A program made the position numbers and the translations under genes. Shown here piece after piece: positions 1 to 64,000 of a stretch of DNA of 64,000 nucleotides (position 1 is the stretch's first letter; every line of letters begins with the position of its first letter). The DNA is from Candidatus Sumerlaeota bacterium. Its GTDB lineage: Bacteria; Sumerlaeota; Sumerlaeia; Sumerlaeales; Sumerlaeaceae. The stretch spans positions 1 through 64,000 of the forward strand of contig JAAZBM010000015.1 in the NCBI GenBank assembly GCA_012513815.1, read 5' to 3'. The notes beneath the pieces were generated by a model. It did not search any database. It was given only the letters and a program-made list of their open reading frames with translations, and had not been told where the DNA came from.

Positions 1-390
1 ACAATTTTTATTCTCGTCGCTAATCTTTATAATGTCGAATTTCTCAATTCGACGGCGTCTCGATCAGTCAGACTATTGCTGTCTGATTCACGGCATCATC
101 ATGTCAAAGAACATTTCACCACACATCCAAGTCACCCTAACCAAGAGTGCCTAATCTCAGTGGCGAAAATACATCTACCAAAACATACTCAGCATATTCG
201 CTAAAAAAATAACATTCTGACAGAAAAAAAAACGCAAAGAGAAAATCTCTCATCACTTCACGTCCGCTCACCTCGGCAACATCACGTCACCCAAACAAGC
301 GGAAAACATATAACACACCACACAAAAATTTATTCCTAAACTAAAAATTATTTTTCACAAAACCCACCAAACACGCACCACAACTGACCC

Positions 391-429
391 AAAACACAAT
401 CCGCCGACGTGAATAAACACACCGGCGGA
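391..429 (-). terminator. Candidate Rho-independent terminator downstream of the 465..1475 gene
   Basis: Inverted repeat tccgccg(400-406)/cggcgga(423-429) with imperfect inner pairing; T-rich stretch follows in minus-strand sense (ATTGTGTTTT). Confidence 0.45.
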
Positions 430-464
430 AGCAAAATGATTAATCGAGTTCCCCGTTACGCGCG

Positions 465-1475
465 TCAATACAACTTGATGCGCCTGAGACTGGCCGTGCT
501 TAAGGAATCATTGTATTCCTGATGATAACGACTAAGAATACTGACGATACGTGGAGAAGAAATATAGCGATTGTCAACATCTTCTAAATGATTTTTGACT
601 TCGCCCGACGCGCAGTCCACTACGAGCCGCCCAATATGTCTACCCTCGAAGCTCGAAGAAACAACTCTTACGCCATTATGACTGACAATCTCATCGGAAG
701 GACGAGCCGTGGCGGCAGAATTCCCACATATTACAACGGATGGAAGACCTGACTCTGAAAGAACTTTTGTCAATTCATTCAGACTCGCATCATGGTTGTT
801 TTGATACCTGAGAACGACGACAAGGCGGCAACCCGCGGACTTCAGGCGCGGCAAGTATCGTGCGACCGCGCTCGTCTCATCCGCGACACTAACGTCACGA
901 CACCCCATCTCTTCCAATACTGAGTCAGACCGTGTCACGCCAATAATACCAACTGTCTCGGAAGTGCCATCCAAGCGGGGCTTTTCTACCACACGAAAGG
1001 GCGCGAACAACGGTTCACTGGTCGCGCGGTCAACAAGATTCGCACTGAGAAGACAAGAACGGAAACCGGATGGTAAATTCAAATCCTTTAGTTGTTTTGC
1101 ATACACAAGATAATCGTAAATGCCAACATTAACCGCGTCAATTCTCATAGACGCGTAAATCTCAGATAAACACAGCGCTATGGTGCTCAAATCATCATGC
1201 GCGAGCAATGAATTCCCACAAGAAAACAATCCACCGGCGTCAACATAATAGCAAACTGTCTTATCATCGGAACGGTAATAATTAACTAACCCGCACTCAC
1301 GCTCAATGCCGCCTAAATTCTTGCCAACACAGCCACACGAGCGTAGCTTTCCGCAACGGGAACCACTGTACAGTAGCGTAAGACTCGCGGAAGAACTCAA
1401 ATCCGCGGACGCAGCCGGACAAACAACACCGTAAGGGAAAACCAAAAGTAAAAACAAAAGCAAAACAAACTTCAT
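465..1475 (-). CDS. Secreted 5'-nucleotidase/metallophosphatase-like protein with SCGC...GGIER motif (catalytic residues apparently degenerate)
   Basis: Signal peptide; GKLRSCGCVGKNLGGIEREC motif as in UshA-like proteins of multiheme/planctomycete type; DAGGLF, SANL and VGIIGVT blocks. Confidence 0.5.
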   Translation of the reverse strand: MKFVLLLFLLLVFPYGVVCPAASADLSSSASLTLLYSGSRCGKLRSCGCVGKNLGGIERECGLVNYYRSDDKTVCYYVDAGGLFSCGNSLLAHDDLSTIALCLSEIYASMRIDAVNVGIYDYLVYAKQLKDLNLPSGFRSCLLSANLVDRATSEPLFAPFRVVEKPRLDGTSETVGIIGVTRSDSVLEEMGCRDVSVADETSAVARYLPRLKSAGCRLVVVLRYQNNHDASLNELTKVLSESGLPSVVICGNSAATARPSDEIVSHNGVRVVSSSFEGRHIGRLVVDCASGEVKNHLEDVDNRYISSPRIVSILSRYHQEYNDSLSTASLRRIKLY

Positions 1476-1534
1476 ATAAAACGCCCTTCTGACGTAAAGT
1501 TTATTCGGTCAACAACTATAGAGGAGGCAATCGC

Positions 1535-3439
1535 CTAACTTGCACGGAAAAATTCCGTTGGTCCAGGCTCCGCCTTTTTTGACGCGCCGGGGATGATTAT
1601 CACGGGTTCTATCTCATAATAATTTCCGACATTAATCCCTAATTTACGCAACATATCCAGATAGGCATCAATAGGGATATTATGCTCGTCCACGTATTTC
1701 ATACTATGTCTCGTGTCGTGTAACATATCCGGAAACTTATATTTCGATAATTGATTCAGAATGTTCTGAATGCTCCCTCCCTCCTTATCGTTTTGCGCCT
1801 GCAACAGTTTTTGAATCGCGTAATCCTTCATTATGCCCCAGTGCCAATAGGAGAGGCCACGACCCGGAAGAAAGCTCTTTAGTAATGTCATAGAATCATA
1901 ATTTGGGGAATAGTTCCCATCAAGCCCATAGACAATCTTGCCTTGATATTTCCCGTTCGATTGAATCCAATGACGTAAACTCACCAACTGTTCATCCGAG
2001 TAGGATAAGGGAACAACGTAATCCACCCATCCATTGTCTAACCAATCCGTCCAGTACTGCCCGTGTTCTTCCATTTTTTCCGGCATAACAACCGAGGCGG
2101 AAATGACGCGATTCGGATAGGTCTTTCTAAACACTTCTGACAACGAGGACATGAATTGATTAACCTGTTTTCTACGCCACTGAGCAAAATCATTCCAATG
2201 AGCATGACCGGGGACAAGGTCATCGGTTAAGTCAATTCCGGTCTCCTTTTTGAACAGAGCCTTACAATAATCACAATGACAAAACTCGGAACCGGCAAAA
2301 CGGATTCGATCCAAATGCAAACCGTCCCACAAATCACCTTCCATCATTTCCATAAACAAATCAATCATTCGCTTATGCGTCTCAGGATTTGCCGGACACA
2401 ACACGCTATACTTAAGACTACCGTTGTCTATCGTATAACCACCATGACAGTCTCGACTCAAAACGCTAAGCGGTGAAACTTGCTTCAATCCAAAGGAAGT
2501 AAAGCGGTCATTCGGTCGCGTGTCACTGACACCGGCATAAAACCCATACTCGCACCAAGCCTCCATGCGAAGACCCGAAATCTTTCCGGAAATCACCAAC
2601 ATTCGAACAAGATCTATACTGTTTCGAGCTTCTGAGGACAACATCGCGAATTTACTTAGGTAAGGCACTGCACCGCGAGACCACATATCAACATAAACGG
2701 TGTTCAGTCCCATTTGCTGATAAGCTTGCAACGTCGAAGATAACGCGGGAAACTTACCACCCATCTCGGAAGAAGGCAACCAGATGCCACGAATATAATC
2801 GTCGCTCGTAGGACTTTCTTCCGGGTACGAGGACATCTCAAAAGTCAAACAAACACCTTTCAATAACGCTGAATCCTGTAGTTCATTGGCATAACGGTAA
2901 ACCTCTTGTGTCCAATCCGAGAAATACGCGATTGTATCAGAACTATCCTTATCATCAAAACGCGAGACCACTGTCATACACTCTGTCGTATTCGGATCCC
3001 TAAACGAGAGAAATCGCGAGGAAGTTGTATAAGGATAATCCGCCTGAGGTAATGAAATTCCCTTCTTGAAGTTGGAATCACCGGATACTTTGTCTATTAT
3101 CAAACGGGTTTGTTCATCAGACAACTTGAAAACATCATATAACCGTGCAAAATCCATCATTTTCCTTGTTTGCATCTCCCATCTGTTAACATTTTGACAG
3201 ATGAAATACCCGCTTTCCCATAATGCGAAATAGACCTCCCATTCATCCGAATAGGAGCGTTTTTTGTTTTCAGGATAGATTGCATGACGAAAATACGCGA
3301 AAATCGGTAACTCTCCATTTTGCAAGCGAGGCATTAAAACCGAATGAGTCTTATCAATGCCGCCCTGCTCCGCACATACATAAAAAGGACAAAGAACAAA
3401 AAGGGCTAATAACGCAAAAATCTTTTTCATATTAAACAC
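1535..3439 (-). CDS. Secreted glycoside hydrolase-like protein, GHL10/DUF187 (YngK-like) family
   Basis: Signal peptide; GIWLPSSEM...MGLNTVYVDMWSRG and DGLHLDRIRFAG...CDYCKALFKKETG blocks typical of GHL10. Confidence 0.8.
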   Translation of the reverse strand: MFNMKKIFALLALFVLCPFYVCAEQGGIDKTHSVLMPRLQNGELPIFAYFRHAIYPENKKRSYSDEWEVYFALWESGYFICQNVNRWEMQTRKMMDFARLYDVFKLSDEQTRLIIDKVSGDSNFKKGISLPQADYPYTTSSRFLSFRDPNTTECMTVVSRFDDKDSSDTIAYFSDWTQEVYRYANELQDSALLKGVCLTFEMSSYPEESPTSDDYIRGIWLPSSEMGGKFPALSSTLQAYQQMGLNTVYVDMWSRGAVPYLSKFAMLSSEARNSIDLVRMLVISGKISGLRMEAWCEYGFYAGVSDTRPNDRFTSFGLKQVSPLSVLSRDCHGGYTIDNGSLKYSVLCPANPETHKRMIDLFMEMMEGDLWDGLHLDRIRFAGSEFCHCDYCKALFKKETGIDLTDDLVPGHAHWNDFAQWRRKQVNQFMSSLSEVFRKTYPNRVISASVVMPEKMEEHGQYWTDWLDNGWVDYVVPLSYSDEQLVSLRHWIQSNGKYQGKIVYGLDGNYSPNYDSMTLLKSFLPGRGLSYWHWGIMKDYAIQKLLQAQNDKEGGSIQNILNQLSKYKFPDMLHDTRHSMKYVDEHNIPIDAYLDMLRKLGINVGNYYEIEPVIIIPGASKKAEPGPTEFFRAS

Positions 3440-3447
3440 TCCTTAAA

Positions 3448-4047
3448 TCATATTGAGGGTGGTGGAGTTGGGGTAGGTGTCGGAACCGGAGTTGGAGTTG
3501 GGGTCGGGTCAGGAATTGGAGTCGGGGAACATTGAGAATTATACAAATCATCAAATTTCGTAAACAAAGTTAATTGACTATCCCTATATTTCACGCATGG
3601 AGAATCATTCCCTTTTCCCAAACACTCTATTAGTGCGCAAAGATAGCTCTTCCAATAGGCATTACGCTCAGATTTGTAGAGCGTACATGTGGTAAGACAT
3701 AAATAACCATCAATACAAACCCCGTCCTTTGCATCACTAATATGCACCTGTTCGTGTTGTTTTATACAATCAACAATACCTTCACTATACATATTTAATG
3801 CGGTGGTACTGACACATTCGGTATGAGTGCAACTATTATCTGAAGAACACTGTACCCATCCCAAAACAGTATATCCTGGCATAGAAGAAGGAGGAGGAGT
3901 CCCACAATCACAAGGATTTGTAGGAGGATTCGTCTGATTAGCGAAACTATTGTCTTGTTCAATCAAAATGGAAAGTACTGCTAAAAGTCCACAAGCCAAA
4001 ATGATGTTAACCTGATTAGCTAATGATTTTTTCCTCATAGTGATCAC
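3448..4047 (-). CDS. Exported Cys-rich hypothetical protein with HExxH motif and PTP-rich C-terminal tail
   Basis: Hydrophobic N-terminus; IKQHEQVHISD motif with downstream Glu (KSERNAY); tail PTPIPDPTPTPTPVPTPTPTPPPSI; GTGA overlap with upstream TPR gene. Confidence 0.6.
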   Translation of the reverse strand: MITMRKKSLANQVNIILACGLLAVLSILIEQDNSFANQTNPPTNPCDCGTPPPSSMPGYTVLGWVQCSSDNSCTHTECVSTTALNMYSEGIVDCIKQHEQVHISDAKDGVCIDGYLCLTTCTLYKSERNAYWKSYLCALIECLGKGNDSPCVKYRDSQLTLFTKFDDLYNSQCSPTPIPDPTPTPTPVPTPTPTPPPSI

Positions 4048-6185
4048 CGCTTTCTATATTGTTTGAACTCTTCAAGAACGCGTGTACGTTCTACAGAGGG
4101 AGGGAATTTCTCTACCTTCTCATACAGGTCTCGTTTTTGTGCCACAGGGAGCATATATAGCAAGAAACCGCCCGCGGAGGACATCTGATAAGCCTTAAAC
4201 TGACTATCCATGTCGCACTTATCCATGATTTCTTGCCATAACGGAATCGATTCTTTGTAGTATTGCGCTCTTTGTGTTTTGTCCTTCGACTCATATCCAA
4301 GATAGCACAATGCCGTTGCCACGTAGGCTTGGGCTGAACACCATTCCCTATCTTTGTATGTGTAAAGAGGAATAATCGCTCGACCCGCTTTCAGAGAAAG
4401 CTCCTTACTCGTTTGTTCATACATCCGCTCCAATTCGAGCATGACTTGATTCGTGTAGTAGTAGCGAGTATCATTATCCCAGACGAGAGCATCGAGCATT
4501 TCTTTGGCCTGTTCGCCGTTACCCAACAAGGCGGTATCGATAGCAGCGATGAAACGCAATTCGTTACGCTCGTCTTTGGACAGAGTCCCGGTGGTCGCAA
4601 GGAGTTGATTCGCGAGAGACAGGGATTTCTCGTATTTATCATCAGTAAGATAACGCCGACTTAGCTCACGGGCAGCCTTGCGAACACGCCAATGTTCGGG
4701 ATTGTCTTTGATAAAGCTTTCAACAAAGGACGAATCGGTGACTTTGGTCTTGAATTCAACAGACAAACCGGATTCGCCAAACTGACCGGAGCGAACGGCG
4801 GATGGTAAGCCCTTGAGTAAAGGAGCGGAGGCCTTGGAAAGCAAATCGTTGCTGACCGTGCCGGAAGTGACATCGGCAGCTTGCAACAGGCGAAGCGCGA
4901 CAGCCGGAGCGTCCGGCGCGTCCGGATGCTCTGTCAAATACTTCTCCGCAAGGCCGGCAACCTTATCCGGAGATTTGGCATCCCACAACGCGTCAAGATA
5001 ACCAACCATATCACGTTGGGCAAGGGAACCGGTTGAACTCAACTTCGAAAAACGATTCTCAAGAGATTGCGCGAATTTCTGATGACGACTTGATGGATAC
5101 TTTTCCGAGAAATCAGACAATAACGTACTCGCTTCGTCCCAACGCTTCTTGGCATCAAGAACATGCGCCTGCAACAAGACCAACTGGTCTAAATACGGAT
5201 GGTCCGGATTGATGGTTTTTAATTCGTTAATGCGCGTCAAAAACTCATCAGGGTCTAAGTGGTAAAAACACTGCAGAGCGTAATACTGCGCGAGACGCTT
5301 ACTCTTGAGGTCGGCGGCATCGGAAATATAATCAGCCAAAAGAGGTAATGCCCGCTCATAATCTTTGTCAAGACGAACCAATGAAACAGCAGAACCCAAA
5401 GACTTGTTGAGCGAAATCGTCTCCTTGAGCTCAGCGACTGTAGCTGAGCAACTGCTCAAGACATCACTGTGAGAAGACAAGATTGATAACGCCTCATCAT
5501 ATTGACCTTGCTCTTCTGCCGAACGAGCCTCCAAGATTGTCAAATCACCAAGCGCGGGAGAAGACGGATTTGCTTCCTTAAAGGACGATAATTCCTTGGC
5601 AAAAGCATCATATTCTTTCTGCTCATACAAACATTTCAGTGCCCAAAACTGTGGTTCCTTACCTGAGCATTGCAAATACAATTTGCGAGCACGGACAAAA
5701 TCCCGATTGCCAAAGGCTTCCTTAGCCTGAAACCATGCGTCCTTTGACATCACATTACGGCACTCATCCAAACGTAATAAATAAGGAGAATCAGGATAAC
5801 GAGAAGCGAATTCTGTCACAACACGCTCCTCATCGGACTTCTTGCCTAACCAATGATACACACTAAATGACAAAAAATCCAAATCATCTAATGCAGGATG
5901 ATTTGGATTTTTCAACCGTAACTTCTCAACTTCATCAATGAACTCGTTATACCGCTTAAGTTCATAAAGACACTTTATCCTGTAAAAATCATCCGGAGGC
6001 GCTGGGGTCGCGAGTCGACCATATAATTCATACGCTCGAGCATAGTCTCGCGAATCAAACGCGGAACGAGCGGAAACGGGCGAAGCGACACTCTCATCAA
6101 CCGGAGCCGCAAAAGAAACGGCACAAGCGGAAGCCACAACAAATGAAAAGGAAAATAAAAGATATTTTTTATTATTCATTGTCAT
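4044..6185 (-). CDS. Exported TPR-repeat protein (YbgF/BamD-like helical repeats)
   Basis: Signal peptide MNNKKYLLFSFSFVVASACAVSFAAP; recurring helix-turn-helix units such as SRDYARAYELYGRLA and KEAFGNRDFVRARKLYLQC. Confidence 0.75.
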   Translation of the reverse strand: MTMNNKKYLLFSFSFVVASACAVSFAAPVDESVASPVSARSAFDSRDYARAYELYGRLATPAPPDDFYRIKCLYELKRYNEFIDEVEKLRLKNPNHPALDDLDFLSFSVYHWLGKKSDEERVVTEFASRYPDSPYLLRLDECRNVMSKDAWFQAKEAFGNRDFVRARKLYLQCSGKEPQFWALKCLYEQKEYDAFAKELSSFKEANPSSPALGDLTILEARSAEEQGQYDEALSILSSHSDVLSSCSATVAELKETISLNKSLGSAVSLVRLDKDYERALPLLADYISDAADLKSKRLAQYYALQCFYHLDPDEFLTRINELKTINPDHPYLDQLVLLQAHVLDAKKRWDEASTLLSDFSEKYPSSRHQKFAQSLENRFSKLSSTGSLAQRDMVGYLDALWDAKSPDKVAGLAEKYLTEHPDAPDAPAVALRLLQAADVTSGTVSNDLLSKASAPLLKGLPSAVRSGQFGESGLSVEFKTKVTDSSFVESFIKDNPEHWRVRKAARELSRRYLTDDKYEKSLSLANQLLATTGTLSKDERNELRFIAAIDTALLGNGEQAKEMLDALVWDNDTRYYYTNQVMLELERMYEQTSKELSLKAGRAIIPLYTYKDREWCSAQAYVATALCYLGYESKDKTQRAQYYKESIPLWQEIMDKCDMDSQFKAYQMSSAGGFLLYMLPVAQKRDLYEKVEKFPPSVERTRVLEEFKQYRKR

Positions 6186-6363
6186 TTCAGCCTTTCAAAA
6201 TTAACATATTTCGAGTAAAAAACAATTCCTCGATAACCATTGTTACAACACTTTATATGACATATTCAAAATAAATCAACAAATATAACATTTCCCCCTC
6301 TAAAGTAATACTGATGACCCTCTTCTTGCCTAAGGTTAAGGTACGATTCTATGGACTTCTTGC

Positions 6364-6681
6364 TTACCGCAAGAAATAGAGTTCACACATCCATCCGATT
6401 TCGGATAGCATTGTCATTGTCGCACTGTCGAGCGGATAGTTTTTCATTCGATTGCATGGGACAGATATCGCAATGATGTAGTTTTTGTTTCCTTTTCTGC
6501 GCCACATAATTTCGGAGTGATAGTCACCGGAATCAGTGCCAAACACACGCACCCAGTCCTCTGCGCTTGATGATGGCGTGTTTCGGAGATACCTTGCCAA
6601 GCCGAATCGGTTATTCGTCGTGTCTTCCATTGTTTCGGCCGCATGTTTTCCCAATGCGGTTTCAAAGGGGAAAGACTTCAT
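6364..6681 (-). CDS. Hypothetical protein, 105 aa
   Basis: ORF preceded by strong Shine-Dalgarno AAGGAGATGCGCTGATG; no family recognised. Confidence 0.55.
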   Translation of the reverse strand: MKSFPFETALGKHAAETMEDTTNNRFGLARYLRNTPSSSAEDWVRVFGTDSGDYHSEIMWRRKGNKNYIIAISVPCNRMKNYPLDSATMTMLSEIGWMCELYFLR

Positions 6682-6805
6682 CAGCGCATCTCCTTAGTTT
6701 AGTATTTCAATAAATCGTTCGACTTAAAAAATAACTATCCGATAATTGTCAATGCCACACTTTTGTGGATCTATTCAACCTAATAATTCCTTGACCCCGG
6801 TAGGT

Positions 6806-7483
6806 TTACAGCAAATCTTCGGGCGTGAATAAGTCGCGCGCCGTGGGGAAATCGTCGGGCAATCCGGACTCCAGAGGTGTTGCGGTCATTTGTTCGGACG
6901 GGTATGGCGTCATCAGCGCAGCCAGTTCGTCCGCGAAGCAGTGCTCGCAGTTGAGCCATTTCTCGTAATTGTCCGGATGAATAATCAGCGGCATACGGTT
7001 ATGTACGCGGCGCATTGTCTCGTTTGGCGCGACGGTGATAATCGCGCAAGTCTCGATTTCCTCGCCACTCGCCCCGTTCCATTGTTCCCAGATACCGCCA
7101 AGCGAAAAGACCTGCTCGCCTTTCACGCCAAACTGCCACGGAATGCGGCTTTGACCGTAGTGCTCCCACTCGTAAAAACCTGTCGCGGGAATCAGACAGC
7201 GCCGCCGCGCGATGGCATGGCGAAATGATGGTTTCTCCCAAATGCCTTCGGCGCGGGCGTTGAACATCGCGCGTGTCGGGTCGGGGAGTTTCGCGAAGGA
7301 CGGAATGAAGCCCCACAGCGTCAGCGCGACTTGCCGTTTGCCGAAGATGGCGGGATGAATACGCACGATGGTAATGGGCTGCGCGGGCTTGATGTTCTTG
7401 CGTGCCGGCGCTTCGTCAAACTGCAGCCCGAAGTGCTCGGTGAGTGCCTCTGAGGGCGCGACTAATTGAAACCGACAACACAT
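6806..7483 (-). CDS. yedK: SOS response-associated peptidase (SRAP / YedK / HMCES family)
   Basis: N-terminus MCCRF with Cys2; MFNARAEGI, LIPATGFYEWEHYG and HNRMPLII blocks. Confidence 0.92.
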   Translation of the reverse strand: MCCRFQLVAPSEALTEHFGLQFDEAPARKNIKPAQPITIVRIHPAIFGKRQVALTLWGFIPSFAKLPDPTRAMFNARAEGIWEKPSFRHAIARRRCLIPATGFYEWEHYGQSRIPWQFGVKGEQVFSLGGIWEQWNGASGEEIETCAIITVAPNETMRRVHNRMPLIIHPDNYEKWLNCEHCFADELAALMTPYPSEQMTATPLESGLPDDFPTARDLFTPEDLL

Positions 7484-7498
7484 GATGACGCCACCGCC

Positions 7499-8227
7499 CT
7501 ATTCTTTATCCGCGTCGTCTGTGTCCGTGTCCGCGTCGTCATCATCATCCGTGTCGCCTGCGTCATCCAGCAAATCGTCGTCCGCCTCGCCGGCATTCGT
7601 ATCGAACAGCGTTTGCTCGATAAGGTCGCACCAGATATGAATAATCGCGATATGGCATTCCTGAATCAGTGGCGTATCCTTGGTCGGGACAATCACGCAC
7701 TCGTCGCACAATCCGACCAGCGCGCCGCCGTCGTTGCCTGCCAGCCCCACAGTGGCGCAGCCAAGACCATGAGCGAGTGTCAATGCTTCGAGCACATTGG
7801 CGGAATTGCCCGATGTGCTGATGCCGACAACAACATCATCGGGACGAGCGAGAGCTTCGACTTGGCGCGAAAAGATTTGTTCGAAACCGAAATCGTTTCC
7901 AATCGAAGTCACATTCGATGGGTTTGTCGTCAGCGCAATCGCCGCCAATCCGGGACGATCCAACAAGAAGCGACCAACAAGTTCGGCCGCGAAATGCTGC
8001 GCGTCGGCAGCGCTGCCGCCATTGCCACACACGAGCACCTTGCCGCCGGAACGTAAGGCGCGAATCATCGGGACAACGGCACGCGCAATCGCCGCGCTGT
8101 TCTCCGACGCAAGCTGCTGCTTCATAGACGCCGACTTATTCAGACAATGCGACACAAGCTCGCCGGCACTCTCAACAAACTCCGCCAGCAAAGCCGCGTC
8201 AACACCAAACTCATCATTCTCTTTCAT
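7499..8227 (-). CDS. gmhA: SIS-domain phosphoheptose isomerase (GmhA-like) with acidic C-terminal tail
   Basis: CGNGGSAADAQHFAAELVGRF, SIGNDFGFEQIFSRQ, GISTSGNSANV, QECHIAIIHIWCDLIE; tail DDDLLDDAGDTDDDDDADTDTDDADKE. Confidence 0.88.
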   Translation of the reverse strand: MKENDEFGVDAALLAEFVESAGELVSHCLNKSASMKQQLASENSAAIARAVVPMIRALRSGGKVLVCGNGGSAADAQHFAAELVGRFLLDRPGLAAIALTTNPSNVTSIGNDFGFEQIFSRQVEALARPDDVVVGISTSGNSANVLEALTLAHGLGCATVGLAGNDGGALVGLCDECVIVPTKDTPLIQECHIAIIHIWCDLIEQTLFDTNAGEADDDLLDDAGDTDDDDDADTDTDDADKE

Positions 8228-8417
8228 TACAAAACCTCAAACCCTTTTCAATACAATTACACCACCCGCAGAAAATGCATATGCGCCATCGCGAAACCCT
8301 TCACGCCGCTACGTGGAAATGTGAACGACTACGAATACTCGATAACTCGCCGTCATGCCAGACTTTTATCTGCATTTGGACAACTTCTACCGCTTCTGAT
8401 GTATCAATACTTTAGCT

Positions 8418-8462
8418 AAAAATCATGCGCGGCCGTCTGCTATTACGACAGACGACCGCGCA
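8418..8462 (-). terminator. Rho-independent terminator downstream of fba
   Basis: 14-bp stem tgcgcggccgtctg(8426-8439)/cagacgaccgcgca(8449-8462), one G-T pair; T5 follows on minus strand (AAAAA at 8418-8422). Confidence 0.8.
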
Positions 8463-8490
8463 CATTCATTTTTGTATAAGTGCGGCAGAC

Positions 8491-9516
8491 TTATTTGCCA
8501 AGATACATGCTGACAAGGTCTCTTGTGGTCAGCTGGTTGATCTTATCAGCCCAACCGGCCTGGCCGAATGTTTCCATGCGAATCTTGCAAACCTTGGCCA
8601 TCGCTTCGCGGGCGGGCTTCAGATAATCGCGGGGGTCAAACTTCTCGGGTGTCTCCGCGAATACCTTGCGGATGGCGCCTGTGATTGCCAAACGGCTGTC
8701 TGTGTCGACGTTGATTTTGCGGACGCCGTGCTTGATACCCTTGACGATTTCTTCCAGAGGAACACCAAAGGTGGGCTTCAACGCGCCACCGAACTGATTG
8801 ACGATGTCTTGCAGCTCTTGCGGAACGCTCGACGAACCGTGCATCACAAGGTGCGTGTTGGGCAGACGACGATGAATGTCTTCGATCAAGCTCATGCGCA
8901 AAACTTCGCCTGTAGGCTTTTTCTTGAACTTGTATGCTCCATGGCTGGTGCCGATGGCAACCGCAAGAGCGTCAACGCCTGTATCCTTAACAAACTGCTC
9001 AGCCTGCGCGGGGTCGGTCAAATGCTTCTGAGCTTCTTCTTCGCTCAAGCCGGCGCCGTGACCATCTTCGATTCCACCAAGTGCGCCGATTTCGGCCTCA
9101 ACGGAGATACCAAAAGCGTGAGCAACCTTGACGACATCATTCGTAACCTTGACGTTGTAGTCATAGGTCGAGGGCTGTTTGCCGGTCGCGTCAAGTGAGC
9201 CATCCATCATAACTGACGTGAAGCCCTGCATCATTGCGCTGTAGCAGGTTTCGGGGCTGTTGCCATGATCAAGATGCATGCAGATCGGGAGTTTCGGATG
9301 CAGTTCCGCGGCGGCCAAAATCAGGTGACGAAGATAGGCGTCCTGACTGTAAGCACGCGCACCACGGCTGGCTTGGATAATAACAGGAGAATTGGTCTCC
9401 TCGGCGGCCATCATAATGGCCTGAATTTGCTCCATGTTGTTCACATTGAGAGCAGCCACACCGTAACCGTTTTCTGCGGCATGGTCAAGTAACACACGCA
9501 TTGGTACTAATGACAT
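8491..9516 (-). CDS. fba: Class II fructose-1,6-bisphosphate aldolase
   Basis: NVNNMEQIQAIM, MHLDHGNSPE, SVMMDGSL, VEAEIGALGGIEDG, VMHGSSSVP, GVRKINVDTD. Confidence 0.95.
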   Translation of the reverse strand: MSLVPMRVLLDHAAENGYGVAALNVNNMEQIQAIMMAAEETNSPVIIQASRGARAYSQDAYLRHLILAAAELHPKLPICMHLDHGNSPETCYSAMMQGFTSVMMDGSLDATGKQPSTYDYNVKVTNDVVKVAHAFGISVEAEIGALGGIEDGHGAGLSEEEAQKHLTDPAQAEQFVKDTGVDALAVAIGTSHGAYKFKKKPTGEVLRMSLIEDIHRRLPNTHLVMHGSSSVPQELQDIVNQFGGALKPTFGVPLEEIVKGIKHGVRKINVDTDSRLAITGAIRKVFAETPEKFDPRDYLKPAREAMAKVCKIRMETFGQAGWADKINQLTTRDLVSMYLGK

Positions 9517-9622
9517 GAGTAATTGCCTTTCATTATTGAGTTTAGGTTAATCTCATTTTACCCCGACAATGAAGCATTCTTCATGACAACCATGTGGAAT
9601 TATCCACACAGCCGTCACGCAA

Positions 9623-10654
9623 TCACCCGATGCTGAGCCACCAACTTATCAGTTGTTCAACCTGTTTGTAGCACAAAACAATGATGATGGCCGCGACCGC
9701 AAGGTACGGCCCAAATGGCAAGTAGTGCAACTGACCGGCTGTCCGCAATGGGATGCGCACATGCACCACGCCACCGGAAGTGTTTGCCTCCGTGCGGCAC
9801 AATTCGGGCAATTTCTCGGGGTCGAGCACGGCCTCGACAATCTTGTCGCGGCCAATCATCCGGTGTAGCGCTATCATCGTAACGCTCACGAAAGCACCCA
9901 GAAAACTCGCCAGCCCGACGACTTCAAGGCATCCCTGTACGCCAAGGAACGCGCCTAAAAATGCCATCAGCTTGACGTCGCCGAACCCCATGGCCTCCTT
10001 GCGGAACAACAGGCGACCGCCAACCGATACCAACCACAACAGAAGCCACCCGAATCCGGCGCCAATCCCGGCACACAGCAGGCCATCTGCCCACGAGGGC
10101 AGCACCCACCAAGGCTCAACGTCGCCAAATTTGCCCATCAAAAAATGAACGTCGTCCATCAAGTTGTACATCGCCCGACAGGCAGGCCAGTCGCGACCAA
10201 CTAGCGCGCCGCCCAAAAGCCCAATCAGTAACCCGCCGTAATTGATGCGGTTCGGGATGATAAAATGGTCAATGTCCGTAAAGGTTCCGATGATGAGCAA
10301 ACCCAGAAACAGCCAGATGAAGAGTAACAACACGGTCGGCCCAAACACGATGAACGCAATCAGGTATAGTACCGCCGATAATAGCTCAACCAGACAATAG
10401 CGGGAACTGTAGGGAGTACCGCAATATCGACAGCGGCCGCCAAGCATCGGCCATCCCAAGATGGGAATGTTGTCGTACCACTTGAGATAAGTCCCGCAAC
10501 TGAAGCAATGGGACGCCGGTTTCACGATGGACTGTTTCATCGGAATGCGATAAATGCAAACATTGTAAAAACTGCCCAAGCAAGCGCCAATGATGAAGGA
10601 CATCACGCAGAAAAAGTTGAACAGAACAGCCTGTTCGGTCGCGTCAAACATCAC
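9623..10654 (-). CDS. pilD: Prepilin peptidase (A24 family, N-terminal methylation domain)
   Basis: GSFYNVCIYRIP, two CxxC pairs (CFSC...CRYC), FTDIDHFIIPNRI and GFGDVKLMAFLGA catalytic Asp motifs. Confidence 0.93.
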   Translation of the reverse strand: MMFDATEQAVLFNFFCVMSFIIGACLGSFYNVCIYRIPMKQSIVKPASHCFSCGTYLKWYDNIPILGWPMLGGRCRYCGTPYSSRYCLVELLSAVLYLIAFIVFGPTVLLLFIWLFLGLLIIGTFTDIDHFIIPNRINYGGLLIGLLGGALVGRDWPACRAMYNLMDDVHFLMGKFGDVEPWWVLPSWADGLLCAGIGAGFGWLLLWLVSVGGRLLFRKEAMGFGDVKLMAFLGAFLGVQGCLEVVGLASFLGAFVSVTMIALHRMIGRDKIVEAVLDPEKLPELCRTEANTSGGVVHVRIPLRTAGQLHYLPFGPYLAVAAIIIVLCYKQVEQLISWWLSIG

Positions 10655-10673
10655 CTAAGAACCTCGCGTTTCA

Positions 10674-13412
10674 TCAGATTTTTCGTGCCTCTTCCACCAG
10701 TTCCGCAATCAGTGTCAAAGCCTGTAAAGGCGTCAGTGTGTTCGGGTCGGTCCCGCGAAGCTTCAGCAAAATCGGGTCATCAATCAAATCGAACAATGTC
10801 AACTGCACGTGCTTCTCCGCAGGTGATGCATGCCCACCGGCAACCACTGTCGTGCCGGAATTTTTGTTCTCGGATGTCGCGGCGACGGGAACCTCGACGG
10901 TCCCCCCGGCCTCAAGCTGACGCAGAATCTCCTTTGCCCGAACAACTGCCGACTTGGGAACACCGGCAACCTGAGCCGCGTAAATGCCATAACTGTGGTC
11001 GGTGCTGCCGCGCGCGATGCGATACAAAAACGCAACACGGTCGCTCTCTTCCTTCACCAGAACATTGTAATTCTTCAGTCGCGGCAACGGCCCTTCAAGT
11101 TCCGCCAGTTCGTGGTAATGGGTCGCGAACAGCGTCAGCGGACGGCGGCCTGCCGTGTTGTGCAAAAACTCGACCACTGACCACGCGATGGACAAGCCGT
11201 CATAGGTCGATGTGCCGCGCCCAATCTCATCCAAAATCACCAGAGAATGATCCGTCGCGTTATTCAAGATATTCGCGGTCTCGCTCATCTCGACCAAGAA
11301 GGTGCTCTGCCCGCGGGCGAGTTGGTCCATTGCGCCAACGCGAGTAAATATTCGATCCAAGATGCCCAGACGCGCCGCCCGTGCCGGAACGTAACTCCCG
11401 ATGTGCGCCATCAACGCAATCAGCGCGACCTGTCGAATATAGGTGCTCTTTCCGGCCATATTCGGGCCGGTAATCAGCAGAATCTGGCTCTCGTCGCGGC
11501 GCAGTTCCGTGTCGTTCGGAACAAAAGACTGCTCCATGTCTAGCGACTCAATCACAGGATGACGCCCCTCGGCAATCTCAATCACCGAATCCGTTTCGCT
11601 CAACTGCGGGCAACAATAATTCATCGTCACAGCAACCGTGCCCAACGACAACAAAGCATCATAAACAGCAATCGCCCGCGCCGTCAGTTGCAGTGCGCGA
11701 GTCGACTCCACAACCTTGGAACGGACCGCATCAAACAACTCATATTCCAGTTCCTGAATGCGTTCCTCCGCATGCAGAATGATGTCTTCCTTTTCCTTCA
11801 GCTCGGGAGTAATATAGCGCTCACCGCCAACCAACGTCTGCTTGCGGATGTAATTCGAAGGCACCTTGTCCGTATACGAATTCGACACCTCAATAAAGTA
11901 GCCGAAAACCTTATTGTACCCAATCTTCAGATTCGGGATACCCGTCGTTTTGATTTCTTGCTCGCGCATCGACGCAATCCAACTCTTGCTGTCACCGGCG
12001 ACGGAACGCAATTCATCCAACTGAGCGTTGCATCCCTTGCGAATCAAACCACCTTCACGCACCGAGACGGGTGGCTGGTCGACGAGCACACGCGACAACT
12101 CGTCGCGCAATTCGTCCTGCGGATCGAGCTCCGACGACAAGCGAACAAGCAAGTCCACCCCGCTCTGCGCCGCCAATTCGCGCAACGCGGGAACACGGCA
12201 AAGGGATTCGCGCAACGCGACTAAATCTCGTGCGTTTGCCGTCTTGCACGAACAGCGACTCACGATTCGCTCCATGTCATTCACGCCACGCAAAGTCTTC
12301 GACGACTCCTCGCGCATATTCCAGTTCGAGACAAAACAACCAATCGCCGACAACCGCCCGCGTATCTGATTCAAATCACGCAAGGGCTGCAGAATCCACT
12401 GCTTGAGCAACCGGCCACCCATCGGAGTGAACGTCCGGTCAAGAACATCAATCAGCGTATGACGACGCGACGCATCGTTCAAATTCGCGACCAGTTCCAG
12501 ACTCCGCTGAGTCGTCACGTCAAGCACCATGTAATCACACGGATGATAAACGCGAAGCTCATTGATATGACCAAAATCTCCGCGCTGTGTCTCGCGCAAA
12601 AACGCCAGTATCGCCGCAGCCGCGCTCACACCCGAGGTGCAGTCATCAGCGCCAAAACCTTTCAAATCGCGAACGCCAAACAAATCCAGCAGGGACTTGC
12701 GAGCCGCCCATGGTGTCACAGACGAATCATCAACAGTGGCGATTTTGCGCGATACAGACGGAGACGGCGCGGCGCCATCGTCCGCGGTACACAAAACATC
12801 GGGATGACTCGAATACCCAAACTGCTCGCCAAGCTCATCACACTGACCCACCGCAACAACAATCTCGGACGGACTCAAACGCGACAACTCAATCGAACAA
12901 TCGGACGCAGCACGCGGCCCATGGAATTCCGCAATCGCGAATTGACCTGTCGAATAGTCCAGCGACGCCAAACCGTATTCGTTGTGTCCCGACGTAAACA
13001 ACCCGCACAAATAGTTGTTCGACTTGTTGTCGAGCAACGTGTCTTCAAGCAGAGTTCCCGGCGTCACAACGCGAATCACCTCACGCTTGACAACACCCTT
13101 GGCAAACTTCGGGTTTTCCATCTGCTCGCAAATCGCGACACGATATCCCGCGCGCACCATTTTCGACAGATAACCATCAACGGCATGATAGGGCACTCCG
13201 GCCAGAGGTATCGGCGACCCATCCGAGTCCGTCCCGCGAGATGTCAGCGTGATTCCGAGAACCTTGTGCCCCAGAACAGCATCATCAAAAAACATCTCAT
13301 AAAAATCACCACAACGAAAAAACACAACATGATCCGGATGCTGTGCCTTAATAGTGCGATACTGCCGCACAAGAGGAGTCGGCTCGGAGACTCGTGTCGA
13401 TTGCTTGCCCAT
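10674..13412 (-). CDS. mutS: DNA mismatch repair protein MutS
   Basis: TPLVRQYRTIKAQHPDHVVFFRCGDFYEMF (mismatch-binding Phe loop), TGPNMAGKSTYIRQ Walker A, ILDEIGRGTSTYDG. Confidence 0.97.
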   Translation of the reverse strand: MGKQSTRVSEPTPLVRQYRTIKAQHPDHVVFFRCGDFYEMFFDDAVLGHKVLGITLTSRGTDSDGSPIPLAGVPYHAVDGYLSKMVRAGYRVAICEQMENPKFAKGVVKREVIRVVTPGTLLEDTLLDNKSNNYLCGLFTSGHNEYGLASLDYSTGQFAIAEFHGPRAASDCSIELSRLSPSEIVVAVGQCDELGEQFGYSSHPDVLCTADDGAAPSPSVSRKIATVDDSSVTPWAARKSLLDLFGVRDLKGFGADDCTSGVSAAAAILAFLRETQRGDFGHINELRVYHPCDYMVLDVTTQRSLELVANLNDASRRHTLIDVLDRTFTPMGGRLLKQWILQPLRDLNQIRGRLSAIGCFVSNWNMREESSKTLRGVNDMERIVSRCSCKTANARDLVALRESLCRVPALRELAAQSGVDLLVRLSSELDPQDELRDELSRVLVDQPPVSVREGGLIRKGCNAQLDELRSVAGDSKSWIASMREQEIKTTGIPNLKIGYNKVFGYFIEVSNSYTDKVPSNYIRKQTLVGGERYITPELKEKEDIILHAEERIQELEYELFDAVRSKVVESTRALQLTARAIAVYDALLSLGTVAVTMNYCCPQLSETDSVIEIAEGRHPVIESLDMEQSFVPNDTELRRDESQILLITGPNMAGKSTYIRQVALIALMAHIGSYVPARAARLGILDRIFTRVGAMDQLARGQSTFLVEMSETANILNNATDHSLVILDEIGRGTSTYDGLSIAWSVVEFLHNTAGRRPLTLFATHYHELAELEGPLPRLKNYNVLVKEESDRVAFLYRIARGSTDHSYGIYAAQVAGVPKSAVVRAKEILRQLEAGGTVEVPVAATSENKNSGTTVVAGGHASPAEKHVQLTLFDLIDDPILLKLRGTDPNTLTPLQALTLIAELVEEARKI

Positions 13413-13472
13413 TTCGTTTCCCTATCACTACTACAAACTCAAACACCAATGGTTTGAAAAGAAATAGACAAC

Positions 13473-13751
13473 CTAACGTGAAGCATCCCGAGAAGAATCA
13501 TCAATAGAATCACTCTCCCAGAAAGCGTCCGGCTCCATATTTTCAGTAGCATAATTAACCTGAGGAAAATACTCTTCAAACTCAAATCCCAATAATGCTA
13601 ACTCCGAGTCCGATAATTCACGCTTCAGCGCAAGCAAAACATACGCATTCTTATTGTCGTCCGAATCGATAATCGCTGACGAAATGACCGAATCATGAGC
13701 ACGAACAAACGCGACCAGAGTCCGACTATTGGCCTGATACCATTCTTTCAT
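13473..13751 (-). CDS. Hypothetical protein, 92 aa (start trimmed from 13898 because the longer ORF runs through tRNA-Ser)
   Basis: ATG at 13749-13751 (MKEWYQANSRTLV); upstream part of the listed ORF is translated tRNA. Confidence 0.5.
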   Translation of the reverse strand: MKEWYQANSRTLVAFVRAHDSVISSAIIDSDDNKNAYVLLALKRELSDSELALLGFEFEEYFPQVNYATENMEPDAFWESDSIDDSSRDASR

Positions 13752-13792
13752 CTCTTCTATTGTCAACGATGTCGATTCCCTAAATAACAAAA

Positions 13793-13880
13793 TGGCGGTG
13801 GAAGTAGGATTTGAACCCACGAGGACTTTCACCCTGGCGGTTTTCAAGACCGCTGCCTTAAACCACTCGGCCATTCCACC
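13793..13880 (-). tRNA. tRNA-Ser (anticodon TGA), CCA encoded
   Basis: GGTGGAATGGCCGAGTGGTTTAAGGCAGCGGTCTTGAAAACCGCC...GGTTCAAATCCTACTTCCACCGCCA; acceptor stem, long variable arm, T-loop. Confidence 0.96.
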
Positions 13881-14274
13881 GCAGCTCTTTTTATGCAACT
13901 TTCTATACAGCCTGAACGCCGTTCACTTCAAAATTGAATTCTTAGCCTCACGACTGGTAGTTCATTCTACTATGAAAAACGACCGTGAAATATTATTATG
14001 CCCCATGCAGGGTAACCGAATTACACGGCCGATTGCGGCCTAAATATCGCGTTTGCTGTTTTTCGCGTCTGCCATGACACAGTACACCGCGTAACGCGGA
14101 TTTTCTACTCTCTCATAAAAACAGTTATCTCACCACAACTTATCAGGAATACTGCCACTATAGCAACTTCCTGAATCATTTATCAACTAAGGAGAAAACT
14201 CAGTACATTATTGTGAACCAAAACTCCATGGCGGACTATACGGACACAACAACAGTATTAGTAGAAACATAATT

Positions 14275-15900
14275 ATGATGAATCAAACAAACGATAAAGT
14301 TGGGCAAAAACGAATGACTAAAGATGTCTTCATCTACGACACAACTCTGCGCGACGGCGAGCAAGGCGAGAACATCGCGTTCTCACTCGAGGACAAGATT
14401 TCCATTGCGACACGCTTGGACGAATTCGGCATTGACTACATCGAGGGCGGGTGGCCCGGCTCGAACCCCAAGGCCATGCGATTCTTTGAGAAAATGAAAT
14501 CGATCACGCTGCGCCACGCGAAGCTGGTGGCTTTTGGAAGCACACGCCGCAAGGGCATCAAAGCGGAGGACGACAAACAGGTGGCGCAACTGCTCAAGTG
14601 TGGCGCCTCCGTCGTCACCATTTTTGGCAAGACATGGGACCTCCATGTCCGCGAAGCTCTGCGCGTGACGCCCGAAGAAAACCTCGCCATGATTTACGAC
14701 ACGGTCGCTTTCCTAAAAAGCAACGGACGCGAAGTTATCTACGACGCGGAACACTTCTTTGACGGCTTCAAGGCCAACCCGGAATACTCCCTCGAGACTC
14801 TGCGGCAGGCGGTCAGCGCCGGAGCCGATTGCGTCACGCTATGCGACACGAACGGCGGAACGATGCCAACGGAAATCCCAGCGATTCTCGAAGAGGTTCG
14901 CAAGGTTACGGGCACCACACGGCTCGGCATTCACACGCACAATGATGCCGGCATGGCTGTCGCGAACACAATCATTGCCTGCCGGCACGGCGTCTCGCTC
15001 GTTCAGGGGACAATCAACGGCTTTGGCGAACGATGCGGCAATGCCGACCTGATTCAAATCATTCCTAATCTTGAGCTCAAGTACGCGAAGAATTGTCTCC
15101 CCGAGGGGCAACTCAAGAATTTGACCGCGGTCTCGCATTTTGTCTGCGAAGTCGCTAACCTCGCGCCGAACCCAAACCAGCCCTATGTCGGGCAAACGGT
15201 GTTCACCCACAAAGGCGGAATCCATGTGAGTGCCGTTCAGCGCAACTCGTCGACTTACGAGCACATCGACCCCGAGGTCGTCGGAAACCGAAGACGCGTT
15301 CTCGTCAGCGAGCTTAGCGGTAGCAGCAATATCGAATTCAAGGCGAAAGAACTAGGGATAAACATTGACACCGCCAGCGAGGAAACCAAGAAGATTCTGC
15401 TTCATATGAAGGAACTTGAGGCCGACGGATACCAGTTCGAGGGCGCGGAAGCAAGCTTTGAAATTCTTGTCCAAAAAGGACTGGGGATCTACCATCCGTT
15501 CTTCAAGCTGAAGGGGTTCCGCGTCATCGTCGGCAACAAAGACGGAGCGGAAATCGGCGACACGGAAGCCGTCGTGAGACTCGATGTCAACGGCGACGAC
15601 AGATACACCGTCGCGGACGGCAACGGCCCCGTCGACGCACTCGACAGAGCACTGAGACGGGCACTCGTCAAGAACTATCCCGAACTGAACGAGGTCAAAC
15701 TCACCGACTTCAAGGTCCGTGTGCTCGATGCGCGAAGCGCAACCGCAGCAAAGGTGCGCGTGATTATCGAATCCACAGACCAGCACGCGACATGGACAAC
15801 TGTCGGAGTCAGCACAGATATGGTCGAAGCCGCCTATCTCTCGCTAGTCGACTCAATCGACTACTTCCTATATAAACGGAGGAACGGAAAAGACAAATAA
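14275..15900 (+). CDS. cimA: Citramalate synthase (LeuA/CimA family)
   Basis: VFIYDTTLRDGEQGENIAFSLEDK, YIEGGWPGSNP, LCDTNGGT, GIHTHNDAGMAVAN, GTINGFGERCGNADL, plus C-terminal regulatory domain. Confidence 0.92.
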   Translation: MMNQTNDKVGQKRMTKDVFIYDTTLRDGEQGENIAFSLEDKISIATRLDEFGIDYIEGGWPGSNPKAMRFFEKMKSITLRHAKLVAFGSTRRKGIKAEDDKQVAQLLKCGASVVTIFGKTWDLHVREALRVTPEENLAMIYDTVAFLKSNGREVIYDAEHFFDGFKANPEYSLETLRQAVSAGADCVTLCDTNGGTMPTEIPAILEEVRKVTGTTRLGIHTHNDAGMAVANTIIACRHGVSLVQGTINGFGERCGNADLIQIIPNLELKYAKNCLPEGQLKNLTAVSHFVCEVANLAPNPNQPYVGQTVFTHKGGIHVSAVQRNSSTYEHIDPEVVGNRRRVLVSELSGSSNIEFKAKELGINIDTASEETKKILLHMKELEADGYQFEGAEASFEILVQKGLGIYHPFFKLKGFRVIVGNKDGAEIGDTEAVVRLDVNGDDRYTVADGNGPVDALDRALRRALVKNYPELNEVKLTDFKVRVLDARSATAAKVRVIIESTDQHATWTTVGVSTDMVEAAYLSLVDSIDYFLYKRRNGKDK

Positions 15901-16538
15901 TGCAGAATAACAAACCCAGCCTGCTCAAAGAACCATGGCTCAAATGGGCAACAGAACTCCAGTTTATTGCGCAGGCGGGGTTGACATACTCCAAAGACCC
16001 GTTCGACCTTGAACGGTTCGAGCGAATTCGGACCATCGCGGCCGAGATGATGGCGCACAAAACCGGCATCTCGCTCGAAAAAATCCGTGATCTGTTTTGC
16101 AATGAAACCGGGTTCCAAACTCCCAAAATCGATACCCGAGCCGCTATCTTCAAAAAGGACAAAGTCCTCCTCGTCCACGAAATCGACGGGCGATGGTCCA
16201 TGCCCGGCGGATGGGTCGATGTCAACGATTCGGTCGGGAACAGTACCGCCAAGGAAGCGAAGGAAGAAGCCGGACTTGATGTCATGCCCACGAGAATCAT
16301 CGCCATTCACGACCGGAACAAACACAACCCGCCCATCTATCCCTACGGCGTCTGCAAAATTTTCGTCCTGTGCAAAGTCGTCGGCGGGCACTTTGAACCC
16401 AACATCGAGACGACGGAAATCAAGTATTTCGACACAGATAACCTGCCACCTCTGGCTGAGAACAAAAACACTGTCGAACAAATCAAGCTTTGTCTGAAGG
16501 CGTCGAAATCAAGAAACTGGAAAATCCAATTCGACTAA
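15900..16538 (+). CDS. NUDIX hydrolase with N-terminal NUDIX_N_2-like domain
   Basis: MPGGWVDVNDSVGNSTAKEAKEEAGLDV Nudix box; N-terminal LQFIAQAGLTYSKDPFDLERFERI; TAATG overlap with cimA stop. Confidence 0.88.
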   Translation: MQNNKPSLLKEPWLKWATELQFIAQAGLTYSKDPFDLERFERIRTIAAEMMAHKTGISLEKIRDLFCNETGFQTPKIDTRAAIFKKDKVLLVHEIDGRWSMPGGWVDVNDSVGNSTAKEAKEEAGLDVMPTRIIAIHDRNKHNPPIYPYGVCKIFVLCKVVGGHFEPNIETTEIKYFDTDNLPPLAENKNTVEQIKLCLKASKSRNWKIQFD

Positions 16539-16710
16539 CAGTTATTTTATCAAATTGATACATTTTTTCTTTCAATCAATCATTTTTTCCTTGATTCAGC
16601 CGTCCCATTTTGTCGCATAATACAAATATGAAGAATTAGTGTCTCATAAAAATCATTTTTTATCATAACCAATTCTTTGATTATTCAATATATGTGGAAG
16701 GACGACTTCG

Positions 16711-18432
16711 ATGAAACGATTTCTTGCTTTACCTCTGGCGATAGCCGCCATAACCCTAACCGTGCCCGATGACGCGAACGCGCTTGTCTACGCCAGCCGC
16801 CTAACCAAAACCAACCAAACTGTCGGATTTGTGCTTAATAAAGCCGCAACCTCCGGGAGTGTCAACATCGTTGACCAAGCCGGTACTGTTGTTGCCACCA
16901 AGCCGCTCGTCGCCGCCGAACTCACCAAGGGGACTCACTCAGGAGTCCAACTTCCCGATATCTCAAATCTTGCATCGGGCACTTATACATGGAGTATAAC
17001 TGTCGGCGACAGTGCGGTGACAGTGCCAACGCTTATCACTAGCGACTCAAACCCGCCAAATCAATTCTACAGGCCATACGGACTGACGATTGACAATTAT
17101 TTCGATAGCCCAAACTTTGGAAACATCTATGTCGCGCAAGGACTGGGAGCTGCCGCAGGAACAACCAGAAGACTCACAACCAAGGGCGTCTATATGATGA
17201 ATGCGGCTTGTCAAGACTACGCGAATCAGGGAACAACCGGATATCAGGGAAATGTAGACTGGATTGCCGACGCGGATTCAAGCCCGAACAGAATCAGTGT
17301 CATACCTAACGGAAATGTCTTAATCACGGACTTCAAAGACGCGCATTCCGGCTTGTGGATGTTCGACACTATAAATCCATCCAACAATTTTTCCTCTGTT
17401 TTCTCAACCTCGCTCACCCGCTCAGCAACAGGCATCCTTTCAAACGGCAGCATTCAGGTTGCCGGAAACATTGGGCACGCACTCTACGACGGGGAAAAAC
17501 TCTTTACACTCGATGAAGACCTAGTTCCCCCAAGTGGCGTCAAATCCTCTCTGGCATCTTATGATTGGGATGGAATAACCCCTATCGACTTTGCGCCAAC
17601 TTTTATTTATAACAACAACCCGCAAAGATTCTATACCGCGGATGGGTCGTTAGCGTTTGACCCAAACGAGGGAATATGGGTTGGACTATACCGAGGAACT
17701 GACGCAAACACGAATCCGTCGCTTGTCCACTTCAAGAAAAACATCAATGACACTTACACGATGGACTATAACTCATCGGGAACGATTGGCGTCAACTACA
17801 GAGGTGCTATGGCTCTCACAAAAGATGGCAAACGTGTCGCTGTGACAAACAATGGTGTAATCAACATCTTTGATATCGATATAAGCGGAAGCCAACCAAA
17901 GACATCTGCCAATCCTGTCTATCAAATCACAGCATCTACAGGAAGTTCTTCTTACATTCGCTCTTTAGCTTTTGACGCCGCAGGAAATCTTTATTTTGCG
18001 TCACGTGTCACTGAACGTTTGCGCGGTTATGCTCTGCCACAGACAGCAACATCTTACAGCACGCCGGCGCCCTCAAGTCAGGCAAGTATTGCTGTGACCA
18101 ATGCGGAAGTCACCATCGACACGGGCGACACTGGCGCAACAATCACGGACGCCAACGGAAACCCATTGCCCTCATACTTCCCCAAAGGGACAACGGTTCC
18201 CATCAAAATTTGGATGGCACCCGAATTCAACGTCGTCCGTCTGCTTGCCAACGGCAATTCCGTCGTCCTCGACCGGAGAAAACAGAATAGTGCGGCATTA
18301 ATCAACGTGGCCGCCGAACCGGCAGCCATGGAGTCCATCACATATAACTTTGTGTGCGATCAGGACAACAACACACTCGAACTGACAGCGCTTGAAGTCC
18401 CTGTCACCATGTCCGAACTGAGTATCGAATAA
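16711..18432 (+). CDS. Secreted beta-propeller-like hypothetical protein (NHL/SMP-30-like)
   Basis: Signal peptide; propeller-like repeats (SLAFDAAGNLYFASRV, IRSLAF); RBS gtggaaggac upstream. Confidence 0.6.
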   Translation: MKRFLALPLAIAAITLTVPDDANALVYASRLTKTNQTVGFVLNKAATSGSVNIVDQAGTVVATKPLVAAELTKGTHSGVQLPDISNLASGTYTWSITVGDSAVTVPTLITSDSNPPNQFYRPYGLTIDNYFDSPNFGNIYVAQGLGAAAGTTRRLTTKGVYMMNAACQDYANQGTTGYQGNVDWIADADSSPNRISVIPNGNVLITDFKDAHSGLWMFDTINPSNNFSSVFSTSLTRSATGILSNGSIQVAGNIGHALYDGEKLFTLDEDLVPPSGVKSSLASYDWDGITPIDFAPTFIYNNNPQRFYTADGSLAFDPNEGIWVGLYRGTDANTNPSLVHFKKNINDTYTMDYNSSGTIGVNYRGAMALTKDGKRVAVTNNGVINIFDIDISGSQPKTSANPVYQITASTGSSSYIRSLAFDAAGNLYFASRVTERLRGYALPQTATSYSTPAPSSQASIAVTNAEVTIDTGDTGATITDANGNPLPSYFPKGTTVPIKIWMAPEFNVVRLLANGNSVVLDRRKQNSAALINVAAEPAAMESITYNFVCDQDNNTLELTALEVPVTMSELSIE

Positions 18433-18460
18433 CACAACCTCAAACATCACACAATAAAAG

Positions 18461-18494
18461 AATGCCGTATTGCAAACAACAATACGGCATTTCT
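18461..18494. terminator. Hairpin terminator between convergent genes (probably bidirectional)
   Basis: Perfect 12-bp inverted repeat aatgccgtattg(18461-18472)/caatacggcatt(18480-18491), TTCTTA after, AAAAG before. Confidence 0.75.
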
Positions 18495-18569
18495 TATTAA
18501 CGATAAATTGCGACGATGGTCACAAAAGAGCATCGAAAACTAAGCATCGGGGAACAAATGTCGGGATGA

Positions 18570-18821
18570 CTACTTGCCCGACTCCGCTTGCTTTGCCTCA
18601 ACATAAGCTACAGCGGCACCAACCGTTGTCAACTTCTGGGCTTCCTCATCAGGAATATCGATTTCAAGTTCTTCTTCAAGAGCCATTACCAATTCCACAA
18701 CATCCAAAGAATCCGCGCCAAGGTCATCCGTGAACGACGCTTCCATTGTGACTTGTTCCGGAGGAACAGACAACTGCTGTGCAACGATATTCTTTACTTT
18801 GTTCTCAATCTCTGCGGACAT
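18570..18821 (-). CDS. acpP: Acyl carrier protein
   Basis: [37 protein letters not shown]; phosphopantetheine Ser in DSLD. Confidence 0.97.
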
Positions 18822-18999
18822 GGAAATTCCATCCTTTGCTATTATTGTTCTTTATGACGAGAATATTTCACGACATTTTTTACTCTCTATTGCATACAAA
18901 CAAAGAGCATATTTGCTTTCAATATTAATCTATTTTCGACTCAGCTAAAATATTCTCTAATGCAATATCCTGAGTTGAAACCGTCATAAAAATTATCTA

Positions 19000-19090
19000 T
19001 GGCGGAGAGAGTGGGATTTGAACCCACGGTACAGGGAACCCGTACACGCGCTCTCCAGGCGCGCTCCTTCAGCCACTCGGACATCTCTCC
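19000..19090 (-). tRNA. tRNA-Ser (anticodon GGA), CCA encoded
   Basis: GGAGAGATGTCCGAGTGGCTGAAGGAGCGCGCCTGGAGAGCGCG...GGTTCAAATCCCACTCTCTCCGCCA. Confidence 0.96.
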
Positions 19091-19131
19091 GCTACGAACT
19101 CTTATTTGCAGAATTCATAACTTTTTATTCA

Positions 19132-20484
19132 TCAACGCAAAGCCAAATGCAAAATAAACACAAGGGCGACAAGATACAGTATCGGTTTGACCTCGCGGCC
19201 ACGCCCCGAAAACAACTTCAAAAAGGCGTAAAGGATGAACCCGAAGGCAATTCCCTCGGCGATGCTGAAGGTCAGCACCATCATCAGAACCGTGAAGAAC
19301 GCCGGCAAGCTGTCGGTGATATCGTCAAAGTTTACATTGCGCAGTTCCCCAAGCATCATCGAACCGACCAGAATCAGCGCGACGGAGCCAACTTCAATGG
19401 GAACCAAATCAATCAGCGGTTGGAAGAACAGCATCACCGCGAACATCAACGCCGTGACAACCGAGCTTAGGCCCGTGCGGCCACCTGACGCGATCCCGGC
19501 GGCACTCTCAATATACACCGTCGGAACGGATGTTCCAATGCAAGCGCCACCCATCGTCGTCAGTGACGAGGTTAGCATCGCCCGACGAAAGCCCGGAGCG
19601 ACACCATCGGGCGGAGCAAGATTCGCCTTGCGGGACAACCCAAGCAATACCCCAACGCCATCAAAAAAGCCAATCAGTGTGATGGTGAAAATGACCTGAA
19701 ACATGTCAAGATTCATCAATCCCTGAAAATCAACTTTGCCGACAACGAAGCGTGGCAGTTTGACAACGGGCGAGAAACAGGCCCCCAACGACTCGGGAAC
19801 GCGACTGATGCCAACGAACATGCACACAACCGTCATCACAAGCAAGGTCAGGAACAGAGCCCCCGGAATCTTGCGAGCCATCAGAATGCCGCCAAGAATC
19901 ACACCGCCAATCGTCACCAAAACGCGGGGGTGCAGCATATTCCCCAATGCGACATAAGTCGACTCATGGGCGACAATCACGCCGCCATTTTTCAATCCGA
20001 TGAAGGTAATAAACAGCCCAATACCGGCCGTGATGCTCAGGCGCAGAACAAGTGGCATGGACTCAACAATCTTTCGCCAAGCATCGGTCAACACAATCAG
20101 AAACAGAATGAAGCCCGCGACGACTGTCGCCGCAAATGCCGTCGCCGAGGGGACGGACATCGAATCGCAGACCGTATAGGAAAAGTAGGCGGCCAAACCC
20201 AAACCGGGTGCGAGCGCAATCGGCATATTCGCGAGTAAACCCATCAACAGAGTGCCGCCAAAGACAACCATGATTACCGAGCTAATGGCAATATCTTTGG
20301 GCATCCCAACATGAGTGTAGAATGTCGGCAAAACAATCGCGACATAACCCATCGTTGCGAATGTAGTCAGGCCGCCAATGAACTCCTGACGCAACGAACT
20401 GCCACGTCCCTTTATCTGAAAGATTCGTTCCAACAATGTCTGTTTCTCTATAGTCGAATCCTGTTCACTCGCTCTGTCCGTCAA
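19132..20484 (-). CDS. NCS2-family (AzgA/PbuG-like) purine permease
   Basis: GRGSSLRQEFIGGLTTFATMGYVAIV, LAPGLGLAAYFSYTV, GTSVPTVYIESAAGIASGGRTGL, IAEGIAFGFILYAFLKLF. Confidence 0.9.
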   Translation of the reverse strand: MTDRASEQDSTIEKQTLLERIFQIKGRGSSLRQEFIGGLTTFATMGYVAIVLPTFYTHVGMPKDIAISSVIMVVFGGTLLMGLLANMPIALAPGLGLAAYFSYTVCDSMSVPSATAFAATVVAGFILFLIVLTDAWRKIVESMPLVLRLSITAGIGLFITFIGLKNGGVIVAHESTYVALGNMLHPRVLVTIGGVILGGILMARKIPGALFLTLLVMTVVCMFVGISRVPESLGACFSPVVKLPRFVVGKVDFQGLMNLDMFQVIFTITLIGFFDGVGVLLGLSRKANLAPPDGVAPGFRRAMLTSSLTTMGGACIGTSVPTVYIESAAGIASGGRTGLSSVVTALMFAVMLFFQPLIDLVPIEVGSVALILVGSMMLGELRNVNFDDITDSLPAFFTVLMMVLTFSIAEGIAFGFILYAFLKLFSGRGREVKPILYLVALVFILHLALR

Positions 20485-20519
20485 CGACGCACCTCTTCTC
20501 TGTCTACTCAGAATATATA

Positions 20520-20558
20520 CAAAAAATCCCCATCCAAAAAGAAAATTGGACGGGGATT
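20520..20558 (-). terminator. Rho-independent terminator downstream of the 20583..21722 gene
   Basis: 13-bp stem aatccccatccaa(20525-20537)/ttggacggggatt(20546-20558); T-run in minus sense from aaaaaa at 20521-20526. Confidence 0.75.
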
Positions 20559-20582
20559 CTCATTTTTTCTATTTTCGAAAAA

Positions 20583-21722
20583 CTACCGACGCCAGGGAGC
20601 ATCTCCACTATTGGACGATACCGGCGCGGAACTTGCGCTGCTGTCGTTTGCCAAACTCGCGATGACATCAGCTGCGGACGCGACGCCCGAACCCGATGTA
20701 GTGCCCTTATCCGTCGCAGGGGCGGCTTCAGCAGCCGTAGTGGGAGTTTCGGTGGTTTGTTCTGCTTTTTCAGTAGGAGCGGCAGCGGCCTCTTCACCGG
20801 CGGCCGGAGTCGCTTCGGCAGCAGCCGGGGTCTCTTCCGGAATCACCGGAGTCGGAACGGAGGTTGTCGCAATGGTGTTCTTCTCGGGCGAAATAATCAT
20901 CACGCGCCAGTTATCAGAAATCAGCATCATATCAAAAACAACACGCAAGGTCTGACCAGTTTTGTAGGTCAAATCGGCGAACACACGGCAACCCTCACCA
21001 CGAACGTTGCACGTGATAAGCATACGCTTGACGGTTCCATCTTGTGTCATTTTATCCAGAAGTTCCTTGAACGAAACACCACGAGTGACACTTTCCGCGC
21101 CAAGATAGAATTCCTGCTGCGCGGGAACAAGCATCTGTTGCGCGCGGGAATATAAGCCCTTGTTGGCGACATGAATAAACAGTGTCGCGGCCTGCTTGGC
21201 CTTGCCAACAAGCTCTTCGAGACGTGCTTTTTCTTTTGCCAAATCATCGGCGGCCTTGCGCTCGGCGGCTGTCAACTTTTCCTTCTGAGCGGTCTTCGGA
21301 GCAACCTCGTCCTTTTTAGGTTCGTCAGCTTTTTTGGTATCGGCCTTCGGTGCTTCGTCGGCCTTTACATCGGCGTCATCAGCCTTTGGCGTCTCATCTT
21401 TCTTTGGTTCATCGGCCTTCTTGTTGTCATCCTTCGGAGCCGCATTTGCGGACTGACGGCGAGCATTCGAGGAACGGCGAGGTGAAGGCGTGGCCTCCGC
21501 GGCATTAGCGCCACTTCTCCCCACAGTAGTCTGCTGCGCCGGAGCCATTTGCGGAGCGCCGTTCTGTGCTTGGTTCTGATGACCACGGAAGATGCGGTTA
21601 AACAAGGACGGACGTGGAGTCGCCTCGATAACCATGGGCTGCTGACCCCGTTGCTGCTGACTCCACGCGGAACCGCCAATCATCAATAAAACAGCGAGAA
21701 CAAATACGTGTAAGAATCTCAT
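20583..21722 (-). CDS. Secreted hypothetical protein with charged K/D/E/A/P-rich low-complexity segment and a small folded central domain
   Basis: Signal peptide MRFLHVFVLAVLLMIGGSAWS; KKADEPKKDE repeated; central LFIHVANKGLYSRAQQML...DNWRVMIISPEK NTF2-like-looking block. Confidence 0.6.
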   Translation of the reverse strand: MRFLHVFVLAVLLMIGGSAWSQQQRGQQPMVIEATPRPSLFNRIFRGHQNQAQNGAPQMAPAQQTTVGRSGANAAEATPSPRRSSNARRQSANAAPKDDNKKADEPKKDETPKADDADVKADEAPKADTKKADEPKKDEVAPKTAQKEKLTAAERKAADDLAKEKARLEELVGKAKQAATLFIHVANKGLYSRAQQMLVPAQQEFYLGAESVTRGVSFKELLDKMTQDGTVKRMLITCNVRGEGCRVFADLTYKTGQTLRVVFDMMLISDNWRVMIISPEKNTIATTSVPTPVIPEETPAAAEATPAAGEEAAAAPTEKAEQTTETPTTAAEAAPATDKGTTSGSGVASAADVIASLANDSSASSAPVSSNSGDAPWRR

Positions 21723-21829
21723 TTTTAATTTCCTTTATCCAAACTCATCTTGATACCCTCAGATATCAAAAATGTCAACTTTTAACTACCACCCAAAACT
21801 ACTCTCATATTTCCATTATTTTACGAAAA

Positions 21830-24800
21830 CTACATTTCTTTGTCGGAACTCGGAGCATAGTCATAGTAGTAATTGTCGGTTTCATCGGTTTCGGGTACCA
21901 GATCAGTCACATCGGTGATGATACCAAGCAACTGCCCATCCGGGATAGCGCCTTGGCTCTCGATGTGGATCGCCACCTCGGCGCCTGCCGCAAGCGATGT
22001 CACATTCTGACCACCGGCAATCGCTGTGTTACGATAGAAGAATCCGGTCTTTTTCTGGAAACTTCCCGTCCAAACTTCGGTCCAGAACGAGTTGCAGGCG
22101 GTTGTACCGGCGTTCTTAACGCGACCGGTAACAATAACCTTCGACTCCGAACGTGTCACCGTCGGGCGCTCTTTCCAGACAAGGTTTACCTTGCCGCTGT
22201 CGGGAGTAATGAGCGACAAACGACCTGTAGCATAGGCCAAGCGATTGTCGAGCGGGCGCTCGTCGCCGGGATTCGCGCTCACAGCTGTACGGTTCACGAC
22301 GACAACCGGCGTATACATACCATCGCCAACGGAGTTGATAACCTTCTTGACGACATATGTCTTCTGTTCACCAACCGCGGGACCGTCTACCACTTCGCTC
22401 TTGGTCAGCGTGATGCCGGAACGGATAAAGTCGATGCCACCTGTCTGCGAGCCAAACAGTTCAAGCCAGATTTTGCCGCAATCCTTTGTGCCCTGATTCA
22501 GCACACTCACCGTCCAAGTCAGTGTCTGACCCGGCTGCACCTGATTCGGCGCGAGACTTTTGCTATCGATGCTCAGCGACTTGACCACTAAATCAACGCC
22601 GCTCTTTTTACCCGGAGGCAGAATCGCCGGTTTGTAAAGCATCTGACAATTATTGGTCTCGTTTGTCTCGGGCACAACGTCTGTGCTGTCAACAATGCAT
22701 GCCAACGCGCGCTTGTCCACACCGGCGGGCACACGTCCCGAAAGGGTGAATTCCTGCGTTCCGCCGGATGCCAGATTCATCACGACATAACCGCCGCCAA
22801 TGGTACCTTGCGGCATCAGTGTTCCCTCGGCGGTCAACGTCCCGTAGAAAACCTCGACCCAGAATTTGCCCGAAGCGCCCGGACCGACATTCTTAACTGT
22901 CCCGGTCACATCAACCCAAGTGTTATCCGTCGCCTTGACCGCGAAGTTGACATCCCCCGAAATCTGCAAATCGCAGACACCGGTTTTCGGGTTACGAACA
23001 TGGATGCGCTTGTAAGGCAGCGGCGCCCAGTTGTTCAGATAGTTGTAAATTTCCTTCAACGCGCCCGGCGATGTCTGACGATTCACCGACGGAATCAGCG
23101 TGTAAACGCCATCCGGCACTGTGTTCAAGCGCAACGTCCCGGGATTCAGAATCGTCTGCGTCTTCGCCGCAAGTCCTGTTGTGTGCCTGTAGGAGTTCGT
23201 GATTGTTCCGCCAAAACGCACTTGATCAAAGCCGCCTGTTTTGCTTGCGAATAACTCGCACCAGAAAGGTTCGGTAACCAACTCGGAGCTCTTCACGCCC
23301 CACGCAAAATCAACATACGCGCCCGGCGCAATCGTCGAGCTTACGCCCTTGGTGAAGTCCGCAACTTTCAGTTCAATGTCAAACGGCGTAGGCGTCGCTG
23401 ACCACATATCATTCATCATACCAAAGTCGAGATTTCGGTCGTAGCCCTCGCCGCCAAACAGCCAAAGCCAACCTTCGCCATCAACCCAACCCTGAGCATA
23501 GCCACGGCCACCCGGGGTGTCGCCGACATAAGCCTTGCCAACCTCGCCATAAAGACCACGAGAATCCTTTTTCAGGCTTCCGGCCCAGTAGGCCCACTTA
23601 TCCTTGGAGCTGTCATAGCACCACAAATCATTCAGCCAACCCTGATTGCCTTCGACATCGGCGCCATAACCACCAAGCACCCAGAAACGACCATCAAGCG
23701 CCTGCCAGCCTGTGCTGCCCGAACGCGAACCGGGCATTCCTGTCGATGTGAAGACACCGGCCGTGGCCTTGACTGTCGGAACATTACCAACATTGCGACC
23801 ACTCACCCATGTCCAGTTGCCACTTGTGGGGCTATACATCCACAAATCGCACAAATCAACACCACCATCCTGCGCGCTCTGCGAACCGGTGCTGTCATAA
23901 CCATAACCGCCATACAGCCACAGATTCCCTTCATCGTCAACCCAGCCACAGCTATCGACACGTGCGCCCGGGCAAGATGACGACGATGCGACACCCTTTG
24001 TGCCATAAACACCACCGACATTCGCCGACGAAGAACCACTCACCCATGTCCACATTGCGGTCTGAGGATCAAAAACCCACAAATCGTTGCCTTTGTCTAC
24101 ACGGGGATTTTTCTCATTCAGTTGACCGCCGAACAGCCACAAACGCCCATCAGCTGTCACCCAACTCTGGCCACGCATACGGCCACCGGGGTTATTGCTC
24201 GCCTCAGCCTTGCCCTTGCGTCCATAGACTGCGGCTTCATTCAATCCACGTGTTCCCTTCCTCAGCGTCCATTCGCAGGTCTCACTGTTCATCCGCCACA
24301 AATCGCTCGCGAAACCGGCGGTGCCGCCGATGTAGTGCGAGTAACCACCATAAAGCCACAAACCGCCATCTGGCGTTGACCAGCAGAACTGACCAAAACG
24401 ACCGCCGGGATATCTGTTGGAGAAAGCGGGAGAAATCAAATCTGAACCACCAACCCAAATCCAGTCGTAAGTATCGGGGTCAAACCACCACAAATCGCCC
24501 AAGATGCCGCTGTCGCCGTTACCATCGAAACCGTAACCACCATACATCCACATCTTGCCATCGGGCGTCACCCAGTTCGCGCCAAACTCGCGCGACCCCG
24601 GCCAACCACCGCTCGCCTCGCCAAAGTTGCCATAGTAACCGCCCGGATTCTGCATCAGAACGCCATCAATCCAAGCCCACTTATGGGACACAGGATTGAA
24701 TGCCCACTGGTCACTCAGGCTGACATTACGCATACGCGCGTCAACGCCATATCCGCCAAAAATACGCATCAGGCCATTGTTGTCTTTGCAGAACGCCACG

Positions 24801-26167
24801 GAGCCACGGCCACCCGGAGTGAAGTCCGCGCCATACTCGCCACTACCACCGGCATAAGAGCTATAGTCGATGCCATCGTCGCCGTTGTACCAAGTCCAGT
24901 TGCCGCTCGTCACATCATAGTTCCAAACATCATTGAGCCAGCCCTTGACCTTAGGCTCTTTGCCAAAGCCCGAGCCGCCAAACAGCCACAAACTCTTCTT
25001 GTCCGCGCTAATCCATCCCGCGCCATTCGAGCGGCCACCCGGCCAATTCTCGAAAGCGCTAACGCCCTTCGTGCCAAAATTGCCCGGAGCGCCATTCGTC
25101 GTGTCATATGTGACCGAGCCACCAATGCAACCCCAATGGAGCGACTCGTAAACATCAAAGCACCAGAGGTCGTTCAGCGAACCGAAATTACCATTGCAAT
25201 CATAACCTTCACCACCAAAAACCCACAGCCAACCATCGGCGCTTTTCCAAGCCGTCATGCTGCGGCGGGCACCCGGAGTGTTGCTCGCTGCCGTTTTGCC
25301 CAATTCCTGCACCGAACCACGAGCACGAACACTGTCGGAGCCATGTGCCCACGCCCACATACCGGTATTCAAATTATAGCACCACAAATCATTCAGGACA
25401 TCGGCGTTGCCGTTTTTATCAAGACCATCACCGCCGAAAAGCCAAACCTCGTTTTCCTCGGGAACATACCAAGTGACACCGTTGTAGCGAGCTCCGGGCC
25501 AGTTTGATATGTCATATTTATACTTTGTCCCATAGATGCCCTTCGCACCGCAATAGGTATAACCATCGATGAAAGTCCAAACAAATGTCGAACGGTTATA
25601 GGCCCAAATATCATTCATGTCGCCCCAATAGCCTTCTTCGTCGACGCCCTTGCCGCCAAAGAACCAAAGTATGCCATTGCTGTCTGTCCATGTCATACTA
25701 TTGGAGTGACCACCGGGGAAATGGGGACGAGGAATCGGGTCGCCATGCTCATCAACTTCGTCACGATAAATGCCCGGCTCATCGCACAGGTAAGAGCCAT
25801 CCTCCCATGTCCAGTTTCCTGTCGATATATTATAGCTCCAAACATCGCACAGATAACCAAGGTCACCATTGGCATCATAGCCAAAGCCGCCCATCATCCA
25901 CATCTTGCCATCATTGGTATCCCAACAAAGTGCCCCATCACGGACACCGGGGAAATTGTTCGGGTCAGGAACACCGATTTTCCCGTAAACACCGGGAGTG
26001 TACAGCGTATCGAAACCGCCCTCCCATTGCCACAACTGGTCAACGGCAGCATCCTCCGCCGCGACAGCAACACTTGGTACTAAACTCAAGAGCGTGACTG
26101 CACCGACGAATAGAAAATGTGCCAAGTGGCAGACACTTGTGCTTATTTTCATGGGGAAATACCTCAC
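21830..26167 (-). CDS. Secreted 1445-aa protein: 12 kelch-like repeat units followed by CARDB-like domains
   Basis: Repeated YGTKG....PGxR....W....LWLFGGxGYD..G..LNDLW.Y...T..WTW units; C-terminal VTGTVKNVGPGASGKFWVEVF and VTGRVKNAGTTACNSFWTEVW. Confidence 0.88.
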   Translation of the reverse strand: MRYFPMKISTSVCHLAHFLFVGAVTLLSLVPSVAVAAEDAAVDQLWQWEGGFDTLYTPGVYGKIGVPDPNNFPGVRDGALCWDTNDGKMWMMGGFGYDANGDLGYLCDVWSYNISTGNWTWEDGSYLCDEPGIYRDEVDEHGDPIPRPHFPGGHSNSMTWTDSNGILWFFGGKGVDEEGYWGDMNDIWAYNRSTFVWTFIDGYTYCGAKGIYGTKYKYDISNWPGARYNGVTWYVPEENEVWLFGGDGLDKNGNADVLNDLWCYNLNTGMWAWAHGSDSVRARGSVQELGKTAASNTPGARRSMTAWKSADGWLWVFGGEGYDCNGNFGSLNDLWCFDVYESLHWGCIGGSVTYDTTNGAPGNFGTKGVSAFENWPGGRSNGAGWISADKKSLWLFGGSGFGKEPKVKGWLNDVWNYDVTSGNWTWYNGDDGIDYSSYAGGSGEYGADFTPGGRGSVAFCKDNNGLMRIFGGYGVDARMRNVSLSDQWAFNPVSHKWAWIDGVLMQNPGGYYGNFGEASGGWPGSREFGANWVTPDGKMWMYGGYGFDGNGDSGILGDLWWFDPDTYDWIWVGGSDLISPAFSNRYPGGRFGQFCWSTPDGGLWLYGGYSHYIGGTAGFASDLWRMNSETCEWTLRKGTRGLNEAAVYGRKGKAEASNNPGGRMRGQSWVTADGRLWLFGGQLNEKNPRVDKGNDLWVFDPQTAMWTWVSGSSSANVGGVYGTKGVASSSSCPGARVDSCGWVDDEGNLWLYGGYGYDSTGSQSAQDGGVDLCDLWMYSPTSGNWTWVSGRNVGNVPTVKATAGVFTSTGMPGSRSGSTGWQALDGRFWVLGGYGADVEGNQGWLNDLWCYDSSKDKWAYWAGSLKKDSRGLYGEVGKAYVGDTPGGRGYAQGWVDGEGWLWLFGGEGYDRNLDFGMMNDMWSATPTPFDIELKVADFTKGVSSTIAPGAYVDFAWGVKSSELVTEPFWCELFASKTGGFDQVRFGGTITNSYRHTTGLAAKTQTILNPGTLRLNTVPDGVYTLIPSVNRQTSPGALKEIYNYLNNWAPLPYKRIHVRNPKTGVCDLQISGDVNFAVKATDNTWVDVTGTVKNVGPGASGKFWVEVFYGTLTAEGTLMPQGTIGGGYVVMNLASGGTQEFTLSGRVPAGVDKRALACIVDSTDVVPETNETNNCQMLYKPAILPPGKKSGVDLVVKSLSIDSKSLAPNQVQPGQTLTWTVSVLNQGTKDCGKIWLELFGSQTGGIDFIRSGITLTKSEVVDGPAVGEQKTYVVKKVINSVGDGMYTPVVVVNRTAVSANPGDERPLDNRLAYATGRLSLITPDSGKVNLVWKERPTVTRSESKVIVTGRVKNAGTTACNSFWTEVWTGSFQKKTGFFYRNTAIAGGQNVTSLAAGAEVAIHIESQGAIPDGQLLGIITDVTDLVPETDETDNYYYDYAPSSDKEM
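23400..26040 (-). repeat. Region encoding about 12 degenerate kelch-like units (each about 70 codons)
   Basis: Periodic FGGxGYDxxG...LNDLW...WTW motifs read from the translation. Confidence 0.8.
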
Positions 26168-26246
26168 AATTATAATCTTAACAATAGTCTACTGTCAAAA
26201 ATGAAGAATAAGCATTTTATTTGTGTAAACGCCCTACGGCACACTA

Positions 26247-27416
26247 TTATTTGGCTAAAACTTCCTCAAACAACCGAGCACCCATTTCAAGCTGTGTGAC
26301 CTCAATGTGCTCCTCGCGGGTATGCGCATACGCTATGTCTCCGGCGCCAATGACAACTGCAGGAACACCCACAACGGAGAAAAAGGACGCGTCCGTCGCG
26401 AAGTTGACCCAGCCAAATGAACTGTCGGCGGCACCCACGGCCTCGGACGCCGCAGCAGCCATCAACGAAACCCGAGCATCGGACGCTGTTTCAAGCGGCA
26501 TTCCCCACATAATGGGAGGACCCAGAACGACACCACACGCACGGGCAAGCGTGTCAAGTTCACTGGTCGCGCTCTCGGGAGTTTCGCCCGGCAACAATCG
26601 CCGGTCAATATCCAACGAGCACAAGTCCGGAACAATATTGACCGCCGTGCCGCCACTGATGACGCCCGGTGACAAAGTCGCGTGACCAAGCAAGGGGTGA
26701 CCGGCATCCGATTGCAACTCCTGTGCCTTGCGGTCAAGCTGAACAATAAACTTCGACATATAGGTAATGGCGTTCTTGCCCAGTTGTGGGGTGCTACTAT
26801 GCGCGGACTTGCCACGAGCAATCGCCCGCCAACGTGTCACGCCCTTATGCGCAATGATAGGACGGCATTGCGTCGGCTCGGCAACAAAGGCCGCAAACGG
26901 CATCTGATTGCGAATCAAACGCAACTTCTCGGGCATGACCTCGGTCAGATTGCGCACGCCCAAAAACGCGTGTTCCTCATCACTTGTCGCAATGAACAAA
27001 ACATTGTAACGCGGCACGAAAGCACCGGCCTTGGCGCGGCGCAGAGCCGTCAGCATACAAGCCATCGAGCCTTTGTTGTCGCAACTGCCACGCCCCCACA
27101 AGCTCCCATTATGAATCTGCCCAAACCAGACATCATACTCGCCATGAATCACGGGAACCGTATCCAGATGAACGGTGTAGATGATTGTCTCGGAACACGC
27201 GAAATCGAATACCCCAAGAACATTCATCAAGCCTTCATTAGGGCTCGCCGTTTCGACACTGTCGGCGCCTATCGCGCGCAAATAATCCGCTAACCACAAC
27301 GCAAAGGAAACCTGCGAACCATCCGGAGCCGCAAGCCCCATCGTATTCTCGCTCAAGCGACTGACTAACGCCGACGCAAGAGCAATAACATCATCTATAA
27401 CAACCTGATTACTCAA
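26247..27416 (-). CDS. M20-family metallopeptidase (ArgE/DapE/CPG2-like)
   Basis: TVHLDTVPVIHGEYDVWFG, GRGSCDNKGSMACML, ATSDEEHAFLGVRNL, HKGVTRWRAIARGKSAHSSTPQLGKNAI. Confidence 0.88.
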   Translation of the reverse strand: MSNQVVIDDVIALASALVSRLSENTMGLAAPDGSQVSFALWLADYLRAIGADSVETASPNEGLMNVLGVFDFACSETIIYTVHLDTVPVIHGEYDVWFGQIHNGSLWGRGSCDNKGSMACMLTALRRAKAGAFVPRYNVLFIATSDEEHAFLGVRNLTEVMPEKLRLIRNQMPFAAFVAEPTQCRPIIAHKGVTRWRAIARGKSAHSSTPQLGKNAITYMSKFIVQLDRKAQELQSDAGHPLLGHATLSPGVISGGTAVNIVPDLCSLDIDRRLLPGETPESATSELDTLARACGVVLGPPIMWGMPLETASDARVSLMAAAASEAVGAADSSFGWVNFATDASFFSVVGVPAVVIGAGDIAYAHTREEHIEVTQLEMGARLFEEVLAK

Positions 27417-27449
27417 CTAAACACCATCCGGGGACAAACTGTCCCCAAA

Positions 27450-28499
27450 TTATTCTTGTGACGACGAGCCGTCAAGACGCTTCTCAAGCTCTTCGATTCG
27501 GCGACGCAACGCCAACATTTCCTTGCGCATCTCAGGCAGCTTGTTTTGAGCTATCTTAATGCGCAGTTCCTGTGTAACAGGAACTGCCGGTGTCCCTAGC
27601 ACATGCTCGCCCGCCGGAACCTCGCGCATCACGTTTGACCCGGCCATCACAATCGCGCCATCGTTGATGGTCACATGGTCGGCGATGCCAACTTTAGCCG
27701 CGAGAATAACCCAGTTCCCGAGCTTGCAGGAACCGGCAACGCCCGTTTGCGAAACAATCACGCAATCGTTGCCGATAACGCAATTATGTCCAACCTGAAC
27801 AAGGTTGTCAATCTTGGTGCGAGCGCCAATCCGTGTCTCCGTAAAGCCCGCGCGGTCGACGCACGAACAAGAACCGATTTCGCAATCATCCTCGATGACA
27901 ACACAACCAACTTGCGGAATCTTGATGCGACCAACACTCACGATTTCGTACTTGAAACCATCGCTCCCGATTACTGAACCCGCATGAATAATCACCCGAT
28001 TGCCAATACGTGTGTTGGCCTCGATGACCACGTTGCTCTCGAACAAGCAATCGTCGCCAATGGACACATTCGGACCGATGACAACTCCCGGATACAGATA
28101 GCATCCCGCTCCGAGGACACTGCCGGGGCCAATCACGACATTCGGACCAACCGTTACGTTGGCGCCAAGCACGGCGCTCTCGTGAATGACGGCACTCGGA
28201 TGAATCCCGTGAAACCATTGAACGGCCGAAATCGGATGCAACTTGCTAAGCAAACCTGCCATCGCCAGCCATGGGTCGGCGACCTCGACACAGGCGCGAC
28301 CGGGCAAAACATTTCCCTGCTTTACGATAAATGCACCGGCGGCGGAAGAAAGCGCGGCTGTATTGAGCTTTGGCGTCGTAACAACACAAACATCACACGA
28401 GCCGGCAACATCAAACGAAGTCGCGGCGTTGATTTCAAAATCTGTATCAAGATTCGAAACACGACCATTAACAACTTGGGCAAATTCACTTAATAACAT
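27450..28499 (-). CDS. lpxD: UDP-3-O-(3-hydroxyacyl)glucosamine N-acyltransferase
   Basis: N-terminal LpxD domain then hexapeptide repeats; HPSAVIHESAVLGANVTVGPNVVIGPGS, GSDGFKYE, LVQVGHNCVIGNDC. Confidence 0.92.
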   Translation of the reverse strand: MLLSEFAQVVNGRVSNLDTDFEINAATSFDVAGSCDVCVVTTPKLNTAALSSAAGAFIVKQGNVLPGRACVEVADPWLAMAGLLSKLHPISAVQWFHGIHPSAVIHESAVLGANVTVGPNVVIGPGSVLGAGCYLYPGVVIGPNVSIGDDCLFESNVVIEANTRIGNRVIIHAGSVIGSDGFKYEIVSVGRIKIPQVGCVVIEDDCEIGSCSCVDRAGFTETRIGARTKIDNLVQVGHNCVIGNDCVIVSQTGVAGSCKLGNWVILAAKVGIADHVTINDGAIVMAGSNVMREVPAGEHVLGTPAVPVTQELRIKIAQNKLPEMRKEMLALRRRIEELEKRLDGSSSQE

Positions 28500-28597
28500 A
28501 ATGACTTCGATAACTCCGGAATATCCATTTCTTTATCTTAATGTATATTGCCACATCAAGACTTTAATGCCAAAACTCAAGAAATCGTGACTGGTCA

Positions 28598-28777
28598 CTA
28601 ACGGCGGAAACGATAATAGTTCTCGGGTTGAGCGGGTGGAGGGGTCAAATAATACTGGCCTACGGGAGGCTTGCCCGCATTGATGCATGGTGACGAAGGA
28701 GATGGATAATACGCGCAACCCGTGAAAACGAGCGCAAACGAAAAAACGACTAACAAGACGAATAACAAGTGATTCAC
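28598..28777 (-). CDS. Small lipoprotein, 59 aa, GTG start (not in the supplied ORF track)
   Basis: Translation (M)NHLLFVLLVVFSFALVFTGCAYYPSPSSPCINAGKPPVGQYYLTPPPAQPENYYRFRR; lipobox-like VFTGC; RBS GAAGGAGAACC upstream. Confidence 0.65.
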   Translation of the reverse strand: MNHLLFVLLVVFSFALVFTGCAYYPSPSSPCINAGKPPVGQYYLTPPPAQPENYYRFRR

Positions 28778-28819
28778 AAACGGTTCTCCTTCTATTTGGT
28801 TATTGTTCTCTATAAAAAA

Positions 28820-28894
28820 TGGAGGCGACGATCGGAATTGAACCGATGAATAGAGGTTTTGCAGACCTCTGCCTTACCGCTTGGCTACGTCGCC
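28820..28894 (-). tRNA. tRNA-Cys (anticodon GCA), CCA encoded
   Basis: GGCGACGTAGCCAAGCGGTAAGGCAGAGGTCTGCAAAACCTCTATTCATCGGTTCAATTCCGATCGTCGCCTCCA. Confidence 0.96.
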
Positions 28895-29019
28895 CCGAAA
28901 ATCCGCCACACCACCAAGATGTGTCAGCCTTATCTATTACAAAATATCCGTTTCAAAACTTCAAATAAAACTGAACATTTTTGGCATTATCATTCATAAC
29001 ACCTCGAAAGGATGTCATT

Positions 29020-29649
29020 ATGTACAACACTAAACTTCTCTCCCCGTTCCTCACTATTGTCCTGTGTGCTTCCCTCTTTACCGCTTGCGACAAACCGCAG
29101 AAACCCGAAGACAATACGACTCCGGCGGTAAAACCAGCACCGGCTGAAGGTCTGACCACTGCGGAAAAACCGACCACGACCGAGAGTCTGGCCACGGCCG
29201 ATATCCCGATGACAGAAGATGAGGTCGCGCCGCCCCTTGAAGCGCAGGATATTTTCTCAGGAAAAAAGGTCACCCTCAAAGATTTCCAAGGGCAGGTTGT
29301 TTTTCTCGATTTTTGGACATCATGGTGTCCCCCATGCCAAGAACCGATGCGACACAACCAAAAGCTTATGACGAAGCATGCCGAAGACTGGAAGGGCAAG
29401 GCCGCCATCATCGGCGTCAGTCTGGATGACTTGGTGGGAACCATACAGAAGCATGTCTCGGACAAGAATCTCACCGCGCCTCTGCAACTCTGGGCAGAGG
29501 GCGGATGGAACAGCAAGTCCGCCCAAGACTACAAAGTCAGGGGCGTTCCGAGCGCGTTCCTTATCAACAAAAAAGGCAGCATCGTCTGGAGCGGACATCC
29601 GGCAACGATTGATGTCGAAAAGATGATTGCGGAAGAAATAAGCAAATAA
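29020..29649 (+). CDS. TlpA-like thioredoxin-fold lipoprotein
   Basis: Start at ATG 29020 (MYNTKLLSPFLTIVLCASLFTACDK, lipobox FTAC); LDFWTSWCPPCQEP active site; VRGVPSAFLINKKGSIVW. Confidence 0.85.
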   Translation: MYNTKLLSPFLTIVLCASLFTACDKPQKPEDNTTPAVKPAPAEGLTTAEKPTTTESLATADIPMTEDEVAPPLEAQDIFSGKKVTLKDFQGQVVFLDFWTSWCPPCQEPMRHNQKLMTKHAEDWKGKAAIIGVSLDDLVGTIQKHVSDKNLTAPLQLWAEGGWNSKSAQDYKVRGVPSAFLINKKGSIVWSGHPATIDVEKMIAEEISK

Positions 29650-29663
29650 CCCGGATAAAACAA

Positions 29664-29699
29664 GAGCGCGCATTCTATTTTTCAACAAAATGCGCGCTC
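29664..29699. terminator. Hairpin between convergent TlpA-like genes
   Basis: Perfect 11-bp inverted repeat gagcgcgcatt(29664-29674)/aatgcgcgctc(29689-29699); T-rich (TTGTTTTATCC) in minus sense. Confidence 0.65.
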
Positions 29700-29722
29700 A
29701 ATAATTGAACCCGAAAAAAGGG

Positions 29723-31084
29723 TTACTTCATCAACTCGTCAATCTTTTCCTCGAGTGCTTTAGGTTCCAAATCACGAGCGATAACTTTGCCATCTTTGCC
29801 GATGATATATGTCGACGGAATCGCCAAAATACCATACGCGTCTGTCACATCGGAGGTGCACAGAAGATTCGGCCAAGTCATCTTTTCTTTCTCGACAAAA
29901 ACCTTCCAAGCCTTCTTGTCTTGGTCGCAACTCAGACCCAGAACAACCAGACCCTTGTCCTTATATTTCTCATACAGAGCCTTCACACCGGGAATCGACG
30001 CGCGGCAAGGACCACACCATGAAGCCCAGAAGTCCAGTAGGACAATCTTATCCTTGAACTGTGCAAGGCTGACACTGGTACCCTTGACGTCAAGAAGCTC
30101 AAATGCCATAGGCTCATCACCGGCCTTGAATCCGGCATTCTTCATCTTCATTGATTCAATCTGACGGTCCAAACGCTCGACAAACTTCTTCAACCGAGCA
30201 TTATACTTCGAATTCGGATACTTAAGGAAATAGGCATCAATCGCGTCGACAAGCTCAACGGCCGAAGCATAAGCGGATTCTTCCGTTTTAGAAGCTGTTG
30301 TCGCCTTATCAACATACGAACCAAGAGCCGCAATCAACGCCAGTGCATCCATACTGCGACTTGTCAATTCCTCGGCGTTGAGAACCTCGGCATTCGTCAA
30401 CTCCATCTTCAGATTCACGAACTGCGCCGCGCCGGCACCAAGCACCGTCACCGCAAGTCCCTCATCGGAAGCGTAACTCTGCGGAAGTCCATCTTTCTCT
30501 AGTGACAGCAGATAATCTGATTTGATGAGCTTGGCATTGGAGCTGATTCCGCTCAGCTGCACAGCCTGATCCGGCGACGCCGAATACTTGATGCGCATGC
30601 CGTCCTCATTCAAATTGGCGCGAACATCCAGAACGCCAAGATCGGACTTCAGCGAAAGTAGACCATCGGCCTTGGGAACGGGAAGGAAGGGTTTGAGCAA
30701 ATAGCCTTCGCCCTTGACAAGTTCGCCGTTTGGCTTCATGTAGTTAACATTCGGAATAATGCTCGCCAAAGTCTCATTATCTGCAGAAGATTCCGGAGTA
30801 TACTCCGAAAGAATTTTGTAACCTGTTGACGAACTCTCTGCGTCATCAAGAACATAAATAATAAGTTTGGACTTGTTGTCAAAGTCGCGAGGTGTCGTGC
30901 CAAAAACAACGGTCTGCTTGTTGGTGACGTCGTATGTAAGACACTGCCCTTTTTTTAATTGGTAAGCATCTGACAGCGTTGCGCGCTCCAAAGCATCCTC
31001 ACCTGTAGCAAGAATAGGGAATGCAAACAAAAAACAAAATGCTAAAACTTGAAAACTATAAGCGTAACTTTTTATTTGAGACAT
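29723..31084 (-). CDS. Exported TlpA-family thiol-disulfide reductase with long N-terminal domain of unknown function
   Basis: Signal peptide; C-terminal KIVLLDFWASWCGPCRASIPGVKALYEKYKDKGLVVLGLSCD, ILAIPSTYIIGKDGKV. Confidence 0.85.
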   Translation of the reverse strand: MSQIKSYAYSFQVLAFCFLFAFPILATGEDALERATLSDAYQLKKGQCLTYDVTNKQTVVFGTTPRDFDNKSKLIIYVLDDAESSSTGYKILSEYTPESSADNETLASIIPNVNYMKPNGELVKGEGYLLKPFLPVPKADGLLSLKSDLGVLDVRANLNEDGMRIKYSASPDQAVQLSGISSNAKLIKSDYLLSLEKDGLPQSYASDEGLAVTVLGAGAAQFVNLKMELTNAEVLNAEELTSRSMDALALIAALGSYVDKATTASKTEESAYASAVELVDAIDAYFLKYPNSKYNARLKKFVERLDRQIESMKMKNAGFKAGDEPMAFELLDVKGTSVSLAQFKDKIVLLDFWASWCGPCRASIPGVKALYEKYKDKGLVVLGLSCDQDKKAWKVFVEKEKMTWPNLLCTSDVTDAYGILAIPSTYIIGKDGKVIARDLEPKALEEKIDELMK

Positions 31085-31253
31085 AGATGACTCCCTTTTT
31101 CAGGATATTATTTGTTTACAATTCATTTTAGCTTCTAATAGACGATTAAGTAACAATAGCGAACTAAATAGCACCCTCAGCGAAACCTTTTCGCCTTTGC
31201 TCTGTAGAATTATTTACACATTAACATTCCCTCAAATAGGAGGCATACAGACT

Positions 31254-32027
31254 TTGGAACAAGTATCACTACAACCTATGAATGCAATCATCATCGGGGC
31301 GTCATCCGGTATCGGTGCGGCGACGGCTGAACAGCTCGCCATCAGAGGATACAGAGTCGCTCTCCTTGCCAGAAGAGAACAGGCGCTCAAGGATCTCGCG
31401 CAAATCATCAATCAACGATGCAGATGCGAAGACAGAGCCATTGTCTATCAGCATGATGTTACAAAGTATGATGAAATCCCGGCGCTTTTTGACAAAATCG
31501 TCAATGATATGGGAGGCATTGGGCTTGTCTTGTATTGTTCCGGAATCATGTCGGATGTGACTGTCGAAGAATTTGACTTTACAAAAGATAAAGACATGAT
31601 CGATGTCAACCTTCTTGGAATGATGGCTTGGGTCAATCAGGCCGCGGATCTCTTCCACAGACTTAAGGGGGGCGTCATCGCGGCAATCGCAAGCGTCGCC
31701 GGAGACAGAGGCAGACTCGGGCAACCCGGCTATAACACCAGCAAGGGAGCGCAGGCAATTTTCCTCGAAAGTATGAGAAACAGATTGTACAAAGACGGAG
31801 TCAGAGTCATCACCTTCAAGCCAGGACCTGTCGACACGCCGCTCATTACGGTGTGCAAAACGAAAACCATGATGATTACGGCTGAAGCCGCCGCAAACAG
31901 AATCGTCAAATTTATCACAAAACCGAATTTCAACGGAACTGTCTATGTGCCATGGCAATGGAGTCTGATTATGAAAACAATCATACACATCCCGGGATGT
32001 ATTTTCCGTCGGTTAGGAATATACTAA
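31254..32027 (+). CDS. DprE2-like short-chain dehydrogenase/reductase
   Basis: IIIGASSGIGAATAEQL Rossmann motif, YNTSKGAQ catalytic YxxxK; C-terminus IIHIPGCIFRRLGIY resembles DprE2 end; AGGAGG RBS before TTG at 31254 (start uncertain). Confidence 0.75.
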   Translation: MEQVSLQPMNAIIIGASSGIGAATAEQLAIRGYRVALLARREQALKDLAQIINQRCRCEDRAIVYQHDVTKYDEIPALFDKIVNDMGGIGLVLYCSGIMSDVTVEEFDFTKDKDMIDVNLLGMMAWVNQAADLFHRLKGGVIAAIASVAGDRGRLGQPGYNTSKGAQAIFLESMRNRLYKDGVRVITFKPGPVDTPLITVCKTKTMMITAEAAANRIVKFITKPNFNGTVYVPWQWSLIMKTIIHIPGCIFRRLGIY

Positions 32028-33472
32028 TGCACGACAATCTTACCAACACAAAGCCTGAATTGTCGCTCAAGAACATCCAACGCGTCGAAGGGTGGGGAAC
32101 CGCTGTCCATGCCTTTGCCCATGTGCTTTATCCGACAACCGTCGAGCAGGTGCAGGACGCCTTTGAACTTGCCAACAAACTCAACGCGAACATCGCGATG
32201 CGTGGCGGAGCGCAAAGTTACGGAGACGCCGCCATCATCAACAACGGTATCGTTCTCGATCTTTCGAAGATGAACAAGGTCATCTCATGGGATCCGCAAA
32301 CGGGCATTGCTGACCTCGAACCCGGTGTCACCATCGAGAATCTCTGGCACACCATCATCGGCGATGGATACTGGCCTCCCGTCGTAAGCGGAACAATGTT
32401 CACCACCATGGGCGGATGTGCCTCGATGAACATCCACGGAAAGAACAATTTTAAAGCAGGAACGTTCGGAGAGCACATCGACGAATTCGACATTGTTCTC
32501 CCGGACGGAACACTCAAGACTGTGACCAAAAGCCTCGACGACGACCTTTATCTCTCCGCAATCGGAGGATTCGGAATGATTGGCGCAATTGTCAGAATCC
32601 GAATGAAGATGAAGAAAGTTTTCTCCGGACAACTCAGAGTCGAAGCATTCAACACGCCGAATATCCAAGCAATGATTGAATCATTCGAGGATATGTACAA
32701 AACATCCGATTATATGGTCGGATGGATCGACACCATTTGTGGTGGCAACGGAAGAGGGCGCAATGTCGTTCACAGAGCGAAGTATCTCAAAGAAAACGAA
32801 GACCCCGACCCACGCTACCTCATGAACATTCATGCGCAGGGACTGCCGCCGAACATCATGGGCATATTCCCCAAACGTATGGTACACTTCCTGTTGGCGC
32901 CTTTCTGCAACAAGTACGGAATGCGGCTCATCAATGCGGCGAAGTATTACTCCAGCCTGATGACCCCTCAGCATATCATCTATCTGCAGACGCACGGCGC
33001 CTTCAACTTCCTACTCGACTATGTGCCGGACTGGAAACTTGCCTACGGAAAAGGCGGACTCATTCAGTTCCAGACGTTTATCCCCAAGGAAAACGCGGCA
33101 AAAACGCACACGGAAATCCTCAAGAGAGCGCAACAGGCAGGGATGCCGCCATTCCTCGGTGTTTTCAAGAAACACAAACCGGACCCGTTCCTCATGACAC
33201 ACAGCGTCGACGGATTCTCGATGGCTCTCGATTTTAAGGTCACCAAAAGAAACCGAGAAAGACTCTGGAGACTCACGCACGACCTCACAGAACTTGCTCT
33301 CGACAATGGAGGCAAATTCTATTTCGCGAAGGACGCGACCATGCGTCAGGGAACACCGGAGCGATACATTCCCAAGGAAGACCTCGAACGGTTCAAAAAG
33401 GTCAAACACCTCTATGACCCCGACAATAGGCTCCAAACGGAACTCAGCAGACGAGTGTTTGGCACTTTCTAA
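32027..33472 (+). CDS. DprE1-like FAD-binding oxidoreductase (decaprenylphosphoryl-ribose 2'-oxidase family)
   Basis: ATG overlaps SDR stop (TAATG); RGGAQSYGDAA, GCASMNIHGKNNFKAGTFGEHI, GGFGMIGAI, FYFAKDATM blocks. Confidence 0.82.
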   Translation: MHDNLTNTKPELSLKNIQRVEGWGTAVHAFAHVLYPTTVEQVQDAFELANKLNANIAMRGGAQSYGDAAIINNGIVLDLSKMNKVISWDPQTGIADLEPGVTIENLWHTIIGDGYWPPVVSGTMFTTMGGCASMNIHGKNNFKAGTFGEHIDEFDIVLPDGTLKTVTKSLDDDLYLSAIGGFGMIGAIVRIRMKMKKVFSGQLRVEAFNTPNIQAMIESFEDMYKTSDYMVGWIDTICGGNGRGRNVVHRAKYLKENEDPDPRYLMNIHAQGLPPNIMGIFPKRMVHFLLAPFCNKYGMRLINAAKYYSSLMTPQHIIYLQTHGAFNFLLDYVPDWKLAYGKGGLIQFQTFIPKENAAKTHTEILKRAQQAGMPPFLGVFKKHKPDPFLMTHSVDGFSMALDFKVTKRNRERLWRLTHDLTELALDNGGKFYFAKDATMRQGTPERYIPKEDLERFKKVKHLYDPDNRLQTELSRRVFGTF

Positions 33473-33485
33473 ACGCGCAATAATC

Positions 33486-33524
33486 AAAGCGGGCACCCTG
33501 ACGAAGGATGCCCGCTTTCCTTTT
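33486..33524 (+). terminator. Rho-independent terminator downstream of the DprE1-like gene
   Basis: aaagcgggca(33486-33495)/tgcccgcttt(33509-33518) followed by ccttttat. Confidence 0.8.
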
Positions 33525-33536
33525 ATCTATCTCGCA

Positions 33537-34445
33537 TCAACGAGCACTACCAAGGCCAAATAGCCAAATCATGGCAAACAGATAAATGCCCATAAACATG
33601 TAGTTGCGAAGTCTGAATTTCTCGCGACTAAAGCCGACAATCTCCCCCGCCAAATAGCCACCCACGAGGCCACCAATGTGAGCGTAATTATCAATCATCG
33701 TGAACATCACCAATCCCAAAAGAAGATTGAACCCAAGAACACGGAAGAAGGCTTTGTCATCGATGAACAACGAAAAACGGCTTTTGCCGTAACGCACACG
33801 AAACGCGACGAGCGCGCCAAACAAACCAAAAATCGCGCCCGATGCGCCAATACTGACCACACGGGGGTCAGCGAAAGCGTAACCGCTGAACGTGCCAGCA
33901 AGACCCGCCAATAGGAACACAACCACGAACTTCCACGAACCGTTCAGGCGCTCGGTCAAATCGCCAAGATTGTGCAACACAAGCATATTGCACAGCAAAT
34001 GAACAAGACCACCATGTAAAAAGATGGGCATCACCAGACGCCACCAGTCACCTTGCTGAACAAGTGAATTGACGCGACCGCCAAGTAACACTAACGAATC
34101 AATCGTTACCGAACCATCGCCTACAATCAGTTCGACACCAAACATGATGCAACAAAAAACAATCAGCCCTATTGTCGCGTATGGATGGGACTTGGAGACG
34201 CCAAAACGACTGACGCAAACCTCGTGGCTGAGCAACGTGCCCAACTCCTCATCGCTCATCTCGAAGAGACGATCCCGAAAATCGACGTCCGTCGACAATC
34301 GCGAAAGTAACGCAGGACGGATAACTTCGTGATACTCGCGTACCAAGTCGTCTTGCTCTTCAAACCGCAATACAATGAGGTTGTCTGAACGGAGAAGTAT
34401 CGAATTGACATCCGCTGACGGTGACAACCCTGAACGAATAATCAT
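33537..34445 (-). CDS. Rhomboid-family intramembrane serine protease
   Basis: HLLCNMLVLHNLG, SIGASGAIFGLFGA (catalytic GxSG), NYAHIGGLVGGYLAG; ATGA overlap with prmC stop suggests start at 34445. Confidence 0.92.
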   Translation of the reverse strand: MIIRSGLSPSADVNSILLRSDNLIVLRFEEQDDLVREYHEVIRPALLSRLSTDVDFRDRLFEMSDEELGTLLSHEVCVSRFGVSKSHPYATIGLIVFCCIMFGVELIVGDGSVTIDSLVLLGGRVNSLVQQGDWWRLVMPIFLHGGLVHLLCNMLVLHNLGDLTERLNGSWKFVVVFLLAGLAGTFSGYAFADPRVVSIGASGAIFGLFGALVAFRVRYGKSRFSLFIDDKAFFRVLGFNLLLGLVMFTMIDNYAHIGGLVGGYLAGEIVGFSREKFRLRNYMFMGIYLFAMIWLFGLGSAR

Positions 34446-35353
34446 GCCCCGTTCTCCGACGCCCGACGACGCCACAATGCCATGCGATCCAAGCCCGCAT
34501 AATCCTTGCGAACTTCAACAAACTCCAAATCCGTTGCCAAAGCCTCAACCGCGCTGCCCTGACCGCACCCAATCTCAATCAACAAAAATCCGCCCGGCAA
34601 CAACAAACGCGAACCCTCGGACAACAACTGACGAATCACATCCAGACCGTCGGCACCGGCAAAAAGCGCCTCCGCCGGTTCATAATCGCGAACATCCGGC
34701 ATCAACGAATCACGATCGCCCACGGCGATGTACGGCGGATTCGACAAAATTGCATGAAACGCGCCATCGGGTAACCCAGAGAAATCGCCTTGCTGACGAA
34801 TATCAATCCGCGAAGAAACGTCGAAGGCCTCCGCATTTTCGCGGGTCACACGCACCGCCGTCGGCGATATATCCGTCGCGGTCACGAGCGAATCGCGCCA
34901 CGTATCCGCAAAGGACACGCAGATGCAGCCGCTGCCGCAACCAATCTCCAGAACACGCCAAGCACCACCGGCAGCTTCTTCGGGAAAATAAGACGGCAAT
35001 AACTCATGCGCCCATTCAACCAGCAACTCTGTCTCGGGACGCGGAATCAGAACCCCCGGACAAACACGAAACGCGCGACCCATAAAGTCACGCGTTCCCA
35101 AAATATAAGCCAAAGGTTCATGCTTGGCGCGACGCATCAACAACTCACGCGACGCATCACGCTCCGCAACCGACAGCGGCTCATCCAAATTCAGATAAAC
35201 ATGCAGCCGATCCGTCTCCAAAACATGAGCCAACACAAGCTCAGCATCCAAACGAGCGCCCCGAATATCGTGGCGTGTCAGATACTCCGTTCCGCGTATA
35301 AGCGCCTCACGAACCGTAAAAACAGCATCCGAACGCGAAACAGCATCTGCCAT
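34442..35353 (-). CDS. prmC: Peptide chain release factor N5-glutamine methyltransferase
   Basis: LEIGCGSGCICVS, ILSNPPYIAVGD (NPPY), PRPETELLVEWA. Confidence 0.95.
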   Translation of the reverse strand: MADAVSRSDAVFTVREALIRGTEYLTRHDIRGARLDAELVLAHVLETDRLHVYLNLDEPLSVAERDASRELLMRRAKHEPLAYILGTRDFMGRAFRVCPGVLIPRPETELLVEWAHELLPSYFPEEAAGGAWRVLEIGCGSGCICVSFADTWRDSLVTATDISPTAVRVTRENAEAFDVSSRIDIRQQGDFSGLPDGAFHAILSNPPYIAVGDRDSLMPDVRDYEPAEALFAGADGLDVIRQLLSEGSRLLLPGGFLLIEIGCGQGSAVEALATDLEFVEVRKDYAGLDRMALWRRRASENGA

Positions 35354-35358
35354 AAAAA

Positions 35359-36633
35359 CTACTTGGACTCCGCGGGCTTGGCCGCCGTCGCTGTTGTGGC
35401 CGGTGCAGCAGGCTTTGTTGCGGGTGCAGGCTTTGCAGCAGCGGGTTTAGCCGCAGCTTTCGCAGCAGGCTTCACAACTTCCAAAGTCACATCATCGAAA
35501 AGAACATAGGCGCCTTCTAGAGCACTCTTGTTTGCCAAATCGATATTCATCATAGTGGCAGTGGTCGGCACATCAATCGTACAGGCAAACTTACCCCACT
35601 TGTCATTCACTTTGGGCCAATTGCCAATGTTGAAGGACTTTAGTTTGCGCTCAACTCCCATATAACCTATACGCATAAAAACGCCAGCCTTGGGATCGGT
35701 ACGTTTACACCAAAGGGTAATCCTTGCTTGATTGCCAAGGAACGGCTTGAGATTATTCCCTGAGATTTCCTGATACAAATGGCACCAAGGACCTTGCAAC
35801 TGTACCGCTTTGCCTTTGCCCTCACGACCTTCGACAAGAGCATATTTAGTTGTTGAAGTCCAACTACCTTCGTAAATCGCACGCCAATTTTCCGGAATAT
35901 CAGCTTTTTTAGCGCTCGGGACATCGAACGAGCCATTCTTCAGACTCTTAACTTCTTCCAAACGCACATCATCAAAGAACACCAAAGACCCCTCGTGCGA
36001 TGATTTGTTGGCAATATCAATCAAGATAGCTGTTGCCGTTGTTGGCACATCCATGGTGTACTTAAACTCACTCCACTTATCATTGATTTTCGACCAATTT
36101 CCAATATTAAACGACTTAAACTCTTTTTTCGGGCCGTAGTAGCCAACGCGCATAAACGCACCTGGCTTTGCTCCGGACACTTTGCCCCAAAGAGAAACTT
36201 CGACACGTTTGCCAAGAAGCGGCTTAAGTTGATTTCCACGAATATACTGCCACAAATGACACCATGGACCCTGCAGAGCAACCGCCTTACCTTTGCCATC
36301 GCGGCCGTCGACAAGCGCGTATTTGGTTATCGTGGTTTGCAAGCCCTTGTATTGAGCCTCCCACATTGCCGGCAAATTCGCATTGGCATTACTGACACGG
36401 TCAAAAGAAGCATTTTTCAACAATGCATCGGGTTCGGTATCGACATCTTTGCCAACGGTCACCGGCGCCGGTTTCGCCGCCTTGACAACTTCGACGATTG
36501 GCTTGGTGTCGGCACCGCCAGGAGCATTCCCCTTCGCGTCCGAACTCGCCGCATCCTGCGGGGCGGGCATCTCGCAACCGGCATAGATAACGGAGGCGAC
36601 TAACATGCCTGCCAACAACAACATTTTCTTCAT
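35359..36633 (-). CDS. Lipoprotein with two tandem carbohydrate-binding-like (jelly-roll) modules and Ala/Pro/Lys-rich tail
   Basis: Start MKKMLLLAGMLVASVIYAGC (lipobox); GPWCHLWQYIRGNQLKPLLG and GPWCHLYQEISGNNLKPFLG duplicated, VFFDDVRLEEV / VLFDDVTLEVV. Confidence 0.75.
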   Translation of the reverse strand: MKKMLLLAGMLVASVIYAGCEMPAPQDAASSDAKGNAPGGADTKPIVEVVKAAKPAPVTVGKDVDTEPDALLKNASFDRVSNANANLPAMWEAQYKGLQTTITKYALVDGRDGKGKAVALQGPWCHLWQYIRGNQLKPLLGKRVEVSLWGKVSGAKPGAFMRVGYYGPKKEFKSFNIGNWSKINDKWSEFKYTMDVPTTATAILIDIANKSSHEGSLVFFDDVRLEEVKSLKNGSFDVPSAKKADIPENWRAIYEGSWTSTTKYALVEGREGKGKAVQLQGPWCHLYQEISGNNLKPFLGNQARITLWCKRTDPKAGVFMRIGYMGVERKLKSFNIGNWPKVNDKWGKFACTIDVPTTATMMNIDLANKSALEGAYVLFDDVTLEVVKPAAKAAAKPAAAKPAPATKPAAPATTATAAKPAESK

Positions 36634-36894
36634 AAAATAAACCTCATCTATTCTCATAAGTGAAACAAGTTTTGAGCACCCATCCCGACGCAAAAACAGG
36701 CGGGACATATACTCTCCTAACTTATACAAACAGAAATGACATTATTTGTCAACTTGACCGGTAAGCGAATTACCCTATTCATTAAAACAAAATAATCCAA
36801 CAACCCTAAAGTAATAATTATGTAGAAATGTAAGGCATCCCCAAACATGAGACGACCTTACATAATAATTATATCACATTTTTAAGGAGAAGCA

Positions 36895-37728
36895 ATGAAA
36901 CTAACATCTATCTGTTTCGCCCTTGCAATGGGCGCGACATTCGTATGTGCATCGGCATCTGCGCAAGATACTATCGGCACAGATTTACTTGCATATTGGG
37001 ACTTTAACGAGACCGAAGGAACCACATGCGCCGACTATAATAACGCGGCCACTGGAACAATGGGGACCGGCGTCACACATGTTGATGGACCTGTCGTTGA
37101 TTTTGGCAAAGCCGTTTATTTTGACGGAACAGCCGGAACCGCAATCATCAACCTCGTCCAAGCAGACAGCGTCAGCAGTCCCGACACAAACAAACTCACC
37201 TGGTCATACTGGATCAAGTTTGACAAGGCATTCGACACCACCGGATGGCGCAACTACGAAGGTATCGTCAACAGCGCCAGTGGACAAGATTACTTCATCG
37301 TATACAAAGACAACTATAACAAGCAAGTGCGTTTGAAGATTATCGCTCAGGATACAGCGCAAAAACGTTGGTGCCTCGCCGGTACAGAACTTCCGTCAAT
37401 CGGAGCATGGCATCATATGGCATGCGTCTGGGACGGAGACAAAGCGTCCGATAACATGGCATGGTATGTCGATGGCGTCAAGGCCGTCAACTGCATTGAC
37501 CCTGAACCGACCGTATGGCCCACCAACAAGGTCAGAACTTCTCAGACAACTTGCATCGGAGCAAAAACAAACTCAAACGGACAGGAACTCCAAGGATCAA
37601 TCGACGATCTCGCAATGTGGAAACGCGCATTGCCTGAACAAGAAATCCAGTTCATTTACAACAATGGCAAACAGCTTAAAGACATCCTGGATGTCAAGGC
37701 TGAAGTCTCCGACTGGTCATTGATGTAA
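36895..37728 (+). CDS. Secreted LamG-like (concanavalin A-like lectin/glucanase fold) protein
   Basis: Signal peptide; LLAYWDFNETEGTTCAD, LTWSYWIKFDK, GAWHHMACVWDGD, GSIDDLAMWKRALPEQEIQFIYNNG. Confidence 0.85.
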   Translation: MKLTSICFALAMGATFVCASASAQDTIGTDLLAYWDFNETEGTTCADYNNAATGTMGTGVTHVDGPVVDFGKAVYFDGTAGTAIINLVQADSVSSPDTNKLTWSYWIKFDKAFDTTGWRNYEGIVNSASGQDYFIVYKDNYNKQVRLKIIAQDTAQKRWCLAGTELPSIGAWHHMACVWDGDKASDNMAWYVDGVKAVNCIDPEPTVWPTNKVRTSQTTCIGAKTNSNGQELQGSIDDLAMWKRALPEQEIQFIYNNGKQLKDILDVKAEVSDWSLM

Positions 37729-37754
37729 GTCGCATCAAAACTTAACAAGTAAAT

Positions 37755-37798
37755 AAAAAACAGGTGAAGGGTTCCCAAGGTCCTCCGCCTGTTTTTTT
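37755..37798 (+). terminator. Rho-independent terminator downstream of the LamG gene
   Basis: aaacaggtgaagg...cctccgcctgttt stem followed by T-run at 37792-37798. Confidence 0.8.
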
Positions 37799-38248
37799 GC
37801 TTTCTTTTTGCGCAAATCATTCTCGCGCTTATCTACAAGTTTTCTTTCAAATCCCAAAAGCTCGTCAAAACATCCGTCGTGGGCAAAACAACATGGGACT
37901 CGGACAGACGACTATCTGCACCCATGCATGTCACCTAATCTTCATCCAAACAAGCCTGCGCCTTCTTGTACGCCTCGACACTTGCAAACGTTTGCCTATT
38001 ACGTTCCGTGACGATATCGCCGGTCATCTCGCTCGCCGGATAATCATACCGCAAGGACTTCCCCGCCCCTGATACCCTTGATAACCCTGATAAAACTGCG
38101 CCCAACAATCATAAACTTTTTCTGATTGAACCAAAAGCAAGCAAAATATAGTGTCCTACGTTTTTCTCCGAGTGGTTTATGATATGTTTTCCCCGCATAA
38201 CTGGTAATTGCATATAGTAACTTTTCCAGACTTTTTACGAATCGGAGC

Positions 38249-39403
38249 ATGCCTATTATGATTGACCCTCGCGACAAAGAACTCGCTCAAATTCTCGTCT
38301 CGTACGCGACGAAAGCCCACGAAGGAGACCTCGTTTTTGTCGAGTGCATTGGCGCCGACACGCTCGGTCTCGGGCAGGCTGTCGTCGAGGCTGCCGTCGC
38401 GGCCGGAGCTGCGCCGCATCTCCAGTACGCAGAATCGGCGCTCACGCGTAGAATCATCAACAACGCTTCGGATGCCGTCTTTGAGCGGATGGCGCAATTC
38501 CAACTTAAGCAAATGCAGGACGCCACTGTCTACATCGGCATTCGCGGAACGGGCAACGCCTTCGAGATGAACGGCGTCAACCCCGAACGCCTCAAGGTGT
38601 ATTCGCGCATTGTCGCCACACCCGTTCACATGAACGAGCGTGTCAAGAACACGCGCTGGTGCATCTTACGCTACCCGAACCCCGCGATGGCGCAGATGGC
38701 GGGCAAGAGCACCGAGGACTTCGCCAAGTTTTACTACGATGTTTGCTGCCTCGACTATCCGTTCATGGACAAGGCTTGCGTCCCGCTCAAGGAAATCATG
38801 ACGCGAACCAACACTGTGCGCATCAAAGGCCCCGGCAAAACGGACGTCTCTTTTTCCATCAGCGGCATTCCCGCGATTCCATGCACCGGCAACATGAACA
38901 TCCCCGACGGCGAGTGCTTCACAGCCCCGGTGCGCGACTCCATCAACGGATGCGTCCAATTCAACACGCCGACGATGCACGAAGGGCAAGCCTTTAGCAA
39001 CATCACGCTTCAATTTAAGGACGGCAAGGTTGTGCAGGCGCAGGACGAGGACGCCAGCAAAACGGCAGCCCTCAATAAGGTGCTCGACGTTGACCCCGGA
39101 GCCAGATTTGTCGGCGAATTTTCGCTCGCGTTCAATCCGTTTATTTTCGACCCAATCGGCGACATTCTCTTCGACGAGAAGATTTGCGGCAGCTTCCACA
39201 TGGCGCTCGGGAAGTGCTATGACGAGGCCCCGAACGGGAACAAGTCGACCATTCACTGGGATCTCGTTTGCGTTCAGCGCCCCGAGTTTGGCGGCGGCGA
39301 AATCTGGTTTGACGACAAACTCATTCGCAAGGATGGCATTTTTATCATCGACGAGCTCAAGGGGCTAAACCCGGACAACTACAAAAGGAACAACGCCGAA
39401 TAG
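38249..39403 (+). CDS. M29-family aminopeptidase
   Basis: GNMNIPDGECFTAPV, FVGEFSLAFNP, SFHMALGKCYDEA, STIHWDLV metal-ligand motifs. Confidence 0.88.
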   Translation: MPIMIDPRDKELAQILVSYATKAHEGDLVFVECIGADTLGLGQAVVEAAVAAGAAPHLQYAESALTRRIINNASDAVFERMAQFQLKQMQDATVYIGIRGTGNAFEMNGVNPERLKVYSRIVATPVHMNERVKNTRWCILRYPNPAMAQMAGKSTEDFAKFYYDVCCLDYPFMDKACVPLKEIMTRTNTVRIKGPGKTDVSFSISGIPAIPCTGNMNIPDGECFTAPVRDSINGCVQFNTPTMHEGQAFSNITLQFKDGKVVQAQDEDASKTAALNKVLDVDPGARFVGEFSLAFNPFIFDPIGDILFDEKICGSFHMALGKCYDEAPNGNKSTIHWDLVCVQRPEFGGGEIWFDDKLIRKDGIFIIDELKGLNPDNYKRNNAE

Positions 39404-39409
39404 CAGACC

Positions 39410-40543
39410 ATGAGAATCCTCTTCGCCTTTAACGCCTTCAAAGGGTGCATGACCGCGCAACACGCCTGCGAAACCGCAGCCCGAGCCGCGGCCGCATGCG
39501 GGCACGAAGCGCGCGTTTGCCCCATGGCGGACGGCGGAGACGGCACGGCCGAGATTCTGCGCGAAGCACTCCGGTGCCAGACGATTCCGGTCGCCGTGCA
39601 TGGGCCGCTTGCCGATACGGTCATCGCACGTTACGGATGGGATTTCCAGTCGAAAACGGCCATCATGGAAATGGCCGCGGCGTCAGGCATCGCACTCTTG
39701 CCTGCGAGCAAACTTGACCCGATTCACGCCTCAACTTTCGGAACTGGCGAGATGATTCGACACGCCATCGTTCAGAAAAAAGCCCGTAAAATTATCATTG
39801 GTCTCGGTGGTTCAGCAACCGTCGACGGCGGCGCCGGAGCGGCACAGGCGCTCGGATGGAAATTCTTTGACCAAAACGGCGCACTCATTCCGGATGGCAT
39901 CGGCGGCGGCGAGCTGACGCGCATCATCTCCGCGAATTGTCCGGTTGGCGACGACGCGATAACGAAGCCCGTCGATATACAGTTGCTCTGCGACGTCCGG
40001 AATCCACTCCTCGGAGACAACGGCGCAGCAGCCATCTTCGGCCCGCAAAAAGGAGCGACGCCGCAACAGGTTCAACTGCTCGAAGACGCTCTCGTGCACT
40101 GGATGATTCGCGTCATTAATCGGCCCGACGTCGCTGCAAAACCCGCGGCAGGAGCGGCAGGAGGTCTGGCGGCCGGGCTGGTCGCTTGCTGCGGAGCGCA
40201 ATTCGCGAACGGAGCCGAAACGGTGGCCAACATGGTCGGACTCAAAAAGAACATCGAATGGGCTGACATCGTCGTTACCGGCGAAGGGCAACTCGACGAG
40301 CAAACACTCATGGGCAAGGCGCCGGCCATCGTCATCGAAAACGCAAGAAATCTAAACAAACCGATTGTTGTCGCTGCCGGACGCGTCACACTCGACGAAC
40401 AGGACATTCATCAAGCGGGCATCAACAAAGCTTTGCAAATCACTCCGTCCAACACGGATCTTGCGACAGCACTCCGCGACGCAGCAAAATTCCTCGCGCA
40501 ATCTATCACGGATTTTCTCGCGACGCAAACTCATAACAGCTAA
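39410..40543 (+). CDS. Glycerate 2-kinase (GlxK/GarK family)
   Basis: MRILFAFNAFKGCMTA, MADGGDGTAEIL, IIGLGGSATVDGGAGAAQALGWKF, VVTGEGQLDEQTLMGKAP. Confidence 0.93.
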   Translation: MRILFAFNAFKGCMTAQHACETAARAAAACGHEARVCPMADGGDGTAEILREALRCQTIPVAVHGPLADTVIARYGWDFQSKTAIMEMAAASGIALLPASKLDPIHASTFGTGEMIRHAIVQKKARKIIIGLGGSATVDGGAGAAQALGWKFFDQNGALIPDGIGGGELTRIISANCPVGDDAITKPVDIQLLCDVRNPLLGDNGAAAIFGPQKGATPQQVQLLEDALVHWMIRVINRPDVAAKPAAGAAGGLAAGLVACCGAQFANGAETVANMVGLKKNIEWADIVVTGEGQLDEQTLMGKAPAIVIENARNLNKPIVVAAGRVTLDEQDIHQAGINKALQITPSNTDLATALRDAAKFLAQSITDFLATQTHNS

Positions 40544-40567
40544 TCGCCCACCGTAGCGGCGGTTTTG

Positions 40568-42919
40568 CTACTTGTTGTCGTCGTCCTTATTCTCGTCGGA
40601 CTTGTCGCCGTCGATTTTCCCCATCAGCGTATTATAAATCGCAAAGCCATTGCGGCCTTGTTCCTTGGCGTGATACATCGCCAAGTCCACGCACTTATAC
40701 AAAAGGTCAAAGGTGTTGCCATCGTTTGGGAAGATGGCGGCGCCCAAACTCACGGACACATCAATCTCCGAATTCAGCGTCTCGAACAAACGTCGGCAAA
40801 TACTCTCGGCTTTATCTTCGATCTGGTCGCCCGCAAAATCACGCATGAAAACCATGAACTCGTCGCCACCCAAACGTCCAATCAAATCATGTTCGCGCAA
40901 CAGACTCCGCAACTTCGACACAACCGAAAGCAAAACACGGTCGCCTGCCTGGTGTCCCAAAACATCATTGATTCGTTTAAAGTTGTCAACATCAACCAGA
41001 ACCAGCGCGTGTGTTCGCTTCCAGTCGTTTTCCAAAATCTCCGAGACCTTCTTCTCGAAGGCTGCACGATTCAGCGCGCCGGTCATCACGTCCAACTCAG
41101 CACGCGATTGCAACGCAATCTCGCTCCGTTTTTCTTCATCAATATCATTGACAACGATATAGGCCTTGATGTCGTCTATGTCAGGATACTGCACCAACTG
41201 GATATCCATGCGAACCCAGCGATGACCCTTGCCATCACGATTGATGCGATACTCCAGGCTGTGGGTATACTTGCCATCATAGAACGAACCAATCAGCCAT
41301 TTGCGATTGACCAAACTCAAGAAGGCGGCGCGGTCATCGGGGTCAACCATCACCGAGCGTATCTGTGTCCGCTCATCGAACTTGGCACTCGCAGTCTCAT
41401 TCAGCGGCCTCAAGTAATCGCCTTCGACGCTCTCGGTGATGTCACGAGTCAAATTGCACTCAAAAACAATCGCCTTATTGGTGGGCATCGACGCGAGTTC
41501 ATTCTTCCACTTTTCATAGATGATTTCCTTCTCGCGTTTATCCGTCACATCACAATACGAAACAATGAGTTGAACGGGCTTGCCGTTCTTGTCAAACAGC
41601 GGCGTTCCCTTGGAATACACCCAACGCCAACGTCCCTTAGCATCACGTGTCAACGATGTGACTGTCGCGTGCGGCTCACCGGCGCATAACTTCGCGAAGA
41701 ACTCAAGATAAGGTTCGCGACTCTCTTCCGACAACATATTAAGCACACTATCAGGGACATTCTCAATCACATTCGGCTGAGCAAACTCATCCTCCGTGTC
41801 ACGGTAAAGAGTCCGACTTGCGATATCATACCGTAAAACCTTCATCTCGCTCTGTTGCAAAGCAACGTGATACTGCTGCTCGCGAAATTCAATCTCTTCA
41901 AGTTCTTCGGTCAATTTACGAGAATAACGCCGCTCACGTGCTATCAAGAAAACGATGATGCAACCAATCAGGAACATTGCGACTGCCATGACATAAACAT
42001 TCCCACGAGAAATGCTCGCGACTTCCGAATCAATCACTGAACTCTTGACAACATTGACCAAGAACCAACGTGTCTGCTCGATTCCCGGAATCGTTACAGG
42101 AATATAGGCGGCGATGCATCGATTGCCTGTCACAACGTATTCGATACTGCCCGCACGATTATTCGCAAAATCCTCACGCAAAGTCGCAATCATCCCCGGG
42201 TCCTGCATCGCATTGTCAAGGTAGTCAAACAGATTGTGGCCTGCTTTGATTTCGGAATCCACTTGCTTCTCGGCGGAGCATACCAACACACCATCATCAC
42301 GACAGATATAAGAATAACCGCGAGTGCCATAGACCTCAGATATCAACAGCGGAGCCATCCGTTCTGTCTTCAAACTTCCGTGCAAAACGCCAACGACTTC
42401 CGAACCTCGTTCAACCGGAACAGACAGAATAAGCAGCGAATCGTTCGCGGCAATACGACCCGCAGAGATAAACTCCAAAGAGCGATTGCCTTTCATGGAA
42501 TTTTGAAAATACAAACGATCTTTCACATTCGTCTTTTCACCATTATTCAGATACGCTGACCCATCAGGATAATCCATGACCAAATGGAAAAACATTGTCT
42601 TTCCGACAACCGAATTAAGATAACTGACAACTGATTCCGAGGTCTCATCTTGACGAACAACGATACTCGTGGCGATAACGTCCAGAGTCCGGTACTGTGA
42701 AGCGACGATGCTATTCAGCGTGCGTACCTGTTCCGAAGCCGAATCGCGCAAAACATGACGAGTCTGATTATAAAGATTCCCGTGCGCTATATACTCGCCA
42801 TACAACAAAACACCAATCACAACAACAATGATAATGACTGGTATAAATATCGCAAAAAACAACCCGCTGTTCGGATTGGATTTTGCCTTTGTCATCTCGG
42901 CGTTTAACTCATGCACCAT
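40568..42919 (-). CDS. Membrane diguanylate cyclase: extracytoplasmic dCache-like sensor, TM, PAS domains, GGDEF
   Basis: Two TM segments bracketing a sensor region; PAS-like YCDVTDKREKE; LREHDLIGRLGGDEFMVFM (GGDEF, intact RxxD I-site). Confidence 0.9.
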   Translation of the reverse strand: MVHELNAEMTKAKSNPNSGLFFAIFIPVIIIVVVIGVLLYGEYIAHGNLYNQTRHVLRDSASEQVRTLNSIVASQYRTLDVIATSIVVRQDETSESVVSYLNSVVGKTMFFHLVMDYPDGSAYLNNGEKTNVKDRLYFQNSMKGNRSLEFISAGRIAANDSLLILSVPVERGSEVVGVLHGSLKTERMAPLLISEVYGTRGYSYICRDDGVLVCSAEKQVDSEIKAGHNLFDYLDNAMQDPGMIATLREDFANNRAGSIEYVVTGNRCIAAYIPVTIPGIEQTRWFLVNVVKSSVIDSEVASISRGNVYVMAVAMFLIGCIIVFLIARERRYSRKLTEELEEIEFREQQYHVALQQSEMKVLRYDIASRTLYRDTEDEFAQPNVIENVPDSVLNMLSEESREPYLEFFAKLCAGEPHATVTSLTRDAKGRWRWVYSKGTPLFDKNGKPVQLIVSYCDVTDKREKEIIYEKWKNELASMPTNKAIVFECNLTRDITESVEGDYLRPLNETASAKFDERTQIRSVMVDPDDRAAFLSLVNRKWLIGSFYDGKYTHSLEYRINRDGKGHRWVRMDIQLVQYPDIDDIKAYIVVNDIDEEKRSEIALQSRAELDVMTGALNRAAFEKKVSEILENDWKRTHALVLVDVDNFKRINDVLGHQAGDRVLLSVVSKLRSLLREHDLIGRLGGDEFMVFMRDFAGDQIEDKAESICRRLFETLNSEIDVSVSLGAAIFPNDGNTFDLLYKCVDLAMYHAKEQGRNGFAIYNTLMGKIDGDKSDENKDDDNK

Positions 42920-43094
42920 AAACTGTCACAAAAAGTATATAACCAATCCAAATAATAAAAAGTCTACACTTTCGCCGAAACCCAATAATAGTCTAAATAA
43001 TTTATAAAAACAAACGTTACTATTCGTTTTTCACGTTAATATCTATGGCTATATTTAAAATACTACTATACTTTTGTTGTACAGACAAAGCTCT

Positions 43095-44345
43095 CTATCC
43101 TTTGAAGACAAAACCAACCGCTTCGACGGCAGCACCGATTGCCGCAACATCCGCGTTACCGGTGACGATTGCGACGCCGCGTTCCAAATCAACGCGAACT
43201 TGACTCACACCGCGAACACCGCCGATGGCCTTTTCCACGGTCGCCTGACAATGGCTGCAATGCATGCCCTCAATCTGATAAACTTGTTCCATGGTTCCAA
43301 TTTCCTCTCGGTGACTTTTCTTGTGAAAATACGCATTGATGCACAAACCAATTAAGACGACACTGCACAAACATTCGAAGACGAACCAACTGCCGGACAT
43401 GTGCGTGTGTCCGCTGACACTGGCGGGCAAGGCAAACCACGCCGCAGGCAAACAATAATCAACAAATAGTCCAATCGTCATCGAGCCGCCAACAATCGAC
43501 AGCAAATACAATGCCAGTGTCTTGCGACCCATGACGCGCCCGACAACAAACAGCGACGCGGCATTCGCCGCAGGCCCGGCCATCAAAAGCACCAGCGCGG
43601 CGCCCGGGGACAGTCCCTTGAGCATCAACGCCGCAGCGATGGGAATCGAGCCTGTCGCGCACAGGTACATCGGAACCGCCAAAAGCACCACCACAACCAT
43701 ATTCAGGAGCGGTATGTCGGCATACTGCGCGATGAATTGACTCGGAACAAAAACAGTAATCAGTCCGGCTACCAGCAAACCAATCAGCAGCCACTTGCCG
43801 ATGTTCCCAAACATCTCGACGAAGCCATAGCGCAGAACCTCGCGCATCGTGCGAGGGACATTCTCATGATTGTCACAGCAGTCATCATTGCACAAGCCCG
43901 CCACAGCAGCGTCGGACGATGAGGCGGACGTAGGAGGCTCTTTCGAATCGAACAGATTGACAAACACTCCGCCAAAAATGCCCGAGAGAAGAGCCGCAAT
44001 GGGACGTAGTATCGCAAAGGGCAACCCGAGCAGCGAGTATGTTGCCAAAATCGAGTCGACGCCCGTCTGCGGGGTCGCAATCAAAAAGGCGACCGTCGCG
44101 CCTCGCGAGGCGCCTTCGCTACGCAAACTCATCGCTGTCGGCAGAACACCACACGAGCACAACGGCAACGGAATCCCGAATAGTGTCGAATACAAAACGG
44201 AACGGAAATTGCGTCCCGACAAATAGTCCGCGTAATAGTGACGGGGCACATAAACATGCAACAACCCCGCAAACAAAAAGCCGAGTAGCAAATACGGAGA
44301 AACCGCGTTGAGCAGTGAGAGTAGCGACATCAAGTAATGTGTCAT
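43095..44345 (-). CDS. DUF318/ArsP-like permease with C-terminal HMA domain (SO_0444-type metal efflux family)
   Basis: Start trimmed to MTHYLMSLL; FGIPLPLCSCGVLPTAMSL, ATGSIPIAAALMLKG; C-terminal IEGMHCSHCQATVEKAI. Confidence 0.88.
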   Translation of the reverse strand: MTHYLMSLLSLLNAVSPYLLLGFLFAGLLHVYVPRHYYADYLSGRNFRSVLYSTLFGIPLPLCSCGVLPTAMSLRSEGASRGATVAFLIATPQTGVDSILATYSLLGLPFAILRPIAALLSGIFGGVFVNLFDSKEPPTSASSSDAAVAGLCNDDCCDNHENVPRTMREVLRYGFVEMFGNIGKWLLIGLLVAGLITVFVPSQFIAQYADIPLLNMVVVVLLAVPMYLCATGSIPIAAALMLKGLSPGAALVLLMAGPAANAASLFVVGRVMGRKTLALYLLSIVGGSMTIGLFVDYCLPAAWFALPASVSGHTHMSGSWFVFECLCSVVLIGLCINAYFHKKSHREEIGTMEQVYQIEGMHCSHCQATVEKAIGGVRGVSQVRVDLERGVAIVTGNADVAAIGAAVEAVGFVFKG

Positions 44346-44503
44346 CGCAAAAGGCCTTTCTGTCCGTAGCAAACTCGCATACATGACATTACTAAATACA
44401 AATGAACTGCCGCCTTTTCTTCGGGCATCGCCCGCACAAAACAACGCAATTCACTATACTAGAGCAACGCCCGATTGCGCGGAGCACAATCGAGCATGAA
44501 AGA

Positions 44504-45934
44504 TTAATCCTTGAGCCAGATTGTTCCCGTCGGATGATCCTGTAACCGAACACCCAAACCCGCCAAATCATCGCGAATCTTGTCCGCGATGGCAAACTGT
44601 TTAGCCTTCTTCGCGTCCGCCCGAACTGCGACAAGCAAATCGAGTAGCGCATCAGTCAACCCGTTGTCACCCTCCGCAGAACCCGAAGCGTCAATCAAAT
44701 CCGCAAGGCCAAGAATATCCAGCATTCGGCGCAACTCGGCCAGTAAACCGGCAACGCGAGCGGCTTCGGCGCTATCATCCATCTTCCGCGAAAGTCGAGC
44801 GCGAGCATCGTTCAGCGCCGTGACAATCTCAAAGACAACGCCGATTGCGCGTTGAGTATTAAAGTCGTCATCCATCGCTTCCTTGAAGTCTGCCGCAAAG
44901 CTTGCGCCAACGGACGCGTCCGCCGCGCCGCCACACGACTTGGCCAAAATCTTGGACGAAGTCTGCAAGGCCTCGCGAATTCGGCCGATGGAATTGTCTG
45001 CTTCCTTCAAAGCGCCGTCATTGTAATCCAACGGATGACGATATTGCGCCGACAACAAAAAGAAACGAACTGCCGCAGCCGGGAACAACTTCAGAACATC
45101 GTCAATCGTGAAGAAGTTGCCCAGTGACTTGCTCATCTTCTCCGCGTTGATGGTCAAAAATCCGTTATGAATCCAATACTTTGCCAACGGCTGGCCCGTG
45201 ACGCCAGTACTCTGGGCGCACTCGTTTTCGTGATGCGGGAACACCAAATCCGCGCCGCCACTGTGAATGTCAATCGTCTCGCCAAGATGCTTCATACTCA
45301 TTGCCGAGCACTCGATATGCCACCCCGGACGACCCTTGCCCCAAGGGCTATCCCAAGAAGGCTCGCCGGGCTTCACGCCCTTCCACAGAGCAAAATCCAT
45401 CGGGTCTTCTTTCGCGTTGTCAACTTCGACACGAGCGCCCTCGCGCATATCGTCTAACTTGCGCCCGGACAACGAGCCGTATTGCGACAACGAGCGAACT
45501 CGAAAATTCACATCGCCGCCACACTCATACGCCAAACCCTTGTCTAACAAACGACTAATGATATTCTGCATCTCCGCGATGTGTTCCGTCGCCAAAGGAT
45601 GAACCGTTGCCTTGCGCACACCAAGGGCACTCGCGTTCTTATAATACGCCTCGATGAAACGCTTTGCGAGGGCATCCCACGATTCGCCATTCTCATTCGC
45701 GCGACGAATGATTTTGTCATCAATGTCTGTAAAGTTCTGCACGAACTGGACTTCATAACCGACAGATTCAAGATAACGACGAATCGTATCAACGACCACA
45801 AAATTGCGGGCATTGCCGACATGAAAATAGTCATAGACGGTCGGGCCGCAATTATACATCGTGACCAGTGGTGGTGCCTGTGGGACAAATTCCTCTTTTT
45901 GACGGGTCGCTGTATTATAAACGCGCAATGACAT
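44504..45934 (-). CDS. cysS: Cysteinyl-tRNA synthetase
   Basis: MYNCGPTVYDYFHVGNARNFV, FVQNFTDIDDKII, WHIECSAMS, KMSKSLGNF. Confidence 0.97.
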   Translation of the reverse strand: MSLRVYNTATRQKEEFVPQAPPLVTMYNCGPTVYDYFHVGNARNFVVVDTIRRYLESVGYEVQFVQNFTDIDDKIIRRANENGESWDALAKRFIEAYYKNASALGVRKATVHPLATEHIAEMQNIISRLLDKGLAYECGGDVNFRVRSLSQYGSLSGRKLDDMREGARVEVDNAKEDPMDFALWKGVKPGEPSWDSPWGKGRPGWHIECSAMSMKHLGETIDIHSGGADLVFPHHENECAQSTGVTGQPLAKYWIHNGFLTINAEKMSKSLGNFFTIDDVLKLFPAAAVRFFLLSAQYRHPLDYNDGALKEADNSIGRIREALQTSSKILAKSCGGAADASVGASFAADFKEAMDDDFNTQRAIGVVFEIVTALNDARARLSRKMDDSAEAARVAGLLAELRRMLDILGLADLIDASGSAEGDNGLTDALLDLLVAVRADAKKAKQFAIADKIRDDLAGLGVRLQDHPTGTIWLKD

Positions 45935-45969
45935 GAATCAATTTCCTTCTAACTTATCTCTATTTCTTC

Positions 45970-47016
45970 CTACATCTCAATCAACTCAACACTGTCAATC
46001 CAGACATTCCGATCTTCCTTGGAATCGGCCGGAATCCCATCACTGTTGTTCTGGAACAGAAACTCCGCGTTGTAGTTACCAACCTCCAGAGGAGGGTCAA
46101 ACTCTTTTTGGAAAACCTTGCTTGTCGCACTGTCAACCGACAAGGAGTCGAACGCCACGACCAACATCGACGACGAAGTGTGCGCGACGCGAACTTGAAT
46201 CACAGGCCAAACGCCGGCGGCCTGACTGCCGTGAGCGTTGAACTTGATGGCCTTGATGGCCTTTTTCGCGTACAAATTCTCGGCAATCAATTTTCCGTTA
46301 CTCCACATCAGCCACGAAGTGCCGTCAGCCTTGCCGACATCGCCCTTCATGTCGCGACCCAGACGGCTCAGCGGCGAAGCCTTCTCAGCAGTCAGCGTCG
46401 TCGGAGTTTCCAATGTCGAAACGGATTCCGTCGTGGCTTTATCCTTGGGACTGGGAGCGTTCGGATTCAGAATGATTGCGTCAATCCATACATTCCGATC
46501 CTCTTTCGAGAACTCCGGAATGCCCTCGCTGTTGTTCGTGTAGAAAATTTCCGCGATATAATTACCGGCGGGCAACCCTCCGGTAACATTCAACGGGTAA
46601 AACTTCCCCGTCTTTGTATTGATTGTCAAATCTTCCGCGACATCGAACGACTTTGCGAGCTTCGTGTTAATCAGGCGCACCTTAATCTTTGGCCAGACAT
46701 CCCCCGCCGGAGCGCCATGAGCTTTCACAACGGCCTCATTGATGCCGCCATTTACCCATAAATCAACCGCGCGGATACTTCCATTGCTCGTCATCATATA
46801 GGAACCATCAGTATCCACCCGACCACAATTATCGCCACTCATTTGAGCGCCGGTCACAGCAAGTCGTGTCATACGTTTTGGATTCACAGACGCGGCGGCA
46901 GCCTTGTCTTTGGCAATATCGGCTTCCGTGGGATCCGAAGGCTTGGGCTGAGCACAACCGAATATAAACGGCAAACTCACGCTCAACAAAACTAATAACA
47001 TATAACGATGATTCAT
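45970..47016 (-). CDS. Lipoprotein with two tandem CBM36/CBM60-like modules
   Basis: Lipobox LPFIFGC; VWPKIKVRLIN...NNSEGIPEFSKEDRNVWIDAI repeated as VWPVIQVRVAH...NNSDGIPADSKEDRNVWIDSV. Confidence 0.72.
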   Translation of the reverse strand: MNHRYMLLVLLSVSLPFIFGCAQPKPSDPTEADIAKDKAAAASVNPKRMTRLAVTGAQMSGDNCGRVDTDGSYMMTSNGSIRAVDLWVNGGINEAVVKAHGAPAGDVWPKIKVRLINTKLAKSFDVAEDLTINTKTGKFYPLNVTGGLPAGNYIAEIFYTNNSEGIPEFSKEDRNVWIDAIILNPNAPSPKDKATTESVSTLETPTTLTAEKASPLSRLGRDMKGDVGKADGTSWLMWSNGKLIAENLYAKKAIKAIKFNAHGSQAAGVWPVIQVRVAHTSSSMLVVAFDSLSVDSATSKVFQKEFDPPLEVGNYNAEFLFQNNSDGIPADSKEDRNVWIDSVELIEM

Positions 47017-47058
47017 AACTCTATAGCCTTTCTTCTGTTCTAATCAAAACACTCTATC

Positions 47059-47547
47059 CTAAGAATCGCGAGGATCACCAATCGCCTCGATTTTGCGTGT
47101 CTGCTCCTCGCGGAAACGTGCCCAGGCCTCGCGCACACGGGCATCCTTTCGCGCAATCTGCGCCACACACATCAGCGCCGCATTCACGGCACCGGCCTTG
47201 CCGACAGCCATCGTCCCGACGGGAACACCGGCAGGCATCTGCACTATCGCCAAAAGAGCATCCATGCCCTCAAACGCGCCGGCAGGCAGAGGAACACCAA
47301 AAACGGGCAACAGCGTCTTCGCGGCACACAACCCCGCAAGATGCGCAGCCAAACCCGCACCCGCCACAATCGCCTCGAAACCACGAGACTCCAGTGGCTC
47401 AACATAGGAAAACAACGCATCGGGCGCACGATGAGCACTGATGACACGAACTTCACATTCAACGCCTAATGTCGACAACATATCAACACAATGGCTCATC
47501 ACATCCCAGTCACTGCGCGAACCCATAATCACGGCAACGCGAGGCAT
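47059..47547 (-). CDS. purE: 5-(carboxyamino)imidazole ribonucleotide mutase
   Basis: VAVIMGSRSDWDVM, VISAHRAPD, GAGLAAHLAGLCA, VQMPAGVPVGTMAVGKAGA. Confidence 0.95.
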   Translation of the reverse strand: MPRVAVIMGSRSDWDVMSHCVDMLSTLGVECEVRVISAHRAPDALFSYVEPLESRGFEAIVAGAGLAAHLAGLCAAKTLLPVFGVPLPAGAFEGMDALLAIVQMPAGVPVGTMAVGKAGAVNAALMCVAQIARKDARVREAWARFREEQTRKIEAIGDPRDS

Positions 47548-47657
47548 AACACTTTCCGACACAATCATATCCTTCTGTTCATAACTAATGTAAATAACTC
47601 AAACGGGTAATAATAATTCCAAACGCCGCCAAACACGGCGATCGCAGAGCACAAACT

Positions 47658-48809
47658 CTACTCCGAATACAGCAGATACTTCGCGCGCATGTCGAGAAAC
47701 TCGCGCAAATCATCCTGCCACGCCGCGCAAATGTCCTCGACTTTCTCGGACCGGATGCGAGTCGACAAGCCGCGAACACCCATCAACCGGTCGCACCAGT
47801 CACGCAAAACAACCTTGTCTCCGTAAACATCCACAAAACCCTTGAGCAGATGCAATCCTGTATCGACGCTGGAGAACGCCGACGCATCAACAACATGCAC
47901 CTGAACGCCACCACAAACCTCGCCTTTGAACTTGCTAAAGGTCGGTTCAAAAATGACGGGGCGGAATCGAACACCGAGCAAATTCTTGGCATTCATATGC
48001 CGAGCAAACGACTCGCCATCAACCCACGGAGCGCCAATCAGCTCGAAGGGGAGTGTCGTCCCGCGACCCTCGCTCAGGTTTGAACCCTCAAAAACACAAG
48101 TCCCAAGATAGATTTCCGCGCAGTGAATACTCGGCATATTCGGCGATGGAAATACCCATGGAAAACCGGTTTCGCCGAAGGTCTGCCCACGACGATAATC
48201 GTTCATCTTGACAATGAACAAATTGACCTTCAAGGACATGTATTCCTCGTTGACCAGTGTCGCAAACTCGCCCATCGTCATGCCATGACGAACCGGAATG
48301 CTCACCGGGCGACCTTCCCAGTAACGGCCGATAATCCCGCAATCAAAACGGAGCGGTGCGCCCTCGACTCGCAAACAGCCCACCGGATTCGGACGGTCAA
48401 AAACAACAAACTCCTTGCCCGCCTTGGCGCAAGCTTCCATCGCGTAGGTCATCGACCAGCAATAGGTGTAAAAACGGGCGCCGACATCCTGAATATCGAA
48501 AACCAAAACATCAAGCATATCCAGCTGAGCAGGCTCCGGGGCGCGGCGTGGGCCATAGAGAGCATAAACGGGCAATCCCGTCTCGCGGTCAACATAGTCC
48601 TCGGTCTCGACGCCTGCCTGCGAACAACCACGGACGCCATGCTCCGGTCCAAACAACGCCACCACCTCAACGCCATCGGCAGCGGTAAGCAAATCAATCA
48701 AATGGGTATAGTCCGGTGAAACCGAAGTCGGATTGACAAGCAAACCCACACGCTTCCCCTTCAAATGCGCAATCAACAAATCGATCTGACTAACCATGAT
48801 AAGCTCCAA
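47658..48809 (-). CDS. namZ: DUF1343 / NamZ-like exo-beta-N-acetylmuramidase family protein
   Basis: KGKRVGLLVNPTSV, LFGPEHGVRG, VFDIQDVGARFYTY, FDRPNPVG, NLSEGRGTTLPFE; no clear signal peptide. Confidence 0.88.
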   Translation of the reverse strand: MELIMVSQIDLLIAHLKGKRVGLLVNPTSVSPDYTHLIDLLTAADGVEVVALFGPEHGVRGCSQAGVETEDYVDRETGLPVYALYGPRRAPEPAQLDMLDVLVFDIQDVGARFYTYCWSMTYAMEACAKAGKEFVVFDRPNPVGCLRVEGAPLRFDCGIIGRYWEGRPVSIPVRHGMTMGEFATLVNEEYMSLKVNLFIVKMNDYRRGQTFGETGFPWVFPSPNMPSIHCAEIYLGTCVFEGSNLSEGRGTTLPFELIGAPWVDGESFARHMNAKNLLGVRFRPVIFEPTFSKFKGEVCGGVQVHVVDASAFSSVDTGLHLLKGFVDVYGDKVVLRDWCDRLMGVRGLSTRIRSEKVEDICAAWQDDLREFLDMRAKYLLYSE

Positions 48810-48821
48810 TTATTGTAGAGA

Positions 48822-50723
48822 CTACTCGGGAACCGTTTGCTTTTCCAAGCTACGATACAACCGCCCGGCAATCTTCCGTTCATCACCACTCAGCGGTGCC
48901 TGACGCTCAACATACTGCAACAAGACACGAGCATCATCCGTATATCCCTGACGACGGAACACCTCAGCCAACTCAATCCATCGCGAGTAGCCGGTCGGCT
49001 GTTGCGAAATCAACTGTGACAACACGTCTTCCGCATCGGACGGAACGGGAGCAGACTTGATGGACATCTGGGACAAAATCTCATCCGCGCGCGCCGACAA
49101 CTTCGCGAACGCGGCATTATTGACCGTGCCGGTCGTCGCCTTGACTTGCGACTCGAGCAAACCAATCTCGGCCTCCTGCTCATATGTCCCGGTCAAACCC
49201 TTGAACATATCCCGAGCGGCCGTCATATACGCCAAGCCAAGCGGCAGATTCGGCGGTGTCTGCGACAACAGCGCGACGCCCTTGCGCTCACGCCGAGCGG
49301 CAAGCAGTTTCTGCACATCCGCCACCGAAAGCGGCAACTGCGACGTCAACAAATCCAGACGCATATCAATCTCATCGCTATGGAAATCGGGGCGCTTCGT
49401 GTGGAAATCCTCCATCAACTGGCGAGCCTTGATAATCTCGCCCTGCGAAGTAAGTTGGTCAACGTTATACAACATCGTCTTGTATTCGGCCGTGATGCGG
49501 TCAGGATAAATAATCTCGCGGCCGAACGGATTCACATTGTTAATGATAGAGCCGACCGAGGTATCAGTCTTGCTCATCCCCGGGCGTGCCAACGTGCCAT
49601 TGGCGCCCGTGCGACCATCCGAAACGGTCGAACGTTGAACCAAGAGCGACGCACCAACAATACCAATCACAATCAGAACTGCAACAATCGCAGGCCACAA
49701 GGAACTCATCAGCGGTTTCGCAAACCGGAAAATTCCCGTCGAATTGTTCTTGTCACGACCCGCCCCGATGCCAACCTTAATTCCGCGTGTTGGGGTGTGC
49801 GGGTGGGACTCAGACATCACAACGCCATGTTCCATGATGGACGATTTATGCGGACGCGGTGTCTCTATCGATACAGTTGCACCATCGCCCAGCGAGGCCT
49901 CAAGCGCTTGGGCCATCTCATCGCCATTTGCGAAACGGTCAGGCTTTTGCTTGGCCATCGCCTCCATCACGACCTGCGCAAGCGCCGGACGGCAGGACGA
50001 ATTAAACTTCGAGATTGGCTCGGGCGTCTCATACAAATGCTTCGTCGCGACGGCAATCGGGTTCTCGGCATCATACGGCACACGGCACGTCAGCGCATAA
50101 TACAAGCATACACCTAACGAATACAAATCCGATTGACCATCAACGCCGCGCCCGATAACCTGCTCAGGAGACATAAACTTCGGGGTTCCAAGACTGACAC
50201 CGGTCTGCGTCTTAATTGTTGAATCCTCGCGCAGCGCGATACCGAAATCGGTAATCTTGACGGTGTCGTCCTTCAAAACCAAAATATTATCCGGCTTGAT
50301 ATCACGGTGCGTGATACCGCCATCGTTCGCGACCTTCAGCGCGCGCGCAACCTGTGCCCCAATCCGAACCACACGGGCATCGGACAGCGGAGTATTCGTT
50401 TCGACGGCATGGTCAATGATTCGTTGCAAACTCTCGCCATCAACAAACTCCATAACGATGCAATAGGTATGCTCATAATCCAGACGGTCATAAATCTGAA
50501 CAATATTTTCGTGTTGCAACTGGCCGACGGTGTTCGCCTCATTCTCGAAGCGTTTGCGAAACTCCTCGTCTCCCGCCAAGTCCTCGTTCAATACCTTGAT
50601 GGCAACTAAACGGTTGCCCATATTTAGCTGAACGGCCTTGTAAACGGTACCCATGCCACCCTTGCCAATGATGGATTCACAACGGTACTTGTCATCGATG
50701 ATGAATGGTAGCGTAAAGCTCAT
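48822..50723 (-). CDS. Transmembrane Ser/Thr protein kinase (PknB-like) with helical C-terminal region
   Basis: IGKGGMGTVYKAVQ, VAIKVL, ITHRDIKPDNILVL, ITDFGIAL, GTPKFMSPEQ; TM LWPAIVAVLIVIGIVGASLLV. Confidence 0.95.
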   Translation of the reverse strand: MSFTLPFIIDDKYRCESIIGKGGMGTVYKAVQLNMGNRLVAIKVLNEDLAGDEEFRKRFENEANTVGQLQHENIVQIYDRLDYEHTYCIVMEFVDGESLQRIIDHAVETNTPLSDARVVRIGAQVARALKVANDGGITHRDIKPDNILVLKDDTVKITDFGIALREDSTIKTQTGVSLGTPKFMSPEQVIGRGVDGQSDLYSLGVCLYYALTCRVPYDAENPIAVATKHLYETPEPISKFNSSCRPALAQVVMEAMAKQKPDRFANGDEMAQALEASLGDGATVSIETPRPHKSSIMEHGVVMSESHPHTPTRGIKVGIGAGRDKNNSTGIFRFAKPLMSSLWPAIVAVLIVIGIVGASLLVQRSTVSDGRTGANGTLARPGMSKTDTSVGSIINNVNPFGREIIYPDRITAEYKTMLYNVDQLTSQGEIIKARQLMEDFHTKRPDFHSDEIDMRLDLLTSQLPLSVADVQKLLAARRERKGVALLSQTPPNLPLGLAYMTAARDMFKGLTGTYEQEAEIGLLESQVKATTGTVNNAAFAKLSARADEILSQMSIKSAPVPSDAEDVLSQLISQQPTGYSRWIELAEVFRRQGYTDDARVLLQYVERQAPLSGDERKIAGRLYRSLEKQTVPE

Positions 50724-50954
50724 TGATAAACGATTGCGACCCCCCGATGAACAGGGATAGCAACTGCAAAAACACCGGAAGTAACTCGCATTCTTCCGGA
50801 ATTCAACACATGCGCCATATCTCTTTTGTTATTGAATCTCATGCTCTGGCAAGATATTTTTTGTGGCACTAAAACCACACTGTCTTTCCTTTTCTTTTCC
50901 TATCTATTGATAACCTATCACAAGGACTGGCATTCTTCATTTTCTTTGTGATAA

Positions 50955-52244
50955 TTATGGATGAAATTCGTCACCCTGCACCGAATAAACCGTCTGCCCA
51001 CTCTCGATGCTGCCCGAGGGTAAATCAGCAAACGTTACACCTGCATGAACCAGACAATTTTTCCCGATACGCATTCCGGCCGGTAATATCGCGCCCTTGC
51101 CAACAACCGAAATGCCCGTGTTCAGCAAATCCGGACGAGCGATATTATTTATATCTTCACCAAAACCAACTTTACAATTCTGGTCAAGAATACAGCACTT
51201 GTCGATGATGGCCTTGTCTATCTGACAGTGAGGGCCGATCACCGTATCATTCATGATGACACTGTTGCGCACAACCGAGCCTTTGCCAATATGAACGCCG
51301 GGGAACAAAACGCTATGCTCGACTTCGCCCTCAACAACGCATCCACGGGGAACGAAACTGTCGCTGACATAGGCACCGCGACCAATGCGGGCCGGCATAT
51401 AATTCGCGACTTTCGAATCATAGTGGTTCGTCCGAATATCCCACTTAAAGAAATCCAAACCGGAATCGGGATTCAGGGACTCCATGTTGGTCTGCCAGAA
51501 CGAATCGATTGTCCCGACGTCCCTCCAGTAACCATCAAAACGCCAGCCGTACATATTGTCCTGTTGCTGCATCTTGGGCAAAATATCCTTGCCAAAATCA
51601 AAATGACTGTCGGGTTGCTGAGCATCCTCGCCCAAGCGGTGCATCAGCACTTGCGCGTTGAAAACGTAAATTCCAAGAGAGGCCATATTGGACATCGGAT
51701 TCGTCTTAGGCTTCTCTTGAAAACCCAAGACACGTCCATCTTCAGCCGTGTGGACAATCCCGAAACGAGACGTATCTTCCCACGGAACTTCCTGCAGCGC
51801 AAGCGTACAATCGCTATGATGATGAACATGGAAGTCAATCATCATCTGATAATCCATGTTATAAATATGGTCGCCCGACAAAACCATCACGATATCAGGC
51901 TCATAACGCATAATGAATTCACGGTTCTGCCAGACAGCATCCGCCGTCCCCTTATACCAGTCGCTGTCCGTCTCGCCCGTATAGGGAGGCAAAATCCGAC
52001 AGCACCGATTACGAGACTCATAACCCCACCACTCGCCATGACCGACATGTTCCATCAGGCTCATGGGCTTGTACTGAGTCGCGATGCCAACATAAGGAAT
52101 TTCCGCGCGCATCGCGTTCGAAAGCGTAAAGTCGATAATACGATACGCACCACCAAAGGGAACCGCCGGCTTCGCGCGGCGTGAACTCAAGATAGACAGC
52201 CGGGAACCTTGTCCACCGGCAAGTAACATGGCTACGATTTTCAT
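50955..52244 (-). CDS. glgC: Glucose-1-phosphate adenylyltransferase
   Basis: LLAGGQGSRLSILSSRRAKPAVPFGGAYRIIDF, YKGTADAVWQNREFI, LSGDHIYNMDY, YWRDVGTIDSFWQTNM. Confidence 0.95.
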   Translation of the reverse strand: MKIVAMLLAGGQGSRLSILSSRRAKPAVPFGGAYRIIDFTLSNAMRAEIPYVGIATQYKPMSLMEHVGHGEWWGYESRNRCCRILPPYTGETDSDWYKGTADAVWQNREFIMRYEPDIVMVLSGDHIYNMDYQMMIDFHVHHHSDCTLALQEVPWEDTSRFGIVHTAEDGRVLGFQEKPKTNPMSNMASLGIYVFNAQVLMHRLGEDAQQPDSHFDFGKDILPKMQQQDNMYGWRFDGYWRDVGTIDSFWQTNMESLNPDSGLDFFKWDIRTNHYDSKVANYMPARIGRGAYVSDSFVPRGCVVEGEVEHSVLFPGVHIGKGSVVRNSVIMNDTVIGPHCQIDKAIIDKCCILDQNCKVGFGEDINNIARPDLLNTGISVVGKGAILPAGMRIGKNCLVHAGVTFADLPSGSIESGQTVYSVQGDEFHP

Positions 52245-52340
52245 GCTATATAATACCTACTCTCTGCTACAATTCTGAGCCAATTTAAATTATACGTCTT
52301 GCTCGATAACCACAATTCTCAATCTGCCACAAAATCGGTA

Positions 52341-54968
52341 CTACCGCGCCTTTTTGGCGTTGCGTTTGACAGCGACGCCATCCGGAAGTTGCGGTTCACC
52401 ACCAATCACGACCTTCATGCGACGCTTCGCCTTGTTGTATTTGTCGACACGAATCGCGATCTTGACCGCTGTTTCGACATTTTCGCGAGCGCCTTCGAAC
52501 CCCGCGGCAGGCTCCTTGATTTCCTCTAACTTGAAGATATAGAAGCCATCCTTACCCATCATCACCTTGCTCACTTCGCCGGGCTTCAAGTCCGCAAGAC
52601 CCTCGGCCATCATCTCCGTGATTTTGCCCGAGGACGCGTCAAGCCAGCCTAGCTCGCCGCTCTGCATACGTGACGGCGCCTGACTTTCTTTCAATGCGAC
52701 AGACCCGAAATCCGCGCCATCAGCGATGTTCTTGCGCAGATTCTCCATCACATCACGAACCGCCCGAGCGGCATCGGAGTCCTGCGGCATTGGCTTGAAA
52801 ATCTCCGCGACGCGAATACTACGGGACGGCTGATACAGCTCCGGCGAGTTATCATAAATTTCCTTCAGTTTTTCTTCCGAACCATACTTTTCACGAAACT
52901 CGCGCTCAACAATTTTATCAACCAGTGCGGCATCCGCAGCTTCACGGTTCAAATCCTCTTGAGAAATCCCCTTGCCAAGCATCACCTGTTGCACCTTCTT
53001 TGCCTTCTCGCTGCGCTTGTCAAGATACGCCTGAATCTCGTCTGCCGAAACATTCTCGCCATCACTCCGTGCCATCTCGGCAATAGCCGTCCGCTCCGCC
53101 CAGTCATTCACCAAGCGATACTCGATATTATCACGCTGTGAAGTCTTGGGGTCAATGCCCTCGGACTCGATAATGGCGTCAACCTGCTTGCCAACGCTAT
53201 CCGCGTCCATATCCTTGTCGCCAACTTGCGCAGACAAACCGGCACCCGCGCCGAGGCGCTTTGCCAGTTCCGGCGGAAGCTGCGTCAAGTCCGGCACAAT
53301 TCCATCCGAATCAACGCCAGCACGCTTGTCGAGCGCTTTCTCGGCCGCGCGAGCCACAGCCGGATCAACACCGGCTTTCTTCAAATCCTGTTTGATTTTC
53401 TCATCCACAATCTGGTCAGCAATGTCGGAAGACACAACGGACGAAGACGAAGACTGGTCAACCAAAACATCATTCTCGTTTGCTGCCGCAGACGTCGTCG
53501 TCGGGGCGGGTGGCGGTGTCGGCAGCGGGGTCGCCATTGGAACGGTCGCATCGGCCGGAGGCGTCGCTTCCATATTAACATTTCCGTGACTGACAACAAC
53601 ACCACTACGGGGCGTCGTAACAGGCTTCTGCGCAAGATTCGGCGGAACGGTCGGAACAGCATCCGGAGAAACCAGAACCTTGCTGATGGCCTTTTCCTCA
53701 GGCGTCGGCATCTTCTCCGCGCTATCGCTCGAAAACGCATCCTGACTCGAATCGACGGGAACCACATCATTCGGAACGATATCATTGGAAATGACGTCGT
53801 TCGAGGCAGCGTCCGTTGGACTTGTTGGCGTCGGGCTTGCGATAGGCGAGGCGCCTTCATTCGTCACAATGTCATCGGGCAACGGTGTCTGCAACGAGTC
53901 CATCGCCACCGGCGTCGGCAATGCCTGACTCGCATACGGAGTCGGTAGCGGAGGCATTCCATCGGACATGAAGCTCTGCACACCACCCAGCGAATCCGCG
54001 CCATCAGCTTCAATGCCAGTCGCGCCCTTGTCCGTCAACGACGCCAAGGGCGTCGGTACAAACTGATTTGGGGACAAATGCTGCATCGCACTCAACAACT
54101 TCAAATCATTATCCGCCGTGGTTGGTGTCGGGGTGACACTCCAATTCCCAAGCCCTTGCGGAATGGCAATCGGTGGCAGAGTCGCGGTGGGCGTCGGCGT
54201 CAAGCCATAAGACTTGTTACTCTCCGAGGCGGGTGTCGGCTTCAGTAGCATATCGCCATAAATCAGTTTTTGCTGTTGCGCCGCAGCCTGTTCGGCAATA
54301 TTCTTCGGCGAAAGATCACCCGTCGGTGTGAACGTCTGCGCGCTACCCACACTTGCGGATCTCGTGTTGCTCTGAATCGCATAACGGCCGCTCGCGTCTA
54401 CCTGATTCGCGGGATTGACCGCCGCGATAGCAACAGATGGGGGAGCAATCGGCGGGGGAGGCAGTGGGTCACTGCTCTGAGGCGTCATTTCTGTGCCGAC
54501 CTTCGGCGAGGCTGAAAAAACAGACGGCGTCACACTCGCCCCGATGAGCGAAACACTTGTCGTTGTCGACGCGACGCCGCCAAGTTCAATGCTAGACGAA
54601 TGAGAGGGAGAATCAACACTGACATCGGCATCCGTCGCTGTATAGCCAATCGCCCTTTCCGAAACAGAAGGATTCATCCGAACAACAGGCGAGTAAACAC
54701 GGCGGTTCTCGGGCATGCGAGATTCGTCCGCATCCGTCAGCGGCAAAACGGAATCGGACTCATTCACGCCCGCAACATTCGCCGCTTTGTCAGCCGAACT
54801 GAAATACAAAAGCACGATAACAAAGATGATAAAAGCGGAAACAAATAAGGTCAAATTCACCGAAACATAATGCGGCGGAACACGATCCGGAACAACATCC
54901 GGTGGTGTATCCGGTGGCGTCGAAACCTCTGTCGTCGAAAGCTGACTATTTTTCTCTTTATTATTCAT
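52341..54968 (-). CDS. Membrane-anchored parvulin-type (PpiC/SurA-like) peptidyl-prolyl isomerase with long P/T/S/V-rich disordered region
   Basis: N-terminal TM VNLTLFVSAFIIFVIVLLYF; C-terminal GADFGSVALKESQAPSRMQSGELGWLDASSGKITEMMAEGLADLKPGEVSKVMMGKDGFYIFKLEEIK. Confidence 0.85.
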   Translation of the reverse strand: MNNKEKNSQLSTTEVSTPPDTPPDVVPDRVPPHYVSVNLTLFVSAFIIFVIVLLYFSSADKAANVAGVNESDSVLPLTDADESRMPENRRVYSPVVRMNPSVSERAIGYTATDADVSVDSPSHSSSIELGGVASTTTSVSLIGASVTPSVFSASPKVGTEMTPQSSDPLPPPPIAPPSVAIAAVNPANQVDASGRYAIQSNTRSASVGSAQTFTPTGDLSPKNIAEQAAAQQQKLIYGDMLLKPTPASESNKSYGLTPTPTATLPPIAIPQGLGNWSVTPTPTTADNDLKLLSAMQHLSPNQFVPTPLASLTDKGATGIEADGADSLGGVQSFMSDGMPPLPTPYASQALPTPVAMDSLQTPLPDDIVTNEGASPIASPTPTSPTDAASNDVISNDIVPNDVVPVDSSQDAFSSDSAEKMPTPEEKAISKVLVSPDAVPTVPPNLAQKPVTTPRSGVVVSHGNVNMEATPPADATVPMATPLPTPPPAPTTTSAAANENDVLVDQSSSSSVVSSDIADQIVDEKIKQDLKKAGVDPAVARAAEKALDKRAGVDSDGIVPDLTQLPPELAKRLGAGAGLSAQVGDKDMDADSVGKQVDAIIESEGIDPKTSQRDNIEYRLVNDWAERTAIAEMARSDGENVSADEIQAYLDKRSEKAKKVQQVMLGKGISQEDLNREAADAALVDKIVEREFREKYGSEEKLKEIYDNSPELYQPSRSIRVAEIFKPMPQDSDAARAVRDVMENLRKNIADGADFGSVALKESQAPSRMQSGELGWLDASSGKITEMMAEGLADLKPGEVSKVMMGKDGFYIFKLEEIKEPAAGFEGARENVETAVKIAIRVDKYNKAKRRMKVVIGGEPQLPDGVAVKRNAKKAR

Positions 54969-55078
54969 CCTTGAAAATTACACACGACAAGAAGATTTAT
55001 CATGACTTGACCTAAACATGAGCGCGTTTGGCTCCAAATATATAACGAAAGGAAAACTGATGAATTGTCAACAAAAAA

Positions 55079-55164
55079 TGGTGCCGGACGAGGGACTCGA
55101 ACCCTCACGCCCCTTCGGACTGGGGATTTTAAGTCCCCTGCGTCTGCCATTCCGCCAGTCCGGC
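55079..55164 (-). tRNA. tRNA-Leu (anticodon TAA), CCA encoded
   Basis: GCCGGACTGGCGGAATGGCAGACGCAGGGGACTTAAAATCCCC...GGTTCGAGTCCCTCGTCCGGCACCA. Confidence 0.96.
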
Positions 55165-55241
55165 AACCTATTCACCTTACAAGTAGCCCTGCCAAATCTA
55201 TTAGAGAAAAAACGTTCTCCAATCCTCGCACACGGACTTAC

Positions 55242-56978
55242 TTATTCTTTGACATCCAAGTTTGTAATCAACTCGATTGTTGCCGAAGTTGTCGCCAAAC
55301 CGGTCGCTGAATCCACCGACAAGGAAAGGTCGTCAAACGCGTAGCTGCGCGGCGCTGTCGAAACGCTGAACATAAACTGCATAATCGCTTCGGGTGTTCC
55401 TGTAAACCACAGTTCAAGACCCTCAAGACCGCCAATCACTTCGCCCTCGGGAGTAGCCGCAGGTGTCGCCATCATACCCATTCCGGGCATACCCATCATA
55501 CCCGGCATCATCCCGGGCATCATTGCCATACCACCTGCACCCGGGTCACCCGGCATCATACCAGGCATCATACCCGGCATCATTCCGGGCATCATCCCGG
55601 GCATCATGCCCATCATGCCGCCAGCCATACTTGGGTCCATTGCCGGGGTCGAAGCCGGAGTCGGGTCAACAAGCAATTCGTTGCGGCTCATCTGGTCACG
55701 GCGCTTGAACTTATGTCCCGCAAGAGGACGCAAGATGTTGACGCGCTTGAATTCCTGAATTCCACAACGTTCCGCAATCTGCGCAACTTCGGTCAACGTA
55801 TCAATCGACTTAACGAGCGACAACAAAACCTGACCGGAATCCAAGTTCACATCCAACGCTTCGCGAAGCATCGGCTTGTCCACAATCTTCTGACCTTCGG
55901 CGCCGCCAAGCCTACGTTGCTGCCAAAGCAATTCCGAAATATAGAACTTCTTCAGATTGGGAACCAACACACCAAAACGATTCAACGAATAGGGGTTAAT
56001 CCACGGCTTTGATTGCGATTGATAGGCAAGTTGCGACGGGAACGGCAGAGGGGCATTTCCACCGGCTGCGGCACCACCGGGCATCCCGACCATACCACCG
56101 GCAGCATTCGCGCCACCATAGTTGTAAACCTTTTCGGCTGCGGTCTGTTTGTCGAAATACACGCCGCCAAAACTCTGTGACTGTTGATAGATATTCTGAA
56201 GCAACTGCATATTAGACTGCGCGCCTGCAATCTGAGCGGAGTTCGCCATCATCATCGGTTGCAATAACCAGTTGTTGACTTCCTTCGGCTCGAACAGACC
56301 CGTGTCACGAATCATCGAGTTATGTTGGAAATATGCATTCACCAACTGAACGGCGTCATTCTGATTTGCCAACTGCGCCATCGTGTAGCGCATGTTATTG
56401 ATCTGTTGCCACAAATCGGTGCCACTCTTCTTTGTCTGAAGAGTATCGGGAATGCCCCATCCCTGCTGTCTCGGAAGAATACCGGCCGCAACGTCAACAT
56501 ACTGACCGCCCATGCCGAAAGTATTGTTTGCGGCGGCCGCATTGCGCATGTTCGCCATCTGCTCGGGAGAAATCTCATCAACCGCTTCCTTGGCATCAAG
56601 GAAGGTCAACTTCGTCGTCCGCAACGATTTACGCACGGTTAACAATTGTTTCAAAGAAACATAAACGGCATCAAACTGCTTCTCAACATCCGCCGGTTCC
56701 GCTGTCTTATAGAAGTCAGGAAGATCAAGCTTCATCGATTTGATAACGCCATCGACATTGGTGTTATACTCTTCCGTCTTCTTGACGAAATCAGGAATCA
56801 TATTCTCGTTCTCGGGCAAGGAACTCGAATTCAACGTTTCAACACCGGAATTGTATTCTTGCTCAACCTGAACAAAATTTTTATATCCCGGACCAAACAC
56901 AAGCAAATGGGCAGCTGCAGCGACTGCAATGCCAACAACAACGATTAATGTTATTTGTTGCGTCCTACCTAATTTCAT
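55242..56978 (-). CDS. Amuc_1100/PilO-like membrane-anchored protein with Met/Gly/Pro repeat segment
   Basis: N-terminal TM RTQQITLIVVVGIAVAAAAHLLVFGP, long coiled region, C-terminal PilO-like GLEGLELWFTGTPEAIMQFMFSVSTAPRSYAFDDLSLS. Confidence 0.6.
   Translation of the reverse strand: MKLGRTQQITLIVVVGIAVAAAAHLLVFGPGYKNFVQVEQEYNSGVETLNSSSLPENENMIPDFVKKTEEYNTNVDGVIKSMKLDLPDFYKTAEPADVEKQFDAVYVSLKQLLTVRKSLRTTKLTFLDAKEAVDEISPEQMANMRNAAAANNTFGMGGQYVDVAAGILPRQQGWGIPDTLQTKKSGTDLWQQINNMRYTMAQLANQNDAVQLVNAYFQHNSMIRDTGLFEPKEVNNWLLQPMMMANSAQIAGAQSNMQLLQNIYQQSQSFGGVYFDKQTAAEKVYNYGGANAAGGMVGMPGGAAAGGNAPLPFPSQLAYQSQSKPWINPYSLNRFGVLVPNLKKFYISELLWQQRRLGGAEGQKIVDKPMLREALDVNLDSGQVLLSLVKSIDTLTEVAQIAERCGIQEFKRVNILRPLAGHKFKRRDQMSRNELLVDPTPASTPAMDPSMAGGMMGMMPGMMPGMMPGMMPGMMPGDPGAGGMAMMPGMMPGMMGMPGMGMMATPAATPEGEVIGGLEGLELWFTGTPEAIMQFMFSVSTAPRSYAFDDLSLSVDSATGLATTSATIELITNLDVKE
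55478..55620 (-). repeat. Intragenic 12-bp-period tandem repeat encoding (M-M-P-G)n
   Basis: Repeated ggcatcatnccc units; translation MMGMMPGMMPGMMPGMMPGMMPGDPGAGGMAMMPGMMPGMMGMPGMGMM. Confidence 0.85.
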
Positions 56979-57085
56979 ATTGTTTCCACCGCCTTGTTTC
57001 TATTTATATAAACCTATGTCTTAAAATGCCATTACAATCTATTTTTACATACAATGCTATGAAATTAATATACGTGTCTTATAGA

Positions 57086-58114
57086 TTATCGTGACATATC
57101 ACCACTAAATTCTATAATCCAATACTCCGAGAGTAACGCTTTGTCGGGAACGTAAACATCACTACTCAACGGAATGGCATACTTCATCAAATCGCGTAAC
57201 TTCTCATAACAATCCAGTAAATGCTTCAGCGAGAATTTCGCCGCGCAACGCTCAAGTTTCTGCCGACGGAAGGCCGCCGTCAACTTCAGCAAATTCGTTT
57301 TCGCGTCGGCCGGGAAATAATCGTCGCCCAACTTCTGACGCGTCAAATCACGGGCAGACAAAACGGCATCCGAGGTCGCGATTTTCGCCTGAATCAGCAA
57401 CCGCAAATTCGCGCAAATCAACCAGTACATTTTCGGGGCGCCGCCCGTCACCTCATACCACTGACGCCACAACGACAACGCATCGGCAGTGCGTCTCTCA
57501 AAAAGCGCATCCAAGAACAACCACTGCACATTCTGCTCTTTGAACTCATAAGCAACATTGCGCTTCGTCGCGATTTTCATCACGGGATTCGACGGCGACG
57601 CCTTACGGAATTTCTCGCCATCCTCCAGCACAAAAATAATCAATACCGCATTCAGCTTGGGCAACAATTCCATCTCGATGAACTCCGCCAGATGCTGGCT
57701 CGCCGACGGAGACTTGGCGACCGCGTCAGACGTCGACTTTGTCGCGCTCTTTGTGGTCTTCGTGGTCTTCGCGGACTTGCCCTTCCGAGCAACGGTCGAC
57801 GAATCACCGGACGTGAAAAAATCGGGGCAGGTGTAGAGTGTAACAACTCGCTGAGCATCCTCAATCAACGAATAGGTCGTCAACTCTGTCAGCAAATCGG
57901 GCATCACCGAAGACAGCTTGGCGCCTGCTTTCGGGATAATCTCCGCATAGTTCTCATCACGATTTTGCGAGTCAACATTCGCGCTCACAATGTCACGTTT
58001 GAACTGCTCCATCGCGACTTCATTCTCGCCATACAAAAAGTAAAACTTTCCGCCCGGAATTACACGATACCGGCTCGCCGAAGACGTGGATGATTTCTTG
58101 TCCTGAGCGCTCAT
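57086..58114 (-). CDS. holA: DNA polymerase III subunit delta
   Basis: GKFYFLYGENEVAMEQFKRDI, LLTELTTYSLIEDAQRVVTLY, C-terminal helical bundle; ATGA overlap with YkgJ-like gene stop. Confidence 0.8.
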   Translation of the reverse strand: MSAQDKKSSTSSASRYRVIPGGKFYFLYGENEVAMEQFKRDIVSANVDSQNRDENYAEIIPKAGAKLSSVMPDLLTELTTYSLIEDAQRVVTLYTCPDFFTSGDSSTVARKGKSAKTTKTTKSATKSTSDAVAKSPSASQHLAEFIEMELLPKLNAVLIIFVLEDGEKFRKASPSNPVMKIATKRNVAYEFKEQNVQWLFLDALFERRTADALSLWRQWYEVTGGAPKMYWLICANLRLLIQAKIATSDAVLSARDLTRQKLGDDYFPADAKTNLLKLTAAFRRQKLERCAAKFSLKHLLDCYEKLRDLMKYAIPLSSDVYVPDKALLSEYWIIEFSGDMSR

Positions 58115-58512
58115 GACAAACCATCCCGCTCTTTCTTCAGCCGCATAAGACGCTGATACCCCGCGCAATCATCAAGCATCGCCTGATTACGCCAAATCAT
58201 CGGGAACTCCTTGCACTGACGGGGTTTCGCGTCATGCAACAAACACTTGTTATCTTCCAGAAAAATGCAATCCAACGAATCGCCCGCATGGTCAATCAAC
58301 CACCGATCGCCATACTTCGCATGCCACGAGACCTCGGGGTCACGCGTGTACAAAGCCACAAAATGGCTCACATGTATATGAAGCGCTTCCGCCATATGCG
58401 CAATATCCTCGCGGCTCACACGGACAAAACCATCACCGCGGCAGCAATGACCACAACAAAGGCATTCAAAACCCTCTAAGATATCATGATCGGAGCACGA
58501 GTTATCACACAT
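58111..58512 (-). CDS. YkgJ-family Cys-cluster protein
   Basis: CLCCGHCCRGDGFVRVSREDI, CIFLEDNKCLLHDAKPRQCKEFP. Confidence 0.92.
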   Translation of the reverse strand: MCDNSCSDHDILEGFECLCCGHCCRGDGFVRVSREDIAHMAEALHIHVSHFVALYTRDPEVSWHAKYGDRWLIDHAGDSLDCIFLEDNKCLLHDAKPRQCKEFPMIWRNQAMLDDCAGYQRLMRLKKERDGLS

Positions 58513-58517
58513 ATAAG

Positions 58518-59771
58518 CTATTCGTACCGCTTAAAGGCTAAAGTCGCGTTATGACCACCAAACCCTAACGAGTTACTAATCGCAACGCGAATGTCCTGCT
58601 TGCGCCATTCATTCGGGACAATATCCAAATCGCAATCCGGGTCGGGAGTCTCATAATTCACTGTGCAGGGAATGACGCCTTCCGCAATCGACTTAACACA
58701 AATGGCGGCCTCAATCGCCCCCGCCGCGCCAAGCATATGACCGGTGACGCCTTTGGTGCTACTCACCGCAAGTTTGTAAGCGTGTTTGCCGAAAAGTTTG
58801 TGGATGGACAAACTCTCGACCTTATCGTTCATCATCGTGCCGGTGCCGTGAGCGTTGATATAGTCAACGTCCTCCGGGCTCAAACCCGCCTCATCAAGCG
58901 CCATCTTCATGCCGCCATAACCGCCATTGCCATCGGGGTCGGGCGCCGTGATATGGAACGCGTCACCCGTCGCGCCATAGCCCACAAGTTCCGCGTAGAT
59001 ATGCGCGCCACGCTGCAACGCATGATCAAGTTCCTCGACCACGAGAAGACCCGCGCCTTCGCCCATCACGAAACCATCACGATTCTTGTCGAATGGACGA
59101 CTCGAATGCGTGGGGTCATCGTTGCGCATACTCAGCGCCATCATGTTACTGAAGCCTGCGACTGCCAGCTTCGTCACGCAAGCCTCGGTGCCACCGGCGA
59201 CAGCGATATCCATCTGCCCAAGCTGAATCGCGTGGAACGCCTCGCCAATTGCATTGGCGCCTGTCGCGCAAGCCGAGCATACACAAAAATTCGGGCCTTT
59301 GAGGCCAAGGTCAATACTGACCATACCGCTGGCCATATTCGGAATCATCTTCGGAATCGCGAAGGGGCTGACACGTCCCGGGCCACGCTTCATCACAACT
59401 TCAAACTGGCTCTCCATCGTTTCCAGTCCGCCCATACCGGTGCCAACAATACAACCAATACGGGTTGGGTCGCACTTCGACAAATCAAGTCCCGAATCTT
59501 TCCAAGCATCACGACCGGCGGCAAGCGCGTACCAAACAACACGGTCACTCTTGCGGGTTTCTTTCGGAGAACTAAAGAGACTATCGGGGTCAAAATCATA
59601 AACTTGGCAAGCGAAATGAACCTTGCATTCGGATGTGTCAAAGCGCTCGATGACTTTGGCCGCAGTGCCTTGAGCCTGTTTGAGACCTGCCCAGAATTCC
59701 GTCATCGTGTTACCTGTTGGTCCTATCGCGCCACAGCCCGTAACCACGACACGTCTCATATTCTTCGCCAT
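58518..59771 (-). CDS. fabF: 3-oxoacyl-ACP synthase II
   Basis: RVVVTGCGAIGPTGN, CSACATGANAIGEAF, AHGTGTMMND, STKGVTGHMLGAAGAIE, NSLGFGGHNATLAF. Confidence 0.97.
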   Translation of the reverse strand: MAKNMRRVVVTGCGAIGPTGNTMTEFWAGLKQAQGTAAKVIERFDTSECKVHFACQVYDFDPDSLFSSPKETRKSDRVVWYALAAGRDAWKDSGLDLSKCDPTRIGCIVGTGMGGLETMESQFEVVMKRGPGRVSPFAIPKMIPNMASGMVSIDLGLKGPNFCVCSACATGANAIGEAFHAIQLGQMDIAVAGGTEACVTKLAVAGFSNMMALSMRNDDPTHSSRPFDKNRDGFVMGEGAGLLVVEELDHALQRGAHIYAELVGYGATGDAFHITAPDPDGNGGYGGMKMALDEAGLSPEDVDYINAHGTGTMMNDKVESLSIHKLFGKHAYKLAVSSTKGVTGHMLGAAGAIEAAICVKSIAEGVIPCTVNYETPDPDCDLDIVPNEWRKQDIRVAISNSLGFGGHNATLAFKRYE

Positions 59772-59917
59772 TTTATTCTCACTATATATATTTTTTGCAA
59801 TAACTTACCTTTATATCCGTCATTTTATCTCAAAACATAAACCTCTGTCAAACAAAAAACGTCTCATGGCAGTACGATTCCAAATCGGACCTCAACACTC
59901 ATCGACCCCAATTATAC

Positions 59918-59947
59918 TTGACACAACCCACTCGCTTTTGACATAAT
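59918..59947 (+). promoter_or_regulatory. Candidate sigma70-type promoter for the SNF transporter
   Basis: TTGACA(59918-59923)-N18-CATAAT(59942-59947) upstream of the ATG at 59978 with CTGGAG RBS. Confidence 0.5.
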
Positions 59948-59977
59948 AGTTCTAAACCTTTCATCTGGAGCGAAAAA

Positions 59978-61351
59978 ATGAGTCATCAGCGTGATAGTTT
60001 CGTAACTAAATTCGGCATCGTGGCAGCCGTGGCAGGTTCGGCGATTGGACTGGGCAACATCTGGAAATACCCATACATGGTGGGTGCCAACGGTGGCAGC
60101 GCGTTCATTCTCGTCTACATTCTCGCGGTTATCTTTTTCGGCTATCCACTCGCCTGTTCCGAACTCGCCCTCGGACGAAAACTCAGGATGAACACCGTGG
60201 ATGCGTTCCATGCACTGGGCAAGAACAAATTCTGGAAATTTGTCGGTTTCTTGCCGCTCATCACCATGCTTCTCATCACGTCCTACTACGTCATGATTAC
60301 CGGGTGGGTCGCGTGGTACTTCCTGATTTCGATAGGAGGACAAATCCGCGAAGTGCCCGCCACAACACTGCCTGCTGACTTCTACAAAAACCTCTTTAGC
60401 CAAATGACGGCATCCATCCCAATCGTACTCACGACATCAACGGTACTGCTCATTCTTGTCGCCCTCGTGAACGCGCGAGGCATCAAAAAAGGCATCGAAA
60501 CCTGTTCGAAAATCATGATGCCAATACTGTTTGTCCTCATCATCATCCTCATCGGTTATTCCGTCACACTCCCCGGATTCGGTAAAGCGTGCGCCTACAT
60601 GTGCAAACCGGATTTTACGGCCATCAAACCGTCCGTCATTGTCGCGGCGATTGGCCAGACGTTCCTCTCGCTTAGCCTTGCGATGGGCATCCTCACGACA
60701 TACGGCAGCTATATCGACAAGTCGCAGGACATCCGCAGCATCTCCAAACAGATGGTCATCATGGACACCACCATCGCCATCCTCGCCGGATTCGCAATCT
60801 TCCCGGCTGTTTTCACCTACGGACTCGAACCCGGTATGGGGCCGGGCCTCATCTTCATGTCGCTCCCACAGGTTTTCCTCAAGATGGCCGGAGGCGCACT
60901 CTTCGCGCCCGCATTCTTCGCCCTCGTACTGCTCGCGGCATTCACGTCCCTCATCTCGCTCTTCGAACTGCTGGCCACATACCTCATCGAGAAATTCCGC
61001 ATTTCCCGTTACATGGCATGCGCATGGGGTGTCGCCATACTTTTCTTCGGCCTCTTGCTCTGCACCATCAGTCAGAGACCCGACTCCAACATCCTTGTTT
61101 TCGGTTCGAAAACGGTTCTCGACATTTTTGACTACTTCACGAACAACATCACTCTCCCAATCACCGGAATGCTCATTTGCATCCTCGTTGGCTTCCGGTG
61201 GAAAACCGAGAATCTGGAAAAGGAACTCGCGATTGGAGCAAAGAAAACCGCCTCGCTCATCGAGCAACGGACGTTCGACATACTCATCAAATGGATTGCG
61301 CCACCCATCATTTTCGTTCTGATGGTTGTCTGGATTTACAGCGCGTCGTAA
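59978..61351 (+). CDS. SNF-family sodium-dependent transporter
   Basis: FVTKFGIVAAVAGSAIGLGNIWKYPYMVGANGGSAFILVYI; about 12 TM segments. Confidence 0.95.
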   Translation: MSHQRDSFVTKFGIVAAVAGSAIGLGNIWKYPYMVGANGGSAFILVYILAVIFFGYPLACSELALGRKLRMNTVDAFHALGKNKFWKFVGFLPLITMLLITSYYVMITGWVAWYFLISIGGQIREVPATTLPADFYKNLFSQMTASIPIVLTTSTVLLILVALVNARGIKKGIETCSKIMMPILFVLIIILIGYSVTLPGFGKACAYMCKPDFTAIKPSVIVAAIGQTFLSLSLAMGILTTYGSYIDKSQDIRSISKQMVIMDTTIAILAGFAIFPAVFTYGLEPGMGPGLIFMSLPQVFLKMAGGALFAPAFFALVLLAAFTSLISLFELLATYLIEKFRISRYMACAWGVAILFFGLLLCTISQRPDSNILVFGSKTVLDIFDYFTNNITLPITGMLICILVGFRWKTENLEKELAIGAKKTASLIEQRTFDILIKWIAPPIIFVLMVVWIYSAS

Positions 61352-63391
61352 CTATTTCCGAATGACAAGGGTTTTGTTGTTATCGTTGAAATCAAGTTCC
61401 AACTCCTTGCCAATGCACTCCTCCGGCAGTAGCCACAAATCCGCGTGATACAGAACGGACGCCAAACTCCCCGGTGTTTGCTCGGAATACCAGCCGTAAC
61501 GAATGCCGACTTCATACCCCGGCAACACGGGGAATTCTCGGAACCCGGAGCGCGTCGGGTCATAAGCGACATCCCACAACTGTGTCATGGATTCCTCGCC
61601 CTTTTTGGTATTCCTGAACACAAGATGTAGCCGATCCTCCGGCGACATCTTGCGCGAGGTAACACTCCGCACACTGCACTTTGTCCAGAACTCCGGCCGT
61701 TCCAAAACAAGTTTTCGGGTCAACATCTCGCCACGCAATACCGCGCGACGTGCCTCGCCCGCAGTCACTTCCTCAGTGCCGAGGAGCAAATCCCGATCGC
61801 CGGTCCCTGTCTTCTTGATGCCAATCGCGACAAACGTCCGCTCATCCGGCATTTCCGGCGGGATGCATATCTTGCATGTACCGTCCCCGTCATAATACTT
61901 GCCGGAGTTGCCCTCGGCGATATAAATCTTCGCTTGTTTCTCAACCGTCTGACGGTCACTTGCGACAACTTTAAAGTTGATTTGCGGAACTTGAACCGCG
62001 CGAACCACAATCGAATCTTCTACCTGATGAAAATCATCGGGAACAATACGCGAGATTCGGCTGCGTTCCTTCGTCGAGATGGCCAGCGGCGCATCCTGTC
62101 GCACTGCGGGGAACAGCCCATCATCGTAGAAAAAGACATCATAGTTGCCCTCGACATCATGCACCACGAATTCCCCATTGCCGTTTGTCGTCTCGGAACC
62201 CCAATTCCCTTGGCGCCGCCCATCGACCCAGTACAAACGCATCTTCTTGCCCGCGAGCGGCGCGCCCGTGCCGTCATCAATCAGTTTGCCGCGCACGGCG
62301 AATCGCGTTGACGGCGGGTCGAAACGCAAAACAACATCTGTCGTCTCACCGGCGGACAACTTGCAAAAAGCCTCGTTGGAAACATCCGAATTGTAGTGGC
62401 TCCGACCAACAGCGAACATTATCATCGGACGTAACGGAAGAATCCCATCAAACCGAAAAGCTCCCTGTTTGTCCGCGATGGACGACAACGGAATCTTGAG
62501 AACACTGGTCATAAAGAGCAACACCTGACTGCCGGCAACCGGAGTGCCCACATGGTCAACAACATGACCGGTTATGGTGCATCCGCCCTGCTGCAAAACA
62601 ATCCGAATATCAGAACGCGGAGACTCAATCGAGTCGGTCAGGCCAAGCTGATAACCCTTCGCCGAAGCGTCGGCAATAATATGAACGGGAGTCTTCTCCG
62701 GCACATCCGCGATTGTGTAACTGCCATCGACGCCCGTCTTGACAACCGAAGAACACGCGCTACTCACGCGAGCGTAGTTGGTGCTTGATTGCGCCGGATG
62801 AGCATAGACATCAACGCCGGACAGACCGACGCCGCCCTCATCAACAACAATTCCGGAAACCGCGGCAAAACGCCCAAGACTGACGCTCCAGTCGCAAGCG
62901 TTCTTGCCCCGGCCCGAGACAACGCCATAAGCCTCCGCGTACCCGGTCGCGTTCGCGCGGAGACGCCAAACGGAATCACGTTTTCCATAAACCTGAAGGC
63001 AGTAAGACCCATTTGTATCGGTGACCGCTGTCTTCACATCAGCCTCTCGGGGGAGACGAACAAGCGCATTGTTAACGGACACTTGAGCGCCCGGAATCGC
63101 CTGTTTCTCGGGCGACGTAATCACACCCGAAATGGTCAGCGTCGTCAGGCCATCGTTGACGTGAGACGACACCGACAGCTTCGGCGTCTTCACGCGATTG
63201 CCCTTTGACGAAACGCCCAAGTCGCGCCCCGCGTCGAACTCGGCAACAGCCTCAATATCACCCGATGAACTTGCGCCCTCATCAACAACAGGACGCCACG
63301 AATAATGCATTGTCAACACGCACAGAACAACAATACCCAGACATAGAACAGCCCAACGCCCGTGCTGCCATGCATTATTCTTTTGTTCCAC
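61352..63391 (-). CDS. Membrane-anchored protein with multiple carboxypeptidase-regulatory-like domains
   Basis: N-terminal TM WAVLCLGIVVLCVLTMHYSW; ISGVITSPEKQAIPGAQVSV, VSGIVVDEGGVGLSGVDVYA, ITGHVVDHVGTPVAGSQVLL, VRGKLIDDGTGAPLAGKKMRL. Confidence 0.82.
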   Translation of the reverse strand: MEQKNNAWQHGRWAVLCLGIVVLCVLTMHYSWRPVVDEGASSSGDIEAVAEFDAGRDLGVSSKGNRVKTPKLSVSSHVNDGLTTLTISGVITSPEKQAIPGAQVSVNNALVRLPREADVKTAVTDTNGSYCLQVYGKRDSVWRLRANATGYAEAYGVVSGRGKNACDWSVSLGRFAAVSGIVVDEGGVGLSGVDVYAHPAQSSTNYARVSSACSSVVKTGVDGSYTIADVPEKTPVHIIADASAKGYQLGLTDSIESPRSDIRIVLQQGGCTITGHVVDHVGTPVAGSQVLLFMTSVLKIPLSSIADKQGAFRFDGILPLRPMIMFAVGRSHYNSDVSNEAFCKLSAGETTDVVLRFDPPSTRFAVRGKLIDDGTGAPLAGKKMRLYWVDGRRQGNWGSETTNGNGEFVVHDVEGNYDVFFYDDGLFPAVRQDAPLAISTKERSRISRIVPDDFHQVEDSIVVRAVQVPQINFKVVASDRQTVEKQAKIYIAEGNSGKYYDGDGTCKICIPPEMPDERTFVAIGIKKTGTGDRDLLLGTEEVTAGEARRAVLRGEMLTRKLVLERPEFWTKCSVRSVTSRKMSPEDRLHLVFRNTKKGEESMTQLWDVAYDPTRSGFREFPVLPGYEVGIRYGWYSEQTPGSLASVLYHADLWLLPEECIGKELELDFNDNNKTLVIRK

Positions 63392-63487
63392 TCGCCTGTA
63401 TCCTCCTGCGATTTCATCTGATACTCACTACCGACGCCCCTCGCTCCCGCTCTGTGTCGTCGCCACAAACATAAATACCATCAAGAT

Positions 63488-64000
63488 TTACTCGATACGC
63501 AGACTTTGATTTTGCGAATGAAAAACAAAACTAATTTCCTTACCAACGCAATCCTCGGGATTCAGCCACACCGGAGAAGAAGTCTTGTAGCGATTGTCCT
63601 CCGCGTAACGAACCGCGATGCCGATATCGTACCCCAGAATGATAGGAACTTCAAATCGCCCGTCGAGGTGAATCATGATTGGCATCTTGAGTTTCATCAC
63701 GGGCAAATCCGCAGAGTTTCCGGGCATCCGAATGGAACACATGATACTCATCGGCGATGATGTTTTCTCGCCCTTCACCGTCAGACGACCCTTTAGTTCG
63801 AACTCCGGCGGTTCCAAAACGAGTTCCTCTTTCAAGACCTCGCCGCGCTTCATCCGTTCGAGACAATCGCGAATATCAACCTCGCATGTCCCATAAACAA
63901 ACTTATCGTCATTGTCCTTATCCATATCGCTGGCAAATAGCATCAACCGCGTATTCTTTTCCGACAGCGCCGGGAGAAGCATCGTGACGATACCGCTCGT
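63488..64000 (-). CDS. C-terminal fragment of a paralogue of the 61352..63391 protein (continues beyond window end)
   Basis: Ends LVLEPPEFELKGRLTV...PVWLNPEDCVGKEISFVFHSQNQSLRIE, parallel to LVLERPEF...DLWLLPEECIGKELELDFNDNNKTLVIRK; frame open to base 64000. Confidence 0.65.
   Translation of the reverse strand, partial: TSGIVTMLLPALSEKNTRLMLFASDMDKDNDDKFVYGTCEVDIRDCLERMKRGEVLKEELVLEPPEFELKGRLTVKGEKTSSPMSIMCSIRMPGNSADLPVMKLKMPIMIHLDGRFEVPIILGYDIGIAVRYAEDNRYKTSSPVWLNPEDCVGKEISFVFHSQNQSLRIE

Follow-up and report, generated by a model that had tools for sequence, protein, structure and literature searches.

The window analysed here, a stretch of 64,000 nucleotides from contig 11 (C11) of a Candidatus Sumerlaeota MAG (G000; assembly 1.88 Mb, 66% complete), carries at 31254-33472 on the forward strand a pair of genes encoding an SDR and an FAD oxidase. 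A Shine-Dalgarno-like AGGAGG (31238-31243) can be read directly ten bases 5' of the TTG that opens the first gene, a predicted DprE2-like keto-reductase of the SDR type at 31254-32027 (TTG at 31254, stop TAA at 32025-32027), whose conserved domain begins from an in-frame ATG further downstream, at 31278. The stop is part of a TAATG (32025-32029) that links the two genes, and the ATG at 32027 within it starts the second (32027-33472), which encodes a DprE1-like FAD oxidase of 481 residues belonging to a group of relatives referred to below as clade A. By alignment, an Ala codon at 33224-33226 occupies the mycobacterial Cys387 position, the benzothiazinone site. A terminator-like hairpin (AAAGCGGGCA/TGCCCGCTTT) with a T-rich tail, again read directly, follows 3' of the pair at 33486-33525; all of these features lie on the forward strand. 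An earlier note on this DNA had reported the SDR and FAD genes as joined by the TAATG overlap, and both ORFs, checked on the sequence, are where it placed them.

Just 5' of the pair, two adjacent genes on opposite strands (28981-29649, forward; 29723-31084, reverse) encode AhpC-TSA/thioredoxin-type proteins. The reverse strand also carries an LpxD-like hexapeptide acyltransferase (27450-28499; recognised by eye and from its Hexapep domain), which would fit a Gram-negative envelope with lipid A, and a 1445-residue repeat protein of the Kelch/galactose-oxidase type that has a CARDB domain and probably a signal sequence (21830-26167). Twelve PMT_2 GT-C glycosyltransferase genes score over the cut-off in the genome as assembled, indicating a glycan-rich envelope. 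Two broader settings for the pair were considered and rejected: a larger conserved operon, since besides DPPR synthase the pair's neighbours are only lineage-specific, and a mobile origin, since the plasmids and phages searched gave canonical DprE1 (~28% identity) and unrelated FAD oxidases and no clade-A member. The nearest relatives of the FAD protein, among the matches listed, come from Candidatus Sumerlaeaceae (57-58% identity), which bears out the earlier description of the host as probably non-actinobacterial.

Kinship with DprE1 and DprE2

DprE1 ranks among the foremost drug targets in tuberculosis; with DprE2 it produces the arabinose building block for the cell wall of the tuberculosis bacterium. 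The usual context of polyprenyl-P-arabinose chemistry is the Corynebacterineae together with a few Gram-negative loci. For the window pair, Pfam returns only generic domains (FAD_binding_4 and adh_short). The top NCBIfam model for the FAD protein is DprE1 (266 bits, E = 6e-79, over 460 residues), and the second is sugar lactone oxidase at 62 bits. The DprE1 score is below the curated equivalog cut-off of 500 bits, as is that of a Rhizobium protein from a textbook-like UbiA-GtrA-DprE1-DprE2 cluster (405 bits). A sequence search of the PDB aligned the FAD protein with residues 42-502 of a 506-residue stretch of M. smegmatis DprE1 at E = 9.5e-46, the next molecule after DprE1 coming at 6e-10, and the top 49 PDB matches found by Foldseek for its AlphaFold2 model (pLDDT 90.7) are all DprE1. 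An ALO-domain oxidase was rejected as a candidate, the genome search having given no ALO domain match. In the tree, clade A and canonical DprE1 together split at 95/94 from the four other VAO-type proteins compared.

The residues agree with this grouping. Y60, H132, K134, W230, Q334, Q336, K367 and K418 of the mycobacterial enzyme are kept in the window protein and, together with G117, V365 and Y415 (mycobacterial numbering), are invariant across it, 80 relatives and 10 canonical DprE1s, 91 sequences in all; in the alignment they are mostly absent from the four other VAO-type oxidases. The earlier assignment of the Tyr in SYGD to Y60, the His in IHGKN to H132 and the Lys in FYFAKD to K418 proves correct by this alignment. 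So does the placement of Ala at the benzothiazinone-target Cys387, but its standing as a special feature is lost, because Ala is the usual state outside mycobacteria in every sampled sequence: it is found in 81/81 clade-A sequences (among the matches listed) and in 9/9 non-mycobacterial canonical ones, with Cys only in the mycobacterial sequence. M. avium DprE1 has Ala at the same position and is naturally resistant (PMC3206020).

The SDR carries a GASSGIG nucleotide-binding motif, the Ser and a YxxxK. Its best model is PRK07102 (170 bits, of 267), and with the DprE2 model it scores 94 bits, below the curated equivalog cut-off of 250. PRK07102 is also the top model, above cut-off, for the SDRs of the canonical Rhizobium and Flammeovirgaceae clusters (361 and 317 bits), from which we conclude that this model covers non-actinobacterial DprE2. 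The C-terminal pattern with conserved Pro and Phe (IHIPGCIFRRLGIY in the window) is common to the canonical partners, in agreement with the DprE2-like C-terminus noticed earlier. The AlphaFold2 model (pLDDT 95.6) has an SDR fold; the fold search returned generic SDRs, with no DprE2 structure among the matches listed. In the SDR tree a grouping of the window SDR with canonical DprE2 stands at 98/96, against a thin outgroup of two SDRs from the window's own genome.

Clade A across bacterial phyla

A conserved-motif scan of GTDB genomes gave at least 80 relatives of the FAD protein, of which we took the best 80 (44-58% identity). Among the matches listed, the host phyla of clade A are Sumerlaeota, Planctomycetota, Chloroflexota, Armatimonadota, Ignavibacteriota/Bacteroidota, Myxococcota and others. 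Canonical DprE1 forms a group at 100/100 that includes Mycobacterium, Rhizobium, Rhodobacterales, Flammeovirgaceae and three Sumerlaeota genomes, and the window-type FAD proteins fall outside it; rooting within clade A is unreliable because the outgroup branches are very long. Mean identity is about 28-29% between the clades, versus 41% among the canonical sequences and 51% among those of clade A. Scores below the curated cut-offs and the tree position put the pair outside the canonical DprE1/E2 families and, as judged from sequence, it is a deep sister branch to them rather than a canonical ortholog. Of the earlier description as a DprE1/DprE2-like epimerase pair, the kinship stands, on profile, PDB, fold and residue evidence, but the mycobacterial type does not, the pair having the gene order and residues of its own deep sister clade. 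Clade A is apparently a distinct, widespread and uncharacterised branch, and our literature search found no paper on it.

Several features set clade A apart. Throughout the clade Asn replaces Asp before HGKN, His stands at F369 and Ser at N385, the substrate loop between W230 and D318 is ~12 residues longer, and Y314 is variable. The window protein shares the Asn, His, Ser and longer loop and, with its Ala at C387, differs at each of these points from mycobacterial DprE1, to which its identity is ~28%. The adjacent FAD oxidase and SDR genes, the fold and a DPPR synthase homologue in the genome are common to the window and the mycobacterial system; unlike in the latter, the order is SDR then FAD and the synthase lies on a separate contig. 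The earlier note had remarked that this order is opposite to that in Mycobacterium, and it is also opposite to that of all canonical pairs examined, which run FAD then SDR, clade A running SDR then FAD. The canonical non-actinobacterial clusters (Rhizobium, Cereibacter, Salipiger, Flammeovirgaceae), composed of UbiA(-HAD), GtrA, FAD and SDR genes, share with the window the Ala at C387, an SDR for which PRK07102 is the best model and a DPPR synthase in the genome; unlike the window, they join mycobacterial DprE1 at 100/100, place the FAD gene first and adjoin the synthase.

The two genes are rarely apart. Among the matches listed, an SDR adjoins the FAD gene in 75 of the 77 loci that had enough upstream sequence to be assessed, from at least six phyla, including one (L086) in which the SDR is on the opposite strand; in the other two (L075 and L143) no SDR was detected in the 4-8 kb upstream of the FAD gene. 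Pairing kept to this extent across phyla is not due to chance. None of the 50 clade-A genomes has a canonical copy as well. Within the Sumerlaeota class, 16 genomes have clade A and three (G009, G015, G018) have a canonical DprE1-type gene in its place, with no overlap, numbers too small for a test of exclusivity; the canonical genes of G015 and G018 are in FAD-then-SDR order. The absence of genomes with both types fits functional equivalence of clade A and canonical pairs. As clade A is widespread in non-actinobacterial phyla, lipid-linked arabinose-type sugars may be far commoner than is usually assumed. The members of clade A offer natural counterparts for comparing how substrates and inhibitors are selected, and SDR-first order, N-HGKN and H369 can serve as markers in searching for them.

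DPPR synthase and the likely substrate

The window's own genome encodes a UbiA-family DPPR synthase homologue on contig 6 (C6, 59424-60323), apart from the epimerase pair on C11. Its top models are decaprenyl-phosphate phosphoribosyltransferase, with scores just below the curated cut-offs (207/234 and 192.5/207 bits); it aligns over its full length with the mycobacterial enzyme 8j8j (E = 2e-36) and contains the motif NDxxDxxxDxxHPxKxFRP. MenA is the only other UbiA-family protein of the genome. The polyprenyl-phosphoribose pathway, on whose presence the earlier proposal depended, is thus represented in the genome by a DPPR synthase homologue.

Outside Sumerlaeota, the synthase is found in 48/50 clade-A genomes (47 at E <= 1e-20; among the matches listed), versus a background of 62/192 (32%) non-Sumerlaeota genomes without a DprE1-like gene (E <= 1e-20); the corresponding P of 2e-17, calculated with 48/50, is only indicative, because species do not count as independent samples and the two sets differ in their mix of phyla. 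Almost all genomes of the Sumerlaeota class have the synthase, whether they carry the pair or not, and co-occurrence within this class is therefore uninformative. Physical linkage points the same way as the enrichment: in 5/80 loci (among the matches listed) the synthase lies within ~4 kb of the pair, versus 0.2 expected in 50 genomes, and a sixth case of linkage (G241) has it ~2 kb away. In L111 and L128 it directly follows the pair and overlaps it. On the strength of the synthase in the window's own genome, the 48/50 versus 32% and the five linked loci, polyprenyl-phosphoribose is the likely substrate of the pair. A second, sister clade, distinct in gene order and pocket residues and associated with DPPR synthase across many environmental phyla, suggests a wide occurrence of lipid-linked pentofuranoses among uncultured bacteria.

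A HAD query taken from the rhizobial HAD-UbiA fusion found no HAD-type phosphatase adjoining the synthase, its sole match being in a canonical-pair genome (L069). In 11 Sumerlaeota genomes (L056-L066) the synthase, located away from the epimerase pair, sits between two genes that were named by eye, one ribosomal protein S16-like and one for a Gfo/Idh-like oxidoreductase.

The proposed reaction and its alternatives

We consider it probable that the pair acts as a polyprenyl-phosphoryl-ribose 2'-epimerase giving an arabinofuranose-type donor. The UbiA-type DPPR synthase homologue on C6 and a putative 5-phosphatase would supply polyprenyl-phosphoryl-beta-D-ribose. By homology, the FAD protein would oxidise polyprenyl-P-ribofuranose at C2' of the ribose. 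The resulting keto intermediate would be reduced by the NAD(P)H-dependent SDR, with inversion of stereochemistry, to a polyprenyl-P-D-arabinofuranose-type donor, from which a GT-C enzyme would transfer the sugar to an envelope glycan. The homology, the fold, the conserved catalytic residues, the gene pairing, and the presence of DPPR synthase and its association with the pair are observed; the redox roles are predicted by homology, and the C2' stereochemistry, the arabino product and the glycan acceptor are likewise predictions. Homologues of DprE1/E2 have been noted alongside Araf-containing glycans in the three-component pentofuranose systems of Gram-negative bacteria (PMC11127046). These systems resemble the one proposed here in having polyprenyl-P-ribose as the entry point and auxiliary epimerases, but their genes lie in one O-antigen locus (PMC11127046), whereas in the window's genome synthase and epimerase are unlinked.

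Candidates for the transfer step come from other clade-A loci. In three of the five with a linked synthase, from Ignavibacteriota/Bacteroidota (L078, 6670-9844; L108, 2541-5724; L122, 9348-12567), two multi-pass GT-C-like proteins, homologous across all three loci, are encoded between synthase and pair. A PMT_2 GT-C domain was recognised in one of the two (E = 2.9e-6 and 1.5e-6); the other gives, in L122, a weak match to the model for the mycobacterial terminal beta-arabinofuranosyltransferase (E = 9.5e-5). The latter protein, which is weakly AftB-like and has a DDVYIH motif, is a candidate new pentofuranosyltransferase; it has no match in those parts of the window's genome that were searched with it. 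None of the twelve PMT_2 GT-C genes there can be attributed to pentofuranosyl transfer from sequence, and, unlike in the mycobacterial system, no Emb/Aft arabinosyltransferase was identified for the window pair in this 66% complete MAG.

The lack of an assigned phosphatase, flippase or arabinosyltransferase in the window's genome and the scores below the DprE1 and DprE2 cut-offs speak against a 2'-epimerase, as do the clade-wide pocket changes (Asn, H369, S385, Y314 and the loop), which could mean another substrate or product. One broader conjecture, to which we give limited credence, is that clade A consists of anciently separate polyprenyl-phosphoryl-pentose epimerases, distributed over many non-actinobacterial phyla, that make a lipid-linked pentose instead of or besides D-arabinose, for undescribed envelope glycans. 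We find it unlikely that the pair epimerises polyprenyl-P-ribose to a different product, for example at 3' to yield a xylofuranose donor. Such a product would explain the fixed substrate-site changes (N before HGKN, H369, S385), and bacteria do make other pentofuranose epimers of polyprenyl-P-ribose, Xylf arising via the GalE-like ORF13 (PMC11127046); however, 3'-epimerisation as known so far relies on one GalE-like SDR and not on an FAD/SDR pair (PMC11127046), the catalytic residues are those of DprE1, and the AftB model finds a match, if a weak one, beside one clade-A locus. An oxidase-reductase pair acting on a non-ribose sugar, linked to polyprenyl phosphate or to a nucleotide, would accord with the low identity to canonical DprE1 and with the separation of C11 from C6 in the window's genome; the near-constant DPPR synthase of clade-A genomes and its proximity in five loci make this improbable. 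Against these readings we retain the 2'-epimerase as the probable function. An ordinary VAO-family sugar or alditol oxidase that happens to neighbour an unrelated SDR, as the generic Pfam domains and the generic matches in the SDR fold search might suggest, is highly improbable given the missing ALO domain, the 62 versus 266 bits for sugar-lactone oxidase and DprE1, the 95/94 node that joins the FAD protein to DprE1 versus four VAO-type proteins, and an SDR pairing kept across phyla.
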